Assembly (NCBI GenBank): GCA_016214035.1
Contig: JACRPF010000004.1
Location: 62,001 to 126,000 of the forward strand
DNA: 64,000 nt
From: Spirochaetota bacterium
GTDB lineage: Bacteria > Spirochaetota > Brachyspiria > Brachyspirales > JACRPF01
Direction of reading: 5' to 3'
Shown here: positions 1 to 64,000 of the stretch, piece after piece
How positions within the stretch are numbered: the stretch's first letter is position 1
Layout of the letters: each line of letters opens with the position of its first letter
Made by a program: the position numbers and the translations under genes
Notes under the pieces: model-generated
What the model saw: only the letters and a program-made list of their open reading frames with translations
Database searches by the model: none
What the model was told of the DNA's origin: nothing

Positions 1-329
1 CTCTCTTCGATGGTGTCACCGTATTCGCCGACCGCCACTTTGATGGTACCGAGCGAGTAGAACGCCTTGATGACATCGTCGGTGAAATCCTCGCCGAGTT
101 TCACGTAATCCACAACCCGTCCGCCGAGTGTGTGCACGGACTTCGCGTCAAAGCGCATGACGGAAACACTCTTGATTCCCGCGTCGCTGAACACCTTTTT
201 CGGAGCCACATCGTTCTCGATGAACACCGCCTTCTCGTCCCGCCAGGATGATGAAATGGTCTGTTTTCCCGCGCATGAAACGATGACGATAAAGGCCGTT
301 GCGGCGGCCAGGATTCGGATTGTTTTCAT
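1..329 (-). CDS. Lipoprotein, N-terminal fragment (runs off left edge)
   Basis: The reading frame begins at an ATG with AAGGAG five bases upstream and stays open to the window edge (109 codons visible). The N-terminus MKTIRILAAATAFIVIVSC is a lipoprotein signal with a lipobox-like IVSC, so the protein is probably membrane anchored. The rest of the visible part is soluble, and I do not recognise the family. An ATG two bases further upstream opens a different, shorter frame without the signal peptide and was not chosen. A promoter lies immediately upstream, so the gene is probably transcribed on its own. Confidence 0.75.
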   Translation of the reverse strand, partial: MKTIRILAAATAFIVIVSCAGKQTISSSWRDEKAVFIENDVAPKKVFSDAGIKSVSVMRFDAKSVHTLGGRVVDYVKLGEDFTDDVIKAFYSLGTIKVAVGEYGDTIEE

Positions 330-345
330 ACATGCTCCTTGTCTC

Positions 346-375
346 ATTATAACAATGCATCGGGCCGTATGTGAA
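346..375 (-). promoter_or_regulatory. Promoter of the left-edge lipoprotein gene
   Basis: On the minus strand TTCACA (370-375) and a perfect TATAAT (346-351) are separated by 18 bp, just ahead of AAGGAG and the ATG at 329. Confidence 0.6.
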
Positions 376-399
376 GTTCCCTTCAGGCCGTGCGGCATA

Positions 400-1755
400 C
401 TATCGACGTTTCCTGCCGCCATGTTTCCTGCGCCTTGCCGCCGGTGCGGTGGACTTCTTTTTTTTCACCGCTGTCCGTTTCACCTGTGCGCCGCGTATCT
501 TTTTGACTGCACTCTTTTTCTCGGCCGCGACGACGACGATCCTGCTCTTTTTCGCCCATGGGAGTTTCATTTCGTAAAAGCTTTTCTCCTGGGCGTACAT
601 GGTCTTAACAGCCGCTTCAATGCCGTTAATCACCAGATTGTGCTCATTCGTCACGTCCAGGTCGGGATTGTACGACTCTTTCGCAACGGCTTTCTTCGTC
701 GTATATTTCGACGCGACATCGCACACGCCGTTTGACGATATGAAACCGTTCGATATGCACTTCACATGCTGAATGGCATTATCGATGGTGCACAGCGGCG
801 TCCCGCCGTTCTGAATCGCCTCGCAGACGTTTTTGAAAACAAGATGATGCGTGGGTATGGACCCGTTTTCCAGCTTCTCCACCACATCGTATCCATTGCC
901 GCGTTTGACCTGCACTTCCATGCGTGTCTGATTGCTCCAGATGATGCGCCCGCGCTGGAAATGGAATTCCGTAACCGGGCCTTCCATGCCGTCGCACGAA
1001 TGAGAGACGATGAAGGTAAGTTTCGCACCCGTCGCCGTGTGCACGCGGATGAACTGTGTGTCCGCGGATTCAATCTCCTTGGCGTGATAATTTTCCATAT
1101 AAACGGAAACCGGTTCGGCGCTTTCATGGTGCGTCGGCCCCGCAACGTACAGCATGTTCTGCAGAAAGTGCGCGCATGCGTTCTGCATCGGCGAGTCATA
1201 TATGGTATTGCCCGCAAATGTAAGTTTTCCCGCCCAGGCGTTGCGCTTGTAGTATGCGCTTGACCGCGACCAGAGCGCATAGGTCTTCGCCGAGACAAGC
1301 TTTCCGAACTTCCGCTCAACGGCGTATTTTTTTATGGCCTGTATCGTCGGGGAATAAATGTTCTGATATCCGATGGCGAGTATCTTTCCGGTCTCCGCCG
1401 CGGTCTCCCGCATCCGAAGCGCCTCGGCAAGTGTGCCGGCCGCCGGTTTCTCGCACATCACATTATATCCGGCCTTCAGCGCGCGAACGGCGAGAATTTC
1501 ATGCTGATCATGACCGCAGGGAATGGCGATCAGATCGAGTCTGCCGCGTTCCTGCTGAAACATGGCTTCGTAGCCCCGATAGATACGCACACCCTTCACG
1601 GAAAGCTGCTGTTCCTTCACCGCATCCTTCTGCGGGTTGCGGATGACCGCGGCAGAAAGCTCGCATAAGCCCTGCTCCGCGCACCAGCCTATGGATTTCA
1701 GATGCGATTCACCGAATCCCGATACTCCGACAATGCCGATACGGACTTTATTCAT
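400..1755 (-). CDS. Gfo/Idh/MocA-family oxidoreductase with a basic C-terminal tail
   Basis: Putative NAD(P)-dependent sugar or inositol-type dehydrogenase, 451 aa. The N-terminus IGIVGVSGFGESHL is a Rossmann nucleotide-binding loop, and CEKPAAGTLAEA near residue 97 carries the family's EKP motif, whose Lys normally acts in catalysis. The C-terminal alpha/beta domain follows to about residue 400. The last 50 or so residues are not typical of the family: they are very rich in Lys and Arg and end in RRRKHGGRKRR. The start has AGGAG six bases upstream and a good promoter. The substrate cannot be told from sequence, and no sugar operon surrounds it. Confidence 0.85.
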   Translation of the reverse strand: MNKVRIGIVGVSGFGESHLKSIGWCAEQGLCELSAAVIRNPQKDAVKEQQLSVKGVRIYRGYEAMFQQERGRLDLIAIPCGHDQHEILAVRALKAGYNVMCEKPAAGTLAEALRMRETAAETGKILAIGYQNIYSPTIQAIKKYAVERKFGKLVSAKTYALWSRSSAYYKRNAWAGKLTFAGNTIYDSPMQNACAHFLQNMLYVAGPTHHESAEPVSVYMENYHAKEIESADTQFIRVHTATGAKLTFIVSHSCDGMEGPVTEFHFQRGRIIWSNQTRMEVQVKRGNGYDVVEKLENGSIPTHHLVFKNVCEAIQNGGTPLCTIDNAIQHVKCISNGFISSNGVCDVASKYTTKKAVAKESYNPDLDVTNEHNLVINGIEAAVKTMYAQEKSFYEMKLPWAKKSRIVVVAAEKKSAVKKIRGAQVKRTAVKKKKSTAPAARRRKHGGRKRR

Positions 1756-1784
1756 GGGACACTCCTGCTTGGTACAACGTTTTC

Positions 1785-1813
1785 ATTATATCGTATCATC
1801 ACACCGCCTGCAA
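1785..1813 (-). promoter_or_regulatory. Promoter of the Gfo/Idh/MocA gene
   Basis: On the minus strand TTGCAG (1808-1813), a 17-bp spacer and a perfect TATAAT (1785-1790) precede the ATG at 1755. Confidence 0.65.
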
Positions 1814-1832
1814 CCGCTCGTCCCGGCGGCAA

Positions 1833-2936
1833 TCAGCGCAGCAGATGTTTTAAAAGTTTCGCCTGCACCACCAAACGTTTTTTCCTGATGTCAAAACCAG
1901 ACACACGTCCGTATATCTCAATCCGCTGATCCCGCCGCACCGCATACGACCCTTCGATGATGACATCCACCATACCCGTGACGGTGCGATCGCGCGGTTT
2001 TTTCGCGAGCATGCTGATGACGGTAGACCGTCCGTCCTCATGGATATCGTTCACCGTCCCCTGCCAGATGAGATACGCGCCTTCGTAGAGCACGGGGTCC
2101 TTCATCACCGTTTCGTACGCCACCGTGTCACTGAACGTGGCGTAGTCCGGGTCGCGCATGAAATTGGTAAGCAGAAAAAAACGTTCCTTGAGGTACGGAT
2201 TCATCGTTGACCGGCGCGCCGCATTGATGATGACGATGGCCTTGTTGAGATCGCCGTCGTGGATGTTGCGCTTCGCTGTCTCGAACATGGCGACGATAGC
2301 TTTGGGCGTATAGCCCCCCTCAACGGCGGACGAGTTTGTCTCCCGTCCTTCAAAAAGATAGATCTCCTTGAGTTTCCGGGCAACGGCGTCCGTCAATATC
2401 GGCGCCGGAGCGAAATGATTGCGTATGGCCTTGAAGTTCAACGCGACGGCAACAAGAATAACGATGACCGCAAGCCCGATACCTATCGGCACGAACGGAA
2501 GTCCGCGGACCGAGTCCGGCAGGAGCGGCGGTGCAAGATACTCCCCCGGATTCAGATACGCTATCTCTTCATCGATATTGTCGATACGGCGTATACGTTC
2601 GATATTAGCCTTTGCCGTGGCGTTCAGCGGCTCGATTTCCTGAACACGCAGATACGCGCGCAATGCCTCCTCGATATTCCCGGCAACAAGCGCAAGAAAA
2701 CCCTGCGCCAGCAGCGCTTCAACATTGAGCGGGCTTATGAACAGCGCTTTCTCGACAAACGCCTTCGCCTCTTCATACTGCCGTGCAAGGATGGTGGCAT
2801 GTGAAAGCAGCGAGTACGCATACGCATTACGCGGATTCGAAAGGACAAAGGTCAGCAGGAGCTGTTTTGCCTGCGGATATTTCCGCGCGCTGATGAGTCT
2901 TTTAGCCTGATCTATTGGGTCGGCCGATTTCGTCAT
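1833..2936 (-). CDS. TPR-repeat membrane protein
   Basis: This 367-residue protein begins with about three to four tetratricopeptide repeats (residues ~5-125, for example the AKQLLLTFVLSNPRNAYAYS stretch). One strong hydrophobic segment follows at ~148-168 (GIGLAVIVILVAVALNF), then a soluble C-terminal part of about 190 residues. There is no signal peptide, so the TPR part is probably cytoplasmic and the C-terminal part periplasmic. The last 90 residues look beta-rich, possibly an OB-like fold, but this is a guess. AAGG lies seven bases before the ATG. The gene stands alone between its own promoter and the downstream Gfo/Idh/MocA promoter. Confidence 0.7.
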   Translation of the reverse strand: MTKSADPIDQAKRLISARKYPQAKQLLLTFVLSNPRNAYAYSLLSHATILARQYEEAKAFVEKALFISPLNVEALLAQGFLALVAGNIEEALRAYLRVQEIEPLNATAKANIERIRRIDNIDEEIAYLNPGEYLAPPLLPDSVRGLPFVPIGIGLAVIVILVAVALNFKAIRNHFAPAPILTDAVARKLKEIYLFEGRETNSSAVEGGYTPKAIVAMFETAKRNIHDGDLNKAIVIINAARRSTMNPYLKERFFLLTNFMRDPDYATFSDTVAYETVMKDPVLYEGAYLIWQGTVNDIHEDGRSTVISMLAKKPRDRTVTGMVDVIIEGSYAVRRDQRIEIYGRVSGFDIRKKRLVVQAKLLKHLLR

Positions 2937-2981
2937 ACCGCTGCCTTATGATAATTCAGAGGAATTTCCACCGATAATGTC

Positions 2982-3009
2982 ATTCTATTGCATATTGCTT
3001 GAAAGTCAA
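2982..3009 (-). promoter_or_regulatory. Promoter of the TPR membrane protein gene
   Basis: Minus-strand TTGACT (3004-3009), 16-bp spacer, TAGAAT (2982-2987), about 45 bases before the ATG. Confidence 0.6.
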
Positions 3010-3064
3010 CCGCTCTGATAAAATGAAATTTGTGTACCGGGATTGTATTCCGCAGCATCCTCGG

Positions 3065-3092
3065 TTGCTAAAAAGACAGAAGCCGGTATAAT
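3065..3092 (+). promoter_or_regulatory. Promoter of the FecR-like lipoprotein gene
   Basis: TTGCTA (3065-3070), 16-bp spacer and a perfect TATAAT (3087-3092), followed by AGGAG and the ATG at 3121. Confidence 0.6.
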
Positions 3093-3120
3093 ACTTCGAC
3101 AATTATGTCAGGAGAGCGTC

Positions 3121-3813
3121 ATGCACACACGGTTTATAGCATTTTCCGCGGCCTTCATGCTACTGCTCATCGCATGCGGCACTGCGGTAAAGAACACGGC
3201 ACGGGTAAGTATGGTCAGCGGCGAGGCATATGTACTTCGCGGCGGCGAAACTGTACCGCTCACAAACAACGCGCTTATCAGTGAAAGCGAGACAGTTGTC
3301 ACCGGCAAGAACGGAGCGGTACTCCTTGACATCGGAAATGGAAGCGGCCTCGTTGAAGTACAGCACAGTACGGCATTCAGCCTGAAAACCATCAACAGCC
3401 CCAAAAAGAGCGTATCGATAAAGCGCGGCAATGTTTGGATTATGATTAAAAAACTCGCCGCCGAAGAGGGGTTCTACTTCACTACACCGGTATCGTCAGC
3501 GGCGGTGCGCGGCACAAAATTCTATTCATTTGAGATGGGCGACATGCGCGGCATGTGTCATTGCGAAGGTTCGGTTGAATACAAGGCCGGCGACTACGCC
3601 GCAACGAACTCAGGCGACTATATCGTTTTCACCAAAGACAACCATTCCATCGTGGTAACCCAGGACGACATGAGATCCATCGGCATGCGTGGACATAATC
3701 ATTCGGTGATGAACGGCAGTATCATCGGCGCGGAACCATCAAAGGCTGCGCAGAAAAATATGCCGAAGCTCATGAAACTCGTTGAAAAGAAATTCGCCGC
3801 TGCAAAACAATAA
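3121..3813 (+). CDS. FecR-domain lipoprotein
   Basis: 230 aa. The frame is open further upstream, but the ATG at 3121 is chosen because AGGAG sits just before it and it gives a clean lipoprotein signal, MHTRFIAFSAAFMLLLIAC. The body matches the FecR domain pattern: an N-terminal SGEAYVLRGGETVPL strand pair, a central LDIGNGSGLVEV part, and the hallmark TPVSSAAVRGTKFY. FecR domains occur in anti-sigma/TonB signalling proteins, but in spirochaetes they are often simply cell-surface proteins. No sigma factor or TonB receptor gene is adjacent, so a signalling role is not supported here. Confidence 0.8.
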   Translation: MHTRFIAFSAAFMLLLIACGTAVKNTARVSMVSGEAYVLRGGETVPLTNNALISESETVVTGKNGAVLLDIGNGSGLVEVQHSTAFSLKTINSPKKSVSIKRGNVWIMIKKLAAEEGFYFTTPVSSAAVRGTKFYSFEMGDMRGMCHCEGSVEYKAGDYAATNSGDYIVFTKDNHSIVVTQDDMRSIGMRGHNHSVMNGSIIGAEPSKAAQKNMPKLMKLVEKKFAAAKQ

Positions 3814-3853
3814 GCGGCGACGGAACTAAAAAAACTATACTGCAGGCGCACAC

Positions 3854-4867
3854 ATGATCATCGTATTGAAACCGCAGACCAGTCAGGAAGAAGTCGACCA
3901 TATCATGAAGAAGATAGAACGGCTCGGACTTAAGCCGTACTATTCGAAAGGCGAGCAGGCTTCCATCATCGGCGTTATCGGCGATGACAGCAAACTGCTC
4001 GATCATCCCATCGAGGCTATCGCCGGCGTCGAACGCGTCATGCCGGTACTGAAACCGTACAAAATGGCGTCACGCGAATTCAAGGCGGGAAGAACCATCA
4101 TCAGCGTCGGTACGGAATCCATCGGCGACACGAAATTCACTGTCATCGCCGGGCCCTGCACGGTTGAAAACGAAGAAAGCATGATCAGGATTGCGAAGGG
4201 GCTTAAAGAACGCGGCGCGACATTCCTGCGCGGCGGAGCCTTCAAACCGCGGACATCGCCGTATGCATTTCAGGGGCTCGGCAAACGGGGACTTGAAATA
4301 CTCGCCGAGGCCAGACGCGTCACCGGACTCGGCATCTGCACGGAAGTCATGGATGTACGCGATGTGGAGCTCGTTGAACAGTATGCGGACATCATCCAGA
4401 TTGGCGCGCGCAACACGCAGAACTTCAATCTGCTCAAGGAAGTGGGCGCTGCGAAAAAACCGGTACTGCTCAAGCGCGGTTTTGCGACGACGATTGAAGA
4501 ACTGCTCATGAGCGCCGAATATATCCTTTCAAACGGCAATCAGGATGTCATACTCTGCGAACGCGGCATACGCACGTTTGAAACCGCCACGCGCAATACG
4601 CTCGATATCAATGCCATCCCCGTGCTCAAGGAACTCACGCATCTGCCGGTGTTCACCGATCCGTCGCACGCCACCGGCAAACGAAGCTATGTTGCCGCAA
4701 CATCATATGCGTCACTTGCAGCCGGGGCTGACGGTGTCATCCTCGAGGCTCATTATGATCCGGAATCCGCCGTAACCGACGGTGTGCAGACTGTAAGCCT
4801 TGAAACGTTCTCCGAAATAATGGCCACGCTCGGGCGCATCGCCCCCGCCGTGGGCAGAACTGTTTAG
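3854..4867 (+). CDS. aroF: 3-deoxy-7-phosphoheptulonate (DAHP) synthase, type I-beta
   Basis: 337 aa. Condenses phosphoenolpyruvate and erythrose 4-phosphate in the first step of the shikimate pathway. Residues 1-~70 form the ferredoxin-like regulatory domain seen in the Thermotoga maritima enzyme, where it mediates tyrosine inhibition. The TIM barrel follows, with IAGPCTVEN (~96), [15 protein letters not shown] (~122), LLKRGFATT and [13 protein letters not shown]. The Cys of GPC and the His of DPSH are conserved metal ligands. The next gene, 12 bases on, is prephenate dehydrogenase, so the two probably serve tyrosine synthesis together. There is no strong ribosome-binding site; TATACT at 3836-3841 could be a nearby -10 box but lacks a clear -35. 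Confidence 0.93.
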
Positions 4868-4879
4868 CGGAACGGCGGC

Positions 4880-5719
4880 GTGTTCAAAAAGATTGCCATA
4901 ATCGGCCTTGGTCTGCTCGGAGCATCGTTCGCCCTTGCGGTACGAAAACAATATAAAAAAACACGTATCATCGGCATCGGACGTGATAAAAAAAAGATAG
5001 CCGAGGCGGTGCGCCTGGGCATCGTTCACGAAGTCAGCGATTCACGAACGAAAGGCATTGCAGGCGCGGACCTTATCGTACTTGCACCTCCCGCGGCATC
5101 GGTACTGCCGCTTCTTGCAGAAATAGCGCCGCACCTGAAACACGGCATGCTCGTCACGGATTTCGCCAGCACCAAGCATGTAATCGTCTCCGGCGCATCG
5201 AAACTGAACCTCAACGGCGCCGTCTTTGTCGGCTGCCACCCCATAGCCGGCGGCGAGAAAACCGGATTTCAGCATGCGCGGGCTGACCTCTTCAGAGGAA
5301 AGACCGTTGTCATTACGCCGGACGCAACCACGCCTGCAGAACCGCTTGAAGAACTCACCGCGTTATGGCATGAACTGAAAGCGGTCATCGTGCAGATGAA
5401 TGCACAGGAGCATGACAGCGCACTTGCGATGACAAGCCATCTCGTGCACCTCGCATCAGCCGGTCTTGCCGGCACGGTTTCGCGCCAGGAGCGTCTCGCG
5501 GCGCTCACGGGAAACGGATTTCTCGACACCACGCGCATCGCAAAAGGTGACGAAGTCATCTGGACGGATATTGTAAAAACAAACCGTTCTGATATACTGT
5601 CCGCCCTGAAACGCTATCGGACAGAAATGAAGCACATCGAACGTCTGATCGCGCGGCGGAAATACGATGCGCTTGCGGATTACCTCAAGCATGTTAAGGA
5701 ATATAGGATGTCGATATGA
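4880..5719 (+). CDS. tyrA: Prephenate dehydrogenase
   Basis: 279 aa. Oxidatively decarboxylates prephenate to 4-hydroxyphenylpyruvate in tyrosine synthesis. It starts with GTG at 4880, 12 bases after aroF. The N-terminal Rossmann loop IIGLGLLGASFALA binds NAD, and CHPIAGGEKTGFQHARADLF (~115) is the substrate-site motif of the family. There is no fused chorismate mutase and no C-terminal ACT domain, so any feedback control must come from elsewhere, possibly the regulatory domain of the upstream DAHP synthase. Its stop overlaps the next start in an ATGA junction, which suggests translational coupling to cmk/rpsA. Confidence 0.9.
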   Translation: MFKKIAIIGLGLLGASFALAVRKQYKKTRIIGIGRDKKKIAEAVRLGIVHEVSDSRTKGIAGADLIVLAPPAASVLPLLAEIAPHLKHGMLVTDFASTKHVIVSGASKLNLNGAVFVGCHPIAGGEKTGFQHARADLFRGKTVVITPDATTPAEPLEELTALWHELKAVIVQMNAQEHDSALAMTSHLVHLASAGLAGTVSRQERLAALTGNGFLDTTRIAKGDEVIWTDIVKTNRSDILSALKRYRTEMKHIERLIARRKYDALADYLKHVKEYRMSI

Positions 5720-8124
5720 CAGAGATCATCACACTGGACGGTCCCGCGGGGGCCGGTAAAAGCACGGTGGCAAAACGGGTTGCCAAACGGCTCGGGTACA
5801 AATATCTGGACACCGGCGCGACCTACCGCTGCGTGGCACTCTATTTCATAGAAAAACTCGTCAATCCTGAAACCGACGACATCGACCGCGTCATGCGCAG
5901 CATCGACATACAGTTCGGCGAAGATGGAACGGTAACGCTCAACGGAGCTGATGTCACCGAGGCGATACGCACCAAAGCGGTAAACGAATATGTCTCGCCG
6001 GTCTCGGCCATACCCGCGGTACGCACCGCAATGGTTGACCTGCAGCGGCGCATCGCGCAGAGCGGCGGTTATGTCATCGACGGGCGCGACATCGGCACGG
6101 TGGTATTCCCCGACGCAAAATACAAGTTTTTCATCGATGCGAGCGTTGACGAGCGCGCACGCCGCCGTTTCGAAGAGGAGCGCGCCAAGGGATTCTCCTC
6201 CTCGCTTGAGGAAGTGAAAAAAAACGTCATCACCCGCGACACCATCGACAGCACGCGCGAAGTTGCACCGCTCACCAAAGCATCCGACGCGCGCGTCATC
6301 GACACGACATCGATGAGCATTGACGAAGTCGTGGATGCGGTCATCACCACGGTACAGCCCGGTACGAAAGCAAAAATAGTCCTGAAACAAAAACCAAAGG
6401 CCGAAGTGAATAAAATGGAAGCAAAAGAAGAGACAGAATACAAGAATACCGACGACGATGCAACGCTTACCCCCGAGGAACTTGAATTCCGCCGGGCGCT
6501 GGAAGGCGAAGACGAAGGCGATCTCACCAAAGGCGAGATCATCAAAGGACGCGTCATACAGTTCGACGAAAGCTTCGTGTTCGTGAGTCTCGGACTCAAA
6601 GCCGAAGGCAAGATACACCGCGAGGAGTTCGACCGCGAACCTGCCATCGGCGACGAGGTCGAGGTGCAGATACTCCAGCGCGAGAACAACGCCGGCGAAG
6701 CGATTGCCTCAAAAATTGCCGTGGACCGTATCCGTTCACGTGAAGTGGTGGAGCTTGCGTGGACGAACAAAGCGAACGTAAAGGGCATCGTGAAGGCCGC
6801 GGTGAAAGGCGGCTACTCGGTTTCCGTCGGCGGGCTTCCCGCGTTCTGTCCGCGTTCGCATATCGATACGAAACGCAATCTCGAGGACAGCGAATATCTC
6901 AACAACGAATATGATTTCCGTGTCATCGAAAAAAAAGGACGCGACCTCGTTGTATCGCGCCGCGCGGTACTCGAAGAGATGCGCGAATATAATGTCTCCA
7001 ATTTCATGGGGCATCTCAATGACGGCGACGTCATACGCGGTAAAGTGAAAAACATCGAAAGCTTCGGCATTTTTGTGGAAATCGTCAACGGTCTTGACGG
7101 CTTCCTCGCCTTCTCGAACATCGCCTGGGAAAAAGTGAAGGAACCCACCAAGGCGCTCAAGAAAGGCGAAGAACGCGAATTTAAAGTGCTTCATGTTGAC
7201 CGCGAAAAACGGAAAATCGACCTCGGCATAAAACAACTGTCCGACGACCCGTGGAATAATTTTATCGCCAAATACGGTAAAGACGAAGTAATCAAGGGTG
7301 AAGTGACCTCCATAAAAGAGTTCGGCGCGTTCATCAAGGTATACCCCGGTGTCGAAGGCCTCGCGCATATCAGCGAACTGTCATGGGCGAAACACGTCAA
7401 TCATCCGAAGGAAGTCGTCAAGGTGGGCGATTTCGTCGAGTGCAAGATACTCAATATAGATTCCGAGAACAGAAAGCTTTCACTCGGCCTCAAACAGGTG
7501 AAGGAAAACCCGTGGGAATCGGTCGATAAACGTTTCCCCATCGGCAAAAAAATAGAATGCACCGTCAGAAAGATATTCAAGAACTATGCGGTTCTCGGCG
7601 TTACCGAAGACCTTGAAGGCACCATCGACGTGAGCGACTTCGACTGGAAAAATGCGCTCGTAAACATCGACAATTACTTCAAAGAGGGCGATACCGTATC
7701 GGCTGTCGTGCTTGCGGTGGACGGCATGAACCGGAAGATCAAGCTCGGCGTCAAGCAGCTCTCGCAGAACCCGTGGGAGATATTCCGCAGCGCGCATCCG
7801 GTGGGATCGGTCATCGAAGGTACCGTGAACAATGTAAGCGACGTGGGCGCGGTGGTACAGCTCACCGACAGCATCGACGGATTCGTGCACGTATCGCAGC
7901 TTGACACCAAGCGCATCGAGCGCGTGGGCGATGTCATCAAAACGGGCGAGAAACTTCAGTTCGTCATCAAATCGATTGATTCAGACAAGCGGCGCGTATC
8001 GCTTTCCCGCAAGGATTATTTCTCCGCGATGGAAAAGCGCGATGCCGAAAAGTATCTCTCAAAAGAAGACCCTTCATCGATGACGTACTCGTTCGCGGAC
8101 AAGCTGAAGAACCTCGACAAGTAG
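5716..8124 (+). CDS. cmk-rpsA: Cytidylate kinase / ribosomal protein S1 fusion
   Basis: 802 aa in one uninterrupted frame. Residues 1-~220 are CMP kinase: P-loop GPAGAGKST, the substrate segment YLDTGATYRCVAL and DGRDIGTVVFPDA. A charged linker (~221-265) follows. Then come six S1 RNA-binding repeats starting near 272, 355, 433, 520, 605 and 695, each with the beta-barrel pattern, for example GEVTSIKEFGAFIKVYPGVE. Ribosomal protein S1 recruits mRNA to the 30S subunit, while CMP kinase makes CDP. The two genes are neighbours in many bacteria, and this fused form is known in treponemes and some clostridia. Whether the chain is cleaved cannot be seen. The start overlaps the tyrA stop. Confidence 0.95.
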   Translation: MTEIITLDGPAGAGKSTVAKRVAKRLGYKYLDTGATYRCVALYFIEKLVNPETDDIDRVMRSIDIQFGEDGTVTLNGADVTEAIRTKAVNEYVSPVSAIPAVRTAMVDLQRRIAQSGGYVIDGRDIGTVVFPDAKYKFFIDASVDERARRRFEEERAKGFSSSLEEVKKNVITRDTIDSTREVAPLTKASDARVIDTTSMSIDEVVDAVITTVQPGTKAKIVLKQKPKAEVNKMEAKEETEYKNTDDDATLTPEELEFRRALEGEDEGDLTKGEIIKGRVIQFDESFVFVSLGLKAEGKIHREEFDREPAIGDEVEVQILQRENNAGEAIASKIAVDRIRSREVVELAWTNKANVKGIVKAAVKGGYSVSVGGLPAFCPRSHIDTKRNLEDSEYLNNEYDFRVIEKKGRDLVVSRRAVLEEMREYNVSNFMGHLNDGDVIRGKVKNIESFGIFVEIVNGLDGFLAFSNIAWEKVKEPTKALKKGEEREFKVLHVDREKRKIDLGIKQLSDDPWNNFIAKYGKDEVIKGEVTSIKEFGAFIKVYPGVEGLAHISELSWAKHVNHPKEVVKVGDFVECKILNIDSENRKLSLGLKQVKENPWESVDKRFPIGKKIECTVRKIFKNYAVLGVTEDLEGTIDVSDFDWKNALVNIDNYFKEGDTVSAVVLAVDGMNRKIKLGVKQLSQNPWEIFRSAHPVGSVIEGTVNNVSDVGAVVQLTDSIDGFVHVSQLDTKRIERVGDVIKTGEKLQFVIKSIDSDKRRVSLSRKDYFSAMEKRDAEKYLSKEDPSSMTYSFADKLKNLDK

Positions 8125-8172
8125 CGCATCAACCGGAACAAAAACCGGATAACATCGGAAACGGAGCAGCGT

Positions 8173-9435
8173 ATGGGCATGACAATGACGGAAAAAATAC
8201 TCGCACAGCATGCGGGTCAGAAAGAAGTGCATCCGGGCGATCTCGTTCAGGCGAAACTCGATTTCGTCCTCGGCAACGACATCACCGCACCCATCGCCAT
8301 AAAGGAATTCGAGGCGGCCGGCTTCAAGAAGGTGTTCGACAAGGACCGCATTACACTTGTGCCGGATCATTTTACCCCCAACAAGGACATCAAAAGCGCC
8401 GAACAGGTGAAAATGCTCCGCGAGTTTTCGAAAAAGCATAGCCTCACCCACTACTACGACGTGGGCCGCGTGGGCGTTGAACATGCGCTCCTCCCTGAGC
8501 TGGGGCTCACGCTCCCCGGCGACGCCATCATCGGCGCGGACAGCCATACCTGCACCTACGGCGCACTCGGCGCCTTCTCAACCGGCGTCGGCTCCACCGA
8601 CCTCGCCTATGCGATGGCGACCGGCGAAGCGTGGTTCAAAGTCCCCGAACAAATCAAATTCGTCTACACCGGCAAGCTCCCGAAATGGTCGTGCGGCAAG
8701 GATATGATACTCTTCACGATCGGGAAGATCGGCGTCGACGGCGCACTCTATAAAACAATGGAATTCACCGGCGAAACGGTTGAAGCGCTCACGCTGGAAG
8801 GACGCCTGACCATGGCGAATATGGCCATCGAGGCCGGCGGCAAGAACGGTATATTTGCCGTTGATAAAAAGACGCTTGAATACGTCAAGAAACGCGCCAA
8901 GCGCCCGTATCGGGTGTACACATCGGACAAAGACGCCGTCTATTCACAGGTCATCGATATCGATGCTTCGAAGATAGAACCCACGGTGTCGCTGCCGCAT
9001 CTGCCTGAGAACGCAAAACCGGTCACCGAATGCACATCAATCACGCTCGATCAGGTTGTCATCGGCTCATGCACCAACGGACGCATCGAAGACCTCCGCA
9101 TAGCCGCGGCGCTCCTCAAAGGCAAAAAAGTATGCAATAACCTGCGCTGTCTCGTAATACCCGCAACACAGGCGGTATATCAGCAGGCGCTCAAGGAAGG
9201 GCTCCTCGCCATATTTGTAGACTCTGAATGTGCGGTATCGGCGCCCACCTGCGGACCGTGTCTCGGCGGCCATATGGGCATTCTCGCCAAAGGCGAACGC
9301 TCGCTCGCGACGACGAACCGCAATTTCGTGGGACGAATGGGCAGCCCGGAATCCGAAGTGTATCTTGCCTCCCCGGCCGTCGCAGCGGCGTCGGCCATCA
9401 AGGGAAGGATAGCGCATCCGGATGAGGTAAAGTAA
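8173..9435 (+). CDS. leuC: 3-isopropylmalate dehydratase large subunit (LeuC/HacA family)
   Basis: 420 aa. Iron-sulfur isomerase of leucine synthesis (2- to 3-isopropylmalate). The length and [10 protein letters not shown]-like [16 protein letters not shown] motif fit the shorter LeuC type found in archaea and many anaerobes. [4Fe-4S] ligands are the Cys in IGSCTNGR (~300) and the pair in TCGPCLGG (~359 and ~362). Homoaconitase and methylmalate isomerase belong to the same family and cannot be excluded. The partner small subunit (LeuD) is absent: the next gene is on the other strand. GGAG six bases before the ATG sets the start, and an intrinsic terminator follows immediately. Confidence 0.88.
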
Positions 9436-9440
9436 ATCCC

Positions 9441-9470
9441 CCGGGGATCGCCGATTCCCGGTTATTTTTT
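9441..9470 (+). terminator. Intrinsic terminator after leuC
   Basis: CCGGGGATC, a three-base GCC loop and GATTCCCGG form a nine-pair stem (one G-U wobble) followed by TTATTTTTT. The T-run overlaps the stop codon of the convergent dctP gene. Confidence 0.85.
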
Positions 9471-10466
9471 CTGCTTACGATATTCCTGTAAATGTTTCTC
9501 TATCGTCGCATAAAATGTTTTAGAGAAAGCCTTGCTGTTGCCGGTCATGTACGTGTTCAAGGCGGTCTTGAATTCGCTTTCCCATTCCGCGGTGTCTTTC
9601 GCATTCACTGCATTGATTGATAATCCGTATTTCTTCATGGTATCGATAGCCTTACCCTCAAGCCCGGCGATATCCCGGTTGAGTTTGATCTCGGCTGCAC
9701 GCGACAGCCTCATGAGTTCGGGGCGATACGCCTCGGGTATCTGGTTCCATGCCGCCTGGGAGAAAACGATGCCGCCGATGAACGGGGATATTTTGAGTTC
9801 GGACATATTGTTTGCCAGGCCGAACCACTGATAGGCGGCGGTGGCGATGGGGCTTGAGTAGAACGCTTCGATCATATTGGCGTTCAGCTTCGACATGATC
9901 TCGGTTGACGACGTGCGTATGGAGTTGAACCCCACCTGTTTCCAGACGTCGGCAAGATCGTTGTCGCTGACGCCGAGCTTCATGGCCTTAAGATCGGCGG
10001 GTGTATGTATCGGCTTTCTGGTGAAAAAATAAATCCATCCGCCTTTCGACCAGGCGATGACCTTGAACTTGCGTGACTCGATATCGGCTTCCATGCCTGC
10101 TCTGGTCTTCCCCATGACATAATCCAGTTCCGCGTCGTTCTGGATGAGGAACGGCGCGCTCAATGTAAAAACATCGGCGGATATTTCGCCGAGACCTACC
10201 GAGGTGAACACGCCGCCCTGCAGCTGCCCTATCCTGATCTTCCTGAGCATATCCTGTTCATCCCCGGTTATACCGCCGTGATAGAACTTCAGCACTACCT
10301 GTCCGCTGCTCAGCTTTGACAGGTCGGCGGCAAGCTGATTGAGCGTCTGCCCCCACGGGGACTGTTCCGGGGCGATGGACGCGATCTTCAGCGTGACCGG
10401 ATATATCGTCACCGCAGACAGCATTGCAACGGCGATTGTGGCGAAAACTCGTGCTAGTGCATTCAT
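9462..10466 (-). CDS. dctP: TRAP transporter substrate-binding protein (DctP family)
   Basis: 334 aa periplasmic solute receptor of a tripartite ATP-independent transporter. A signal peptide (MNALARVFATIAVAMLSAVT) is followed by the DctP core: LKIASIAPEQSPWGQTLNQL, LKFYHGGITGDEQDM, and FYSSPIATAAYQWFGLANNM with the substrate-contacting region. GAGGAG lies seven bases before the ATG. With the adjacent TatT-like gene this is the P-component of a TPR-associated TRAP (TPAT) system. It has its own strong promoter in the 84-base gap after tatT, so receptor and TatT can be made in different amounts. The ligand is unknown; family members bind organic acids, and TPAT ligands are thought to be hydrophobic. 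Confidence 0.9.
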   Translation of the reverse strand: MNALARVFATIAVAMLSAVTIYPVTLKIASIAPEQSPWGQTLNQLAADLSKLSSGQVVLKFYHGGITGDEQDMLRKIRIGQLQGGVFTSVGLGEISADVFTLSAPFLIQNDAELDYVMGKTRAGMEADIESRKFKVIAWSKGGWIYFFTRKPIHTPADLKAMKLGVSDNDLADVWKQVGFNSIRTSSTEIMSKLNANMIEAFYSSPIATAAYQWFGLANNMSELKISPFIGGIVFSQAAWNQIPEAYRPELMRLSRAAEIKLNRDIAGLEGKAIDTMKKYGLSINAVNAKDTAEWESEFKTALNTYMTGNSKAFSKTFYATIEKHLQEYRKQKK

Positions 10467-10498
10467 GGAATAACTCCTCGTGGTTGATCAATACTTCA

Positions 10499-10526
10499 AT
10501 TTTATCATGCTTCTGATATATGTCAA
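10499..10526 (-). promoter_or_regulatory. Promoter of dctP
   Basis: Minus-strand TTGACA (10521-10526, perfect), 16-bp spacer, TAAAAT (10499-10504). A small AACCG/CGGTT hairpin followed by five T's lies between the tatT stop and this promoter and may attenuate read-through. Confidence 0.75.
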
Positions 10527-10550
10527 AAACCTGAAACCGGAGTTACGGTT

Positions 10551-11528
10551 CTATTTCTTTGCGGGTGCGGCGTCTTTATTCGCGTCCCCGTCATCGATGA
10601 GAAAATATTCGCCGGCATTCTTCATGAGAAAATGCGCTTTACGGATAGAGATGATATTTGCAAGCCGGTTGGAGATGTTTTTATCAGGATTCACCTCGGC
10701 TGCGGTAGTCAGCATGTTTGTATAGAGTACGTAATCCTGCGCCGGAATAGCGATGGACGTTGCCATAGCCACATACGGAGATGCGCTCGTTCCTTTGGAG
10801 ACATTGGTCGCTTTGATGAAATACGACCGTGCAAGGTCCTTGCTGCCGCCGAGTGCCGCGGGGAGACCGCCGTAGAACGAGATGAAAAAATCGTAGATAG
10901 TCCCGTTATTGTAGTCCGGCCAGAGTTCCTCGGCGCGTTTCATCATTGCCGCCGCACGGGGTACGGACATCGATAATCCGAGATCGAACGAATCGAGCGA
11001 AAACGCCGCAACCCAGCCGGCGGAGCACCAGTAGAGGGCCGTCACGTCGTCGCGGTTCATGCGTTTGAGGATCGCGTCGAATTTTGTACCCTGATCGATG
11101 GGTATGGCGTTGGTAAGACCGTTATATTTCAGCTCAAGCGCCGTGAGCACCATGTCCCTGCCCCTCAGGTACAGATTTTTAGAACGCTTCAGCATGGCAT
11201 CCTTTTTTTCGAAGTCTTCCATGGGGAGCATTGCTGCCGGTCCCTGCACGAACGCGTTGGCATACATGATATAATAACTTCCGTTCGCGATGAGCAGTTT
11301 CTGGTGGTCCGGGGCGGAGGCGAGCAGCGAGTCGTAGAGCTTCAACGCAAAGGGTATGGCGTCGCCCACCAGTTCGGGGTCATCCTCTCCGGTGAACGTC
11401 GTACCGGTGCTTGCGGTAAGAGCATCGGCAACACCGCGTACGACAAGCCCCGCGCATGATGTGGTTGCCAGGAACGAGACAGCGAGCATTACTGCAGTCA
11501 TTATGTGTTTCATTAGCTTGATGTTCAT
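10551..11528 (-). CDS. tatT: TatT-like TPR lipoprotein of a TRAP transporter
   Basis: 325 aa. The N-terminus MNIKLMKHIMTAVMLAVSFL leads to a lipobox ending ATTSC, so the mature protein is a lipoprotein. The body is alpha-helical with degenerate TPRs and matches the TRAP-associated T-component family typified by T. pallidum Tp0956 (TatT): LLIANGSYYIMYANAFVQGP, ALYWCSAGWVAAFSLDSFDL, and the ELWPDYNNGTIYDFF stretch. Family members form trimers and dock onto the P-subunit. It lies directly upstream of dctP and divergent from dctQM, completing a TPAT transporter. GGGAG is eight bases before the ATG. Confidence 0.85.
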   Translation of the reverse strand: MNIKLMKHIMTAVMLAVSFLATTSCAGLVVRGVADALTASTGTTFTGEDDPELVGDAIPFALKLYDSLLASAPDHQKLLIANGSYYIMYANAFVQGPAAMLPMEDFEKKDAMLKRSKNLYLRGRDMVLTALELKYNGLTNAIPIDQGTKFDAILKRMNRDDVTALYWCSAGWVAAFSLDSFDLGLSMSVPRAAAMMKRAEELWPDYNNGTIYDFFISFYGGLPAALGGSKDLARSYFIKATNVSKGTSASPYVAMATSIAIPAQDYVLYTNMLTTAAEVNPDKNISNRLANIISIRKAHFLMKNAGEYFLIDDGDANKDAAPAKK

Positions 11529-11583
11529 TTCTTTTTCTCCCTAATAGATAATGGTTACTTTCTCTTTGCGAAACATGTGCTAC

Positions 11584-11612
11584 AGTATAGTACGACATCA
11601 TCATCCCGTCAA
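11584..11612 (-). promoter_or_regulatory. Promoter of tatT
   Basis: Minus-strand TTGACG (11607-11612), 17-bp spacer, TATACT (11584-11589), in the divergent tatT/dctQM intergenic region. Confidence 0.75.
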
Positions 11613-11657
11613 TGCATGCGGCTGCAGATACTATTACACCAGGGAATGGGAATGTCC

Positions 11658-11686
11658 TTGTTTTTATCACTGATTTGTAATAAAAT
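11658..11686 (+). promoter_or_regulatory. Promoter of dctQM
   Basis: TTGTTT (11658-11663), 17-bp spacer, TAAAAT (11681-11686), with AAGGAG at 11702. Transcription would begin near 11693, downstream of the ATGs at 11577 and 11649, which excludes both as starts. Confidence 0.7.
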
Positions 11687-11714
11687 GATTGAGCATTTCG
11701 CAAGGAGATTGCAC

Positions 11715-13628
11715 GTGGAAAATACCGCCGCATTGAAGCCGAACCGGCCGACACTTGGTTTTCTTCACAGCCTTGAAGATATAATCTTTTCGATGTTTTT
11801 TGTCATCCTTACGGTCATTCCGGTTGTTGAAGTCATCCTCAGAGTCTTCTTTAAATCCGGGATTCCGTCCGGTTCCGACTATATCGAGCACCTCGTGCTG
11901 GTGGTGACTTTCCTCGGCGGGATGATAACCTCCCGTGAAAAGGAACATCTCGGCATCAATGCAGCCATACATTCGCTCAAAGGTACGCCGGAAAAAATCG
12001 TCCGGACGGGTGTTCAGTTCATATCGGCCGGTATCATGACCGCGTTTGCGTGGAGCTCACTGTCGCTCCAGGTGACGGGCTATTCGCCCACGGAAATGGT
12101 GGGCATCATCCCCATGCAGATCATCGTTGCGGTAATGCCCGCGGGCTTTTTTGCCATGTCGCTCCGGTCCATCGCACTGGCGCCGAAAGGCATTGTGCCC
12201 CGGCTGGTGGTCATCACAGGGATACTCTTCGGTACATTCATCGGTCTTCCCACGATCGGCAATTTTATCGGCACTTTCAGCTCCGGGGCTTCCGCGGTCA
12301 TTTCAGGAATGCTTCCTGCCTGGACCGCAGCGGTCAACCTGTTGTATCTGCCGCTCATCATTTTCCTCGTCATCGCCGGGATATTCGGATTGCCGCTGTT
12401 CGCCGTGCTCGGCGGTATCGCGTACATCCTCTTCGCACATTCCGGCGGATCGCTGGAAGTGGTCGCCAATCAGGCGTATACCATGCTGACGCATGGCACG
12501 ATTCCGGCGATAGCGCTCTTCACCCTTGCCGGATTTCTCCTGTCGGAGAGCAAGGCAGGCGAACGTCTCGTACGGCTGCTGATGGCCGTCATGGGATGGA
12601 TGCCGGGAGGGCTTGTCATAGCGACGGTGATGGCGATGACGCTCTTCACCACATTCACCGGCGCATCCGATGTGACGATACTGTCGCTCGGCGGAGTGCT
12701 CTGGGTCATCCTCGCCAAAAGCGGCAAGTACAAGGACAGTTTCAACAGCGGCCTCCTTACCGGTTCCGGAATGATAGGCCAGATGTTCCCGCCGAGCCTC
12801 GCGGTGATACTCTACAGCACCATCGCCGGGGTCAGTGTCCTCAAGATGTTCATCGGCGCGCTCCTGCCGGGAATTCTCCTGGTGCTCGGCGTAACGATAG
12901 CGGGGGTTGTTCTTGCCAGGATGAACCTCAGGAAAGACGGCGAGAAGCATGACATCACTCCGTTTAATATCAGGGAAGCGCTGAGCGCTATCAAGGGAAC
13001 AATCGGGGAACTGCTGCTCCCGGTATTCATTATCGCCGGGTATTTCTCGGGGCTCATGACGATTGTTGAGACCGGCGCATTCGCCGCCGTCTATACATTC
13101 GTGCTCGAAACAATTATCCACCGTGAACTGAACCTCAAGGGTCTACACCGCGCCGTTATTAAAAGCGCATCCATCATCGGCGCCGTGCTCATCGTTCTCG
13201 GTCTTTCCTATGCACTGACCTACTTTATCGTAGACGCCAACATCCCGGTACAGCTCACCGATTTCCTCAAGACGCATATCCATTCGAAATATCTGTTCCT
13301 TCTGCTGATGAACATCACGCTGCTTATCGCCGGCTGTGTCATGGGGATGTTCAGCGCGATCATGGTCCTCGTACCGCTTATCATTCCGGTGGGGCTTGCG
13401 TTCGGTGTGCATCCCGTTCACCTGGGCGTGATCTTCCTCTTCAATCTGGAAATAGGGTTCCTCATCCCGCCGGTGGGGTTGAATCTGTTTATGGCGTCAA
13501 GCCGTTTCGAGCGGCCGGTGGTCAAGATCTACCGGGATATTCTGCCGTTCCTGGCCGTGCAGCTCGTCCTGCTTCTCATCATCACGTATGTTCCCTGGTT
13601 CTCCACGGTACTGCTCGGCTCAAAATGA
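11715..13628 (+). CDS. dctQM: TRAP transporter fused membrane subunits (DctQ-DctM)
   Basis: 637 aa from a GTG start. AAGGAG sits seven bases upstream of that codon and the promoter lies at 11658-11686, so the longer frame beginning at 11577 is an artefact. Residues ~1-165 are the four-helix DctQ part (FSMFFVILTVIPVVEVILRV, HLVLVVTFLGGMITSREKEH). The rest is the multi-helix DctM permease with TLAGFLLSESKAGERL, LFTTFTGASDVTILSLGGVL and the IPPVGLNLFMASS end. It uses an ion gradient to import the ligand delivered by DctP. Q-M fusion is common in the family. Confidence 0.93.
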   Translation: MENTAALKPNRPTLGFLHSLEDIIFSMFFVILTVIPVVEVILRVFFKSGIPSGSDYIEHLVLVVTFLGGMITSREKEHLGINAAIHSLKGTPEKIVRTGVQFISAGIMTAFAWSSLSLQVTGYSPTEMVGIIPMQIIVAVMPAGFFAMSLRSIALAPKGIVPRLVVITGILFGTFIGLPTIGNFIGTFSSGASAVISGMLPAWTAAVNLLYLPLIIFLVIAGIFGLPLFAVLGGIAYILFAHSGGSLEVVANQAYTMLTHGTIPAIALFTLAGFLLSESKAGERLVRLLMAVMGWMPGGLVIATVMAMTLFTTFTGASDVTILSLGGVLWVILAKSGKYKDSFNSGLLTGSGMIGQMFPPSLAVILYSTIAGVSVLKMFIGALLPGILLVLGVTIAGVVLARMNLRKDGEKHDITPFNIREALSAIKGTIGELLLPVFIIAGYFSGLMTIVETGAFAAVYTFVLETIIHRELNLKGLHRAVIKSASIIGAVLIVLGLSYALTYFIVDANIPVQLTDFLKTHIHSKYLFLLLMNITLLIAGCVMGMFSAIMVLVPLIIPVGLAFGVHPVHLGVIFLFNLEIGFLIPPVGLNLFMASSRFERPVVKIYRDILPFLAVQLVLLLIITYVPWFSTVLLGSK

Positions 13629-13640
13629 CGGCATGTAGAC

Positions 13641-13667
13641 GACGGGCATGAGCTTGCACCGCCCGTC
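13641..13667 (+). other. Hairpin after dctQM
   Basis: GACGGGC (13641-13647) and GCCCGTC (13661-13667) form a seven-pair stem between the convergent dctQM and GH78 genes. No T-run follows, so it is not a classical intrinsic terminator. A second small CCGGG/CCCGG stem follows. Confidence 0.45.
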
Positions 13668-13695
13668 ACGATATCCCGGGTGATCGCCCGGACCG

Positions 13696-16131
13696 TCAGC
13701 GTTTTGCCCTTTTCCGCCGCGGAGAGAACGTATTTTTTCCCGCTGCAAGGGGAAAACGCTTTCCGTCATACTGCAGCTCACCATTCATGCCTGCGGGAAG
13801 CGTCACCGTTCCCGACATACCGTCAATAAACGAAAGATCGAACGCGATATGTTTCCTGCGCACGGGCATCTTTCCCGATATCGCCGTAAGCGTTCCGGGC
13901 TGCGGCCGCATAATCACCCGCTTGAAACCGAAACCATCCGGACGTATGCCGGCGATGGTGGCGAAAAAGTGATACACGGGATGCGCTCCCCACGCATGGC
14001 AATCCGAACGCGTATTGCCGGGGGCTTCGAAGGTGGTTGAGAATCCTTTCACCGGCAGTGTTTCCCAGATGGCCAGCCGCTCCAGTATCGCATCGGCCCT
14101 GCCTACAGCCCCGAAAGCCTCAAAAAGATAATGCGAGAAATAAATGGTTGCGCGTGACAGTTCCTGTTGCTGCAGCATGCGGTTGATAAGTTTCTTTGCC
14201 GCAGCACCGATGACCGCCCCTGACAGGACAGCAAGACACTGCGCGTGTTCGGAGTATTCACGATGCTTCAGATCGTCGGCAAACAGTCCGGTGTTATCAT
14301 CATAAAAATGGCTGCGCACCGACTTTGCAAGCGCTGCCGCGTCACGCAGATACCGTTGTGCGAGGAGCGGCTCGCCGTATGACGTTTCAAGTTCGGCTGC
14401 CTTCCGCAATGTGTAGATCAGATGCAGCGCCAGTATCGACGAAAAACCGCCGCGCGCGGACGTGCCTCCGGACGGAATACCCGCCTTCCATGCTGGCACC
14501 CAGTCCACGAAATTCCATCCATCGGGACACGACACAAGCCCGTTCTGTGCGCGGCATGAAAGCCAGTGTTCCAGCACCGCTCTCGTTCCGAGCATACGCT
14601 CCCGCACAAACGTCACATCGTCTCGCCACACGGCGAAATCATGAACCATCGCTATCCACCAGAGCGAGAACGGCGGTATCACCTGCATGGTGCGTGTGGG
14701 ATACCGGGAGAACGTGAGCCCCGACGGCAGCCGCGAGTAATCGAACAGCTCCATGCATTTTCGCGCAAGCCGCTCCTCGTCGGCGGACACATAGGCCACG
14801 AGCGACTGCAGCCGTGTGTCGCCCGCATAGTTCAAGCGCTCATAATACGGACAGTCCATGCTCGTATCGTGCGAACACATGGCAAGCGTCCGGAGCGCTA
14901 TGGGGACAATGGGCGCAAGTTCACCGCGTGACGATTTGAATTGCGCCGAAAAACGATACGGAAAATGCGTATCGATGAACGACATCGACGTCAGCGACAG
15001 TCCATTGTCGCCGGTGACAATATGGAGTTCGACATATCGTCCGGCCTGGAACGTATGCGGCTGATATGCATACTGCTTCGGTCCGGCGGTAAATGAAAAG
15101 CCGAAGCCGAAGAAACATTTGCCGTCAACATCCCCGCGATGTCCCTTATCGGAAGTCCGTTTGGATGCCGAGGCATCATACATGAAAAGCGATTCCGCCC
15201 AGTTCACGCGGACGGATGCGCCCGCGCCGGAGCAGTCTATCACCGGATATGCGCAATAATAATTATTCAGGTCGATGATGACGCGCCGGGACGTATGCGG
15301 CGGTATTACAACCGCGCCGTCACCGGCCATCAATTTCTGCCACTTCTGCATTTCATCGCTCAAACACTTCGACGGATCAACGGGAATTGCCGCGGTATTC
15401 CTGTCGGCGCATTCCTCCACATGACGTACCGTGCCGGCATGTATCGATGCTTCATACATCGGCGGGAGTTTCGCGGCCTGCAGTATCCACCACGGCCGTG
15501 ACTCGCGGCAGTTATAGGCCAGCGCCGGTTTCTCGACTTTTTTCACCCGCAGCCACGGCCCCGACGCACCGGAATCCAGTGCGCCGTCCGTACGCGTCCC
15601 GTCAATCGACAGCTGTGCGCCGGTAGCAAAATATTGATTGTTTCGCTCGAAATCAGCGAACGCATACCCCGGACGCACCGCGTATTCCCATGCAGCGGCA
15701 CCGGTTGAGATGCGTTCATGCGCGGCACCTTCCGCATACACGAGTATCGCCGGGCGATACGAAAGCTGCGCCTCCGCCGCGGGGGCCGATGCCGCTATCC
15801 ACCACAGACGTATGACGATCATATGTTCGCCGGGATCCGATGACAGCTCATACGACTCATAGATCCAGTGCTTCAGATCAGAACGTTCGGACCCGCGGCC
15901 GGCATACAAACCGTCGACATACAGCTCATACCTTTGGTCGGCGGACAGATGCAGCCGAATCTTTTCCGCCGCCGCGCTGGTGAATGTGCAGCGGAACACC
16001 AATGCCGCGGATGTGTCCGCCTCATGATGCTCCGGCCCCACCCAGAATGCGGGCCACGCCGGTGTTTCAAACCGGTATTCGCTTTTATCCCTGAGCGGGT
16101 CTTCGGTTACAAGAATGCGCCGTATGTCCAT
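13696..16131 (-). CDS. Alpha-L-rhamnosidase-like glycoside hydrolase (GH78)
   Basis: 811 aa with no signal peptide, so probably cytoplasmic. Two beta-sandwich regions come first, including a concanavalin-like carbohydrate-binding part with LHLSADQRYELYVDGLYAGR. The (alpha/alpha)6 barrel has the family signature DCPYYERLNYAGDTRLQ (~430). The end SDCHAWGAHPVYHFFATI...AGIRPDGFGFKRV matches the GH78 C-terminal beta-sandwich. It would release terminal rhamnose from plant or microbial glycans. AAGGA is seven bases before the ATG. Its promoter faces the galK region. It ends in a short basic tail, RRKRAKR. Confidence 0.8.
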   Translation of the reverse strand: MDIRRILVTEDPLRDKSEYRFETPAWPAFWVGPEHHEADTSAALVFRCTFTSAAAEKIRLHLSADQRYELYVDGLYAGRGSERSDLKHWIYESYELSSDPGEHMIVIRLWWIAASAPAAEAQLSYRPAILVYAEGAAHERISTGAAAWEYAVRPGYAFADFERNNQYFATGAQLSIDGTRTDGALDSGASGPWLRVKKVEKPALAYNCRESRPWWILQAAKLPPMYEASIHAGTVRHVEECADRNTAAIPVDPSKCLSDEMQKWQKLMAGDGAVVIPPHTSRRVIIDLNNYYCAYPVIDCSGAGASVRVNWAESLFMYDASASKRTSDKGHRGDVDGKCFFGFGFSFTAGPKQYAYQPHTFQAGRYVELHIVTGDNGLSLTSMSFIDTHFPYRFSAQFKSSRGELAPIVPIALRTLAMCSHDTSMDCPYYERLNYAGDTRLQSLVAYVSADEERLARKCMELFDYSRLPSGLTFSRYPTRTMQVIPPFSLWWIAMVHDFAVWRDDVTFVRERMLGTRAVLEHWLSCRAQNGLVSCPDGWNFVDWVPAWKAGIPSGGTSARGGFSSILALHLIYTLRKAAELETSYGEPLLAQRYLRDAAALAKSVRSHFYDDNTGLFADDLKHREYSEHAQCLAVLSGAVIGAAAKKLINRMLQQQELSRATIYFSHYLFEAFGAVGRADAILERLAIWETLPVKGFSTTFEAPGNTRSDCHAWGAHPVYHFFATIAGIRPDGFGFKRVIMRPQPGTLTAISGKMPVRRKHIAFDLSFIDGMSGTVTLPAGMNGELQYDGKRFPLAAGKNTFSPRRKRAKR

Positions 16132-16173
16132 GATTGAGTCCTTCGCAGTTGATTACCGCATGTGCTGCATGAT

Positions 16174-16202
16174 AATGTATATACATCCCGTCCTATAAAC
16201 AA
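16174..16202 (-). promoter_or_regulatory. Promoter of the GH78 gene
   Basis: Minus-strand TTGTTT (16197-16202), 17-bp spacer, TACATT (16174-16179), 40 bases before the ATG. Confidence 0.6.
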
Positions 16203-16480
16203 GCACAATTGCGGAAAATCGTTGCACTATTTTTACATGATCCGGAAGTATTTTCCTGTCACAGGTGCAGATACAGGTTCAAGGAGGGATTGACATGCAA
16301 AAATCTACCTAAATTGACGATAATAGCCGGAAAATCATATCAATGATCAGTCAACCGGCTTGCATTTTTTCATGTTCCGTGATATCAATTCGCTGCCCGA
16401 TGGGTACAGCGGCGTATTTCAGCTTGAATTTGATGTGCACGACCGCCGCGGACATATTTTAACGGCAAGGGAGCTATACC
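16203..16480 (+). other. Intergenic region upstream of galK
   Basis: No gene-sized frame is visible. At 16281-16287 there is a perfect AAGGAGG followed seven bases later by ATG and a five-codon frame (MQKST, stop at 16309-16311). The same stretch contains TTGACA at 16290 but no matching -10. For galK the best promoter guess is TTGATG, 17 bp, CATATT ending about 20 bases before the AGGGAG ribosome-binding site; it is weak. Confidence 0.4.
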
Positions 16481-17653
16481 ATGGCCATAAAGAAAGAAAA
16501 AGTCATCGCCAAATTCAGGGAAGTCTACGGTTCCAAGGGCGATGTGAGCGTCTATTTCTCGCCCGGACGTGTCAATCTCATCGGAGAACATATCGATTAT
16601 AACGGGGGCCACGTTTTCCCCATGGCGATAGACACCGGAACCTATGTTGCCGTCCGCAAACGGCCCGATAAAAAGGTGAATTTCTGCTCATATAACTTTG
16701 ATATGAAAAAGACCATCGGTCTTGAAAAGATAGAAGCCCAACCGGATGACAACTGGATAAAATACCCCAAGGGCGTTCTCGTTGAAATGAAGAACGCAAA
16801 GTATAAACTCGCCGGTATGGACGTATTCGTATACGGCGATCTTCCCAACGGCGCGGGGTTGTCATCCTCGGCATCCCTCGAGGTGGCCTGCGCGTATGCC
16901 TTCGCGCGCACCGCCGGCAAGAAAAACCCCGACCTGGTGGCACTGTCGCTCCTCGCACAGCGGGCGGAGAACGATTTTGTGGGCGTGAAATGCGGCATCA
17001 TGGACCAGTTCGCAAGCGCCATGGGCAAAAAGAGCCACGCGATACTCCTCAATACCGAAACCATGAAATACGCGCATGTACCGCTCACCCTCACCACGCA
17101 TACCATCGTGATAGCCAACAGCAATAAAAAACGCGGCCTCGTTGACTCCGAATACAACGCGCGGCGTGCCGAATGCGAACGGGCGCTGAAAGCGATACAG
17201 GCCAAGAAAAAGGGCGTTAAATCGCTCTGCCAGCTCGGCGCGGGCGATGTGGGTCTTCTGAAAAAGGTCCTCTCCGGCAATGAACTCAAACGCGCGCGTT
17301 TTGCGGTAGAAGAAAACGCACGTGTTCTCGATTCGATGAAGGCGCTCAAGCGCGACGATATAAAGAAATTCGGCGAGTTGATGAACGCATCGCATGACGG
17401 CCTTCGCGACATGTACGAAGTAAGCTGCAAGGAGCTTGACGCGCTCGTGTCGTTCAGCCGCGAAGTACCGGGCGTGCTCGGCTCGCGAATGACCGGCGCC
17501 GGTTTCGGCGGCTGCATCGTGTCGCTCGTGCCGAAAAACAGCGTTGAACAGTACATTGAACACATCTACACGAAATACAAAGCGCTCACCAGACTTGATA
17601 CCGATGTCTACATCGTGCATCCCTCCGACGGTGTGCATGAGCTGGAAGATTAA
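16481..17653 (+). CDS. galK: Galactokinase
   Basis: 390 aa, the usual length. Phosphorylates alpha-D-galactose to galactose 1-phosphate in the Leloir pathway. The galactokinase signature GRVNLIGEHIDYNGG (~29-43), the GHMP ATP-binding motif PNGAGLSSSASLEVA (~123) and the third motif GAGFGGCIVSLV (~340) are all intact. AGGGAG lies seven bases before the ATG. galT and galE are not nearby. Galactose could come from the GH4 alpha-galactosidase encoded 16 kb away. The spacing to purE is only 10 bases, so the three genes galK-purE-ruvX are probably one transcript. Confidence 0.95.
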   Translation: MAIKKEKVIAKFREVYGSKGDVSVYFSPGRVNLIGEHIDYNGGHVFPMAIDTGTYVAVRKRPDKKVNFCSYNFDMKKTIGLEKIEAQPDDNWIKYPKGVLVEMKNAKYKLAGMDVFVYGDLPNGAGLSSSASLEVACAYAFARTAGKKNPDLVALSLLAQRAENDFVGVKCGIMDQFASAMGKKSHAILLNTETMKYAHVPLTLTTHTIVIANSNKKRGLVDSEYNARRAECERALKAIQAKKKGVKSLCQLGAGDVGLLKKVLSGNELKRARFAVEENARVLDSMKALKRDDIKKFGELMNASHDGLRDMYEVSCKELDALVSFSREVPGVLGSRMTGAGFGGCIVSLVPKNSVEQYIEHIYTKYKALTRLDTDVYIVHPSDGVHELED

Positions 17654-17663
17654 GGAGCATAGT

Positions 17664-18164
17664 ATGGCCGATGTACTCCTCATCATGGGCAGCGATTCCG
17701 ACCTTCCGGTGGTCGAGGAATGCGAGCATGTGCTCAAGGAATTCGGCGTCTCATTCTCAACACGTGTATTGAGCGCGCATCGTACCCCTGATGCCGTGAA
17801 AGACGCGGTAACAAGCGCAAAGCCATCCGGCGTGAAGGTAATCATCGGTTTTGCGGGGCTTGCGGCGCATCTTCCGGGCGTCATCGCATCGTTCACCACG
17901 CTTCCCGTCATCGGCGTTCCGCTCGCCTCACCGCCGCTCAACGGTCTCGACTCGCTCTATTCGGTAGTGCAGATGCCCGGCGGCATTCCCGTAGCCACCA
18001 TGGCCATCGGCAGCCCGGGTGCGAAAAATGCAGGCCTCTTCGCGGTATCCATCCTTGCCGTGGCAAATCCGGCACTAGCGGCCAAGCTTGTGCAATATCG
18101 CGCCACGATGCAGGACAAGGTACTTTCGCGCGACAAGACGGTACAGGCCCGCCACGCGGGATAA
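17664..18164 (+). CDS. purE: 5-(carboxyamino)imidazole ribonucleotide mutase or AIR carboxylase
   Basis: 166 aa. De novo purine synthesis, forming 4-carboxy-AIR. The start at 17664 is fixed by AAGGAG six bases upstream; the open frame extends back into galK but is not used. Motifs are MGSDSDLPVVEE, SAHRTPDAV, GLAAHLPGVIAS and SLYSVVQMPGGIPVATMAIG. The AAHLPG segment resembles class I (mutase) enzymes more than the animal type. Spirochaetes are known to have class II PurE, so the class needs an alignment. No purK is nearby. Confidence 0.93.
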   Translation: MADVLLIMGSDSDLPVVEECEHVLKEFGVSFSTRVLSAHRTPDAVKDAVTSAKPSGVKVIIGFAGLAAHLPGVIASFTTLPVIGVPLASPPLNGLDSLYSVVQMPGGIPVATMAIGSPGAKNAGLFAVSILAVANPALAAKLVQYRATMQDKVLSRDKTVQARHAG

Positions 18165-18171
18165 CAACGCT

Positions 18172-18609
18172 ATGATCCTGGGTATCGATTTCGGCAAAAA
18201 ACGCATCGGTACCGCATTGCTCAATCCAGGAACAACCATCCCCTATCCCCATGAAGTTGTCTATTTTAAAAGCAAAGCGCAGGTAATAGAACGGCTCCTT
18301 GCCATCATCGCGCGCGATAAGGTGACCACGGTGGTCTTCGGCATGCCGTATATGCACGACGGCAGCGAGAATGAATGGTGCGCCGAGATACGCTGGTACG
18401 GCGCCATCATCGCAAAAGAAGCGAAGGTAAGCGTTGTGTATGCTGACGAACGCTGCACCTCGGTGGAAGCAAACCAGATACTCCACGGGAAACAGAAATA
18501 CCGCAAAGCTGAGGTAGACAGGCTTGCCGCGGTGCTGATACTCGAAGAATACCTCAACCAGATACGGAAACAGGCGAAAAGCAGTGCTCCCGAAACACAG
18601 CAGCCGTAA
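18172..18609 (+). CDS. ruvX: RuvX/YqgF-type RNase H-fold nuclease
   Basis: 145 aa, seven bases after purE. The family acts on Holliday junctions and in 16S rRNA 5' maturation. Visible motifs are the first acidic strand LGIDFGKKRIGTALL, VVFGMPYMHDGS, YADERCTSVEAN and the final VDRLAAVLILEEYL with the last catalytic Asp. The ATG at 18172 gives the normal N-terminus; longer in-frame starts lie inside purE. There is no clear ribosome-binding site, so translation may be coupled to purE. Confidence 0.9.
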   Translation: MILGIDFGKKRIGTALLNPGTTIPYPHEVVYFKSKAQVIERLLAIIARDKVTTVVFGMPYMHDGSENEWCAEIRWYGAIIAKEAKVSVVYADERCTSVEANQILHGKQKYRKAEVDRLAAVLILEEYLNQIRKQAKSSAPETQQP

Positions 18610-18670
18610 CGTCATAACTGTAAAAGTCGAACACTTTTTGTAAGAGAATTTTCATTTTAATGTCGCTTTC

Positions 18671-18858
18671 GGGATGCATCCAGCATCCCTTGCGCTCGGT
18701 CGTGGCACAGGACGTGCCGAGGGAGGCGGCGCGCAAGGATGCGCTAGCCGCCGACTATACGCGGCGAATCATTTTTTCTTCTTTTTTTTCCGCATCCATG
18801 CGGTACGGCAGTTTCAGTTCTTCCTATATATCCTGGTTGACAGCTACGCCGCGTATAG
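18671..18858. repeat. Palindrome island A (GGA/TCC-centred hairpins)
   Basis: Within the 316-base gap between ruvX and the M23 gene I see a cluster of short inverted repeats. They are GGGATGC-ATCCA-GCATCCC (18671-18689); GGCAC-AGGAC-GTGCC inside a larger CTCGG/CCGAG stem; GCGCA-AGGA-TGCGC inside a GGCGGC/GCCGCC stem; and CCGCAT-CC-ATGCGG (18790-18803). A long-range 12-bp inverted repeat, CTATACGCGGCG (18755-18766) with CGCCGCGTATAG (18847-18858), encloses the last hairpin and a T-rich stretch. Nothing here reads as a gene. Confidence 0.7.
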
Positions 18859-18925
18859 AAAATCAATCAAGTAACACCCGTTTTTATCGATAATTAAGAA
18901 GAACGATCCTACCAAGGCGGCGCGC

Positions 18926-19999
18926 GTGCAGACACTACGCTTACTACTCGCGAAAATAGCCTACTATATCGAATATGCTGCGGTAAAGCTCCGTTTCAGC
19001 ATCCGGTATCAGCGCTACCGTCTCGAACGCCGTAATATACGCATCCCGTCATTCTCATTCCTCAAACGTCCGGTTGTCATACTGACGCTCCTTATCATCA
19101 CCACGGTGCTGCTCTTCGCGTTCTTCCCGCATCCGCAATCTGCGGCCGCGGACGCCGAGACACTGCAGAACGCGGAGGATAATTTTCAGACACAGCAGGG
19201 TAACAAGGTGAACACCGCCGACATCATCGATATGGGCGTTGACACGTCGTTGAAGCCGGCCGCGCATGCGACAGGCGTTGTCTTCACCGATTATACGGTG
19301 CAGAAAGGCGACAGCATCTGGAGCATAGCCAAAGACCATGCGCTCGCGCTGGACACGATCATCGGCGTCAATAACATCAAAGATCTCAATGCGCTGACTA
19401 TCGGCAGCGTCATCAAACTTCCGAATATGAACGGGATAAACTACACCGTACGGGCGAACGATACTCTCTCGCATATATCGCTCTTCAGCGGATCGCCTAT
19501 TGAAAAGATAAAAGAGATGAACGGCATTACCGATGCATCCATCGCCGCCGGCCGCGTGCTGTTCCTTCCGGACGGCAAACTCGATGCGGTTGAACGCAAC
19601 CGTCTGTTCGGCATCGACTTCAATAAACCTATTTACGGCCGTCTGACATCGCGCTACGGCCTCAGAAAACATCCGTTCCTCGGTTACCGTATGTTCCACA
19701 CCGGGGTTGATATCGGTTATAACAACGGCGGAAGTGTCCGCGCAGTGCAGGCGGGAACCGTTGGTTTTGCCGGCGAGAACGGCGGCTACGGCAATTATGT
19801 AAGCCTGCAGCACAAGAACGGCTTTACCACCGCGTACGGCCATCTTGCGTCGATAAGCGTTGCACCCGGGGCATACGTCAAGAAGGGCGATGTCATCGGA
19901 GTCGTGGGTTCAACCGGCATATCCACCGGCCCGCATCTGCATTTCGAAGTGCTCTACCGCGGCAAATATGTGAATCCGCTTTCATACGTGAGATACTGA
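18926..19999 (+). CDS. LysM-M23 (LytM-type) peptidoglycan endopeptidase
   Basis: 357 aa from a GTG start with a weak AAGG upstream. A cytoplasmic basic stretch is followed by one membrane anchor (~48-70, VVILTLLIITTVLLFAFF). Two LysM modules (~126-172 and ~174-218; YTVQKGDSIWSIAKDHAL and YTVRANDTLSHISLF) bind peptidoglycan. The C-terminal M23 metallopeptidase has FHTGVDIG (zinc His and Asp), AYGHLASI and GPHLHFEV. Zinc ligands are complete, so it should be active rather than an EnvC-like activator. Role: cell-wall remodelling in the periplasm. It ends in SYVRY, a normal M23 end. Confidence 0.92.
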   Translation: MQTLRLLLAKIAYYIEYAAVKLRFSIRYQRYRLERRNIRIPSFSFLKRPVVILTLLIITTVLLFAFFPHPQSAAADAETLQNAEDNFQTQQGNKVNTADIIDMGVDTSLKPAAHATGVVFTDYTVQKGDSIWSIAKDHALALDTIIGVNNIKDLNALTIGSVIKLPNMNGINYTVRANDTLSHISLFSGSPIEKIKEMNGITDASIAAGRVLFLPDGKLDAVERNRLFGIDFNKPIYGRLTSRYGLRKHPFLGYRMFHTGVDIGYNNGGSVRAVQAGTVGFAGENGGYGNYVSLQHKNGFTTAYGHLASISVAPGAYVKKGDVIGVVGSTGISTGPHLHFEVLYRGKYVNPLSYVRY

Positions 20000-20035
20000 A
20001 CAACAGTCATCGTGCACCGCATCTTATTGTCCTTG

Positions 20036-20307
20036 TACACAGATACCGAGCATCAATACACAGCAACTATGACTACATACACAGATAGTGAGCCGTTGTA
20101 CACAGAGACAACGCCCAGATACACAAATACAGAGCCTTTGACACAGTGATAATGAATTACTACCCGAACGCAGATGCCATGTACACGGCTACAATGCCCA
20201 TGTACACAGATACCGGGCATCAATACACGGCTACAATGGCTGAATACACAGATCCTGAGCCGTTATACACAAAGATAATGCCTTGATACACAGATACAAC
20301 ACTCACG
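20036..20307. repeat. 13-unit 21-bp tandem repeat array
   Basis: Thirteen units begin TACACA or a close variant at 20036, 20057, 20078, 20099, 20120, 20141 (one base short), 20161, 20182, 20203, 20224, 20245, 20266 and 20287. Odd units mostly read TACACAGATACnGAGCCnTTn. Even units carry ATG at columns 13-15 (TACACGGCTACAATGCCC). The true register is therefore a 42-bp dimer. Units 1 and 9 differ by one base and units 3 and 11 by three, so there is also a 168-bp higher-order copy. The array lies between the 3' ends of the M23 and hppA genes. Confidence 0.9.
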
Positions 20308-20331
20308 AATTGCGACTGTCGGGCGCACAAT

Positions 20332-20364
20332 AAAAAAAAAGAGGCGGGCACGATGCCCGCCTCT
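20332..20364 (-). terminator. Intrinsic terminator of hppA
   Basis: Read on the minus strand, AGAGGCGGGCA, loop TCG and TGCCCGCCTCT form an 11-pair stem (20340-20364) followed by a run of T's (20332-20340). It lies 26 bases after the hppA stop. Confidence 0.93.
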
Positions 20365-20389
20365 GATACGATCAGATATGTAACTGGCG

Positions 20390-22855
20390 TTATTTCACCG
20401 CTTTCTTGTCGCCGATGCGCATTCCGTAGAATGAGCGATAGACAAAAATCAGCGCGATGACGAAGAACACAACACCGACGATCGGAGCGATCGTCCTGAA
20501 TTTCTCGGAAATCGCAATTTCCATGGCGAGAAGCCCGAACAGTGTGGTGAACTTGATGATGGGATTCATGGCAACAGACGACGTATCCTTGAACGGATCG
20601 CCGACCGTATCACCCACAACCGTAGCCGCGTGAAGCGGAGTGCCTTTTTCCTTCAGATCGACTTCAACGATCTTCTTGGCATTGTCCCAGCAGCCGCCCG
20701 CATTCGCCATGAACACGGCCTGGAAGAGGCCGAACACGGCGATGGCGATAAGGTAGCTGATGAAGAACGAAACCGGCGAGCTTGCCTTGATGACATCGGC
20801 GGGAAGACCCGTCTTCACCAGGAGCTCGGTGAGACCCGTCGGGGCCGAGAAGAACGCGAATGCAAGCGCGAACGAGAATATCGCGATGAAAATATTGAAC
20901 ATACCCTTCTGGGCATACTGTGTACAGATCTTCACCACTTCTTTCGATGCATTGATATCCGCTTTCTTTGCCGCTTTCGGATCGAGCTTGATATGCAGCT
21001 TTATGTATTCAACCGCGCGATACGCGCCGGTGGAAACCGCCTGTATCGATGCGCCCGAGAACCAGTAGATGACCGCGCCGCCGGCGATGAAGCCGAGGAT
21101 CGAATACGGGTTGAGCACATTGAGGATGGATTCGGGCTCGATGCCGAGCGTGCTCTTGATGAGAAGTATAAGCGAGAAGATCATCGTCGTAGCGCCGACA
21201 ACCGCGGTGCCGATGAGCACCGGTTTTGCCGTGGCTTTGAAGGTGTTCCCCGCGCCGTCATTGGTCTCAAGCAGGAGCTTGGCGTTCTCGAAATCCGGCT
21301 TGAAGCCGAAATCGCGCTCAATTTCCTTGCTCGCATTCTTGTTCTCTTCGATGAGCGAAAGTTCGTATACGGACTGTGCGTTATCGGTAACCGGGCCGTA
21401 GCTGTCGACCGCGATGGTGACAGGTCCCATGCCGAGGAAGCCGAATGCGACAAGACCGAACGCGAAGATCGCCGGATAGATCATGTGCGCGGAAAGACCG
21501 TTCATGCTCAGGAAGTACGAAACCGCCATGAGCGCCGCGATGACGAGACCGATCCAGAACGCGCTGAAATTACCGGCAACAAGACCGGACAGGACGGTAA
21601 GCGATGCGCCGCCTTCGCGGGACGCAGTCACCACTTCCTGTGTGTGGCGCGATTTGGTGCTGGTGAAAACCTTCACGAATTCCGGTATAATCGCAGCCGC
21701 AAGCGTACCGCAGCTGATGATGCCCGCAAGCCATAACCAGAGGTTATTGCCGAGCGAAGAAAGCTGCCAGTAGCTCACCGCAAACGTCATTACCATGGAG
21801 AGGATCGAGGTGATCCATATGAGATTCGTCAGGGGCTGTTCGAAATCGATTTCGGCCTTCTTTGCGTAGACGATCTTATTGATGAGTCCGTTCACCCAAT
21901 ACGCGATGATGCTGGTTGCGATCATCAGGAAACGCATGGTGAATATCCATGTAAGAAGCGTTACCTGTATCTTGGGATCGTTGACTGCGAGAAGTATGAA
22001 GCTGATAAGCGCGACACCCGTTACGCCGTAGGTTTCAAAACCGTCGGCAGTGGGTCCAACGCTGTCGCCGGCATTGTCACCGGTACAGTCCGCGATGACA
22101 CCGGGATTGCGGGGATCATCTTCTTTAATTTTGAATACGATCTTCATGAGGTCGGAACCGACGTCGGCGATCTTCGTGAAGATACCGCCGGCTACGCGGA
22201 GCGCCGATGCGCCGAGCGATTCGCCGATAGCGAAACCGATGAAGCATGAGCCGGCGATATCGCCGGGCATGAAGAGAAGGATGCCGAGCATCATGATGAG
22301 CTCAACGCTGACGAGGAGCACCCCGATGGACATGCCCGCCTGAAGCGGTATGTTCATGACCATGATGGGATTTCGCTGCAGCGACGCGAATGCCGTGCGG
22401 GCGTTGGCGAGCGTGTTCATGCGGATGCCGAACCAGGCAACGCCGTACGAACCGAGGATGCCGATGACCGAGAAGAGCAGGATCACTGCAACTTTGCCGA
22501 CCGGCATAGCCTGAAGGTAGCCGAAATAGAACGCGATACATGCTGCGATAAACAGTTCAAGAATGATGAGGAATTTCCCCTGCTGTAAGAGATATGCCTT
22601 ACAGGTTTCGAAAATGAGATTGCCGATCTCGAGCATCGACGAGTGCACCTTGAGCTTTTTGACGCGCAGGTACTCGTAGACACCGAAAAGAAGACCGAGC
22701 ACGCAAATGCCGATCCCCACGACGAGCAGCCAGAAACTTGCGGGACTGGCGGCTAAAAAGTTCGGTACCACGAGGGACGCTTCGCCTCCGCCGTGATGCT
22801 GTACGGCGTTGGTTACGGCGGCCGCTGCGTGAGCGACGACGTTCGTTTGAGCCAT
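20390..22855 (-). CDS. hppA: Membrane-bound proton/sodium-pumping pyrophosphatase
   Basis: 821 aa integral membrane enzyme that couples pyrophosphate hydrolysis to ion export. The start is the ATG at 22855 (MAQTNVV), with AGGAG seven bases upstream; the open frame runs 11 codons further without support. The catalytic Asp-rich loops are present: DDPRNPGVIADCTGDNAGDS and, near the C-terminus, NAGGCWDNAKKIVE with KGTPLHAATVVGDTVGDPFKD. The segment GNTFKATAK has Lys where potassium-independent enzymes have it (GNTTKA). The protein is longer than the common 650-750 residues, partly from an extended N-terminus and an insertion around SLIEENKNASKEIERDFG. Ion specificity is inferred only. Confidence 0.93.
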   Translation of the reverse strand: MAQTNVVAHAAAAVTNAVQHHGGGEASLVVPNFLAASPASFWLLVVGIGICVLGLLFGVYEYLRVKKLKVHSSMLEIGNLIFETCKAYLLQQGKFLIILELFIAACIAFYFGYLQAMPVGKVAVILLFSVIGILGSYGVAWFGIRMNTLANARTAFASLQRNPIMVMNIPLQAGMSIGVLLVSVELIMMLGILLFMPGDIAGSCFIGFAIGESLGASALRVAGGIFTKIADVGSDLMKIVFKIKEDDPRNPGVIADCTGDNAGDSVGPTADGFETYGVTGVALISFILLAVNDPKIQVTLLTWIFTMRFLMIATSIIAYWVNGLINKIVYAKKAEIDFEQPLTNLIWITSILSMVMTFAVSYWQLSSLGNNLWLWLAGIISCGTLAAAIIPEFVKVFTSTKSRHTQEVVTASREGGASLTVLSGLVAGNFSAFWIGLVIAALMAVSYFLSMNGLSAHMIYPAIFAFGLVAFGFLGMGPVTIAVDSYGPVTDNAQSVYELSLIEENKNASKEIERDFGFKPDFENAKLLLETNDGAGNTFKATAKPVLIGTAVVGATTMIFSLILLIKSTLGIEPESILNVLNPYSILGFIAGGAVIYWFSGASIQAVSTGAYRAVEYIKLHIKLDPKAAKKADINASKEVVKICTQYAQKGMFNIFIAIFSFALAFAFFSAPTGLTELLVKTGLPADVIKASSPVSFFISYLIAIAVFGLFQAVFMANAGGCWDNAKKIVEVDLKEKGTPLHAATVVGDTVGDPFKDTSSVAMNPIIKFTTLFGLLAMEIAISEKFRTIAPIVGVVFFVIALIFVYRSFYGMRIGDKKAVK

Positions 22856-22977
22856 TGAAGAACTCCTGATGTAATAATAAATTTGCAATCATTGGCACAT
22901 CGCGCCGCCGGATACGCCGTTGAGGACATACGTCTTAGGACGGAACTGCGCACGGGATGAACTATAATTGTCGCGCC

Positions 22978-23005
22978 ATTGTATTGTTTTCGTCCGGTTT
23001 GTCAA
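22978..23005 (-). promoter_or_regulatory. Promoter of hppA
   Basis: Minus-strand TTGACA (23000-23005), 16-bp spacer, TACAAT (22978-22983). This gives an untranslated leader of about 115 bases, which contains a small CGTC-CTAA-GACG hairpin. Confidence 0.7.
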
Positions 23006-23046
23006 GTAGTTTTTGTTTTTTTTATCCGCAGTGCCGGTATTTTTCC

Positions 23047-23074
23047 TTGACATTTCCGCACGACGCATTAGTAT
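23047..23074 (+). promoter_or_regulatory. Promoter of the zinc-ribbon/yjbQ pair
   Basis: TTGACA (23047-23052), 16-bp spacer, TAGTAT (23069-23074), about 50 bases before the ATG at 23123. Confidence 0.65.
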
Positions 23075-23122
23075 GCTGGTCACGAATTGTACGGCGCATC
23101 CGATGCGTCCCAAGGAACTATC

Positions 23123-23581
23123 ATGGCGAAGATCACCTGTAAAGAATGCGGCACCATCAACGAAAAAGTAAGCGACGTCTGCACGAAATGCAGCAAGCCG
23201 CTCTATCACGACACCAAACGCTCGACTGCGGTACTCGTAACGCTTATACTCGATGTGTTTTTCATCATCGTATATGCGGCGGCGATATTCCTCTACATCA
23301 GAGCGGCCAACGACCCCGCACCGATATCCAACGCGATGGCAGTACCGCTCCCCTACGCCGGAAGCGCCGCATATTATGTCTGGCTTTTTCTCTTCGGCGC
23401 ATACATCTTCGTGCGCGTACTGTTCCTGCTCAATCACTTCACTCTGAAAAACGGCATCATCATAACACTGCGCAGGGTCATCATGTTCGCAGAGTCGGTA
23501 ACCATGTTCCCCGTGCAGTCAATCCTTGCGCTCTATTTCTATAATCCCGCCACAAAAAAAGAGAAACAGAACCCCGCATGA
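23123..23581 (+). CDS. Small zinc-ribbon membrane protein
   Basis: 152 aa. The ATG at 23123 follows AAGGA. The N-terminus carries a four-Cys zinc ribbon (Cys6, Cys9, Cys20, Cys23: CKECG...CTKC). It is followed by hydrophobic segments at ~34-56 ([20 protein letters not shown]), ~78-100 and ~118-138, so about three membrane spans with the ribbon probably in the cytoplasm. I do not recognise a characterised family. Its last codons overlap the start of yjbQ (ATGA), so the two are co-translated. Confidence 0.7.
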
Positions 23582-23991
23582 AGTCGAAGACCGAATACCT
23601 CACCTTCAACACCAAGAACAAGCGGGAATACATCCGCATTACCGATAAGGCGAAAGAGGTACTCGACGCGAGCGGCATTCAGGAAGGCATGGTGCTCATT
23701 TCGGCCATGCATATCACCGCCGGGGTGTTCATCAACGACAATGAGAGCGGAATCTTAAGCGACATCGACGAGATGCTCGAAACCATCGCCCCGTACCGCG
23801 ACGATTACCGCCATCACCGCACCGGCGAGAAAAACGGCGACGCGCATCTGAAAAATATACTTACGCATCATCAGGTCATCGTTCCGGTCACTGCCGGCAA
23901 ACTGGATCTCGGGCCCTGGCAGGAGATATTCTATGCGGAGTTCGACGGAAGAAGGGCGAAGCGGCTGGTGATTAAGGTGATGGGGGAATAG
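23578..23991 (+). CDS. yjbQ: YjbQ/UPF0047 family protein
   Basis: 137 aa, the normal family length. Motifs are [19 protein letters not shown]-like [19 protein letters not shown] (~40), the conserved [19 protein letters not shown] block (~77) and [20 protein letters not shown] near the end. The conserved His and Glu residues cluster in a jelly-roll-like fold. Members have been annotated as secondary thiamine-phosphate synthase because some complement thiE mutants, but the physiological reaction is not settled. It is coupled to the upstream zinc-ribbon membrane protein. A GCGCGCG-TTTT-CGCGCGC hairpin lies immediately after the stop. Confidence 0.9.
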
Positions 23992-23992
23992 C

Positions 23993-24010
23993 GCGCGCGT
24001 TTTCGCGCGC
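23993..24010 (+). other. GC hairpin after yjbQ
   Basis: GCGCGCG, TTTT loop, CGCGCGC directly after the stop codon. No T-run follows, so it may stabilise the mRNA end rather than terminate. Confidence 0.45.
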
Positions 24011-24142
24011 TGCGCTTCGGCGGAAATATCTTTCTCGAAATCGGCAAAAACTCTATTCTACTCATTTCACGTTGTTGCAGTTCCAGCATAATCATTTTAT
24101 CCCCGTTTGAGCTTTTCCTGTTCGAACATTTGCCGATTTCTC

Positions 24143-24217
24143 GAAAGACATTTCCGTCCTTCACTTCGCGCGCTCAGTGATATAAAAAATATTGCGGGTG
24201 TGATCAGGGACGTTGTG
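24143..24217. repeat. 75-bp direct repeat, copy 1
   Basis: Begins GAAAGACATTTC and contains TTCACTTCGCGCGCTCAGTG and ends in ACGTTGTG. It matches the copy at 24501-24573 at most positions with one or two small indels. Together the copies bracket palindrome island B. Confidence 0.8.
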
Positions 24218-24285
24218 TCGGAAAAATTAACACGCGCTATGTTCGGGAAGAGATGTCTTTCTTCGCACCGTGCGCGACTCGCTAT

Positions 24286-24417
24286 GCGCCATCCATGGCG
24301 CCGCTCGGTACGGCCTCCGTACCTTCAACTCAGCTGTCTGTCCATGGACAGATTCGTCGCATCCGCTGGTCGGCTTAGCGGCATCCGTGCCGCCGCCTCC
24401 CTTGGCCATCCATGGCC
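24286..24417. repeat. Palindrome island B (GGA/TCC-centred hairpins)
   Basis: Five inverted repeats lie within 132 bases: GCGCCATCCATGGCGC (24286-24301), GGTACGG-CCT-CCGTACC (24307-24323), CTGTCCATGGACAG (24338-24351), GGCA-TCCG-TGCC (24380-24391) and GGCCATCCATGGCC (24404-24417). Stems differ, but the TCC or TCCATGG centre recurs, as in islands A and C. No coding frame is supported. Confidence 0.7.
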
Positions 24418-24500
24418 ACGCATCGTGCCGCTTGCTAATAATATTATATAAATCTGGATACTATCTTCTCTTTCTTGTTGTATAGTATGCACGGCGCTCA

Positions 24501-24573
24501 GAAAGACATTTCTCCCCTTCACTTCACGCGCTCAGTGATATATAAATATTGCTGTGTGGTCAGGAACGTTGTG
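24501..24573. repeat. 75-bp direct repeat, copy 2
   Basis: Begins GAAAGACATTTC and contains TTCACTTCACGCGCTCAGTG and ends in ACGTTGTG. Partner of the copy at 24143-24217, same orientation. Confidence 0.8.
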
Positions 24574-24783
24574 CCTTAAGACTTTACTAATTATCTCTGG
24601 ATAGAAAAATACAATACATTATTCGAACATATTATTCATACACAAGAAAAAACAGAATTAACTTTCACTCCAGAATAGACGCACCCCTTGCCCTGCAAAG
24701 CGGGGTAAGGGGACTGGGGGAAAGGGGCGTTCCCGCATCAGTTCAGCATGCATCCAATTTAATTACAAATATTTATATGCGTA
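24574..24783. other. AT-rich gap with a G/C-run hairpin
   Basis: Mostly AT-rich sequence without a gene. At 24684-24712 CCCCTTGCCC pairs with GGGTAAGGGG, and further G-runs follow to about 24730. This could be the end of a repeat element; I see nothing else. Confidence 0.4.
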
Positions 24784-25167
24784 CTAAAAATTGATCATCA
24801 TAGACAAAAGCGCAGTGCCCATCCAAAGGCATGTCCCGACACTGCTTACAGCTGCCCATTTTTTACTCGGGCGGATTACATTTATCAATATCATTGCTAA
24901 AAAAAACGGTATACATACAATTCCAATAGTTATCAAACTCGGAATAGCAAACTTCACCCCAATGATGATCGGCATTACCGGCCCGCTAAGCATCATTGGC
25001 AAGGCTGCAAATGCGCTGATGAACCGCCTACCGCTCACTAAACTATTAAGAATGGCAAACAAAGAGATTACAAAATAGGGGGTCATGCCGTACAGAATTG
25101 GGAACAATCTGGTTTTGAGTTCAGGATGTTTTGAAAATATTTTTTCGTACATAAGCATCTCAGGCAC
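24784..25167 (-). CDS. Hypothetical integral membrane protein (low GC)
   Basis: 127 aa, about three to four hydrophobic segments (PYFVISLFAILNSLV, AFAALPMMLSGPVMPIIIGV, LITIGIVCIPFFLAMILINV, WMGTALLSMMINF). I do not recognise a family. The start is uncertain: GTG at 25167, or internal ATGs at 25158 or 25152; none has a clear ribosome-binding site. Base composition is visibly more AT-rich than its neighbours and it sits next to the repeat-rich gap, so it may have been acquired or be decaying. It could be a non-functional remnant. Confidence 0.45.
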   Translation of the reverse strand: MPEMLMYEKIFSKHPELKTRLFPILYGMTPYFVISLFAILNSLVSGRRFISAFAALPMMLSGPVMPIIIGVKFAIPSLITIGIVCIPFFLAMILINVIRPSKKWAAVSSVGTCLWMGTALLSMMINF

Positions 25168-25284
25168 ACATCTTACTTGCCTGACTTAAAAATGAATACG
25201 TCCACCATTACTAATAATACCATGGAGTTCCTTATTCATTTGCCCCCCTACTCTTTGCGCCCTCCGCTGAAACTGAAGAATCCC

Positions 25285-26700
25285 TTACATCACCTTCAAT
25301 ATAATCGACGGGAATATCCCCAATGCAAGAACCGCTACCGCCGCAATGCCGATGGCTAAACGCTCGGACAGCGCTGCGCGTTTGGTTTCAACCGCACCCT
25401 CGCGGGTATACATGGCAAGTATTAACTTGAGATAGTAATAGACCGCCAGAAGCGCATTGATGATACCAACGATAGCGAGCCAGAGATGGCCGCCGTCGAT
25501 GAGCACCTTGAACACATAGAACTTGGCGAAAAATCCGGCGAACGGAGGAATGCCGGCGAATGATGCGAGAAGGAATACAAAGAGACCGGATACCAACGGA
25601 TGCCGCTTTGCCGCGCCATTGAGGTCCTGGAGTGTCAGGTTGGCGTCGTTCGTGCCGGAAAGATAAACCAATACGGCGAACACACCCACGGTCATAGCCG
25701 CGTATACGATGAGATAGAACGCCGCAGCCTGCATGCCGTTATATGCCACAAGCGCGGAGAGTATAAAACCCGAGTGCACTATGGACGAATATGCGAAAAG
25801 GCGTTTGAGCGATGTCTGCGTGAGCGCGAAAAAATTGCCCGCGGTCATACTCAGCACCGCAATGACGGCGATGAACCACATGAGCACGGCACCGGTAGAC
25901 TGCACATGACTTGTGGTGAAGAACACCTGTACTATCTTGAACATCACGGCAAAAGCGCCTATCTTGGGAAGCACGCTCATGATGCCGGTGGCAAGCGTAT
26001 TCGCGCCTTCATAGGCGTCCGGCGCCCAGAAGTGAAACGGCACCAATGCAAGCTTGAACGCAAAGCCGATGAACAGAAAGATGAGGCCTATGTAGAAATA
26101 TACCGGATAACTTTCTGCGGCGATAGTATATGCGGCAATGCGGTCGATATCGAGCGCATGCGTAAAGCCGTAGACGAGCGCCGTGCCGTAGAGTGTGAAC
26201 GCGAGCGCAACGGCGCCGAGGATGAAATACTTCACCGCGCCTTCAATGCCTGCGGGATCATTCTGATCCATTGCGGCGAGAAAGTAAAGCGCCACCGAAA
26301 GCACTTCCAGAGAAACGATGATGACAAGGAGATTGCCGGCGAACAGCATGCCGAATACGCCCACAAGCGCGGTGAGCACGAAGAAATAAAACTCGCCGCC
26401 GCGATATGCGCGTTTTGCCTCAAGATACGGTCGGGAGAGCATCACAAGGACGAATGCGGCGGCAAGCACTGTCATAGCCAGCAGAAGCGAAAGCGAATCA
26501 TAGATAAGCACGCCGCTCAGCACCGTTATCGCGCGTCCGAAGAACCCGAAAAAAAGAACACCGGCGGCAGCTATAGCCGTGAGCGCGAGCACATATTGTA
26601 TAACATTCCGTCCCTGCCGGGGGGCTACATCAATGAATAGAATGATGATGCCGACGGCGATGAGCACGATAAACGGCAGCAGACTGATGAACAGCTCCAT
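25285..26700 (-). CDS. nuoN: NADH-quinone oxidoreductase subunit N
   Basis: 471 aa from the ATG at 26700 (MELFISLLPF), with AAGGAG six bases upstream; an eight-codon upstream extension is not used. It is an antiporter-like membrane subunit of complex I with about 14 transmembrane helices. Family features include LEVLSVALYFLAAMDQND, the proton-path Lys region FHFWAPDAYEGANT, LFAYSSIVHSGFIL and FAGIPPFAGFFAKFYVFKVL. It has its own strong promoter and no other nuo gene is nearby. MrpD and HyfB-type subunits are related but the length and motifs fit NuoN best. Confidence 0.9.
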   Translation of the reverse strand: MELFISLLPFIVLIAVGIIILFIDVAPRQGRNVIQYVLALTAIAAAGVLFFGFFGRAITVLSGVLIYDSLSLLLAMTVLAAAFVLVMLSRPYLEAKRAYRGGEFYFFVLTALVGVFGMLFAGNLLVIIVSLEVLSVALYFLAAMDQNDPAGIEGAVKYFILGAVALAFTLYGTALVYGFTHALDIDRIAAYTIAAESYPVYFYIGLIFLFIGFAFKLALVPFHFWAPDAYEGANTLATGIMSVLPKIGAFAVMFKIVQVFFTTSHVQSTGAVLMWFIAVIAVLSMTAGNFFALTQTSLKRLFAYSSIVHSGFILSALVAYNGMQAAAFYLIVYAAMTVGVFAVLVYLSGTNDANLTLQDLNGAAKRHPLVSGLFVFLLASFAGIPPFAGFFAKFYVFKVLIDGGHLWLAIVGIINALLAVYYYLKLILAMYTREGAVETKRAALSERLAIGIAAVAVLALGIFPSIILKVM

Positions 26701-26722
26701 GAAACGCTCCTTATATGAGGGC

Positions 26723-26751
26723 ATTATACCCTAACGCGGCGTTACCGTCAA
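26723..26751 (-). promoter_or_regulatory. Promoter of nuoN
   Basis: Minus-strand TTGACG (26746-26751), 17-bp spacer, perfect TATAAT (26723-26728). Confidence 0.8.
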
Positions 26752-26799
26752 CCGATTTTCCTTAATGGTTTTTATCATGTAATCTCCTGCTTTTCATCC

Positions 26800-26827
26800 T
26801 TGACTGCATCAGTTTTATTTATACAAT
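26800..26827 (+). promoter_or_regulatory. Promoter of miaB, predicted leaderless
   Basis: TTGACT (26800-26805), 16-bp spacer, TACAAT (26822-26827). The ATG at 26834 is seven bases after the -10 box, where transcription should begin, and no Shine-Dalgarno sequence exists upstream. Confidence 0.7.
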
Positions 26828-26833
26828 GTGTCC

Positions 26834-28114
26834 ATGCCAAAAAGATTCTTCATGGAAACCTACGGCTGCCAGATGAACAAAGCCGATTCAGCGTCTATTC
26901 GCGGGCTGCTTATCGAGCGCGGGTTCACCGACGCCGAGGACATAACCAAAGCCGATGTGGTTATCATCAACACCTGCGTGGTGCGCGAACATGCGGAGAA
27001 CCGTGTATATGCCAGACTCGGTTATTTCCGCCACATCAAGGAGCGCATCAACCCGGCGCTGAAAGTGGTGCTTACCGGCTGCCTCACCCGCTTCAACCGC
27101 GCAAAGCTTGAAGAGGAATATGAGATTGATCTCATCGCCGACGTGTACAGCCAGGCCGAGCTTGCCGACTGCATCGCAAACGACAGCTATGCGACACAAT
27201 CACTTTACCGTACTACAAATTACAAATTCAAACCGTCTGAACTTGACCCCGACAATCCCATACGCGCATATGTTTCCATCACCCACGGATGCGACAATTG
27301 GTGCAGCTACTGCATCGTTCCGGCGGTTCGCGGCACCATGATAAGCCGCCCGGCTGATGATATCATCGATGAAGTGAAGCGGCTCTGCGATCTCGGCGTG
27401 AAAGAGATAACACTCCTCGGGCAGAACGTCAATTCATACGGCACCGACATCGGCGGAATGAAATTCGTCGACCTGCTCGAACGCATCGACAAGACCACGA
27501 GCGGACAGTGGATACGGTTCATGACATCGCATCCGAAGGATTTTTCCAAAACTCTTGCCGATGCGGTCATCGACCTGCAGTCGCTCTGCGGCCATGTGCA
27601 TCTGCCGCTTCAGTCGGGAAGCAACAGGATATTGTCGCTCATGGGGCGCTCGTATTCCCGCGAGGATTATCTTGAAAAGATCGGCTATCTCCGTTCACGA
27701 AAACCGGACTTCCCGCTTTCAACTGACATCATCGTTGGATTTGCCGATGAAACCGATGCCGAATACGAAGAAACTGCATCGATGCTGCGCACGATCCGTT
27801 TTGAGGACGCGTATCTCTACCACTACTCCGAGCGGAAAGGCTCACGGGCCGCGGAGAAAGGACTGCCGTGCGATGAAGCCACGGGGCGCGAACGGCTTGC
27901 GAAAATAATCGCACTGCAGCGCTCGCTTTCGGCGGATTCATTATCGCAGTGTATCGGAACAACAATGTCCGTGCTCATCGAATCGAAAGCGCGCGACGGC
28001 GGCATGATAGGCAGAAGCCGCGAGAACCGCATGGTCGTTGTGCCGGAGGGAAAAATAGGCGATATTGTCACGGTTACCGCGAAAGAGATCAAGGGACATA
28101 CACTGATTGCATAG
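26834..28114 (+). CDS. miaB: tRNA-2-methylthio-N6-dimethylallyladenosine synthase
   Basis: 426 aa radical-SAM methylthiotransferase acting on A37 of tRNAs. The N-terminal UPF0004 domain has the three cluster-binding cysteines Cys12, Cys48 and Cys83. The radical SAM motif CDNWCSYC (Cys153, 157, 160) follows, then LLGQNVNSYG and HLPLQSGSNRIL, and a C-terminal TRAM domain from ~365. Length and Cys spacing fit MiaB rather than RimO or MtaB. A GTG at 26828 is in frame but lies too close to the -10 box, so the ATG at 26834 is preferred, which makes the mRNA leaderless. Confidence 0.94.
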   Translation: MPKRFFMETYGCQMNKADSASIRGLLIERGFTDAEDITKADVVIINTCVVREHAENRVYARLGYFRHIKERINPALKVVLTGCLTRFNRAKLEEEYEIDLIADVYSQAELADCIANDSYATQSLYRTTNYKFKPSELDPDNPIRAYVSITHGCDNWCSYCIVPAVRGTMISRPADDIIDEVKRLCDLGVKEITLLGQNVNSYGTDIGGMKFVDLLERIDKTTSGQWIRFMTSHPKDFSKTLADAVIDLQSLCGHVHLPLQSGSNRILSLMGRSYSREDYLEKIGYLRSRKPDFPLSTDIIVGFADETDAEYEETASMLRTIRFEDAYLYHYSERKGSRAAEKGLPCDEATGRERLAKIIALQRSLSADSLSQCIGTTMSVLIESKARDGGMIGRSRENRMVVVPEGKIGDIVTVTAKEIKGHTLIA

Positions 28115-28133
28115 CGCGGGAGATATTCCGCGG

Positions 28134-28964
28134 TTACAGCACAATACCTTCATCCTTTGCAATGCCCCGTATGTGATCGGCGGCAAGGCGATAGTCGTCC
28201 GCGTTCGGAAGATGCTCGAGCATGAGCGGGATATCGCCGAGTTTATTGAGTTCGCTGAGATACACGCGGTAATCAAGAACACCGAGTCCGGGGCGCACTT
28301 CATTGATATGCAGCGTAAGTTTCTCCTCAATGAGCGTATCCTTCGCGTGACAGGACTTGATATATCTCCCGAGTTTTCTGAAACATTCCCGCAGCATGGT
28401 ACCGGTATCAAAATACCTTTCAGGACAATTGACGATATTCACCGGATCGAAATGAACGGCAAATTGTTTCCGGTTTATCGCCTTTATAAGTCGGAGATAA
28501 CTTTCGGCGGAATCGGGGAATATCCACGGCATCGTTTCAAGTGTGTAGAACGCACGTGCCGGTTTTACCGCGTCGACTATCGACCGCACCGACGACACTA
28601 TCATATCAAATGTCTCGCCGGACAGATTATCCGGATGCGGTCCGTCCCACATTTTACCGCGCGCACCCGCGATGTTCACGCAGCAGCGCGCGCCGATGCG
28701 GTCCGCATGGGCAAGCATTGTCACGCATTTGTCGACGGCGTTCTTACGCTCATGCTCATCCTGGCTTATCGGATTGCTCCACGCGCCGCATTCCGCAATA
28801 ATGATACCGGCTTGTTTCGCTGCCGCCTCATATTGTGCCGTCTCCGCATCGGACGCTTCTGGTCCGACCGGACAGTATGCCGCACGATAACCGAGCGTTA
28901 TCACTTCCCGCGCCCACGACTCCGGGTCGGCATATTTCGCGAATAACGGTCCGCCAAGTCTCAT
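28134..28964 (-). CDS. Sugar phosphate isomerase/epimerase-like TIM-barrel protein
   Basis: 276 aa from the ATG at 28964 (MRLGGPLFAKY), which has AAGGA eight bases upstream; further upstream codons lack support. It matches the xylose-isomerase-like/AP-endonuclease-2 superfamily: LGYRAAYCPVGPEA, GARCCVNIAGARG, YTLETMPWIFPDS (metal Glu), AVHFDPVNIVNCP (metal Asp/His), IKSCHAKDTL (His) and the late Glu in LMLEHLPNADDY. These are the usual metal ligands. The substrate is unknown. It lies downstream of the GH10 xylanase on the same strand but 250 bases away. Confidence 0.8.
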   Translation of the reverse strand: MRLGGPLFAKYADPESWAREVITLGYRAAYCPVGPEASDAETAQYEAAAKQAGIIIAECGAWSNPISQDEHERKNAVDKCVTMLAHADRIGARCCVNIAGARGKMWDGPHPDNLSGETFDMIVSSVRSIVDAVKPARAFYTLETMPWIFPDSAESYLRLIKAINRKQFAVHFDPVNIVNCPERYFDTGTMLRECFRKLGRYIKSCHAKDTLIEEKLTLHINEVRPGLGVLDYRVYLSELNKLGDIPLMLEHLPNADDYRLAADHIRGIAKDEGIVL

Positions 28965-29214
28965 AGAAATCATCCTTAAACGCATTTGCTGATGCAACAA
29001 TAATCGGGCAGTGCCGGAAAGCACATGTACACGACTCTGTTTTTCTTGTATCGCCATAGTATACGGCATTCAAGACATAACGCGAAAAAAAACGATATAA
29101 CACCGGCATCGCGTCAAACGGCAGTCAGCATATCCGGCTTGTGGAGATCACGAACACATTGTATGAGGCGTGCACCTCCGGAAAAGAGGAGGCGGATCGC
29201 CGCCGTGCCGTGCA

Positions 29215-30528
29215 CTATTCATTCAACACAAACCGGAACAGGTTTAGATTACCTTTTGACAACTGCAGTGAACGCGTAAACGTCTGCGCGCCGGCCTTTA
29301 TTTTGACTTCATATTCGCCGAAAAAGCCGCGGAATTTATTGACAGCGCCCTGCTGATACGCAAGTCCGGTATCCGTGCGCCACTGTTTCTTTATCAGGTT
29401 CTGAATTGCCAGGTAGGCGGGTTTTGGCGTCATATCGAAATTCACAAGTCCCGCACGCAGGGAATTCTCGCCGTGCTCGCTTCCCAATGGCGCGAACGCC
29501 GCAGTGCCGTCCACCAGGTTCCACCACGTTGCACCGTTGACAGCCGGATGACTGAACCAGAGACGGTACAGCTTTTCGGTAACAAACCGCTGGAACTCAT
29601 CACCGTCGCCGAGGTCGCGCCGGCTGATGATGCTCACTTCCGAGAAGTTTATCGGGAGCCCCAGCTTCGCGTACTGGTCGAGTATGCGGAAAAGATATAC
29701 GGGATTCATGAACTGGCTTGCGTATTGGAGCTGCCCTTCGAACATATGATACTGGAGCCCCAGCGCGTTGACCGCATACCCGCGGTCGAGCAGCGATTTC
29801 ACCAGGAGATACACCGGCGAGTAGCTTTTGCTGAAATGATACCACATCCGGTCATCATTGTACGTACGCACACAGTCGGGAAAATACTGAGCGGCAAGCG
29901 TGAACGCGAGTTCCACATGGTTCTCCGGCATTACATGCTGTCTCGTGCCGATGGCCATAGTCTGCGCCTCGTTGCAGACATCCCATATCTTAATGCGCCC
30001 GGCGTAGCGGTCAGCTATTTCTCTGAAGCGCTGCCGTATGCGCCGTTCCATCACCGCGTTGTCATCCGAGAGCCATTCGGGACGGAAGAGATGCCACAGC
30101 AGCGGATGCCCTTTGGGCGTTATTCTGTTCTTCTCGCAGAACTCAAGACACAGGTCCGGCTGCGGACGGCGGTATATCGGCTCTGTGGTTTTTGCGAAAC
30201 GCAGATGACCGTCCTTCGGCTCGAGGTCCGACCAGTATAGTGGGACCACCGCAAGATTGAAAAGGTCGCGGAATAATTCCTCGTAGCGGGCGTTCTGCTC
30301 TGCGGACGGGAACTGCTCCAGCATGAACGCATTGCATCCGAACTGGAATTCATGGCGCATGTGCTTCAGCGTTATGTCCGCCGACGGCACCGGTTTCCCG
30401 GCAGCGTCGACGAGGCTTATCTCGCCGAAACCTTTTCTGTTGGTCTCAATCCCATTCTCGATGCGGTAATCGATCTCCGGATCGTCACGCTTCAGATACT
30501 GTGCGAGCTTCTGTGCCAATTCATTCAT
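29215..30528 (-). CDS. GH10 endo-1,4-beta-xylanase-like glycoside hydrolase
   Basis: 437 aa without a signal peptide, so it should act inside the cell, for example on imported xylo-oligosaccharides. After an N-terminal beta-rich stretch (~35-65) the GH10 barrel shows KGHPLLWHLFRPEWL (~139), the acid/base Glu187 in IWDVCNEA and the nucleophile Glu297 in INFSEVSI. The barrel ends with GATWWNLVDG. A small beta domain follows. AAGGAG is six bases before the ATG. It starts 24 bases after the ABC permease gene, so it is probably in the same transcript. Confidence 0.87.
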   Translation of the reverse strand: MNELAQKLAQYLKRDDPEIDYRIENGIETNRKGFGEISLVDAAGKPVPSADITLKHMRHEFQFGCNAFMLEQFPSAEQNARYEELFRDLFNLAVVPLYWSDLEPKDGHLRFAKTTEPIYRRPQPDLCLEFCEKNRITPKGHPLLWHLFRPEWLSDDNAVMERRIRQRFREIADRYAGRIKIWDVCNEAQTMAIGTRQHVMPENHVELAFTLAAQYFPDCVRTYNDDRMWYHFSKSYSPVYLLVKSLLDRGYAVNALGLQYHMFEGQLQYASQFMNPVYLFRILDQYAKLGLPINFSEVSIISRRDLGDGDEFQRFVTEKLYRLWFSHPAVNGATWWNLVDGTAAFAPLGSEHGENSLRAGLVNFDMTPKPAYLAIQNLIKKQWRTDTGLAYQQGAVNKFRGFFGEYEVKIKAGAQTFTRSLQLSKGNLNLFRFVLNE

Positions 30529-30552
30529 GCGCGGCTCCTTTGATACAAGCTG

Positions 30553-31389
30553 TTACACGATCTCTTCACGCTGGAAGCGGACGAACAAAAGAACGCAGCA
30601 GATGATGCAGTAGACCCCGATGTTCGCGATAGGGAACAGTACATTGCCCGTGATGATCACTGCCGCCGGATCGATGAACGACGATGCAGCCGATGCAAGC
30701 GCACCGGACTTGGGCCAGAACCAGTAGACGAACTTCCACCAGGTCATATCATCCTGCCCCGCCTGCTGGAGCATCGACTTCAATGCGGCAGAACGTGCTG
30801 CCTGCGCTATGCCGTCGAAGATGAACGCCATGGCGGTGACGCCGAAGACGCAGAGGAAGGCGAAAATATCGGGAACAAGAAGACTTAAGAGGCTCACTGA
30901 CAGAATGACGAATAGCACATTGAGAATACTCATCACCGAAGCGGCGATATAGCCGGGACTTACCGAACCGGCATGCTGAAGATGTATCAGGAGTATGGCG
31001 CAGTGCAGCACCGCCATGAACGCCGACAGGAGCAGCCAGAGCCCGGCGATTTTGCCGAGAAGATAATGGAGTCGCGTCACGGGCTTCGACAGTATGAACG
31101 CCTGCATCCCCTCATCGCGGTCGCGCCGGAACATGCGCATCGAGAGCAGTCCCGCGATGAGCATCACCGCACCTGAGACGATGACAAAAACAGCCTGCAG
31201 TATCTGCACGGCGAAATTGCCGCCGCTCACGCTCTGTCCGTTGATCATCATCTTGGTATTCCAGCAGCCGCGCACCATGAACACCAGAAAAAGACAGAGA
31301 CAGAACAGGATGATGAAACTTTTCTGACGGACCACATCGGCGATGGTGATGCGCGCAACACCGATGATCTTATTCCACGCGTTTTTCAT
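30553..31389 (-). CDS. ABC-2-type transporter permease
   Basis: 278 aa, about six transmembrane segments (IILFCLCLFLVFMVRG; VFVIVSGAVMLIAGLLSM; GLWLLLSAFMAVLHCAILL; SVMSILNVLFVILSVSLLSLL; FAFLCVFGVTAMAFIFDG; a C-terminal span). FRRDRDEGMQAFILSKPVTR between spans two and three is typical of ABC-2 exporters of the NosY/GldF kind. It overlaps the ATPase gene in an ATGA junction and must form the membrane part of the same exporter. The substrate is unknown. Confidence 0.85.
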   Translation of the reverse strand: MKNAWNKIIGVARITIADVVRQKSFIILFCLCLFLVFMVRGCWNTKMMINGQSVSGGNFAVQILQAVFVIVSGAVMLIAGLLSMRMFRRDRDEGMQAFILSKPVTRLHYLLGKIAGLWLLLSAFMAVLHCAILLIHLQHAGSVSPGYIAASVMSILNVLFVILSVSLLSLLVPDIFAFLCVFGVTAMAFIFDGIAQAARSAALKSMLQQAGQDDMTWWKFVYWFWPKSGALASAASSFIDPAAVIITGNVLFPIANIGVYCIICCVLLFVRFQREEIV

Positions 31390-32120
31390 ATCGATGCTCC
31401 CGTCCGTGCTGTGACAAGCCGCACAAAGACATCCTCAAGCGATTCGCCGTCCTTGACGATGGCCGCTATCGTATCCTTAACGAGTACCTTACCGCGGTCG
31501 ATGATAAGCGCCGCATCGCAGACTTTTTCAACTTCAGAAAGCAGATGCGAATTAAGAAGTATCGTCATCCCTTTTGCCTTAAGCGATTCAAGGATGACGC
31601 GTATCTCACGTATGCCGATGGGGTCGAGCCCTGAGGTAGGCTCATCAAGGATGAGTATATGCGGATCGCCCACAAGCGCCGCCGCAAGTGCTATACGCTG
31701 AGCCATGCCCTTGGAACAGGTACCGAGCGGTACGTTCTCCTTGCCCTTCATGCCGACATTCTCGATGACGGCGTGGCAGCGTGCGGGCGCATCTTTCGGC
31801 GGTATGCCGAGGAGCCGTGCACATCGCATGAGATAGCGGTAACAGGTAAGGTGCGCGGGAATGCGAACGTTCTCCGGCAGATACCCGATGCTTTCCCGGG
31901 CGCGCGGATTGGTGCTCGGTACACCGTTGATGGTGACCGCTCCGTCGGATGCGCGGGTAAAATCGAGGAGAAGCCGAACAAGCGTGGTCTTACCGGCTCC
32001 GTTGGGACCGAGGAGCGCAACGCATTCTCCCTTCTTCACGGAGAACGAGACGTTATCGACGGCGGTTAGCGTGCCGAATCGTTTGGTTACGGAATCGTAG
32101 GAAAGTATTGTTTCATTCAT
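31386..32120 (-). CDS. ABC transporter ATP-binding protein
   Basis: 244 aa from the ATG at 32120 (MNETILSYDSV). Walker A GPNGAGKTT, Q-loop region, the signature (here CSKGMAQRIALAAAL), Walker B LILDEPTSGLD and the His switch LLNSHLLSEVEKV are complete, and the spacing fits ABC-2 export ATPases. The reading frame is open 12 codons further upstream, but those codons overlap the promoter. TTGACA and TACACT place transcription initiation at the ATG itself, so the mRNA appears leaderless. The gene leads a unit with the permease and probably the GH10 gene. Confidence 0.92.
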   Translation of the reverse strand: MNETILSYDSVTKRFGTLTAVDNVSFSVKKGECVALLGPNGAGKTTLVRLLLDFTRASDGAVTINGVPSTNPRARESIGYLPENVRIPAHLTCYRYLMRCARLLGIPPKDAPARCHAVIENVGMKGKENVPLGTCSKGMAQRIALAAALVGDPHILILDEPTSGLDPIGIREIRVILESLKAKGMTILLNSHLLSEVEKVCDAALIIDRGKVLVKDTIAAIVKDGESLEDVFVRLVTARTGASI

Positions 32121-32123
32121 AGA

Positions 32124-32156
32124 ACGCAGTGTAGCCTGCGTGAACCGGTCTGTCAA
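32124..32156 (-). promoter_or_regulatory. Leaderless promoter with an overlapping operator-like palindrome
   Basis: Minus-strand TTGACA (32151-32156, perfect), 17-bp spacer, TACACT (32128-32133), seven bases, then the ATPase ATG. A 6-bp inverted repeat ACGCAG-N6-CTGCGT (32124-32141) straddles the -10 box, as expected for a repressor site. Confidence 0.7.
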
Positions 32157-32192
32157 GTGGGCGTCGCTGCCTGTCGGCAGTCCACGTTACGC

Positions 32193-33494
32193 TTACCGAA
32201 GATAATCGAGCAATCCGCCCTCCGCGGCGATTATCTCATCGGTCATCTTACGTATATCATCGAGTGTTGCGCTTGCCGCGGTGAGCGGATCGAGCGCACA
32301 GGCGAGGAACGCGCTTTCTTTCTTCTTCGTGCGGAACGCCTCGACGGCTAATTCCTGAACGGCTATATTCGTCATATTGATCGCTGCGCATTGCGGCGGA
32401 AGTTTTCCCGCATACACGGGGCGTACACCGTGACGGTCGGCTATGCAGGGCACCTCGACGCACGACTGTGCCGGAAGATTCTCAATGAGTCCCGTGTTCA
32501 TCACATTGCCGCCGAACACGAACGGGCTGCCGGTGACGATGCCCTCTACGATGCGTGACGCATATTCCTCGGATGTCGTCTTCGTCAGTTTATCCTTTCC
32601 GCCAATCCAGCGAAACACATCGCGCGGCCGTTCGCCCGCCTTTTCGGACGGGTTCTTAATGAACCGGTGTTCTTCCAACGCGTAAGCATCCATGGCCGCT
32701 TTTGTGCGCATGAAATACGGTACATACTCGGCATTGTGTCGGCTCGATTCGGTGATGAAATATCCGAAGTGGCGCATCATCTCAAAACGGATGCGGTCCT
32801 TCGCGAGAATATCGGGCTTATTGAGGCAATCACGAACGGCGGGATACAGGTCGTTGCCGTTGATGTGTTTGTATTCGAGTATCCACGCCTGATGATTGAT
32901 TCCTGCAACCGTCGCCATCACGTCCGCCGGGGGCACGCCGATATATTTCGCCAGTTCGTTCGCGGTATGCTGCACGGAATGACAGAGACCCACGTTCTTC
33001 ACCGACGACATCGTGGAATGCATCCAGGTAAGCATCGCCATGGGGTTGGTGTAATTGAGGAGCATCGCATCCGGGCAGAGCTCCTCGACGGCGCGGCAGA
33101 TATCGTGCATGACGGGCGCGGTACGGAGAAAGCGGAACACGCCGCCCACCCCGACGGTATCGCCCACGTTCTGGCGCACGCCGTATTTCGCGGGTATGGC
33201 TATCTCCGCCTTGTACGATTCGCTGTCATACGCCTGGCCACCCACGGCAATCGATGTTACCACGACATCGGCCCCGGAAAGCAGCTTGCGGTAGTCGGTA
33301 TGTTTCTCAATACGCGCAGTCAGCTTATTATGCGCGATGAACGCGGTAAGGAAATCCGAGGTCTCGTCAAGTGCCGTTTTATTGATATCGCAGAGCGCGA
33401 TGACGCTGTCGGCAAGCGATTCTATCGAAAGCATGTCCCGTGCCAGTTTCGGACCGAAAGCGCTTCCCGCGCCGATGATGACTATCTTTGCCAT
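32193..33494 (-). CDS. GH4 alpha-galactosidase-like glycosidase (MelA type)
   Basis: 433 aa, cytoplasmic. GH4 enzymes use NAD and a divalent metal for redox-assisted hydrolysis. The NAD fold is IVIIGAGSAFGPKLA at the N-terminus. LLNYTNPMAMLTW, GLCHSVQHTA (Cys metal ligand; CHSV is the form found in alpha-galactosidases) and VAGINHQAWIL (metal His) are intact. Alpha-glucuronidases carry CHGF-like motifs instead, so galactosidase is the better call. GGAGG five bases upstream sets the start. It is divergent from an araC gene across an 88-base region holding a 27-bp palindrome. Galactose released could feed galK. Confidence 0.87.
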   Translation of the reverse strand: MAKIVIIGAGSAFGPKLARDMLSIESLADSVIALCDINKTALDETSDFLTAFIAHNKLTARIEKHTDYRKLLSGADVVVTSIAVGGQAYDSESYKAEIAIPAKYGVRQNVGDTVGVGGVFRFLRTAPVMHDICRAVEELCPDAMLLNYTNPMAMLTWMHSTMSSVKNVGLCHSVQHTANELAKYIGVPPADVMATVAGINHQAWILEYKHINGNDLYPAVRDCLNKPDILAKDRIRFEMMRHFGYFITESSRHNAEYVPYFMRTKAAMDAYALEEHRFIKNPSEKAGERPRDVFRWIGGKDKLTKTTSEEYASRIVEGIVTGSPFVFGGNVMNTGLIENLPAQSCVEVPCIADRHGVRPVYAGKLPPQCAAINMTNIAVQELAVEAFRTKKKESAFLACALDPLTAASATLDDIRKMTDEIIAAEGGLLDYLR

Positions 33495-33507
33495 AAAAGC
33501 CTCCGCT

Positions 33508-33534
33508 ATCGTGATGCCATACTATACTCACGAT
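33508..33534. promoter_or_regulatory. Operator-like inverted repeat between GH4 and araC
   Basis: ATCGTGA (33508-33514) and TCACGAT (33528-33534) form a perfect 7-bp inverted repeat with a 13-bp centre containing TATAGT/TAGTAT -10-like sequence on the GH4 side. Confidence 0.55.
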
Positions 33535-33567
33535 GCCCGCGCGGGGGTATAGATAAAATGGGAAATA

Positions 33568-33576
33568 TGTTAGAAT
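33568..33576 (+). promoter_or_regulatory. Extended -10 promoter of the first araC gene, predicted leaderless
   Basis: TGTTAGAAT is an extended -10 element (TGn plus TAGAAT). Six bases later the ATG at 33583 begins, with no Shine-Dalgarno sequence and no good -35 box. Confidence 0.55.
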
Positions 33577-33582
33577 TGGTAT

Positions 33583-34416
33583 ATGGCAACAAGCACCCCC
33601 GAAACGTCACGCGCGCGGTTTACATTCGGACGCGGCGACCGCTACTGGATAGGCTGCGGCATCCTCACGCACCGGCCCGCCGACGCCGTACGGTACTCCA
33701 CCACCCGCGGATTCCCCGACTTCCGCATCCTCTATCTGATTGAGGGCGGCGGCGAATATGTGAGTACCGCGGGAGAACGGCATCCGCTAAAACCCGGATC
33801 GCTCATCATCCGTCAGCCGGATATCGACCATACGGTCACCCACGAACGCGGACGGGCGTGGAGTGAATTCTATATGGTCATACCGCCGTTCCTTGCAACA
33901 TCGTTTCAGGAATCCGGCGTCATCCCGTCACGCGATTTTTATGACATCGGCATCGACGATGATTCCCGCGCCGCGATAGCAGGTATCATACGTGTGGTGC
34001 AGGAAGCGCGCTCATGCTCCGCGGTATTCGCCGAGGTGTGCGGCCTCTTCGAATATTTCACACGGCGCGAGATCATCAACAGCGGACGCGCGGACGATGC
34101 ACGGCGCATTGAGCAGGCGAAAAACCTTCTCACACGCGACCTCGGCAGATCGCTCTCCATGGAGGATGTTGCACGACGCATCGGCATGGGATACGAGACA
34201 TTCCGCCGCATGTTCAAGGACGCCGTCGGAGTTGCGCCGAAGGAATACCGTCTCCGGAAAAAACTCGCGCGCGCGGAAACACTCCTTATGGACCGGAGAT
34301 ATTCCGTATCCGCGGTAAGCGAGATGCTCGGCTATCCCGACGTGTTCTGTTTCTCACGTCAGTTCCGGGCGCATCTGCATATGACTCCGCGTGAATACCG
34401 CAGGATGTTCGGATAG
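33583..34416 (+). CDS. AraC-family transcriptional regulator (next to GH4)
   Basis: 277 aa. An N-terminal cupin-like sensor (~35-110, with EGGGEYVSTAGERHPLKPGS) is followed by the two-helix-turn-helix AraC domain from ~180: SMEDVARRIGMGYETFRRMF and YSVSAVSEMLGYPDVFCFSR, ending PREYRRMFG. Divergent from the GH4 gene and therefore its likely regulator, probably responding to an alpha-galactoside or related sugar. The start codon coincides with the predicted transcription start. Confidence 0.88.
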   Translation: MATSTPETSRARFTFGRGDRYWIGCGILTHRPADAVRYSTTRGFPDFRILYLIEGGGEYVSTAGERHPLKPGSLIIRQPDIDHTVTHERGRAWSEFYMVIPPFLATSFQESGVIPSRDFYDIGIDDDSRAAIAGIIRVVQEARSCSAVFAEVCGLFEYFTRREIINSGRADDARRIEQAKNLLTRDLGRSLSMEDVARRIGMGYETFRRMFKDAVGVAPKEYRLRKKLARAETLLMDRRYSVSAVSEMLGYPDVFCFSRQFRAHLHMTPREYRRMFG

Positions 34417-34423
34417 AGAACAG

Positions 34424-35344
34424 CTACATGTGCATTGTTTCCCTATAAGCACGCGGCGTCATCCCCTTCATACGCTTGAACAATTTTGAAAAATAGTATT
34501 GATCCGCTATACCCGACTCCTCGCCTGCATCGGCTATCGGAAGCGATGTGGTCGTCAAAAGTACTGCGGCACGTTCAATGCGTTCCCGTATAACGAATTC
34601 CATCGGAGACATGCCGTAATGCTTTTTGAATAACCTGCACAGCGTTGAGCGGCTCATCCCGCTCGTTTCGCAGAAACCGTCCACGGAATAATCGCCTGCC
34701 GGATCGCGCTTCACCTGTTCACAGATCGACATTATCGCTTTCGGCAAGACTTCACCGCCGCCCGTATTTCGCATCACCTGCAGCAGTTCCCGTACGATGA
34801 TACGCGCAAGCGATCGCACATGTACGGCGTCGAGATCACGGCGCCAGCACGACGCCGTATATTCTATCGCATGCGTGAATGCGGGATGCGGCACAAGAGT
34901 ACCGAAGAATACATTGTCCACTCCGGGGAATACAGCATCGACACGGGAGCTGACGCCGAACAGCCGATGCCGCCTGTCGTGCGCAATTTCCAGGACAAGC
35001 GGCGCATTATGAGCATGATCGGGAATTATATGCACGCCGCCGAGCAGCAGCGGGCGTCTGCCCTCGGGTACATACGTGATGGTACGGCGCCATGGAAGGA
35101 AGTAGAACAAACCTTCTGTAAGAGCATACTTTTTGTCATTGACGACAGCATACCCGTGCCCTCTTTTGCACCAGAGCAGCATCCGCGATTCTACCGGACC
35201 ATGCGGGCCGAGCTGTTCTGTCAGCGAGGCATAATTAGCATGGAGTACTGCGGCATGTGGCCAGACGATGTTCATACGCCGATTATAATCCCGTGACACA
35301 AAATTACAAATACTGATATTCCACTCCATTGTCTTTCCATTCAC
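34424..35344 (-). CDS. AraC-family transcriptional regulator (next to the URO-D-like gene)
   Basis: 306 aa from a GTG at 35344 with AAGG eight bases upstream; an ATG at 35329 is an alternative. A cupin-type sensor half (YALTEGLFYFLPWRRTITYV) precedes the AraC domain: YSVDGFCETSGMSRSTLCRLF and LPIADAGEESGIADQYYFSK, ending TPRAYRETM. It is convergent with the first araC gene and divergent from the URO-D-like gene with only 41 bases between them, so it probably controls that gene. Confidence 0.87.
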   Translation of the reverse strand: MNGKTMEWNISICNFVSRDYNRRMNIVWPHAAVLHANYASLTEQLGPHGPVESRMLLWCKRGHGYAVVNDKKYALTEGLFYFLPWRRTITYVPEGRRPLLLGGVHIIPDHAHNAPLVLEIAHDRRHRLFGVSSRVDAVFPGVDNVFFGTLVPHPAFTHAIEYTASCWRRDLDAVHVRSLARIIVRELLQVMRNTGGGEVLPKAIMSICEQVKRDPAGDYSVDGFCETSGMSRSTLCRLFKKHYGMSPMEFVIRERIERAAVLLTTTSLPIADAGEESGIADQYYFSKLFKRMKGMTPRAYRETMHM

Positions 35345-35385
35345 CGGAATTACCTTAGTACCATATCGTTGACAAGGAGTTTTTC

Positions 35386-36465
35386 ATGACTGCAAAAGAA
35401 CGCGTACGTGCGGCACTCGCTCATCGGGAACCGGACCGTGTACCTATCGATTATGCCGATAACCCCGGTATTCGTTCCCGGCTTATGTCGCACTTCGGAA
35501 TTCCTCAGGGACCCGCAACCTATGAGGCACTTTTGGTAAAACTCAACGTCGACTTCCGCCGTGTGAGCGCACCGTACCGCGGACCGCGGCTTCATCCCGA
35601 ATCATCTGACGCGTCCGTGAGAGTCAGCCCCGACTGGGGTATACACACGCGATACGTGGAGCACGGCAGCGGCGGTTATTGGGATTACTGCGATTTCCCG
35701 CTGCGCGACCTCACCATGGAACAGGCGGAATCATATCCCTTACCATCGCCGGATGATTTCGACTATGACGCGGTTGCGGCCGGATGCAGGAAACATTCCG
35801 GGTTCGCGGTATGTATAGGAAACGCCGGTATCCCCGACATCATCAACGGCACCGGATTTCTCATGGGCATGGAGGAAGTGCTCGTACGCCTGATGACACA
35901 TGACGAGGCGATGCATCGCTTCATCGAACGCCGTGTTGCGGTGCTCTATGAAGTGATGCGGCGAAGCCTCATCGCCGGTAACGGCATGATCGACATTCTC
36001 TGGCTCGGTGAGGACCTCGGAACACAGCTCGGCCCGATGGTAAATCCCTCGTTATACCGCGAGGTCATCCGTCCACATCACAAAAGGTTCGCCGATCTGG
36101 CAAAGGAATTCAGTGTTTTCTCCATAATACATTCATGCGGTTCTTCGAGCTGGGCGTTCGATGATTTCATCGACATGGGAATAGACTGCGTCGAGACACT
36201 GCAGCCCGAAGCGGCGAAGATGGAGCCGTCATACCTGAAAGGACGTTACGGCGATAAACTATCATTCCACGGATGTATATCGACAACGGGCACGCTCTCG
36301 TTCGGTTCGGCGCAGGCGACAGCGGATGAATGCAGACATATCCTCGACATCATGAAACCGAACGGCGGATACTGCTTTGCGCCCACTCATCAGATACAGG
36401 ACAACACGCCGACAGAGAATGTGATCGCGATGTACAATGCAGGCGCTTCGTTCGGTGCTTATTGA
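35386..36465 (+). CDS. Uroporphyrinogen decarboxylase-fold protein (not HemE)
   Basis: 359 aa. The N-terminus MTAKERVRAALAHREPDRVP is the hallmark of the URO-D/CmuA/MtbA superfamily. Later motifs include LWLGEDLGTQLGPMVNPSLY, IIHSCGSSSWAFDDFIDMGI with the His-x-Cys metal-binding pair of methyltransferase members, and CFAPTHQIQDNTPTENVIAM. True HemE lacks the HSCG pair. The family has many members in bacteria that use plant and algal compounds, some being corrinoid methyltransferases; the substrate here is unknown. AAGGAG lies six bases upstream of the ATG. Confidence 0.8.
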   Translation: MTAKERVRAALAHREPDRVPIDYADNPGIRSRLMSHFGIPQGPATYEALLVKLNVDFRRVSAPYRGPRLHPESSDASVRVSPDWGIHTRYVEHGSGGYWDYCDFPLRDLTMEQAESYPLPSPDDFDYDAVAAGCRKHSGFAVCIGNAGIPDIINGTGFLMGMEEVLVRLMTHDEAMHRFIERRVAVLYEVMRRSLIAGNGMIDILWLGEDLGTQLGPMVNPSLYREVIRPHHKRFADLAKEFSVFSIIHSCGSSSWAFDDFIDMGIDCVETLQPEAAKMEPSYLKGRYGDKLSFHGCISTTGTLSFGSAQATADECRHILDIMKPNGGYCFAPTHQIQDNTPTENVIAMYNAGASFGAY

Positions 36466-36473
36466 ACAACACG

Positions 36474-38693
36474 TCAGCCGGTGACGACACTGTCATCCAT
36501 CAGCGCATAGCGGATACCGTCTACAAGAACAGATTTGCCATCAATATGTACGGATGGCAGTGAACGGTTTATCCCGAAAATACAAACGCAGAAGAACGAT
36601 GCCGCCGATGCTGCGTGCCAAGAAACATGAAACTGCTCCGGACGTTCGACCTGAAATTCATCCGGGACCATATGATTCACCGGGACATCGAATGTATCTG
36701 AGATTTCCGGCGTCACCAAATTATGATTCACGTACAGCGAACACTGCATCGATGCCGGACTGCGATCTACCGAAATAATTCCATTGCTGACCTCCGGCCG
36801 CGACAGTGTATGTATACGCCAGTCCAGCGTTGACGAGTCGCGGGGAACGATATCGTCGATGACGATCAGAATACCGGGCTTGATGAAAACGATATGCCGG
36901 TTATACCGTGAAACATTCGTATACGCATGTGACAGATCAACGGAACAGACAGATGCTGTTTGACCACGAACCGCCGACAAATCGAAACGGGTGAAACTGC
37001 CGACGGCGGTATGACTGAACGGCTCCTGCCCCATCCCGCCGATAATAGCGCAGTTATGTGCCTTCGTCTGATGCGTCCATTCTTTATGATGCGCCGTGGC
37101 GGCCGCCGCCCCGAAATATCCCGACGGTGTGACAAGACCTTTACCGCGGCTCACGATGCAGAACGATCCGTTATCGGCATGCTGATGACTGCCGGTGCCG
37201 TAGCGACTTGCACGGACAAGCACCGCGGTATCCGTTGCATCAGCTTCAATATCTGTATGCATGGAGGCAACGCCGGCATCATGGAATACCATATCGGACG
37301 GTGTTTCGCTGTCGTGTGCATGTACCGAACGCTTCAGATATGTTGGCGGCGCGAAAACATCAAGCAGATGCAGCTCGTATGACTGCGGCATATTGTCTGA
37401 CCGCGAAAGATACGAACGCACCGTCGGTGAACCGAAGCGCTCAGCGTAGAGACGAAGCGGCTCCTGGGCGAAGAACCCCGGCCACTCGGCATCATCCGAT
37501 GTGCACCAGTAACCGTCGCAGAACGGATGTATCTCCCACCCCGCCCGTGCGAAGTGCAGAAAAAAATCGGCGAGATTACGGTAGAACGGGCGTTCAAGAA
37601 ATGAGAATCCCGTATGACGTTCGATGAGCAGAAAGAACGGCAGATACCATTTCGTGTATGACGTGGCATAGAACGTGCCTTCGGCCCAGCTCCCGTCATC
37701 GCCGCCGAAGAACGGAAACAGCGACGCATACACTGTAAGCGCATAGTCCATCCATTCACGCGTCTCCGCAGGTTCAAGGAAGCCGTGCAGCATCACCGCC
37801 GCCTCGCCGAGATAGCCGGACAGCCGTCCCACATGCGATTGCCCCGGCTTCGCAAGAAAATTGCTCCTGCACAGACGCCCATATGTCTGACGGGCATAGG
37901 CGGCAAGCGTTGTCTTCACGAAACGCATTTCGCGTTCATCAAGCAGATCCGCAATCCAGTCATTGACGGCGGGTAAACAGCGTATCATGCTGAGACCGAT
38001 CTCGTCGCCCCAGGCGCCGTCAATGTGGCAGGGGCCTTCCGGGTTCCATGCGCACACCGTGAGCAGCAGCCGTTTAGCATGCGCTCCGGCATCAGTATCG
38101 CCGAGCAGCCGGTGCCCGAGCGCACAAGCCACAAGATCACGGTCGATGTATCCGCGTATGAGACCGAAAAAGTTCCGGTACCCGAGCCGCTGACGTTCAC
38201 GGTCCGGCGCAAGATGAAAATCAGGCGGCGGCGGAAGTCCGTTCCGTAGCGCCAGTCTGATATTCTCACGCAGCGCCGGCAGACGGCATTGGTGATGCGC
38301 GAGGATTCCGGCGATATCGCCCTCTCCGATGAAGTGCCGTGGATGCGTCTGCGGGATCCCTGCGAATACCTCATCCGCTGTCGGCGGTATCTGGACGACA
38401 GCATCCGTAGCTACCGAAAAATACCACCAGCCGCGTCGCATGCCGTTCGCTTCAAGGTCCCAGCGATAATTTCCCGGCGGCAATGGCTTACGCAGCAGCA
38501 GGATAGTGCGATTCGACCGTTCACTGATTTTTTCACCACCATCTGCTGATTCGATATGCACCGAATACTCCGCCGCACCGTCAACCGGGAGCCAGCAGAA
38601 CGGCGGCGGATTGATTCCCGCAGTGCGTCCGTCGATTGGCGCGGGAAAAATATCCTGTGTGGACGTACGTATCTGTGCAAGTATGCCGCTCAT
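36474..38693 (-). CDS. Heparinase II/III-like polysaccharide lyase
   Basis: 739 aa from the ATG at 38693, which overlaps the acetyltransferase stop (ATGA) and has GGAG six bases upstream; the codons before it are not needed. An N-terminal beta domain (~20-100) with an Ig-like WLPVDGAAEYSVHIE pattern leads to an alpha/alpha toroid (~100-430; LGYRNFFGLIRGYIDRDLVA, KPGQSHVGRLSGYLGEAAVM). The beta-sandwich typical of heparinase II/III and oligo-alginate lyases follows, with SRYGTGSHQHADNGSFCI (catalytic-type His) and HIVFIKPGILIVIDDI. No signal peptide is visible. It would cleave uronic-acid-containing chains; the exact polymer is unknown. Confidence 0.78.
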   Translation of the reverse strand: MSGILAQIRTSTQDIFPAPIDGRTAGINPPPFCWLPVDGAAEYSVHIESADGGEKISERSNRTILLLRKPLPPGNYRWDLEANGMRRGWWYFSVATDAVVQIPPTADEVFAGIPQTHPRHFIGEGDIAGILAHHQCRLPALRENIRLALRNGLPPPPDFHLAPDRERQRLGYRNFFGLIRGYIDRDLVACALGHRLLGDTDAGAHAKRLLLTVCAWNPEGPCHIDGAWGDEIGLSMIRCLPAVNDWIADLLDEREMRFVKTTLAAYARQTYGRLCRSNFLAKPGQSHVGRLSGYLGEAAVMLHGFLEPAETREWMDYALTVYASLFPFFGGDDGSWAEGTFYATSYTKWYLPFFLLIERHTGFSFLERPFYRNLADFFLHFARAGWEIHPFCDGYWCTSDDAEWPGFFAQEPLRLYAERFGSPTVRSYLSRSDNMPQSYELHLLDVFAPPTYLKRSVHAHDSETPSDMVFHDAGVASMHTDIEADATDTAVLVRASRYGTGSHQHADNGSFCIVSRGKGLVTPSGYFGAAAATAHHKEWTHQTKAHNCAIIGGMGQEPFSHTAVGSFTRFDLSAVRGQTASVCSVDLSHAYTNVSRYNRHIVFIKPGILIVIDDIVPRDSSTLDWRIHTLSRPEVSNGIISVDRSPASMQCSLYVNHNLVTPEISDTFDVPVNHMVPDEFQVERPEQFHVSWHAASAASFFCVCIFGINRSLPSVHIDGKSVLVDGIRYALMDDSVVTG

Positions 38694-39244
38694 GATCTGC
38701 TCCAATGATAGTCGCCGGTTTTTGGGTCAATTGCACCTATCTTTTTCGCCGGTGTTCCGGCATAGATCGATAACGACTCGGTATTTCTAGTGACCACCGC
38801 ATTCGCGCAGATGAGAGTTCCGAGTGCGATGGTCACTCCCGCGGTAACCATGACTCCCGCGGCAAGCCATGAACCCCGGCCGATGGTTATCGGTGCGCTT
38901 TCGTTCTTCCCGCGAAACGACATGTCGGCGGGATTGAACCGGTGATTATTCGTCGTAATCGAGCAATGCGGTCCGATGAGCACATCGGAAGCAACGGTCA
39001 CCATGCCGGAGATATAGGTATAAAGTCCGATAAAACACCGCGGACCGATGGAATATCCGTCCGCAAGCTTGATGACGGCACCCGGCGCCACGAGAATTCC
39101 CTCGGCGCTGTGCCCGAGTATGATCGCGCGATTGCGGTTATCAACGGGATTGTCGGACAATCCTGTAAACTTCACCATGGACTCGAAGTCGACTCTCGAA
39201 AGTCCTGTTTTTGTCTCCCATGATGCATCGGTCTGTGTTGTCAT
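38690..39244 (-). CDS. Left-handed beta-helix (hexapeptide) acetyltransferase
   Basis: 184 aa. Hexapeptide turns run through the protein (ILVAPGAVIKLADGYSIGPR, IGPHCSITTNNHRF, ITIGRGSWLAAGVMVTAGVT), ending in IYAGTPAKKIG, the classic end of maltose/galactoside O-acetyltransferases. The His in TTNNHRF is the likely catalytic residue. GGAG is five bases before the ATG. Co-translated with the lyase-like gene, so it may acetylate a sugar from the same substrate. It is divergent from the third araC gene. Confidence 0.85.
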   Translation of the reverse strand: MTTQTDASWETKTGLSRVDFESMVKFTGLSDNPVDNRNRAIILGHSAEGILVAPGAVIKLADGYSIGPRCFIGLYTYISGMVTVASDVLIGPHCSITTNNHRFNPADMSFRGKNESAPITIGRGSWLAAGVMVTAGVTIALGTLICANAVVTRNTESLSIYAGTPAKKIGAIDPKTGDYHWSRS

Positions 39245-39344
39245 AACGGCTCCGTTGTGGATTCAGCGTATGACCATACAGTAATGCGCACAGCGGAAAA
39301 TCAAATGGCGGAAAGCGGGAAAAATTTATCAATTTCTCTTATAG

Positions 39345-39390
39345 AGAGTCATGCAGCCATATTGACTCTGCCGGCTGTTAATCGTATGAT
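39345..39390 (+). promoter_or_regulatory. Leaderless araC promoter with overlapping palindrome
   Basis: TTGACT (39362-39367), 17-bp spacer, TATGAT (39385-39390), six bases, then the ATG at 39397 with no Shine-Dalgarno sequence. A perfect 7-bp inverted repeat AGAGTCA-N11-TGACTCT (39345-39369) covers the -35 box. Confidence 0.7.
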
Positions 39391-39396
39391 TACGTC

Positions 39397-40170
39397 ATGA
39401 TAATACCGCATCCATCCGTCAACGCAATTCTCCTCGCCCAGCGTAACAGTTTTCCGAAAGACCGGTACATGAAGGAACATACGCATGATTTCTGGCAGTA
39501 TGAGCATGTACGCAACGGAACGGTCCGCATGACAGCGGACGGAACCGAATACCGGCTGACCTCCGACAAACCGGTACTCATCGCACCCGGCGTAACGCAT
39601 TCACTCCGCTATACCGCCGCACATACCGAATTCATCAGTGTAAAATTCGCCATGGTCCCGCTATCTGTTCCACGCTGTATTGCACTGGGAAAACCATTCA
39701 TCGCACTGGCCGCATCGGTGAATGAGCTCGTACCGAAGCACGCGAACATCAGCGAACCTGAACGTCAGGCGCTGCTGCATATAATGAGTGCCATTTGCAT
39801 CATCGCCGTTCCCGGCTCTTCGTCCGAACGCAGCCACCCTGCCGTTGCCTCGGTGAAAAAGCTCATCGATGAACGCATCCTCACCCGGCAGTCAATCGCG
39901 TCGCTTGCGGAGCATCTGGGCTACACGCCGAATTATCTCACGGGAATATTCCACCGGCATGAAGGTATATCGCTGAAACAATACTGCATAGCCAGAACCT
40001 GCTCGGCGATACAAGAGCATCTCGTGTTCACCGACCGCCGGCTCGGGGATATCGCCCGTCAGTTCGGATTTCCTGACATCTACTCATTCTCCCGATTTTT
40101 CAAAACGGGCACCGGCATGAGCCCGCGCGAGTTCAGGAATTCCCGACAGATACGATCGACAGCCGATTGA
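39397..40170 (+). CDS. AraC-family transcriptional regulator (next to lyase/acetyltransferase)
   Basis: 257 aa. The cupin sensor part has the metal-site-like KEHTHDFWQYEHVRNGTV and TSDKPVLIAPGVTHSLRY. The AraC domain has QSIASLAEHLGYTPNYLTGI and RLGDIARQFGFPDIYSFSRF and ends MSPREFRNS. It is divergent from the acetyltransferase-lyase pair and is its likely regulator. Transcription is predicted to start at the ATG itself. Confidence 0.88.
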   Translation: MIIPHPSVNAILLAQRNSFPKDRYMKEHTHDFWQYEHVRNGTVRMTADGTEYRLTSDKPVLIAPGVTHSLRYTAAHTEFISVKFAMVPLSVPRCIALGKPFIALAASVNELVPKHANISEPERQALLHIMSAICIIAVPGSSSERSHPAVASVKKLIDERILTRQSIASLAEHLGYTPNYLTGIFHRHEGISLKQYCIARTCSAIQEHLVFTDRRLGDIARQFGFPDIYSFSRFFKTGTGMSPREFRNSRQIRSTAD

Positions 40171-40196
40171 CGGAAGAGACTTTCACAAAAGCGCAA

Positions 40197-43100
40197 TTAT
40201 CTCAGCACGATCACTTTCACAAGCTTTTTCTCGCTGCCCGCCGTCATTCGGCAGAGATAGACGCCCGGCGAAACACGTCTGCCGCCGCTTCCCGTAAGCC
40301 GCCAGACGACACGTCCGTTGTCTCCGGGTTTTTCCAATGTTGTTACATATTTTCCCGAGACGGTGTATATTTTCACTTCGGTATCTACGGTGAGATTGAC
40401 GAATCCAATGCCGTCTCCGTCGCCGCGATACGGATTGTTCACCGCACAAACCCCGCCGAGGTCGTCACCGCGTTTGAACATGCTGCCCATATCGATATTC
40501 GTGATAATGAACGGCGCGGCCGCGTTGGTGCCTATCGTTGCGGTAATCCTGATATCATACCGTTTTGTGAAATCAAACGACGGCGGCAGCACCCAGGTGT
40601 TCGAGCATATCCCGTTCGACGCATGTGAAAGCGCGCCTTCAATCTGCGCCGCAGACACCGGCTGCCAGACGCCAAGTCCCGCTATCGACCATGAAACTCC
40701 CGCAGTCGCCGTATCACCGCAGTTTTTTGTCAGCGTATAGGTTATACCGATGTTATTCTCAACGGGATTCAGGATTACAATGCCGTCGGTTATTGTTACA
40801 CTCCTGACCGGAGTAACCGATACCGGTCCGACAAGCGCCGACGTGCCGAACATATTCGTAACGGCTATTTTATAATAACAGGTTACATCGAAGGAAAGCC
40901 CCGTATCGATGGTGTTCGTTGTGTTCGCCGCAAGCGCCGCCATGAGCGTATACGTCACGCCGTTTGTGCTCCGGTACACGCAGACACCGCTTTCATTGCT
41001 TGCGTTGTCAATCCATGACAGAACCGCATTTGTCGCCGAAAGCAGTACGGCGGATAATCCCGTCGGATTCGCCGGCGGCGAGAGCATGGCAGTTACCGGA
41101 CCGATGCGCCACGTTTCGCAGAAGACATTCGTCGCTGCTATTTTGTAATAGTATACAATATTCGGCAACATGCCCGTATCGATATAATTCGTGGCATTCG
41201 CCGAAGCGGTGGTGATAAGCGTGTAGCTGACGCCGTTCGTACTCCGGTAAACAGTTACGCCGCTCTCGTTACTGGCGTTATCCGTCCATGAAAGCCGTGC
41301 GCTGTTCGTCGATATCGGCTGCACGGACAATCCCGACGGTTCCGCCGGAGGCGCGATGACAACCGGTCCGATGCGGGCGGACTCGATAAAGCTGTTCGTC
41401 GCGGCAGCCCTATAATAGTACGCACTGCCGTAGGCAATCGTCGTGTCGATATAATTCGTCGCGTTCACTGCCGCCGTAGCCAGCAGTACATAGGTAATGC
41501 CGTTCGTACTCCGGTAAATATTCATGCCGCTCTCATTGGAGGCATTGTCCGACCAGGATATCCGCGCATTCGTCGGCGAAAGCATGGTTACGGCAAGCGC
41601 TGAGAGATCCGCCGGCGGTGCTATCACCGCGGGGCCTGCCAGTGCCGACTCTCCGAAAACGTTCGTCGCCGCAATCCTGTAGAAATAGGTCTTTCCGGGA
41701 ACGACAGTTGTATCGTAATAATTCGTCGCGTTCGTAGTAACCGTTGCCACCAGGTCATAGCTGATGCCGTTTGTGCTCCGATAAATGTTCATGCCGGTTT
41801 CATTGGTGGCATTATCCGTCCAGGACAGCAGCGCGTTCGTCGACGACACCATTGCAACAGCGAGTCCCGTGGGGTCTGCCGGCGGCACAACCACAATACG
41901 CACGTTTGTTCCCGATGACCATGTCTCGAAATAACCGCCCTTGGCGAGGATATAATACCAATATGTTGTATTGGTTGCCAGACCGGTGTTGGTGAAACAG
42001 ACAGTGTTCGCCGCGTTCGTGTAATATACACCCGACCGGTAGACGACATAGTTGCTCTCGTTGGCGGCATTATCAGTCCAGGTTACCACAACGCTGTTCG
42101 AATTCAATATCGTCGCCGTCACACCGGTGGCCGCGGGAACATCGACAAGATTGACCACAACAGGTCCCGCGAGCGCCGAAACGCCGAAGGTATTTGTAGC
42201 GCATACCTTGTAGTAATACGTACCGGCGGGATTGTACATATCGGAGTAGTTCGTTGCGTTGGTGACGGCGGTATCCAGTTGCGAATACGTTACACCGTCG
42301 GTGCTCTGATAGATGATATATCCGCTTTCGTTGGTTGCGATATCCTTCCAGGCAAGGCGTATCTCCCATGTCGCAAGTGAATAGGTCAGATTCGACGGCA
42401 TTGCGGGGCTGAGATCAACCGGAGATACCGGCATGGTGAACAGTGAGCTGCCGTAGCTGTTCGTGGCTGCAACCTTGTACGTGTACGCCGGCCCCGGAGC
42501 GTATGTTGCATCGGTAAATACGCTGACGTTCGCGCCGACGCTTCCGATTATCGTATAGCCGGTATTGTCTATCCCGCGCCAGACGGCAAACCCGTTTTCG
42601 TTCGTGGCCGTGTCCGTCCATGAAAGCGCAAGCGCTCCGGCATTCGTGAGCGTGATGACAAGACCCGATGGCGTCTGCGGCACGGGAATGGATGCCTTCA
42701 CATTCGATGACAGCACCGATTCACCGAATTTATTCGTTGCGGCGACCTTGAAATAGTACGACGTATTCGGCAGCATATCGTAGTTAGTGAAGCACACGGC
42801 ATTCGAGGTCGTATATCCGATGATCGAGTAGTTGGTGTTATTGGTGCTCTGATATACCTTGAACGCAACTTCATTCGTCGACGTATCGTCCCAGGCGATG
42901 ACGAAGTGATATGAATTCGTCGGCAGATTGTTGGTACCGGTTACACGCACATTCGTCACCTGCGCCGGGGGCGTTATTATACCCATGGCCGGACCTGCAA
43001 GTGCCGATTCACCGTACTCGTTCGTCGCTGAGATCTTGTAGTAATATGTCGTGTTCGGCAGCAGACCGCTGTTGTAAAACCATGTGGTATCGATGGTCGT

Positions 43101-44960
43101 ACACTGCACCAGTGAATAGGTGATGTCGTTCGTGCTCCGGTATACGTTAAAACCGAATTCATTCGTCACGCCCGAGCCGCTCCAGGTCACCGTCATGAAG
43201 TTCGAGCCGATAGAAGAAAAGGCTACCGTTGACGGCGGATTGGGCGGTACTATGGTAAACGACAGCGGCCCGGCGAATGCGGACTCGCCGTTCGCGTTCG
43301 TCGCGGATATCCTGTACCAGTATTTCACATTCGTGGTTAGTCCCGTATTCGTGAATACCGTGACGCCGGCGGAAACGGTGCCGGCCAGCGCATACGTGAT
43401 ATTATCGAGACTGCGGTAGATGCGGAATTCGGTCTCATTCGCCGAACAATCGGCCCAGCTTATCGCTACCGTGTTCGTACTCGATGCCGCGGCAAGACGC
43501 GCGATATCCTTCGGCGCCGCCGGCGGAGGCATGACACCGCTGTTCGTGACTATCATCACCGCGGTTTTCCAGCCCGCCGAACGGAGCGCCGTATTATCAT
43601 ACGCAACGGCATATACCGTATGCTCGCCGTCGGCAAGTGCTGCAGTATCGAGTCCGTACACAAGCGATGCACCGGATGCGTTCGTATATTTCTTTCCATC
43701 GACATAAAGTTCTATGCCGTTGATGCTTCCCGCACTGATGCTCGCAGATACGTTCACGCTCACGGTTCCATGTACGGCGCTTCCGTGTACCGGGCTGGCA
43801 ATCGCCACGGACGGCATCACCGCGAACGGCCGCGAGAGCACGTCGCCCACAAATGTCGTAGGCCCCCGCACATCGCGCCATGAGGTAAAGTATGCCGCTT
43901 CAAGCGATGTGAAACCCTGCATGAACAGATTCCTGAAATTCTCAGACGCGTTGGTATATGCCGATGCTTTCATGAATCCGAGATACGGCTCGGCGACAGC
44001 GCCGGAAAACGTTGAGTAATTGAGCCGCCAGTACAGCGCTTCGGGAAACTGTGTCTGCGCCCGCGTCTCAAAAAAACCGTCCGGCACACAGCCGTACGAC
44101 TCATGCGCTTCCCCGTAGGCCCCGGGCAGCGCCATGTTCGTGGACATATACGTCAGATAATTTCCGGGATTATACCCCGAGTACGTTCCGCCGTGGAGCA
44201 TCACGATGACGTTCGTCACATTGCCCGTTTTATAATTATAACTTCCGGCGAACCAGCTTGACGGGATGCCGTACGCGGTATTCCAATTGCTCGCGAGATT
44301 CGTCCCTTCTGCCTGCGGCAGGACGCTGTACGGACCTATCTGCAGCACCCAACGGCCTGTTTTCGCGGCAACCTGTGTCCCGTCGCCCGTAACGGCGTTG
44401 TCGATACCGCGTTTCACATCGTCAACGCTGTAGCCGGCGAGATGCGAAACGAGACGGTATCGCGACACTTTTCCGGAGTTCGTATAATAATTCGTGCCGC
44501 TGAAATTGCGGTTCGTCACCGTTGCGAGCGATATACTGCCCGTCACCCAGTCATTATCGTTCGAGTATCCGTCCCAGGATGCGATATATGATGCCGTTGA
44601 GAGATCCGATGAACCCCCAACGCGCCGGCAGCGTATGGGAATACCGTAGGACAGCGCGATATAATCTATCGTGTTCGAAAGTCCCCGCGCATCGATGGCG
44701 TTAAGGATGGGCCAGAGCAGATCGTTCGTCAGACGTGTCGCCGCGGCGGCGTCGTAATAATTCCTGTTGCGGTCGATAACGTTGATGCCGACATAGAGCA
44801 CATTGGTATCGGGGATGCTTCGTTTATCTTTATAATAATTACCGACAATGAGTGATTCAAGATTATTCGTATCAATAACAAGAAGCACCCGATGCGGCGC
44901 AGGTATGGCCAGGAGGAATGCCGTAAGCATGAATTGTATAAGTATGATTCGCTGTATCAT
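40197..44960 (-). CDS. Giant secreted TIGR03790-type protein with ten FN3 domains
   Basis: 1,587 aa with a signal peptide (MIQRIILIQFMLTAFLLAIP). Residues ~20-390 resemble the TIGR03790 family of unknown function (HRVLLVIDTNNLESLIVGNY, YIALSYGIPIRCR, LHGGTYSGYN). A beta-sandwich domain (~390-475; SPVHGSAVHGTVSVNVSA) follows, then ten fibronectin type III domains (~480-1395) sharing a SWTDNAxNExGxxxYRSTNG core. Domains 7-10 are the most alike. A FlgD/type-IX-sorting-like end (VKIYTVSGKYVTTLEKPGDN) closes the protein. Probably exported and cell-surface associated or released; the FN3 array is a spacer or adhesive stalk. No ribosome-binding site is obvious. Confidence 0.8.
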   Translation of the reverse strand: MIQRIILIQFMLTAFLLAIPAPHRVLLVIDTNNLESLIVGNYYKDKRSIPDTNVLYVGINVIDRNRNYYDAAAATRLTNDLLWPILNAIDARGLSNTIDYIALSYGIPIRCRRVGGSSDLSTASYIASWDGYSNDNDWVTGSISLATVTNRNFSGTNYYTNSGKVSRYRLVSHLAGYSVDDVKRGIDNAVTGDGTQVAAKTGRWVLQIGPYSVLPQAEGTNLASNWNTAYGIPSSWFAGSYNYKTGNVTNVIVMLHGGTYSGYNPGNYLTYMSTNMALPGAYGEAHESYGCVPDGFFETRAQTQFPEALYWRLNYSTFSGAVAEPYLGFMKASAYTNASENFRNLFMQGFTSLEAAYFTSWRDVRGPTTFVGDVLSRPFAVMPSVAIASPVHGSAVHGTVSVNVSASISAGSINGIELYVDGKKYTNASGASLVYGLDTAALADGEHTVYAVAYDNTALRSAGWKTAVMIVTNSGVMPPPAAPKDIARLAAASSTNTVAISWADCSANETEFRIYRSLDNITYALAGTVSAGVTVFTNTGLTTNVKYWYRISATNANGESAFAGPLSFTIVPPNPPSTVAFSSIGSNFMTVTWSGSGVTNEFGFNVYRSTNDITYSLVQCTTIDTTWFYNSGLLPNTTYYYKISATNEYGESALAGPAMGIITPPAQVTNVRVTGTNNLPTNSYHFVIAWDDTSTNEVAFKVYQSTNNTNYSIIGYTTSNAVCFTNYDMLPNTSYYFKVAATNKFGESVLSSNVKASIPVPQTPSGLVITLTNAGALALSWTDTATNENGFAVWRGIDNTGYTIIGSVGANVSVFTDATYAPGPAYTYKVAATNSYGSSLFTMPVSPVDLSPAMPSNLTYSLATWEIRLAWKDIATNESGYIIYQSTDGVTYSQLDTAVTNATNYSDMYNPAGTYYYKVCATNTFGVSALAGPVVVNLVDVPAATGVTATILNSNSVVVTWTDNAANESNYVVYRSGVYYTNAANTVCFTNTGLATNTTYWYYILAKGGYFETWSSGTNVRIVVVPPADPTGLAVAMVSSTNALLSWTDNATNETGMNIYRSTNGISYDLVATVTTNATNYYDTTVVPGKTYFYRIAATNVFGESALAGPAVIAPPADLSALAVTMLSPTNARISWSDNASNESGMNIYRSTNGITYVLLATAAVNATNYIDTTIAYGSAYYYRAAATNSFIESARIGPVVIAPPAEPSGLSVQPISTNSARLSWTDNASNESGVTVYRSTNGVSYTLITTASANATNYIDTGMLPNIVYYYKIAATNVFCETWRIGPVTAMLSPPANPTGLSAVLLSATNAVLSWIDNASNESGVCVYRSTNGVTYTLMAALAANTTNTIDTGLSFDVTCYYKIAVTNMFGTSALVGPVSVTPVRSVTITDGIVILNPVENNIGITYTLTKNCGDTATAGVSWSIAGLGVWQPVSAAQIEGALSHASNGICSNTWVLPPSFDFTKRYDIRITATIGTNAAAPFIITNIDMGSMFKRGDDLGGVCAVNNPYRGDGDGIGFVNLTVDTEVKIYTVSGKYVTTLEKPGDNGRVVWRLTGSGGRRVSPGVYLCRMTAGSEKKLVKVIVLR

Positions 44961-45010
44961 GTGGGAACCGTTTCGGAACCGGGCAACGACGTATTATTTC
45001 AAGTGTCGTC

Positions 45011-45039
45011 ATTATACGAAAAGCCGTACAAACCGTAAA
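45011..45039 (-). promoter_or_regulatory. Promoter of the FN3 protein gene
   Basis: Minus-strand TTTACG (45034-45039), 17-bp spacer, perfect TATAAT (45011-45016), about 50 bases before the ATG. Confidence 0.6.
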
Positions 45040-45099
45040 TGCACCATTAGGCAAAGGTTGTATCTTATTGGGCATCTATCAGTATTTTACACTATGCCA

Positions 45100-45720
45100 C
45101 TAGAGATACATTCTTAAACCGGCAAAATGATCGGCAGTCCATTGTGTAGTGCCGGACCAGCGGGCGTTCATTGTTATCTCGCTTCGGATAAACACGCCGA
45201 AAGTACCGAAACGTAATGCCGCATCGGGAATAAGTGAAATCCCGCAGCCGTCACGGTAGAAACGCATCGCGGCGGGTAACGACACCGTCCACCAGTCGAA
45301 CGATGCGTCGGCGCCGAATATCAGAAACGGATCGAATCCGCTCTCCGCCGTGCTCCGGGAATCGGAATAGAGACGAGCATTCAGTACACCGCCCGCACCG
45401 GTACGCAGCCGGAGCATGTGCGGAACAACCGGGAAATGCCATGACGCGGAAGCTATCACATCGAACGACTTTGTGCTTACAAAATAATAACTGCCGTAGG
45501 CGCGCAGGGCGGCAGACAGCGACAGCGGCACACCGAGCTCCGGGGAATCATACGCGACAGAGCTCACGGGATAATAATATGCACTGCGGGCATATACCCA
45601 CGATGCTTCGATGCGATGACAATTGAGCGAATCAATAGCTGATTCAGCCCATACAGCTGCTGAAAAGATCATAATGCAAAGAACGGAACGTACCGCATGA
45701 AGTATGATATTCTTTTTCAT
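45100..45720 (-). CDS. Hypothetical secreted beta-rich protein
   Basis: 206 aa. A signal peptide (MKKNIILHAVRSVLCIMIFS, cleavage near AVWAES) precedes strands of alternating hydrophobic and polar residues ending in aromatics (SAYYYPVSSVAY, FDVIASASWHFPV, FGVFIRSEITMNARWS), which suggests a small outer-membrane beta-barrel. It ends ...FAGLRMYL, an outer-membrane-like terminal hydrophobic residue pattern. No family recognised. Its start overlaps the stop of the lyase-like lipoprotein gene, so it belongs to that operon. Confidence 0.6.
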   Translation of the reverse strand: MKKNIILHAVRSVLCIMIFSAAVWAESAIDSLNCHRIEASWVYARSAYYYPVSSVAYDSPELGVPLSLSAALRAYGSYYFVSTKSFDVIASASWHFPVVPHMLRLRTGAGGVLNARLYSDSRSTAESGFDPFLIFGADASFDWWTVSLPAAMRFYRDGCGISLIPDAALRFGTFGVFIRSEITMNARWSGTTQWTADHFAGLRMYL

Positions 45721-46493
45721 GGATACACCTCACCAAGCGTTGACCCGATGCGGATATCATCAAGATATATGGTATTCGTCGACTTCGCCTGCCCGGCATC
45801 AGTCACCGGATGACCGCGGTACAATCCCAACTTCCAGTATGCGCCCGCCCTGTTATGCAGCGTCGCATGTGAATAGCGATATGTGCTCCCGCTCTGCGGC
45901 GTGTACGGTATACCGTCGAGACGCGCTTCCACATAGCCGCGGCCGTCATCGGAGAGTTTCACTTCAAGTACATTCGTATGCCATACGCCTTTGGTCACCG
46001 GCGTACGCGCGGCGGTAATCTCTCCGCCGACGGTCAATTTTAATTCGATATACCCCGGAACGTAGGTCATATACACCGGCGGATGCTGATAGAACCAGTC
46101 AAACGTCTCACCGCGCTCGAAATCCGGCAGCTGATACAATTGCGTTATTATCTGCCATTTAAAGTCGTCCGGGTCACCGGCGGGTATATAAAAACAGAAC
46201 CGGTAGAATACCGTGGCTCCGTACGGCGCGCAGTCGTATATCGCGAGTTCCGACCTGTTGCCGTTGGCGACAATGTCTTCGGGCTTCACGGTTATCTTCG
46301 CCGCATTAGATCCGATGGCAATGGCGGACTGTATGACCGCCGCAGCGGGACCGGGGACTTCATTGGTATACATCCCGGCGAACGTGCCGTTTTCGAAGTT
46401 GAACGATCGCGAGACAGTACCGGTGACGGGTTCGTACACCGGCGTTCGGGTGCAGGCCAACATGCCGAACATACATACTAACAGGATGCGCAT
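45717..46493 (-). CDS. Polysaccharide lyase-like lipoprotein (jelly-roll, heparin lyase I/PL20-like)
   Basis: 258 aa from the ATG at 46493, giving MRILLVCMFGMLACTRTP with the lipobox GMLAC; the longer frame start is not used. The body has features of concanavalin-like polysaccharide lyases: RSELAIYDCAPYGATVFYRF (the RSE segment is typical), WQIITQLYQLPDFERGE, a YIELKLTVGG strand, GVWHTNVLEVKLSDDGRGYV and the final YLDDIRIG. This resembles the heparin lyase I/glucuronan lyase (PL20) group. Lipid anchored, probably on the outer leaflet or periplasmic side. Specificity is not readable from sequence. Confidence 0.65.
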   Translation of the reverse strand: MRILLVCMFGMLACTRTPVYEPVTGTVSRSFNFENGTFAGMYTNEVPGPAAAVIQSAIAIGSNAAKITVKPEDIVANGNRSELAIYDCAPYGATVFYRFCFYIPAGDPDDFKWQIITQLYQLPDFERGETFDWFYQHPPVYMTYVPGYIELKLTVGGEITAARTPVTKGVWHTNVLEVKLSDDGRGYVEARLDGIPYTPQSGSTYRYSHATLHNRAGAYWKLGLYRGHPVTDAGQAKSTNTIYLDDIRIGSTLGEVYP

Positions 46494-46506
46494 TGTGTCT
46501 TCCTTA

Positions 46507-47196
46507 CTATTTTCGTACCGGCGCATTCGCCCGCACCAGCACTATCGTATTCTCATTTCCCACAAGCACCAGGCGTGTATTCGTACCGCCGGAGAACACA
46601 TACGTATACGAATCGCTTAAAAGCTTCGGCACATTGACGAATTCATTTTCCACCATCTCGCTTCTGCGTATGGGCGCATGCATGCTGGGGAACATGCCCC
46701 AGGCGTCATACATCCACACCTGATTGGTGATGGTCTTCCGCCCCTCGAACTCGTCCTTCTCGTTCACGTAGAACGCGCCGAAGTCCCGCCCCTTCCCGTC
46801 GATGATGATATCAACCCGCTGATTCTCAAACAGGATATATTTCCCGTTTCCGGATACCGACCATGTGGCAAGCACCTGCTTGCGGTAAAGCGATACATTC
46901 ACGTCCGGCAGTGCCGGCTTCCAGTTCAGGATGCGGTTGGCGATGAATATATCGTCCGCGTCGAACTGCGCCGTCATGATGCCGTTGTCGAAATCAAATG
47001 ATATACGCGCGGCCTTGTACGGCGACGGCATGCGTGCGCGCCTTCCCTCGCGGTACTCGACGATATTCCATTCACCGTTGAGCTTCCCGGTTACCGCCGA
47101 GTATTCCTGCATGCTTTTTATCATGTATTTATTATCAACTGAAACGCAGGAAAGAAGGCACATCAGAATACCCGCCGTCATTACTGTTATTTTCAT
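46507..47196 (-). CDS. Hypothetical lipoprotein
   Basis: 229 aa. The signal MKITVMTAGILMCLLSC ends in a good lipobox. The mature part (GKLNGEWNIVEYREGRRARM, AARISFDFDNGIMTAQFD, QVWMYDAWGMFPSM) is beta-rich, and the opening resembles lipocalin- or META-like stress domains, but I cannot assign a family. GGAGG is eight bases before the ATG, and it has its own promoter. It leads the three-gene operon with the lyase-like lipoprotein (13-base gap) and the beta-barrel candidate. Confidence 0.65.
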   Translation of the reverse strand: MKITVMTAGILMCLLSCVSVDNKYMIKSMQEYSAVTGKLNGEWNIVEYREGRRARMPSPYKAARISFDFDNGIMTAQFDADDIFIANRILNWKPALPDVNVSLYRKQVLATWSVSGNGKYILFENQRVDIIIDGKGRDFGAFYVNEKDEFEGRKTITNQVWMYDAWGMFPSMHAPIRRSEMVENEFVNVPKLLSDSYTYVFSGGTNTRLVLVGNENTIVLVRANAPVRK

Positions 47197-47238
47197 ACGT
47201 GCCGCCTCCGACCGGAATCATCACACATACCGTTTATT

Positions 47239-47266
47239 ATTGTACCCCACCGAAGCAAATATGCAA
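47239..47266 (-). promoter_or_regulatory. Promoter of the lipoprotein/lyase-like operon
   Basis: Minus-strand TTGCAT (47261-47266), 16-bp spacer, TACAAT (47239-47244). Confidence 0.6.
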
Positions 47267-47311
47267 ATCGGCAGCCCATCGTACCAACGCCACCGACACG
47301 CCGCGGCACGC

Positions 47312-47340
47312 TTGCAACACTTTTACGTATAGAGTAGTAT
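47312..47340 (+). promoter_or_regulatory. Promoter of the small unknown gene and gltX
   Basis: TTGCAA (47312-47317), 17-bp spacer, TAGTAT (47335-47340). GGAGG follows at once, so the untranslated leader would be only a few bases longer than the ribosome-binding site, or may lack part of it. Confidence 0.55.
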
Positions 47341-47349
47341 GGAGGCCCC

Positions 47350-47787
47350 ATGGCAACGATAACACTGTCACCCCTGATATCCGATCTGCGCGGCAGGATC
47401 GGCAGCATCGTCTTCTGTAAATGGAAGGGCGTGCATTACGTCCGCCGCTATGCCCCGCACAACCCGAGCAATACCCTGCTGCAGGCGGCACAACGCGCCG
47501 TGTTCCGCGATGCGATAACCGCATGGCAGGGTCTCAGCGATGACGCCAGACGGCGATGGTCGCAGAAAGCGGCACACCTCGCCATGAGCGGCTATAATCT
47601 CTTCATCAGCCGTGTAATGACCGGAACAGTCGATAATGAATACGCTGATGAATGCACGCCGTCTCAGGACAGCTTCGCTTCCGGTTCGTACCTGCTCCGT
47701 TTCAGCTCCGCTTTGCGTCCGCTAACACCGGCGGGACGGTTCGGACATCCCCTATATCACTACCCTATCACAAGGACTACCGCATGA
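47350..47787 (+). CDS. Small conserved-looking protein of unknown function upstream of gltX
   Basis: 145 aa, no signal or membrane segment. The N-terminal two-thirds has a distinctive pattern: a short beta start (TLSPLISDLRGRIGSIVFC), WKGVHYVRRYAPHNPSNT, then AAQRAVFRDAITAWQGLSDD, RRRWSQKAAHLAMSGYNLF. This WKG-YVR-NP-T / W-L / W / SGYN-F arrangement resembles small phage-structural-like families such as DUF6266, but I cannot assign one. The C-terminal 45 residues look unrelated. GGAGG precedes the ATG, and its stop overlaps the gltX start, so the two are translationally coupled. Confidence 0.65.
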   Translation: MATITLSPLISDLRGRIGSIVFCKWKGVHYVRRYAPHNPSNTLLQAAQRAVFRDAITAWQGLSDDARRRWSQKAAHLAMSGYNLFISRVMTGTVDNEYADECTPSQDSFASGSYLLRFSSALRPLTPAGRFGHPLYHYPITRTTA

Positions 47788-49436
47788 ACACTGAATCACT
47801 TGCCGATGCACTTTTCCCGGACATCAAGGATTCCCCAGCAGCGCTCGAAGCCCGTTTTCCCAAACGCAGCACAACCGCACCCGTCACCCGCTTCGCCCCG
47901 AGCCCCACGGGATATCTCCATATCGGAGGTCTTCTGGCATCACTCGTCTCGGAACGATTCGCCCATCAGTCCGGCGGCATCTTCTTTCTCCGTATTGAAG
48001 ACACCGACAAGGAACGCGAAGTTCCCAACGGCATTGAAGAGATAATCAGCGCATTTTCGGGTTTCGGCATAACCTTCGATGAAGGTCCCACAAGCGACAC
48101 CGCGGAAAAAGGCTCGTATGGACCGTATATACAGAGCAAACGCGCGGATATTTACAAGGTATACATAAAGGAGCTGGTGCGTCAGGGCAAGGCATATCCG
48201 TGTTTTTGCACATCCGACGACCTTTCCAAATTACGTTCAGAGCAGGAAGCAAAAGGCGCCAAAACCGGATATTACGCCGATTGGGCGAAGCATCGCGCAC
48301 TCACACCGGAGCAGGCGGCTGCTGAAGCGAAAACAAAGCCGTTCGTCATACGGCTGAAGTCTTCAGGCAGTGAGACGCGGAAAATATCGTTCGACGACTG
48401 CATACGCGGCACCATCGAGATGCCCGAGAACGATTTTGACGCTGTCATCATGAAGGCGGACGGCATACCCACCTATCACTTCGCGCACGCGGTAGACGAT
48501 CACCTCATGCGAACCACACATGTCATACGCGGCGAGGAATGGCTGTCATCGGTACCGTTGCACCTCGAACTGTTCGCAACGCTCGGCTTCGAGACACCGC
48601 GGTATGCGCACATCGCGCCCATCATGAAACAGGACGGTGAATCACGACGTAAGCTCAGTAAGCGTCATGACCCGGAAGCGGCGGTTCGCTTTTATCACGA
48701 ACAGGGCTATCCGGTGAACGCCGTCATCGAATATCTCATGAACATCATCGACGGCTCGTTCGAACGATGGCGCGTGGAGAACCCCGCGGCCGTTCACACG
48801 GAATTCAAATTCGATCTTTCACGCATGAGCAAAAGCGGCGGACTCTTTGACATGACAAAGCTCAACGATGTGAGCCAGAACTTCATCTCCCGCATGTCAG
48901 CCGAGAGCGTGTATGAAAGTGCGCTCCGCTGGGCCGAAGAATTCAAGCCGGACCTGCATGCATTGATGAAAGAAAAACGCGAGTTCACCACCGCCGTGTT
49001 CAATATCGGCCGCGGCGACCCGAAAGCGCGCAAGGACATACGCACCTGGGCCGATGTGCCGAACATACTCGCCTACTGCTATGATGAACTCTTCCCGTCA
49101 ATCGCGGGCGACTATGTATTCCCCGCCACGATGTCGAATGAAAACCTCGTGGCATTTCTCACGGCATACAAGAACGCGAACCCTGACATGAGCACACACG
49201 ACTCATGGTACAAGGCGGTACTCGATATTGCGACAGGCATGGGTTTTGCGCCCGACATGAAAACATTCAAGAAAAACCCGGGCGTCTATAAAGGACAGCC
49301 GGGAGAACTGATGATGTCGCTGCGTATCGCGGTTTTGAAAATTAAGGAAAGCCCCGACCTGTACAGCATGTTCTCGGCGATGGGCCATGAACGGGCACGC
49401 GCGCGCATCGACATCTGTCTGAACAAGCTCAGATAA
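47784..49436 (+). CDS. gltX: Glutamyl-tRNA synthetase
   Basis: 550 aa from the ATG at 47784, which overlaps the preceding stop; the frame is open upstream but only through the neighbour. Class I synthetase that charges tRNA-Glu (possibly also tRNA-Gln). The HIGH motif is in FAPSPTGYLHIGGL (~37), and RIEDTDKERE and GEEWLSSVPLHLELF follow. The KMSKS loop is RRKLSKRHDPEA, in which KLSKR is a natural variant in bacterial GluRS. The C-terminal anticodon-binding part is somewhat longer than usual. It ends eight bases into the convergent downstream gene. Confidence 0.94.
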   Translation: MNTESLADALFPDIKDSPAALEARFPKRSTTAPVTRFAPSPTGYLHIGGLLASLVSERFAHQSGGIFFLRIEDTDKEREVPNGIEEIISAFSGFGITFDEGPTSDTAEKGSYGPYIQSKRADIYKVYIKELVRQGKAYPCFCTSDDLSKLRSEQEAKGAKTGYYADWAKHRALTPEQAAAEAKTKPFVIRLKSSGSETRKISFDDCIRGTIEMPENDFDAVIMKADGIPTYHFAHAVDDHLMRTTHVIRGEEWLSSVPLHLELFATLGFETPRYAHIAPIMKQDGESRRKLSKRHDPEAAVRFYHEQGYPVNAVIEYLMNIIDGSFERWRVENPAAVHTEFKFDLSRMSKSGGLFDMTKLNDVSQNFISRMSAESVYESALRWAEEFKPDLHALMKEKREFTTAVFNIGRGDPKARKDIRTWADVPNILAYCYDELFPSIAGDYVFPATMSNENLVAFLTAYKNANPDMSTHDSWYKAVLDIATGMGFAPDMKTFKKNPGVYKGQPGELMMSLRIAVLKIKESPDLYSMFSAMGHERARARIDICLNKLR

Positions 49437-51117
49437 AGTATACGTTTATCTTCTCTTTTCGCAGCAGCTTTGCAAGCTTTCGCTTGTTGACCGGCGTTGT
49501 GACAAGCGCATATCCCGGCGCAAGCGGAGCGATTGTTATCCCCTCTTTCTGGGCCACATGCACTATCTCGTCAAGCCGTTCACGCTTGAGCTCGATGACC
49601 ACCGCCGACATACGCACGAAGGCGTTCGGATGACGGTCGTACCAGCGGCGAAGCGTCGTCTCTATATTCTTTGCGAGCGATTTACCGCCTTTTGCGGCGC
49701 GCGCGGCCAGCGCTTCGATGAAATAATCCATGGCTTCGCGGTAAAAGGCGCCGAGAAAATATTTCCCTCGAAGCACGCTCTCTTCGCTGAGCTCGAATGT
49801 GAATATCTCGCCGCGGTCCTTGCAGCGGGCCATGCTCGCGAGCAGATAGAGGAACTCCGCATCGAACGCGCCCGGATTGATGAGCACCACTTCAAAATTG
49901 TTATTGACAAGACATTTCATATCGCCGCCGCGTTCATGCGATCTGATGGACACGGTCTCCCCCGCCTCATCGATGCCGAGGTCTACATCCCCGAACCACA
50001 TGAGCAGCCGGCATATTTCCGCGATGTCGGCGGCGGTATATTTCCGCAGCGTGCGGTTCGCCTCCGCAGTAAGCGACGGAATGCCGAGCGGTCCCTGATG
50101 TGAATCGATTATCTCTTTCAGCGTTTCGATATCGACAAGCCTGTCGCGGTAGCAGCCGTGGACCTCGTCCATCTTTTCCTTGACATCCTTGCGGCACCAG
50201 TCGTAAAAGCGTTCGTAGTTGAGCGCGAGTTCATTGTCCTCATTGAGGCATACCAGATTCAATAGCGCTGCGAGCGAATGCAGCACCGCATTGGTCATCC
50301 CCGGCGTCACCGGCATGTATTCGCTTTTTTCCAGCAATGAAAAATCGAACGCGCCGTTCTTCAGTTTCCGTATGCGATGCTCTTCGACCGTATATAGAAA
50401 ACGCTCGATATCGTTGATGAGCGCATAATGATTATGCACGAATGACAGCCGTGCGGCAATGGTCTTTTCGCGCCGTTCGATGGCCGCCACCACCGGATGA
50501 TTGAGCACGCCGCATACCGACGGCGGAGTGTGGTCATAGATATATGCCGAAAGTATTCCCGCCCGTGCGAGCGCGGCTATCGTCGCCACCGGCATGCTGC
50601 CGTTACCGTGATGGTAGATGAACGATCCGCCGGCCTCATAGAGCGCCAGAATATCCCGTTCATATTTTTTATATATCGTCTTTTCAAACACCGGCGACGC
50701 TGGTGATAATTTCTGTTTGTCGCGCACCGTGAGTACCGACAGCGCCTGACGGATCACAGGAAACAGGAACACCTTGTCTTCAACCTGATTGAGCCTGCCG
50801 CGTTTCCGGTGCAGATAGATGAAACCCGCCCCCACGAGCGCATCGATGTGGTTCATCGATTCCTGTGTCTTTTTCGCGCCGCTGTCGAACCGCGCCGCAA
50901 GCTCGCCGGATTCCATCTCGTGTGCGGTAGACGCGAGGATCATGAGCATCCTGCGTTCCGTCTCATCCCGTTCTGCAAATCGCGCCAGCACCTCAACGGG
51001 GTCTGAGGCTTTTTTTTCGAGCTCCCGGTAATGCTGCTGCGTTACACCCCATGTCGCGAAGATCGATTTCATGACATCCGCGGGAAGCTTTTTAATCTCG
51101 GTTTCCATCTCAGTCAT
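49429..51117 (-). CDS. Helicase-C-like (XPB/Ssl2-type) domain protein without helicase motor
   Basis: 562 aa from the ATG at 51117 (MTEMETEIKKLP), with AAAGGA upstream; a start at 51162 is possible. The first 120 residues include winged-helix-like segments (RMLMILASTAHEMESGELAA). The C-terminal third, from VNNNFEVVLINPGAFDAEF through FTFELSEESVLRG to VVIELKRERLDEIVHVAQKE, resembles the Helicase_C_3 (XPB-associated) domain found alone in some bacteria. No Walker A or DEAD/DEAH motif is present, so it is not an active helicase by itself. Function unknown. It is convergent with gltX and overlaps its end. Confidence 0.5.
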   Translation of the reverse strand: MTEMETEIKKLPADVMKSIFATWGVTQQHYRELEKKASDPVEVLARFAERDETERRMLMILASTAHEMESGELAARFDSGAKKTQESMNHIDALVGAGFIYLHRKRGRLNQVEDKVFLFPVIRQALSVLTVRDKQKLSPASPVFEKTIYKKYERDILALYEAGGSFIYHHGNGSMPVATIAALARAGILSAYIYDHTPPSVCGVLNHPVVAAIERREKTIAARLSFVHNHYALINDIERFLYTVEEHRIRKLKNGAFDFSLLEKSEYMPVTPGMTNAVLHSLAALLNLVCLNEDNELALNYERFYDWCRKDVKEKMDEVHGCYRDRLVDIETLKEIIDSHQGPLGIPSLTAEANRTLRKYTAADIAEICRLLMWFGDVDLGIDEAGETVSIRSHERGGDMKCLVNNNFEVVLINPGAFDAEFLYLLASMARCKDRGEIFTFELSEESVLRGKYFLGAFYREAMDYFIEALAARAAKGGKSLAKNIETTLRRWYDRHPNAFVRMSAVVIELKRERLDEIVHVAQKEGITIAPLAPGYALVTTPVNKRKLAKLLRKEKINVYFI

Positions 51118-51267
51118 CGCATATCCTTTGATCGCATTCGGCGTAACCTTGCGCAGGCGCATGTATCAGCACAAAAGCCGTATACGGCAATAATTCATCG
51201 GCGGACTATTATATGAGACCCGGCCATAAAAGCAATAGAAAAAAAGTGCAAATGCCGGAAAATCATG

Positions 51268-51295
51268 TTGACAAACAGATATTTTCACATAAAAT
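51268..51295 (+). promoter_or_regulatory. Promoter of accB
   Basis: TTGACA (51268-51273, perfect), 16-bp spacer, TAAAAT (51290-51295), then AAGGA and the ATG at 51327. Confidence 0.75.
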
Positions 51296-51326
51296 GGCGC
51301 CAATCGATTAACACAAGGAATGCTCT

Positions 51327-51830
51327 ATGGCCACGAAAACGAATGCACTGTTGGGACTGGACACCGGTCTTATCAGCGATTACGCCGAGTTTTTTACAAA
51401 AAACGATATCACCGAACTTCATCTTGCCTCGAACGGCATAACGCTCACCATGAGAAAAGGCGCACCCGCCGCCGCACCGGTCACGGTTGTTACCGCTGCA
51501 CCGGCCGCTGTTGCAGCCACGGCAGCACCGGCGGCAGCCTCAGCACCGGCCGCTTCAGCGCCTGCTGCACCCGCACCCGCCGATGATTCCAAATATCAAA
51601 AAATCACCTCCCCCATCGTCGGTACATTCTATCGTGCGCCCTCGCCCGAAGCACCTGTCTTCGTGAAGGAAGGCGACAACGTTTCCGAAGACACCGTCGT
51701 CTGCATCGTTGAAGCGATGAAAATGATGAACGAACTGAAAGCGGGCGTCAAAGGCCGCATCCATAAAATCCTTCTCGCGAACGGTCAGCCGGTGACGCAG
51801 GGCATGCCGTTGTTCCTGGTGGACAAATAG
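51327..51830 (+). CDS. accB: Biotin carboxyl carrier protein of acetyl-CoA carboxylase
   Basis: 167 aa. Carries the biotin that shuttles CO2 in fatty-acid synthesis. An N-terminal helical part (~1-45) that would contact biotin carboxylase is followed by an Ala/Pro-rich flexible linker (~46-88), then the biotinyl domain with ITSPIVGTFYRAPSPEA and the biotin-lysine motif CIVEAMKMMNEL. accC, normally next to accB, is not here; the following gene is an unrelated secreted protein. Confidence 0.94.
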   Translation: MATKTNALLGLDTGLISDYAEFFTKNDITELHLASNGITLTMRKGAPAAAPVTVVTAAPAAVAATAAPAAASAPAASAPAAPAPADDSKYQKITSPIVGTFYRAPSPEAPVFVKEGDNVSEDTVVCIVEAMKMMNELKAGVKGRIHKILLANGQPVTQGMPLFLVDK

Positions 51831-51860
51831 TATTAGTTCCCGGCGATGGAGATAACCTAT

Positions 51861-52949
51861 ATGCCCGTCAACATCCGCCGTATGCTGCCGGTATTTTTAT
51901 TCGGATGCATCTCACTGCTCTCTGCATCCGAGGGTGCGCACACCCCGGAGAAAAGAAGCGCTGCTGCCGACACGGTCTCATTTTATACAAACTACATAGT
52001 CACCGCTGAAGCAAGCGCGCAATCCCCGGAAGAGGTGCGCCATCACCCGTCAGGTGGCATACAGGCGCAGCGTAACGCCGAGGCTGCCGCAAAAGACAAT
52101 CTTATGCGCGTATGCGGTAAACTCATCGTCGACGGAGAACATACCGTCGCCGATCTGTATGCACAAAACGATGCGTTCGGGCATGCCGTCTCCGGCGCCG
52201 TCAGCAGCGCACGTCTCATGTCGGTGGGGCACGCTGCAAACGCCACGGTCACCGTCCGCATGGGCCTTCCGCTTACGGGCGCGAACGGGATTATGCACGA
52301 AGCTATTCTGTCCCTTGCCGTGACGCGCAGTATCGAGTACGGGAAACTGTTTCCCGCGCTGCCGCCGGAACTTGCCGGCACCAATTTCACCGGACTTATC
52401 ATCGACGCACGCGATATCGATGCCGCGTGCGCTTTTTTCCCTTCACTGTTCGACACCCGGGGCGTTCTTGTCTACGGCATCCCGTATGTCGACCAGCGCG
52501 CCGCCGCACACAACGGACTTGTCCGCTATGTGCGGGGAGTCGGTGAAGTAGACCGCATGCTCACCCGCATGAAAAACCTCGCTGCACTCAACGCAATCGC
52601 CGCCAAGGCGACACGGCTCATTGAGATAACCGCCGAAGCGGAGCACATGAAGTTCATCGAAGACGTCTCTCATTTTATGATCAGCAAAACCGTGCTTGAA
52701 AAGACAAAAGAGATGAACCGCATCAAGTTCGCCGAAGAGTTCATAAAAAGGGCGAAACTCGAACATGAAAAAAAGCTTGACACCACATGGCGGCTTGGCC
52801 GCAACCCCTATAGAATCGTCGGCTGGCGCACACGCGGATTGAACCGTTGCGATATCATCATCGACGATTATGATGCGCGCATCATCGTCGGCAACGCAAA
52901 ACTGCAGTCGGCGCTCAGAGAATGCCGCGCGGTCATCATCGTTCCGTAA
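51861..52949 (+). CDS. Hypothetical secreted protein, LPP20-like
   Basis: 362 aa from the ATG at 51861 (GGAG nine bases upstream); an in-frame ATG at 51846 gives an extra MEITY. The N-terminus MPVNIRRMLPVFLFGCISLL is a signal peptide. The central part (GIQAQRNAEAAAKDNLMRVC, VRMGLPLTGANGIMHEAILS) resembles the LPP20/FlgT-like lipoprotein families that have an early basic helix and a VxxxMPL-type strand. The rest is unfamiliar. No lipobox is certain (FGC is possible). It lies 30 bases after accB and may be co-transcribed, with no obvious functional link. Confidence 0.6.
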   Translation: MPVNIRRMLPVFLFGCISLLSASEGAHTPEKRSAAADTVSFYTNYIVTAEASAQSPEEVRHHPSGGIQAQRNAEAAAKDNLMRVCGKLIVDGEHTVADLYAQNDAFGHAVSGAVSSARLMSVGHAANATVTVRMGLPLTGANGIMHEAILSLAVTRSIEYGKLFPALPPELAGTNFTGLIIDARDIDAACAFFPSLFDTRGVLVYGIPYVDQRAAAHNGLVRYVRGVGEVDRMLTRMKNLAALNAIAAKATRLIEITAEAEHMKFIEDVSHFMISKTVLEKTKEMNRIKFAEEFIKRAKLEHEKKLDTTWRLGRNPYRIVGWRTRGLNRCDIIIDDYDARIIVGNAKLQSALRECRAVIIVP

Positions 52950-52961
52950 CGCGATATATCG

Positions 52962-53663
52962 CTACCGCGCAAGCGGCCTGCTGTCAAGCGAAAAGACCTG
53001 ACAACTCGCGGCGCTCAAAAAACCAAGCTGAACCGCAAACCGCGCGACATCGTCCGGTGACTGCTCACGCCGCAGCAGATTGTCGTTCACCAGGCTGTCA
53101 TACGCCGTCCGATTCATTGCTGCGGTCATCGACGAAGCGAATACACCCGGCACTATCGTATTAATCCGTGTATCATGAATCGCGAGCTCCGGCGCGAGTT
53201 CGTACATAAGACCTATCAGCGCCCCTTTGACGGCCGCATATACCGACTGCCCGCGCGCGCCGCGTATACCGACTGCTGAACCGATAAGCACCACATGGCC
53301 GCCGCGAAGACGCTTACCGAACGTCCGTATGATACGCCGCGGAGCCGACACAAAGGAATCAATCGCCGCTTCCAGTCTTGCGACCGATTCGTTTACCAGC
53401 AATCTGTCCTCATTGGTTCCCGCATTGATGATAAGCGCGCCGATATCTCCCGGAACCGCGTCGCATATCTTTGAAGACGATAGCGGATCGGCAAGATCGG
53501 CATGAAGCGGCGTTACTCGTTCATGTGCCGACGGGAGTCTGTTACGATACACCGCGACGACAGGATATGATTTGTGAAATGCCTCCGTGAGCGCACTGCC
53601 GAGTGTTCCGCCGGCACCTACGATGACCGCCGTACGATCAGCGTGTTCGGGGTTTGAAAACAT
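52962..53663 (-). CDS. Short-chain dehydrogenase/reductase
   Basis: 233 aa. The nucleotide loop AVIVGAGGTLGSALTEA, the NAG motif in LIINAGTNEDRL, the Ser in VVLIGSAVGIRG and the catalytic YxxxK in SVYAAVKGALIGL are all present, so it is a complete classical SDR. The substrate is unknown; FabG-like reduction is possible. Its start lies 26 bases inside pgsA and has no ribosome-binding site, so translation probably depends on the pgsA ribosomes. Confidence 0.85.
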   Translation of the reverse strand: MFSNPEHADRTAVIVGAGGTLGSALTEAFHKSYPVVAVYRNRLPSAHERVTPLHADLADPLSSSKICDAVPGDIGALIINAGTNEDRLLVNESVARLEAAIDSFVSAPRRIIRTFGKRLRGGHVVLIGSAVGIRGARGQSVYAAVKGALIGLMYELAPELAIHDTRINTIVPGVFASSMTAAMNRTAYDSLVNDNLLRREQSPDDVARFAVQLGFLSAASCQVFSLDSRPLAR

Positions 53664-54207
53664 AACGGATGAGATAGTTGATGCCGGCGGTCAGTATTGC
53701 TGCATATGAGATACCGGCGAATACGAATCCGACCTTCGGATATTTATCCGCATAACCCGCGATGATCAGAAAAAACGTCATACAGAGCGCGAATACGGCG
53801 AATTTCCCGAACATGCTCGACATCGGGATGAATCCCTTGCGGTTGATCACGAATATACCCAGGAAAAAGGTGAGTATTTCCTTGAAGAGAATAAGCGCTA
53901 TCAGGCCGATAAATATCGGGTGCAGATGGCGGATGAACGCGAGTGAAATAATAATCGTCACAATGCTTACTTTGTCGGCAAGCGGATCGAGCACTTTTCC
54001 GATATCGGTCACCTGGCCGAAGGTACGCGCCCAGAAACCGTCGAGCATGTCGGTAACCGCCATGAGGACGATTATCGCTATTACCACACGCCATGCATCA
54101 CGGAACATGAAGTAAACGACGAACGGCGTAAGTACAATACGGGACATGCTCAACCAGTTTGAAACGGTGTTGAAGCGCTGCTGCGCTATGTTTTTTACAT
54201 TAGACAT
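53638..54207 (-). CDS. pgsA: CDP-diacylglycerol-glycerol-3-phosphate 3-phosphatidyltransferase
   Basis: 189 aa, about four to five membrane spans. Makes phosphatidylglycerol phosphate for acidic phospholipids. The CDP-alcohol phosphotransferase motif D-G-x2-A-R-x8-G-x3-D-x3-D reads DGFWARTFGQVTDIGKVLDP-L-A-D, with all acidic residues. Start chosen at 54207 (MSNVKNIAQQ), nine bases after AAGG; an ATG two codons earlier (54213) is the alternative. Other CDP-alcohol transferases such as phosphatidylserine synthase share the motif, but the size and N-terminus fit PgsA. Confidence 0.88.
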   Translation of the reverse strand: MSNVKNIAQQRFNTVSNWLSMSRIVLTPFVVYFMFRDAWRVVIAIIVLMAVTDMLDGFWARTFGQVTDIGKVLDPLADKVSIVTIIISLAFIRHLHPIFIGLIALILFKEILTFFLGIFVINRKGFIPMSSMFGKFAVFALCMTFFLIIAGYADKYPKVGFVFAGISYAAILTAGINYLIRYVFKPRTR

Positions 54208-54231
54208 GGACATATACCTTGCAATAAAGGC

Positions 54232-54259
54232 ATAATACCACACTGACCCGGGAAGTCAA
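54232..54259 (-). promoter_or_regulatory. Promoter of pgsA
   Basis: Minus-strand TTGACT (54254-54259), 16-bp spacer, TATTAT (54232-54237). Confidence 0.7.
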
Positions 54260-54285
54260 TCCGATTTTTTGACCGCCGCTTCTTT

Positions 54286-55410
54286 TCAGTTATCCCCGGA
54301 AACCACTTGAGCATATCGTACGAGAGCGGTGGCGAACTGCCTGCCGAATATCCGCCATACCGACGCGCCGGGTATCGTCTGAGCCGACGGTATCCAGTTC
54401 GAATTGAGTTCATACACAACGCCGTCGATGCCGAACATGGAACGGAGCCCTTCACCGAACGTACTGCCGCCCGCACCCGCGGTGACGCCTTCCGTGTAAT
54501 AGGTATGTTTACGCATGATCGCATCAAGAATGGCCATGCGTTCGTCGAATCCCGCGTCAATGCCCGATGCACCGATATGCAGCATTCCGTAATCGTCATC
54601 ATGAAGGTCCATGGCGAAAAACGGTAGCGCGTTATCGATCTGCTTCTGCCTGAGCCACTCGATAAGTGCATGATTTTCCGGAACAAGAATGGGGTCGAAC
54701 GCGGCATCCTTGCCGAATCCCCGATTCAGATCATAGCCGTTTACATTGAACCGGGTATGCCCGCGCACCACGCCGTCCTTGGCGGTCATCGGGAGAATGT
54801 GGATATCGATACCATCGAGTATTGCCGGATCTTCCAAAACACCATCGATGATGCCTTCGATAAACCAGTTACCGCCCGCCTCCCATGGATGCGCACGACC
54901 GCGTATGAGCACGCTCCGTTTAGCGTGACCGTTGGACAGCGTTATCAGCTCAAGCGGACGGGCTTCAACTGTTTTCCCGATCACGGCAACCGATGCGCGT
55001 TTTTCTGCAGAGAGACGTGAAAGGAGCGATTGAAGATGCGCCGTTGTATACGGTTCGATGCGGGCGATATACACGGAATCGCTTCCGGGTGTGATCTCAG
55101 CCCGGAGACTTCTGTCAGACTGCTGTTCAAAATAAAAGGGCATCCATTTCAAACCGTCGGCAGAGTAGCAGTTCCCGATCTTTTTCGCGAATGCGTTCAC
55201 CCGTTTACCGCCGTAGATATTTTCCTTCGGCGGTATACGGAGCGTCAGTTTCCCCGAAATGCCTGAAACCCTGAAATGCCAATGTGTCAGCTGCCGGTTC
55301 GATGAGCCGTTCTCGTAATCATAGTTCGGCGATACGACGAGTTCGCCGTCCACCGCTTCCCAGTCCATCGGCGAACCGTTCTCAAAAGCGTGGTTCACAT
55401 AGAGCGCCAT
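54286..55410 (-). CDS. M14-family zinc carboxypeptidase
   Basis: 374 aa, no signal peptide. An N-terminal beta domain (~1-120) of the kind found in cytosolic carboxypeptidases precedes the M14 catalytic domain. Zinc ligands are visible as GRAHPWEAGGNW (His and Glu) and AMDLHDDDYG (His), with NVNGYDLNRGF carrying the substrate-binding Asn-Arg and VVYELNSNW the catalytic Glu. The N-terminal domain suggests the M14B/CCP-like group, some of which remove C-terminal glutamates, but the bacterial substrates are unknown. It lacks a strong ribosome-binding site (GGGA only). Confidence 0.82.
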   Translation of the reverse strand: MALYVNHAFENGSPMDWEAVDGELVVSPNYDYENGSSNRQLTHWHFRVSGISGKLTLRIPPKENIYGGKRVNAFAKKIGNCYSADGLKWMPFYFEQQSDRSLRAEITPGSDSVYIARIEPYTTAHLQSLLSRLSAEKRASVAVIGKTVEARPLELITLSNGHAKRSVLIRGRAHPWEAGGNWFIEGIIDGVLEDPAILDGIDIHILPMTAKDGVVRGHTRFNVNGYDLNRGFGKDAAFDPILVPENHALIEWLRQKQIDNALPFFAMDLHDDDYGMLHIGASGIDAGFDERMAILDAIMRKHTYYTEGVTAGAGGSTFGEGLRSMFGIDGVVYELNSNWIPSAQTIPGASVWRIFGRQFATALVRYAQVVSGDN

Positions 55411-55430
55411 AATAGATCCCGTATGTTTTA

Positions 55431-55458
55431 TTGCATTTTGCCGCTGTCATTGTACAAT
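55431..55458 (+). promoter_or_regulatory. Promoter of the ACT-paaK pair
   Basis: TTGCAT (55431-55436), 16-bp spacer, TACAAT (55453-55458), then AAGGAG eight bases before the ATG at 55489. Confidence 0.7.
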
Positions 55459-55488
55459 ATCGCATTACGTTTGCAAGGAGCGTGTTGC

Positions 55489-55890
55489 ATGCTGCAGCAA
55501 CAGTTATCGGTGTTTCTCCAGAACAAAGCCGGCCGTGCCGCGGAGATATGCAGGACCATCGGCGAGGCCGGGGTGAACATCGTCGGATTTGATATCGCCG
55601 ATACGCCGGAAGGCTACGGCATATTCCGCGTGCTCGTTGACGATCCGCAGACCGCTCTCGACATACTGCACACGCACGGCATCACCGTCACGAAGAACGA
55701 TGTGGTCGTCATAAAACTCGGGCATACGCCGGGAACACTCGGAAAACTGCTTTCGATAATCGCAAACGAAGGGCTTAATATCGATTACATGTACGCCGGG
55801 GCGGACAACACACTGGTGTTCCATTTCGATAAAAACGAACATGCAATCCGGGTGCTGACCGATGGCGGATACACCGTCGTGAAACAATAG
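55489..55890 (+). CDS. Tandem ACT-domain regulatory protein
   Basis: 133 aa from the ATG at 55489; the frame upstream is open only into the promoter. Two ACT domains: ~3-68 (LSVFLQNKAGRAAEICRTIG) and ~72-133 (VVIKLGHTPGTLGKLLSIIA). ACT domains bind amino acids and control enzymes or regulators. No catalytic domain is present. Genes for such proteins are repeatedly found beside paaK and indolepyruvate oxidoreductase genes, so it probably senses an aromatic amino acid for its neighbour. The ligand is inferred. Confidence 0.85.
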   Translation: MLQQQLSVFLQNKAGRAAEICRTIGEAGVNIVGFDIADTPEGYGIFRVLVDDPQTALDILHTHGITVTKNDVVVIKLGHTPGTLGKLLSIIANEGLNIDYMYAGADNTLVFHFDKNEHAIRVLTDGGYTVVKQ

Positions 55891-55918
55891 CATTTACAAT
55901 ACACTCAAGGCGTACAGC

Positions 55919-57220
55919 ATGGAATACTTTCAGAAAGACATTGAAACGATAAGCCGCGATAAGCTTCTGGCGCTTCAGGAAACCCGGCTTATAACATCGC
56001 TCAAGGCTGCGGCGAATACCCCGTTCTACGCAAAGAAATATGCCGACAGCGGTGTATCCACCGGCGATATCACCACGATAGACGCATTCCGTAAACTGCC
56101 GTTCACCACGAAGGACGATCTCAGATTAAGTTATCCCAACGGCATGTGCGCCATCCCCGACGAGGACATTGTCCGCATGCACGCGTCATCGGGGACCACC
56201 GGCAAGCCGACGGTCATCTTCCATTCAGCGCATGACATCGATGTATGGACCGACCTGGTCGCACGATCGCTTTTTATGGCCGGCATGCGCAAGCGTGATG
56301 TATTTCAGAATATGATGACATACGGACTGTTCACCGGCGGACTGGGACTCCACTACGGTGCGGAACGTCTGGGCATGATGGTTATCCCCGCGTCATCGGG
56401 CAACACGAAACGGCAGATCGACCTTATGACGGACTTTCACACCACCGCGATGCACATCACGCCGTCGTACGCGCTTCATTTCGCCGAAGAGGTGGTGGCG
56501 CACGGATTCGATCCGAAGGATCTCGGCCTTAAGTTCGCGGTCATGGGCGCCGAGCCCTATTCGCTCGCAACGGCAAAAAAGATAGAAGCCGCATTCGGCG
56601 TCCAGGTGTTCAACTGTTACGGACTTTCCGAAATGAACGGACCGGCAGTGGCATTCGAATGCCCGGTGAAAAACGGCATGCATATCTGGGAAGACAGTTA
56701 CTTCGTCGAGATCATCAATCCCGAAACGCTCAAACCGGCAAACCCGGGTGAAAAAGGCGAACTCGTGCTCACCACGATCAACCGCACCGCCATGCCGATC
56801 ATACGCTATCGGACGAAAGATCTCACGATGCTCTACGAGGAAACCTGCGCCTGCGGCAGGACGCACAAACGCATCGAGCGCATACTCGGCCGTACCGACG
56901 ACATGCTCATCATCAGCGGCGTGAATGTATTTCCATCGCAGATAGAACACGTACTCATGGAAATACCCGAGGTCGGCAATAATTATCAGATAGTCCTCAC
57001 CCGCGAGGGGCATCTGGATAAAATGCTCGTTAAAGTGGAATTGTATGAAAAGATATTTAAAGGCGATCTGTCGCAATTGCATACGATACAGAAAAAGATC
57101 GAGCATGAACTGAAAAGCGCACTGCTCATATCGCCGCGGGTGAAGCTCACCGAGCCCGGCGAGATACCGCCGTCTACCGGCAAGGCAAAGCGCGTTGACG
57201 ATCAGCGCGGATCGTTTTAA
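55919..57220 (+). CDS. paaK: Phenylacetate-CoA ligase family enzyme
   Basis: 433 aa, typical length. Adenylate-forming enzyme that activates an aryl acid, classically phenylacetate, to its CoA thioester. Motifs: P-loop-like ASSGTTGKPTVIF (~90), NCYGLSEMNGPAVAFEC (~240), YRTKDLTMLYEETCACGRTH with the zinc-type Cys pair, and the hinge RTDDMLIISGVNVFPSQIE. Context with the ACT protein is more like amino-acid fermentation to aryl acids than aerobic phenylacetate breakdown, as no other paa gene is seen. AAGG is eight bases upstream. Its stop shares four bases with the convergent ribE stop. Confidence 0.92.
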   Translation: MEYFQKDIETISRDKLLALQETRLITSLKAAANTPFYAKKYADSGVSTGDITTIDAFRKLPFTTKDDLRLSYPNGMCAIPDEDIVRMHASSGTTGKPTVIFHSAHDIDVWTDLVARSLFMAGMRKRDVFQNMMTYGLFTGGLGLHYGAERLGMMVIPASSGNTKRQIDLMTDFHTTAMHITPSYALHFAEEVVAHGFDPKDLGLKFAVMGAEPYSLATAKKIEAAFGVQVFNCYGLSEMNGPAVAFECPVKNGMHIWEDSYFVEIINPETLKPANPGEKGELVLTTINRTAMPIIRYRTKDLTMLYEETCACGRTHKRIERILGRTDDMLIISGVNVFPSQIEHVLMEIPEVGNNYQIVLTREGHLDKMLVKVELYEKIFKGDLSQLHTIQKKIEHELKSALLISPRVKLTEPGEIPPSTGKAKRVDDQRGSF

Positions 57221-57849
57221 TTCTCAAGCAGCTCGTTCAAATACGCATCTCTATTGCGTCCGGCCGCACCGGTAAGCCGTTCGACGTATTTTGCAAGAAT
57301 ATCGACTTCAATATTTACATACGCGCCCGGCGACAGATCAAGCAGATTCGTATGTTTAATCGTATAGGGTATGAGTACTATCGTGAATGTTGTCTCCCCA
57401 ACCGCATAAACGGTAAGCGAGACCCCGTTCACTGCCACTGAACCTTTTGTGACAAGATAACGCCCCCACCCGGTACCGAGCGAGAACACCGCATGCCACG
57501 CGTCGGCCTGTTTGGCAAGCGATACCAGCGTGGACTCACCGTCGATATGCCCCAGGACGAGATGCCCGTCAAAACGTCCGGTTGCCGGCATCGCGCGTTC
57601 AAGATTGACCGTATCACCGGTATGAAGCCGTTTTAGATTGGTAAGTTCCAGTGTTGCCGCTGTGGCGAAGAACGTGAACCCGTCCTTCCGCGCATCGGTG
57701 ACGGTCTGACACACACCGTTGATGCTGACACTGTCGCCGTTTTTGAGACTTGTGCAGAACGCCGTGTCCGCCGACACCGACAACGATGCTCCGTTGCCGC
57801 CGTGCGATGACTGGACACGGCCCGTCAGTTCAACGATGCCGGTGAACAT
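57217..57849 (-). CDS. ribE: Riboflavin synthase, alpha chain
   Basis: 210 aa. Converts two 6,7-dimethyl-8-ribityllumazines to riboflavin. Two lumazine-binding repeats: MFTGIVELTGRV with SVSINGVCQTV, and VAVNGVSLTVYAVG in the second half with IPYTIKHTNLLDL. Length is normal. Its ATG overlaps the last base of the upstream SurA-like gene (TGATG), and murI is coupled in turn, so murI-surA-ribE forms one tight operon. The other riboflavin genes are not here. Confidence 0.94.
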   Translation of the reverse strand: MFTGIVELTGRVQSSHGGNGASLSVSADTAFCTSLKNGDSVSINGVCQTVTDARKDGFTFFATAATLELTNLKRLHTGDTVNLERAMPATGRFDGHLVLGHIDGESTLVSLAKQADAWHAVFSLGTGWGRYLVTKGSVAVNGVSLTVYAVGETTFTIVLIPYTIKHTNLLDLSPGAYVNIEVDILAKYVERLTGAAGRNRDAYLNELLEN

Positions 57850-58775
57850 CAGCGCATTTTCTTGACGACCGCGCGCTGCATCTGCCGGTCAAGCCACGTG
57901 GTAAATTCGTCATTGCGTCTTTTCAGATACAGTTCGTTCTTTATGCGCGTCTTCACATCGCGGAACGCAACATCAGCGCCCTTGCGCACCTCGGTGACCT
58001 TGATAAACCAGAATCCGCTTCTGTCCTCTTTTATATCGCTGATGAACCCCGCCTTCTTTCCCCGGGCGATGAAATCCGGCGCGAACTCCGCCATGCGCTG
58101 CATCGGCAGCCAGCCCATGTCACCGCCCTTATCGCGGGTATTGGGGTCATCGGATAATTCCTTGGCAATGGCGGCAAAATCACCGCCCGCAGAAACCCGG
58201 CGGTACGCTTCATCGATAAGCTTGCGTTTTTTGCCTTTCTCGGAGAACGACATCTGCATCGGTGCGTTCTGAAATATCCAGAACACGTGCGCCTCATCGA
58301 GGCTCGTCTTGTTCGTTTTAAAATACTCCTCGGCGTCCTCATCCGAAGGCTCTTTCACGGTTAACACCATACTGAACAGATGCTGCATCAAAAGCTGTTT
58401 TTTTATTCCCTCGGCGTATATATCATATACGTTCTCGGCGCGCAGACGCTTTTCGAACTCTTCGGCAGTCTGTATGCCGTTCTGCTTTGCCACTTCGAGC
58501 ATCGCCGCCTTCAGTTCACTGTCGGCAACGACGATATTGTACTTCTTCGCCTGCTGCTTGAGCACGAGATCACGCACGAGCTCGTTGAGCACCATCTCGT
58601 CGGATATCACCTGCCCCGCCGCTGCGGCCTGCTTCTTGAGCGTGTCGCGTTTCTGATTGTATTCATACATCGTGACGGCATCGTCATTGACAACCGCGAT
58701 GACGCGGTCGATGACATCCGCCGAAAGTATCCCGGCGACAGCCAGTATGAGTAACGAACATTTGAGCTTTTTCAC
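57849..58775 (-). CDS. SurA-like periplasmic peptidyl-prolyl isomerase
   Basis: 308 aa with a signal peptide (MKKLKCSLLILAVAGILS). The SurA N-terminal chaperone part (~20-145: VIDRVIAVVNDDAVTMYEYN, LNELVRDLVLKQQAKKYNI) is followed by one parvulin domain (~150-265: HVFWIFQNAPMQMSFSEKGK, AKELSDDPNTRDKGGDMGWL). A helical end completes the fold. Probable role: helping outer-membrane proteins fold in the periplasm. It has a single parvulin domain rather than the two of E. coli SurA. Its start overlaps the murI stop. Confidence 0.88.
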   Translation of the reverse strand: MKKLKCSLLILAVAGILSADVIDRVIAVVNDDAVTMYEYNQKRDTLKKQAAAAGQVISDEMVLNELVRDLVLKQQAKKYNIVVADSELKAAMLEVAKQNGIQTAEEFEKRLRAENVYDIYAEGIKKQLLMQHLFSMVLTVKEPSDEDAEEYFKTNKTSLDEAHVFWIFQNAPMQMSFSEKGKKRKLIDEAYRRVSAGGDFAAIAKELSDDPNTRDKGGDMGWLPMQRMAEFAPDFIARGKKAGFISDIKEDRSGFWFIKVTEVRKGADVAFRDVKTRIKNELYLKRRNDEFTTWLDRQMQRAVVKKMR

Positions 58776-59554
58776 AGTGCAATCTCCTCGATGATTATAT
58801 CTGATCGTTTTAATATCCGTTTGGCGATCACCAGAAAGTTTTCCGACATATCGGTGACATAATATGAATGCTGCGGAACACCGGCTGATGCGACGATATT
58901 CCTGTCCGATAAAAGCTTTGCAAGATCCTCCGCGACAGCCGTAGCCGAATCGACCAGGGTAATCTTCCGGTACAGTTCAGCGATGGCGTCCTTGATGAGC
59001 GGATAATGCGTGCAGCCGAGGATGAGCGTATCGATGGACCCCACCATGTCGGCGAGATATTCCTTTATGATGAGCTTCGCGGCCGGATGGTCCTGAAAAT
59101 TCTCCTCGATGACGGGCACGAACAGCGGACATGCCTTCTGCACTACGGTGACGCTCAAGTCGCGCGCGGCAAGCGCTTCGGTATACGCGCCGCTTTTTAC
59201 CGTCCGGTAGGTGCCGATGACACCGACATGACGGCTCTTCGTGTGCGCAAGCGCCTGACGGGCCCCTGCATCGATGACGCCGATGATAGGAATGCTGAAT
59301 TTCGCCCGAAGTGAATCAAGCGCCGCTGCCGATGCGGTATTGCACGCCACGACAACCGCTTTCACGCCTTTGGACAGCAGGAATGATACGTTCTGTATCG
59401 AAAATTCAATAATGCTCTTCTTAGATTTGTTACCATACGGCACACGCGCGGTGTCGCCGATATACACGATGGATTCAGCAGGCAGAAGCTCCTGAATCGC
59501 CTTGACAACGGTAAGCCCGCCCACGCCTGAATCAAATACGCCGATTGATGACAA
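58772..59554 (-). CDS. murI: Glutamate racemase
   Basis: 260 aa. Supplies D-glutamate for peptidoglycan. The start is a TTG at 59554 with AAGGAG six bases upstream; no ATG fits. Both catalytic cysteines are present in VVACNTASA (~72) and LGCTHYPLI (~183), with IGVFDSGVGGLTV at the N-terminus. It is the first gene of the murI-surA-ribE unit and has its own promoter. The use of TTG should lower expression. Confidence 0.94.
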   Translation of the reverse strand: MSSIGVFDSGVGGLTVVKAIQELLPAESIVYIGDTARVPYGNKSKKSIIEFSIQNVSFLLSKGVKAVVVACNTASAAALDSLRAKFSIPIIGVIDAGARQALAHTKSRHVGVIGTYRTVKSGAYTEALAARDLSVTVVQKACPLFVPVIEENFQDHPAAKLIIKEYLADMVGSIDTLILGCTHYPLIKDAIAELYRKITLVDSATAVAEDLAKLLSDRNIVASAGVPQHSYYVTDMSENFLVIAKRILKRSDIIIEEIAL

Positions 59555-59578
59555 CGATAACTCCTTATCGAGAGCAGT

Positions 59579-59606
59579 ATTCTATTTGATTACGGAGAAA
59601 AATCAA
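59579..59606 (-). promoter_or_regulatory. Promoter of murI
   Basis: Minus-strand TTGATT (59601-59606), 16-bp spacer, TAGAAT (59579-59584). Confidence 0.65.
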
Positions 59607-59658
59607 GGAAATCGCGGGCTAATAACACTCTATTCTGAAACGTTGACAGCATCCACTA

Positions 59659-59735
59659 CGCGCATGGATGCGCGACAATACCGCAGATTTAGTCTTGCCC
59701 GCGATCGCTAGCGCAAGCGATGCTGGAGGCATCGC
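59659..59735. repeat. Palindrome island C (GGA/TCC-centred hairpins)
   Basis: CGCGCATGGATGCGCG (59659-59674) and GCGATGC-TGGAG-GCATCGC (59717-59735) lie in the gap between murI and the GNAT gene, with the self-complementary GCGATCGC (59701-59708) between them. The centres again contain GGA, as in islands A and B. Confidence 0.65.
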
Positions 59736-59899
59736 GAGAGCGACAATAGCTAGTTTCATATCAACACCCATGTAAAACCCAATCGTAGCAATTAGGTCAA
59801 ATGATTGAGTAACATCTCACACTATATGCTGAACACTGTATTCCATACATGCCGGTTCGTCCGCACTGCCGGTATTATGCATTTCTGCGCCTTAATAGC
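59736..59899. other. Gap before the GNAT gene end
   Basis: Moderately AT-rich sequence with stops in all frames; I see no gene, promoter or terminator that I can defend. Confidence 0.4.
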
Positions 59900-60361
59900 T
59901 CACCTCACCTTTAACTCCATCCGATAACCTTGCACCTCTGTGCCGTCATCGTACCGCCGGGTAAAGGCATCGACAATAACGAACCCTACGGCTGTGTAGC
60001 AGCGTATCGCGCGCTCATTATCCCGCCGCACGTTCAGATACACCGCATCGTAATTGAAAACCTTCCTTGCCGCACACACCGCCTGCATGACCGCACTTCG
60101 TCCGATGCCTTTCCCGAGCATACGTTCATCGCCGATCATTATCCCGAGGTCGTAGTGTACCGTGTCATAATGTAATTCTATCCACACGGCACCTGCTGCG
60201 GTTCCGTCAGCGGTGATGATATACAGCCGCCATTCATCCGTATTCGTCTTGAATTTCCTCGGCAGATACCGGCTCATATGAGCGCGGCAATGCGCCATCC
60301 CCCCCCACGCCTCAAGCATCGGCAGATCGGATTCGGCATACGGCCGCAGTTCAATGTTCAT
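59900..60361 (-). CDS. GNAT-family N-acetyltransferase
   Basis: 153 aa from the ATG at 60361 (MNIELRPYAESDLPMLEAWG); the much longer open frame upstream lies over the HAD gene and is not real. Acetyl-CoA-binding motif A reads LGIMIGDERMLGKGIGRSAV with the expected GKGIG turn, followed by VYLNVRRDNERAIRCYTAVG typical of motif B. The acceptor substrate is unknown; RimJ/RimL-like alanine acetylation and small-molecule acetylation are both possible. Its start lies 11 bases inside the HAD gene, so the two are coupled. Confidence 0.87.
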   Translation of the reverse strand: MNIELRPYAESDLPMLEAWGGMAHCRAHMSRYLPRKFKTNTDEWRLYIITADGTAAGAVWIELHYDTVHYDLGIMIGDERMLGKGIGRSAVMQAVCAARKVFNYDAVYLNVRRDNERAIRCYTAVGFVIVDAFTRRYDDGTEVQGYRMELKVR

Positions 60362-61070
60362 CGCAGACAATCCCGATAAACTCCCGCCACGAGCGCACCG
60401 ATATATGTCCGATATCGGCATCGGGCGTTTTATCCTGCGGATTATACCACACCGGCGTAAGTCCGGCAGCATGCGCACCTGAAATATCGACCGCAAAGAT
60501 ATCACCGGCATACCACACATCAGCGCGCGCACATCCCGTTTTGGCCACCGCAATATCGAAAATACGTTTTGCCGGCTTGCATATCCCGTATTCCGAACTC
60601 GCGACGATGAAACTGAAATATACATCAAGGCCATGGCGCGCAAGTTCCCGCCGGATTGTCTCTGAGCTGAACGCATTATTGCTCAGCATGCCGATGGATA
60701 TGCCCATTCGGCGAAGTGAATCGAGCATTGTCGCTGCATCCGGCATCGGGCGATAATCAGTGGCAGATTTCCAGAATTCCAGCTCCATCTCCTGCGGATC
60801 GACGGAAAATTTCATCTGCAGACCGTCGTAGAGCAGATGCTGGAACAGTTGTATCGAGAAATCGAGATTATTGTCGCGCAGCGGCATCATCAGCTCAGCG
60901 TCTATCCTGAGTGCCTCTTCTTTGATCCGATATTCATCGGCATCGTGCGGATTCGACGTGCACAACTCAAGCAGCCGTCTGTTCCCGCGTATATCGTCAA
61001 ATCCGTTCCCGGCGACAATGGTCCCGCCGAAATCGAATACGACCGCCTTCGGCGGAGAACGGTGTTTCAT
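60351..61070 (-). CDS. HAD-superfamily hydrolase with altered first motif
   Basis: 239 aa. Motif I is VVFDFGGTIV: the nucleophile Asp is present but the usual second Asp (DxD) is Gly. Motif II lies in SIGMLSNNAF, the motif III Lys in GICKPAKRIFDIA, and motif IV in VWYAGDIFAVDISGAHAAGL with its acids. The D-x-G form occurs in some non-phosphatase HADs and in dehalogenase-like members, so phosphatase activity should not be assumed. It begins seven bases after the cupin gene with no ribosome-binding site and overlaps the GNAT gene. Confidence 0.85.
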   Translation of the reverse strand: MKHRSPPKAVVFDFGGTIVAGNGFDDIRGNRRLLELCTSNPHDADEYRIKEEALRIDAELMMPLRDNNLDFSIQLFQHLLYDGLQMKFSVDPQEMELEFWKSATDYRPMPDAATMLDSLRRMGISIGMLSNNAFSSETIRRELARHGLDVYFSFIVASSEYGICKPAKRIFDIAVAKTGCARADVWYAGDIFAVDISGAHAAGLTPVWYNPQDKTPDADIGHISVRSWREFIGIVCDEH

Positions 61071-61077
61071 AATCGGG

Positions 61078-61428
61078 TCAATATACAGCCTTATCCACCA
61101 TCACCTTGTCATCGGGATTGTACGGTGCCTTGATGAAAAGCACGAGCGCGTCGTTCTGCGCGTGATTGACGAGTGTATGGCGTTCTTTCGCGGACAGTTT
61201 GATAACATCGCCCTCTTTCATCTCAACCGGATTGCCGTTCACCATAAGTATTGCTTCGCCGGAAAGCAGATGAAACGTCTCTTCCACTTCCGCGTGATAA
61301 TGTTCATCAAGCTTCTCGCCAGATTTCAGGAGTATTTTGCCCCACTCATAATATTCGCCGCGGAAAAAATATTTCACCCCGCTGGCGCCGTTTCGATAAT
61401 TGAGTTCGAACTCATTGATCTTTTCCAT
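61078..61428 (-). CDS. Cupin-domain protein
   Basis: 116 aa single-domain cupin. Motif 1 is in LDEHYHAEVEETFHLLSG (two His and a Glu as metal ligands) and motif 2 in KLSAKERHTLVNHAQNDALV (His). GGAG precedes the ATG. It heads a cupin-HAD-GNAT unit with its own promoter. Function unknown: small cupins can be sugar isomerases, dioxygenases or binding proteins. A CGGCGGA/TCCGCCG hairpin sits in the leader just before the ribosome-binding site. Confidence 0.82.
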   Translation of the reverse strand: MEKINEFELNYRNGASGVKYFFRGEYYEWGKILLKSGEKLDEHYHAEVEETFHLLSGEAILMVNGNPVEMKEGDVIKLSAKERHTLVNHAQNDALVLFIKAPYNPDDKVMVDKAVY

Positions 61429-61488
61429 CGCTTACTCCTCGGGCGGCGGATTCCGCCGAACTTTAACGCTGTACTTAAACCGGTATAC

Positions 61489-61516
61489 ATCGTAAATGTT
61501 TGCGTCATTTTGTCAA
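61489..61516 (-). promoter_or_regulatory. Promoter of the cupin-HAD-GNAT unit
   Basis: Minus-strand TTGACA (61511-61516), 16-bp spacer, TACGAT (61489-61494). Confidence 0.65.
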
Positions 61517-61561
61517 CTGTTTGATGACGCACCGCAGCATCTCCCCCGGTTCGCCTTCGGG

Positions 61562-62440
61562 TTATACGCCTTTGCCGGTCACGAGCGTTAGCATCTCGAC
61601 ATACCGCGCACGCGTCCGGTCGATGATGGCCGCGGGAAGCGCCGGCGGCGGGGGCTCTTTGTTCCAGCCGGTGGTCTCGAGGTAATCGCGGACAATCTGC
61701 TTGTCGTACGACTGTGGATTCTCGCCCGGGGTATAGGTCTTCGCATCCCAGAAGCGTGACGAATCGGGCGTACACACCTCGTCGATGAGAATAATCTCAT
61801 CGTTATAAACGCCGAATTCGAATTTTGTATCGGCAAGTATAACACCTTTGGGCGCCATCGCATGCGCGACCTTGAGATATACGCCGATGGATAATTTCGC
61901 GAGCATCGACGCCATTTCGGTGCCGATATTGTTCTTCACGTAGTCCATCGTGACGTTGATATCGTGTTCACCGTCAGGCGCTTTTGTCGACGGTGTGAAC
62001 AGCGGCTCGGGAAGTTTGTCCGCAAGCATAAGACCCGACGGTAGTGAAATACCGCTGACACTCCCCTTCTCCTGATATTCCTTCCAGCCGCTGCCGATGA
62101 GATATCCACGCACAATGCATTCAAAATCAATGCGCTTGGCTTTCTTCACAATGACGGCGCGGTCCCGGAGAATATCCGCATACGGTTTGCATTCCGGCGG
62201 AAAATCTGTAACATCTGTGGTGATCAGGTGATGCGGCACGCCGACATGATTGAACCAATGATTCGATATGCGCGTCAGTATCTTGCCTTTATCGGGAATG
62301 CCTTCATTGAAAATAACATCGAACGCCGAGAGCCGGTCCGTGGCGACGAGCATCAGATGCTCTCCCATGTCGTATATCTGACGGACTTTCCCTTCGTACA
62401 GTTTCTTAAGCTTGGGGAGGTCGATCTTTGTGAGGCTCAT
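61562..62440 (-). CDS. purC: Phosphoribosylaminoimidazole-succinocarboxamide (SAICAR) synthase
   Basis: 292 aa. Joins aspartate to CAIR in purine synthesis. YEGKVRQIYDMGEHLMLVAT at the N-terminus, the signature ECIVRGYLIGSGWKEYQ (~110) and LADTKFEFGVYND (~202) with ILIDEVCTPDSSRFWD are intact. It is of the longer (~290-300 residue) type rather than the ~237-residue E. coli type. Its ATG overlaps the stop of the YfhO-like gene upstream (ATGA), an unusual partner for a purine gene. Confidence 0.95.
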   Translation of the reverse strand: MSLTKIDLPKLKKLYEGKVRQIYDMGEHLMLVATDRLSAFDVIFNEGIPDKGKILTRISNHWFNHVGVPHHLITTDVTDFPPECKPYADILRDRAVIVKKAKRIDFECIVRGYLIGSGWKEYQEKGSVSGISLPSGLMLADKLPEPLFTPSTKAPDGEHDINVTMDYVKNNIGTEMASMLAKLSIGVYLKVAHAMAPKGVILADTKFEFGVYNDEIILIDEVCTPDSSRFWDAKTYTPGENPQSYDKQIVRDYLETTGWNKEPPPPALPAAIIDRTRARYVEMLTLVTGKGV

Positions 62441-64000
62441 ATCTGCTCCTGCAATTTATTTCTTTTGAAAAACACTATCGCCGCCGCTATTCCTGCAGCG
62501 ATAAGCGCCATCCATCCGGCAAACGTAAACCAGAAAAAGAGCCTGAGTTTGAAAGGCTCATAACGGAAACTTATCGCATGATCGCCGGCGGGAACATATA
62601 CCCCCATGGTGAGCACGTTCACTTTCAGGAGCGCGCTTTTTTTGCCGTCGACAAACACGTTCCAGTCGGGGTGATGCATGTCTTTGAGCACGAACACCGC
62701 GTCTTCAGGCACGAATACCGATGCGTCAACACGATTGGGTTTGACCGCGAACGATTTAACGCCATACTGCAGAAGCTGCTGCGAGGCAAGCGCCTTTTTC
62801 GGAAGCGCCGCCCTCGATGCCGCATCGTACACCACCGCGGCGCGGAGCGGATCGAATGTCGGGGCGGTCATTGTATTCATCGCCTCATCGAGATTCGTCA
62901 CCGTGATGACGGTATTCACAATCTCGTACCGCGGACGGGCAAACGTCATCTCGTACAGATAGACGGACTGCCCGTTCCCGAACGCGAGCGGCTGCCCCAT
63001 CGGGATGAGATAATTACTCAGCTGGCTCGCCAGGGGAAAATCGTTCACAAGATAACGGACATTTAAAAGCTGATACATCTTCGGATGATACTGTATCACA
63101 TCGTTGATCCTGAACCGGTTCAGATAGGTCAACAGTTCGCTGCGCCAGCGGCTCATTGCGGGCGGCTCCATCACCGGGATATCGTTTGCCGGGAAAAGAT
63201 GCGTTACGAAAAAGTTAAGCACGCCGTTCTGTGAGAGAAACTTCACACGGTCTATGACGCCGTTCTGTTTCCGCTCACGGAGCATGCGCACCACAGGATT
63301 CGAACGGTAGATCTCATCCTGATCCTGCGTTTCTACGAAAAACTGTCCGGTGTACCAGAGGTCGAACACCACGAGGAACAGAAACGCGCCTTTTATCGCC
63401 GTTACCGGTATCTGCTTACCCGGAAGAAGCATCATCACGGCATACAGCACTGAAGCGATAAGTCCAACCGCTATAAGCAGCGGTGATCCGCTATCGCGCA
63501 TGGCCATTACGATCGTCATTACAGCAAGTAGCACTGCGGGCGTCAATTTCTCCCACAGCTGCAGTTTGGAACGCATCGTAAACATGAATGCCACCAGCGA
63601 CACGGCAATGCCCGCCATAAAGAAAAAGCGTACGCCATAGGTTGCGGCGTTTTTTGATGCGGCCTGCGCTGCCGCATCACCGAACGACGCGGTCAACGCC
63701 GACACCATTCCCGATCCGCCCGCCAGAAGCGCGGCGGCCGTTACAAAGGCAACTGCCACGAGCGCATAGAGACAACGATTAAACACGGTGAGCGCTGAAT
63801 GCTCACGGGGTGAAAGCACCGAAACAAGTTCGTCGGCATCTTTGGCTTTGAGAAACCTGAAAAAGTAATCCGCACCGAACGCGCTTAGTATGCTCACCGC
63901 CAGCGTAAACAGGTGCACGAATTTATTCGGATTACGGAACGACTGCATGCCGGGAATACTGAACACCGCCCCGAAAAAGGGAGGCAGATATCGCCCGAAG
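62437..64000 (-). CDS. YfhO-like multi-pass membrane protein, C-terminal part (runs off right edge)
   Basis: About 521 residues are visible. The frame continues through the window edge (FGRYLPPFFGAVFSIPGMQS), so internal start codons such as 63966 are not the true start. FSIPGMQSFRNPNKFVHLF resembles the conserved lipid-facing region of YfhO/glycosyltransferase-like proteins. Several transmembrane helices (LYALVAVAFVTAAALLAGGS, FFMAGIAVSLVAFMFTM, LTPAVLLAVMTIVMAM), a soluble ~250-residue domain and a final membrane span (FWFTFAGWMALIAAGIAAAI) follow. In other bacteria YfhO is needed for glycosylating surface polymers. It is coupled to purC. Confidence 0.75.
   Translation of the reverse strand, partial: FGRYLPPFFGAVFSIPGMQSFRNPNKFVHLFTLAVSILSAFGADYFFRFLKAKDADELVSVLSPREHSALTVFNRCLYALVAVAFVTAAALLAGGSGMVSALTASFGDAAAQAASKNAATYGVRFFFMAGIAVSLVAFMFTMRSKLQLWEKLTPAVLLAVMTIVMAMRDSGSPLLIAVGLIASVLYAVMMLLPGKQIPVTAIKGAFLFLVVFDLWYTGQFFVETQDQDEIYRSNPVVRMLRERKQNGVIDRVKFLSQNGVLNFFVTHLFPANDIPVMEPPAMSRWRSELLTYLNRFRINDVIQYHPKMYQLLNVRYLVNDFPLASQLSNYLIPMGQPLAFGNGQSVYLYEMTFARPRYEIVNTVITVTNLDEAMNTMTAPTFDPLRAAVVYDAASRAALPKKALASQQLLQYGVKSFAVKPNRVDASVFVPEDAVFVLKDMHHPDWNVFVDGKKSALLKVNVLTMGVYVPAGDHAISFRYEPFKLRLFFWFTFAGWMALIAAGIAAAIVFFKRNKLQEQI

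Follow-up and report, generated by a model that had tools for sequence, protein, structure and literature searches.

The window, by which we mean the whole 64-kb stretch of DNA analyzed here, contains a tandem array (A1). The description that fits its unit sequence best is that of an orphan belonging to the type found on contig C19 of the same genome, within a gene-linked class of 21-bp arrays. This class exists and is linked to two protein families: arrays of unrelated sequence adjoin most members of both family 1 (about 120 aa) and family 2 (typified by a 262-aa protein), in several spirochaete families. A1 displays the features of the class, namely a non-coding tandem repeat with a 20/21-bp step, a short conserved core with a variable remainder, and an alternating two-unit register.

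A1 had been described in an earlier note as thirteen 21-bp units, one of them 20 bp long, and both self-identity and unit reading confirmed this description (Table 1). On the minus strand each unit reads GTGTAY followed by 15 variable bases, the plus-strand equivalent of the core being TACAC. Self-identity at lags 21, 42, and 167 is 0.48, 0.54, and 0.78, respectively, compared with a shuffle mean of 0.27 and a maximum of 0.36–0.37 (2000 shuffles); the next best period anywhere in the window scores 0.43. Two unit types alternate, reading after the first 9 bases roughly GGCATTGTAGCC versus GGCTCGGTATCT, and the proposed distinction between odd and even units proved significant when the unit order was shuffled (p = 0.002); it is found, in phase, in the C19 array too. 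The nested periods of 21, 42, and 168 bp claimed in the same note were borne out for the first two, while the third is in fact 167 bp, because unit 5 has lost a base; this long period corresponds to a duplication spanning about eight units. TRF does not detect A1, even at a score of 30.

Table 1. Positions of A1, its neighbors, and related features (window coordinates unless a contig or locus is named).
Feature	Position	Strand	Remarks
Array A1	20036..20307	-	13 units × 21 bp, unit 5 = 20 bp; self-identity and unit reading
Duplication copy 1	20028..20131		83% identical over 104 nt to 20195–20298
Duplication copy 2	20195..20298		167 bp spacing from copy 1
LysM + M23 peptidase gene	18926..19999	+	Upstream; A1 begins 36 nt past its stop
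Intrinsic terminator of convergent gene	20340..20364	-	Predicted; precedes the array
Convergent gene	20390..22888	-	3′ end faces A1
C19 array	C19:260042-260299		Divergent array of the A1 type
262-aa family-2 gene	L048:682-1467		
Family B sites, source genome	C1:40.8k, 133.6k, 277.6k; C12:133.3k, 180.3k; C14:208.3k; C18:402.9k; C4:100.2k		

A1 occupies a tail-to-tail gap, and no promoter-like site was found there, in agreement with its original placement between two gene 3′ ends and away from promoters. From reading its translation alone, we take the convergent gene to encode a membrane-bound pyrophosphatase (hppA-type). The predicted terminator of this gene precedes A1, which therefore lies outside the convergent gene's transcript. 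GC skew is constant across the stretch containing A1, and hence there is no origin or terminus signal there. We compared the source genome (5.2 Mb, 22 contigs, about 1.8 Mb of it sampled in stretches) with one genome of the same family, G001, in which both flanking genes are present at other places, neither with an array beside it, and where the homologue of the LysM/M23 gene has its stop at the corresponding codon and is followed by no array. Absence from relatives had been named beforehand as grounds for rejecting the array; the A1 locus is indeed empty in this one genome, and arrays of the same class occur elsewhere in it. The empty locus therefore shows only that this copy is lineage-specific. 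Elsewhere in the window, short dispersed repeats at 24233–24532 and 59655–59748, unrelated to A1, share 80–94% identity with several places on contig C10.

Searching the genome for further copies, as the earlier note had advised, was productive: with translated A1 as the query, we recovered a second, divergent array of the same type on contig C19. It comprises 12 complete units with the same core and lies directly 3′ of the gene for the 262-aa helical protein, within the distance of about 1.5 kb that characterizes linked loci. The match of A1 to the C19 unit scores 0.81 (null maximum 0.60), the alternation in the C19 array is in phase with that of A1 (p < 2e-4), and a search with a profile turned up no third array of this unit type. 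We rejected the notion that A1 is unique. It had been raised by exact pattern searches without a match in other spirochaete genomes, and those searches used a single unit sequence. Neither a gene nor a relic of family 1 or family 2 is present in the whole 64-kb window, let alone within 1.5 kb of A1, so A1 is assigned to the class on the strength of how closely its units resemble those of the C19 array. Orphan arrays usually match the unit of one linked array.

The decay of A1 is uneven, the core having been kept and the other columns having changed. GTGTA is present in 22 of the 23 full units of A1 and the C19 array, and the mean pairwise identity of the remaining columns is 40%. Simulation of uniform decay yielded at most 2 near-invariant columns versus 5 observed, the simulated unit sets being on the whole somewhat more divergent than the real units. 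Within the A1 duplication there are 16 differences in 96 positions and 0 in 25 core positions (P = 0.008), a small and one-sided test that we count as support rather than proof.

Family 1 was noticed from five arrays that lie beside similar short open frames. Its profile matches 19 sites in the source genome, a number of which are fragments, and 6 sites in G001, and the family also occurs in further families among the 393 phylum genomes and 195 genomes of one family that were searched. The 262-aa protein of family 2 has two relatives in the source genome and a full-length one in genome G174, and a 21-bp array lies 3′ of all four members. With the six loci that suggested the linkage removed to avoid circularity, a 20/21-bp array lies within about 1.5 kb at 36 of 42 family loci (p = 1e-34), compared with 8 of 300 random source-genome windows at period 21. 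Some of the 42 loci are close relatives, so this p value overstates their independence; the linkage holds without it. Spirochaete genomes other than the source genome and G001 contribute 23 of the loci, 20 of them positive. No period other than 20/21 wins as best, and two of the six loci lacking an array are near contig ends. The array may sit on either side of the gene, and a minority of family-1 loci (L398, L399, L402, L413, and L414) show a 20-bp step. A public example is the Treponema saccharophilum plasmid pTS2, whose array lies 5′ of WP_002705223.1. On this plasmid, the array and gene lie between two almost identical direct repeats of the sequence with which the following gene begins (ATGGGAGACGCATTGG; L407 2691–2712 and 3400–3420), as if a unit had been inserted or the region duplicated. 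Searches of viral contigs and plasmids returned no relatives of family 2, and Riemerella plasmids encode a distant family-1 relative among tightly packed genes that leave no room for an array.

Both families are predicted by AlphaFold2 to form helical bundles (mean pLDDT 90.5 for family 1 and 82.7, with a very thin alignment, for family 2). Foldseek gave no PDB match below 1e-3; Pfam, NCBIfam, and PHROGs yielded nothing convincing; no known DNA-binding fold emerged from the structure or family searches; PADLOC gave weak matches only, as expected of coiled coils; and BLASTP revealed no relation between the 128-aa and 262-aa families. The pairing of protein family and array is undescribed in the databases and open-access papers searched, which form part of the whole literature. 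Array similarity and protein similarity are correlated (Mantel r = 0.57, p = 0.0005): loci with proteins >80% identical have array units in common, and units are unrelated already at 58–66% protein identity. The latter is odd for sequence-specific recognition: either specificity depends on a small number of residues, or sequence is not closely read by the protein.

An unbiased scan for conserved columns, covering periods 12–40 in 1.24 Mb not chosen for arrays, found period 21 in 11 of 20 cases, making it the commonest period; some of these cases are coding heptads of chemoreceptor-like proteins and others are intergenic. Many intergenic period-21 arrays with unrelated units occur in the source genome, and TRF, run on contig ends picked regardless of sequence, also returned period-21 arrays with unrelated units. 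Dyad symmetry within units across arrays, which are not all independent, gives a Stouffer z of 7.2 and is missing from many arrays, A1 among them. Per-unit hairpins were rejected as a general feature, failing in many arrays. Among other repeats, family B (GTGTACGTTCAACATATTCCG type) consists of dispersed intergenic elements with a degenerate 21-bp register and copies 67–100% alike; some adjoin family-1 genes or fragments, and some lie near a sigma-factor gene. Contig C16 carries at 288.6–289.8 kb (L094 6627–7799) a 372-bp AT-rich tandem repeat with GCGGCGGCG and CGCGAGTACGCGCGCG stretches, and L297 23–899 and L094 6627–7799 are overlapping views of one end region. A Treponema MAG contains a 21-bp array of about 20–25 units whose core is nearly palindromic (TACGGAACTTCCGTA; L045 5763–6209), near which a simple motif look saw no family-1 or family-2 gene. 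This array is probably not a homologue, because a 21-bp step was a requirement of the pattern used to find it.

We give about an even chance to the reading that A1 is the orphan DNA half of a two-part element composed of a gene for a small all-helical protein and an intergenic array of about 6–18 units with a 21-bp step. In such an element, the linked protein, or a partner, would bind the array at its core and build a nucleoprotein array; with one core every two helical turns, the bound molecules would all lie on the same side of the DNA. For A1, the binding protein would be the product of the gene next to the C19 array, acting in trans. Candidate purposes of the putative complex are autoregulation, partition-like anchoring, and upkeep of a selfish element. 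The earlier note had suggested a protein-binding array facing one side of the DNA, a recombination or segregation site, or a coding remnant. The first is the best supported of the three, given the kept core, the exact period, and the same-period arrays beside a protein family, from which we infer the binding itself. More tentatively, and at somewhat less than an even chance, the class as a whole may represent an undescribed mobile spirochaete element, made of a helical protein and an array whose 21-bp step is fixed and whose sequence is free, in which the protein or the array-building process measures helical turns, instead of depending on one particular sequence, and orphans are served in trans. 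The two-part reading, if right, would establish a recurring protein-plus-array element across spirochaetes, provide the first context for two unannotated families, and raise the question of how arrays of unrelated sequence come to have a single, exact step of 21 bp. At every linked locus, protein and candidate site lie next to each other and offer a test case.

A1 is non-coding and is not a decayed heptapeptide gene. The contrary proposal, that it is the remnant of a gene for heptapeptide repeats of the YTDTEPL or VYKGIVA type, draws on 21 bp being seven codons and on an open frame that spans the second array (86 aa) and several A1 units. Against it, the differences within the A1 duplication are spread flatly over codon positions (10/9/8), as they are in the dispersed family B arrays, in contrast to 61/10/16 for the sigma-factor gene beside a family B array. 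Furthermore, the GTG codon of the core is never synonymously changed in the units of A1 and the C19 array, the open frame differs from array to array, no family hit was obtained, and A1 itself carries stops and a frameshift. This proposal is already close to refuted and is the least probable of those considered. An RNA array, in which the repeats would be transcribed as small structured units and bound by protein, as in type III toxin-antitoxin systems, also appears improbable. It could account for a protein gene with adjacent tandem repeats, for the hairpins with 4-nt loops in several Treponema arrays 5′ of the gene (e.g., TTCCTAA-AGGC-TTAGGAA), where it is still a candidate reading, and for the minus-strand RNA of A1 folding somewhat better than shuffles (z = −2.5). 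Yet plus-strand folding is ordinary (z = −1.1), A1 lacks a promoter-like site, and most 3′ arrays lie beyond the gene's predicted terminator, a strong rho-independent one separating gene and 3′ array at 8 of 12 loci and a weak match doing so at a ninth (L423). Because a terminator usually intervenes, the array probably acts as DNA, which is also favored because a step of two B-DNA turns is fixed across unrelated sequences; such an exact 20/21-nt step is unexpected of RNA.

The strongest competitor, unlikely on balance, is a selfish cassette in which gene and array move together, slippage or unequal crossing-over grows the array, the cell derives no function, and orphans are leftover fragments. 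The multicopy and lineage-specific distribution, the dispersal of one unit type to many intergenic sites at 67–100% identity, the fast replacement of arrays relative to proteins, and the tolerance of insertions in tail-to-tail gaps all agree with this explanation, and slippage yields higher-order repeats such as those of 42, 63, 84, and 167 bp. It leaves unexplained, however, a near-invariant core with 60% change elsewhere and the same 21-bp step in unrelated sequences. An ordinary minisatellite in neutral decay, unrelated to any gene, would suit the degeneracy of A1, its lack of a partner gene beside it, and its lack of a congener for comparison, but it is at odds with the uneven conservation of columns, with the existence of a second array that matches A1, and with the strong linkage of the class to the protein families, and we regard it as even less probable than an RNA array.

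The two-part element that we favor resembles several known systems in part. Neither the A1 neighbors (an M23 peptidase and a pyrophosphatase-type gene) nor the linked proteins include a ParMRC family. Like the class described here, parC/ParR, plasmid partition sites, and iterons have helically phased direct repeats beside a gene for a small DNA-binding protein, with arrays that vary between systems (PMC5016525); ParR, however, is a ribbon-helix-helix protein with the motor partner ParM and is found on plasmids (PMC5016525), whereas here a helical bundle occurs in many copies on chromosomal contigs. The type III toxin-antitoxin system ToxIN likewise combines a protein gene and adjacent tandem repeats with a terminator between them, but there the repeats, located upstream of the gene, give rise to transcripts that bind an endoribonuclease (PMC8860590), whereas the arrays here often lie 3′ beyond the terminator. 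No toxin or RNase family, including any ToxN/CptN/TenpN-type endoribonuclease, was found among the linked proteins, and Rfam returned no hit. Archaeal Borg elements similarly contain many independently formed tandem arrays per genome, intergenic or genic, but their units are perfect copies in a wide range of lengths, only 14–38% of the intergenic ones being divisible by three (PMC9879509), in contrast to the fixed 20–21-bp step here and to units that are degenerate around a core. As an analogy only, since its proteins are unrelated and it was found by a pattern requiring core and step, an array in an IMG/VR contig (L212 550–900) shares six core bases and the step: five direct copies of GTGTACC at a 21-bp step are followed by inverted GGTACAC copies, directly after two short, probably DNA-binding genes that look ribbon-helix-helix.
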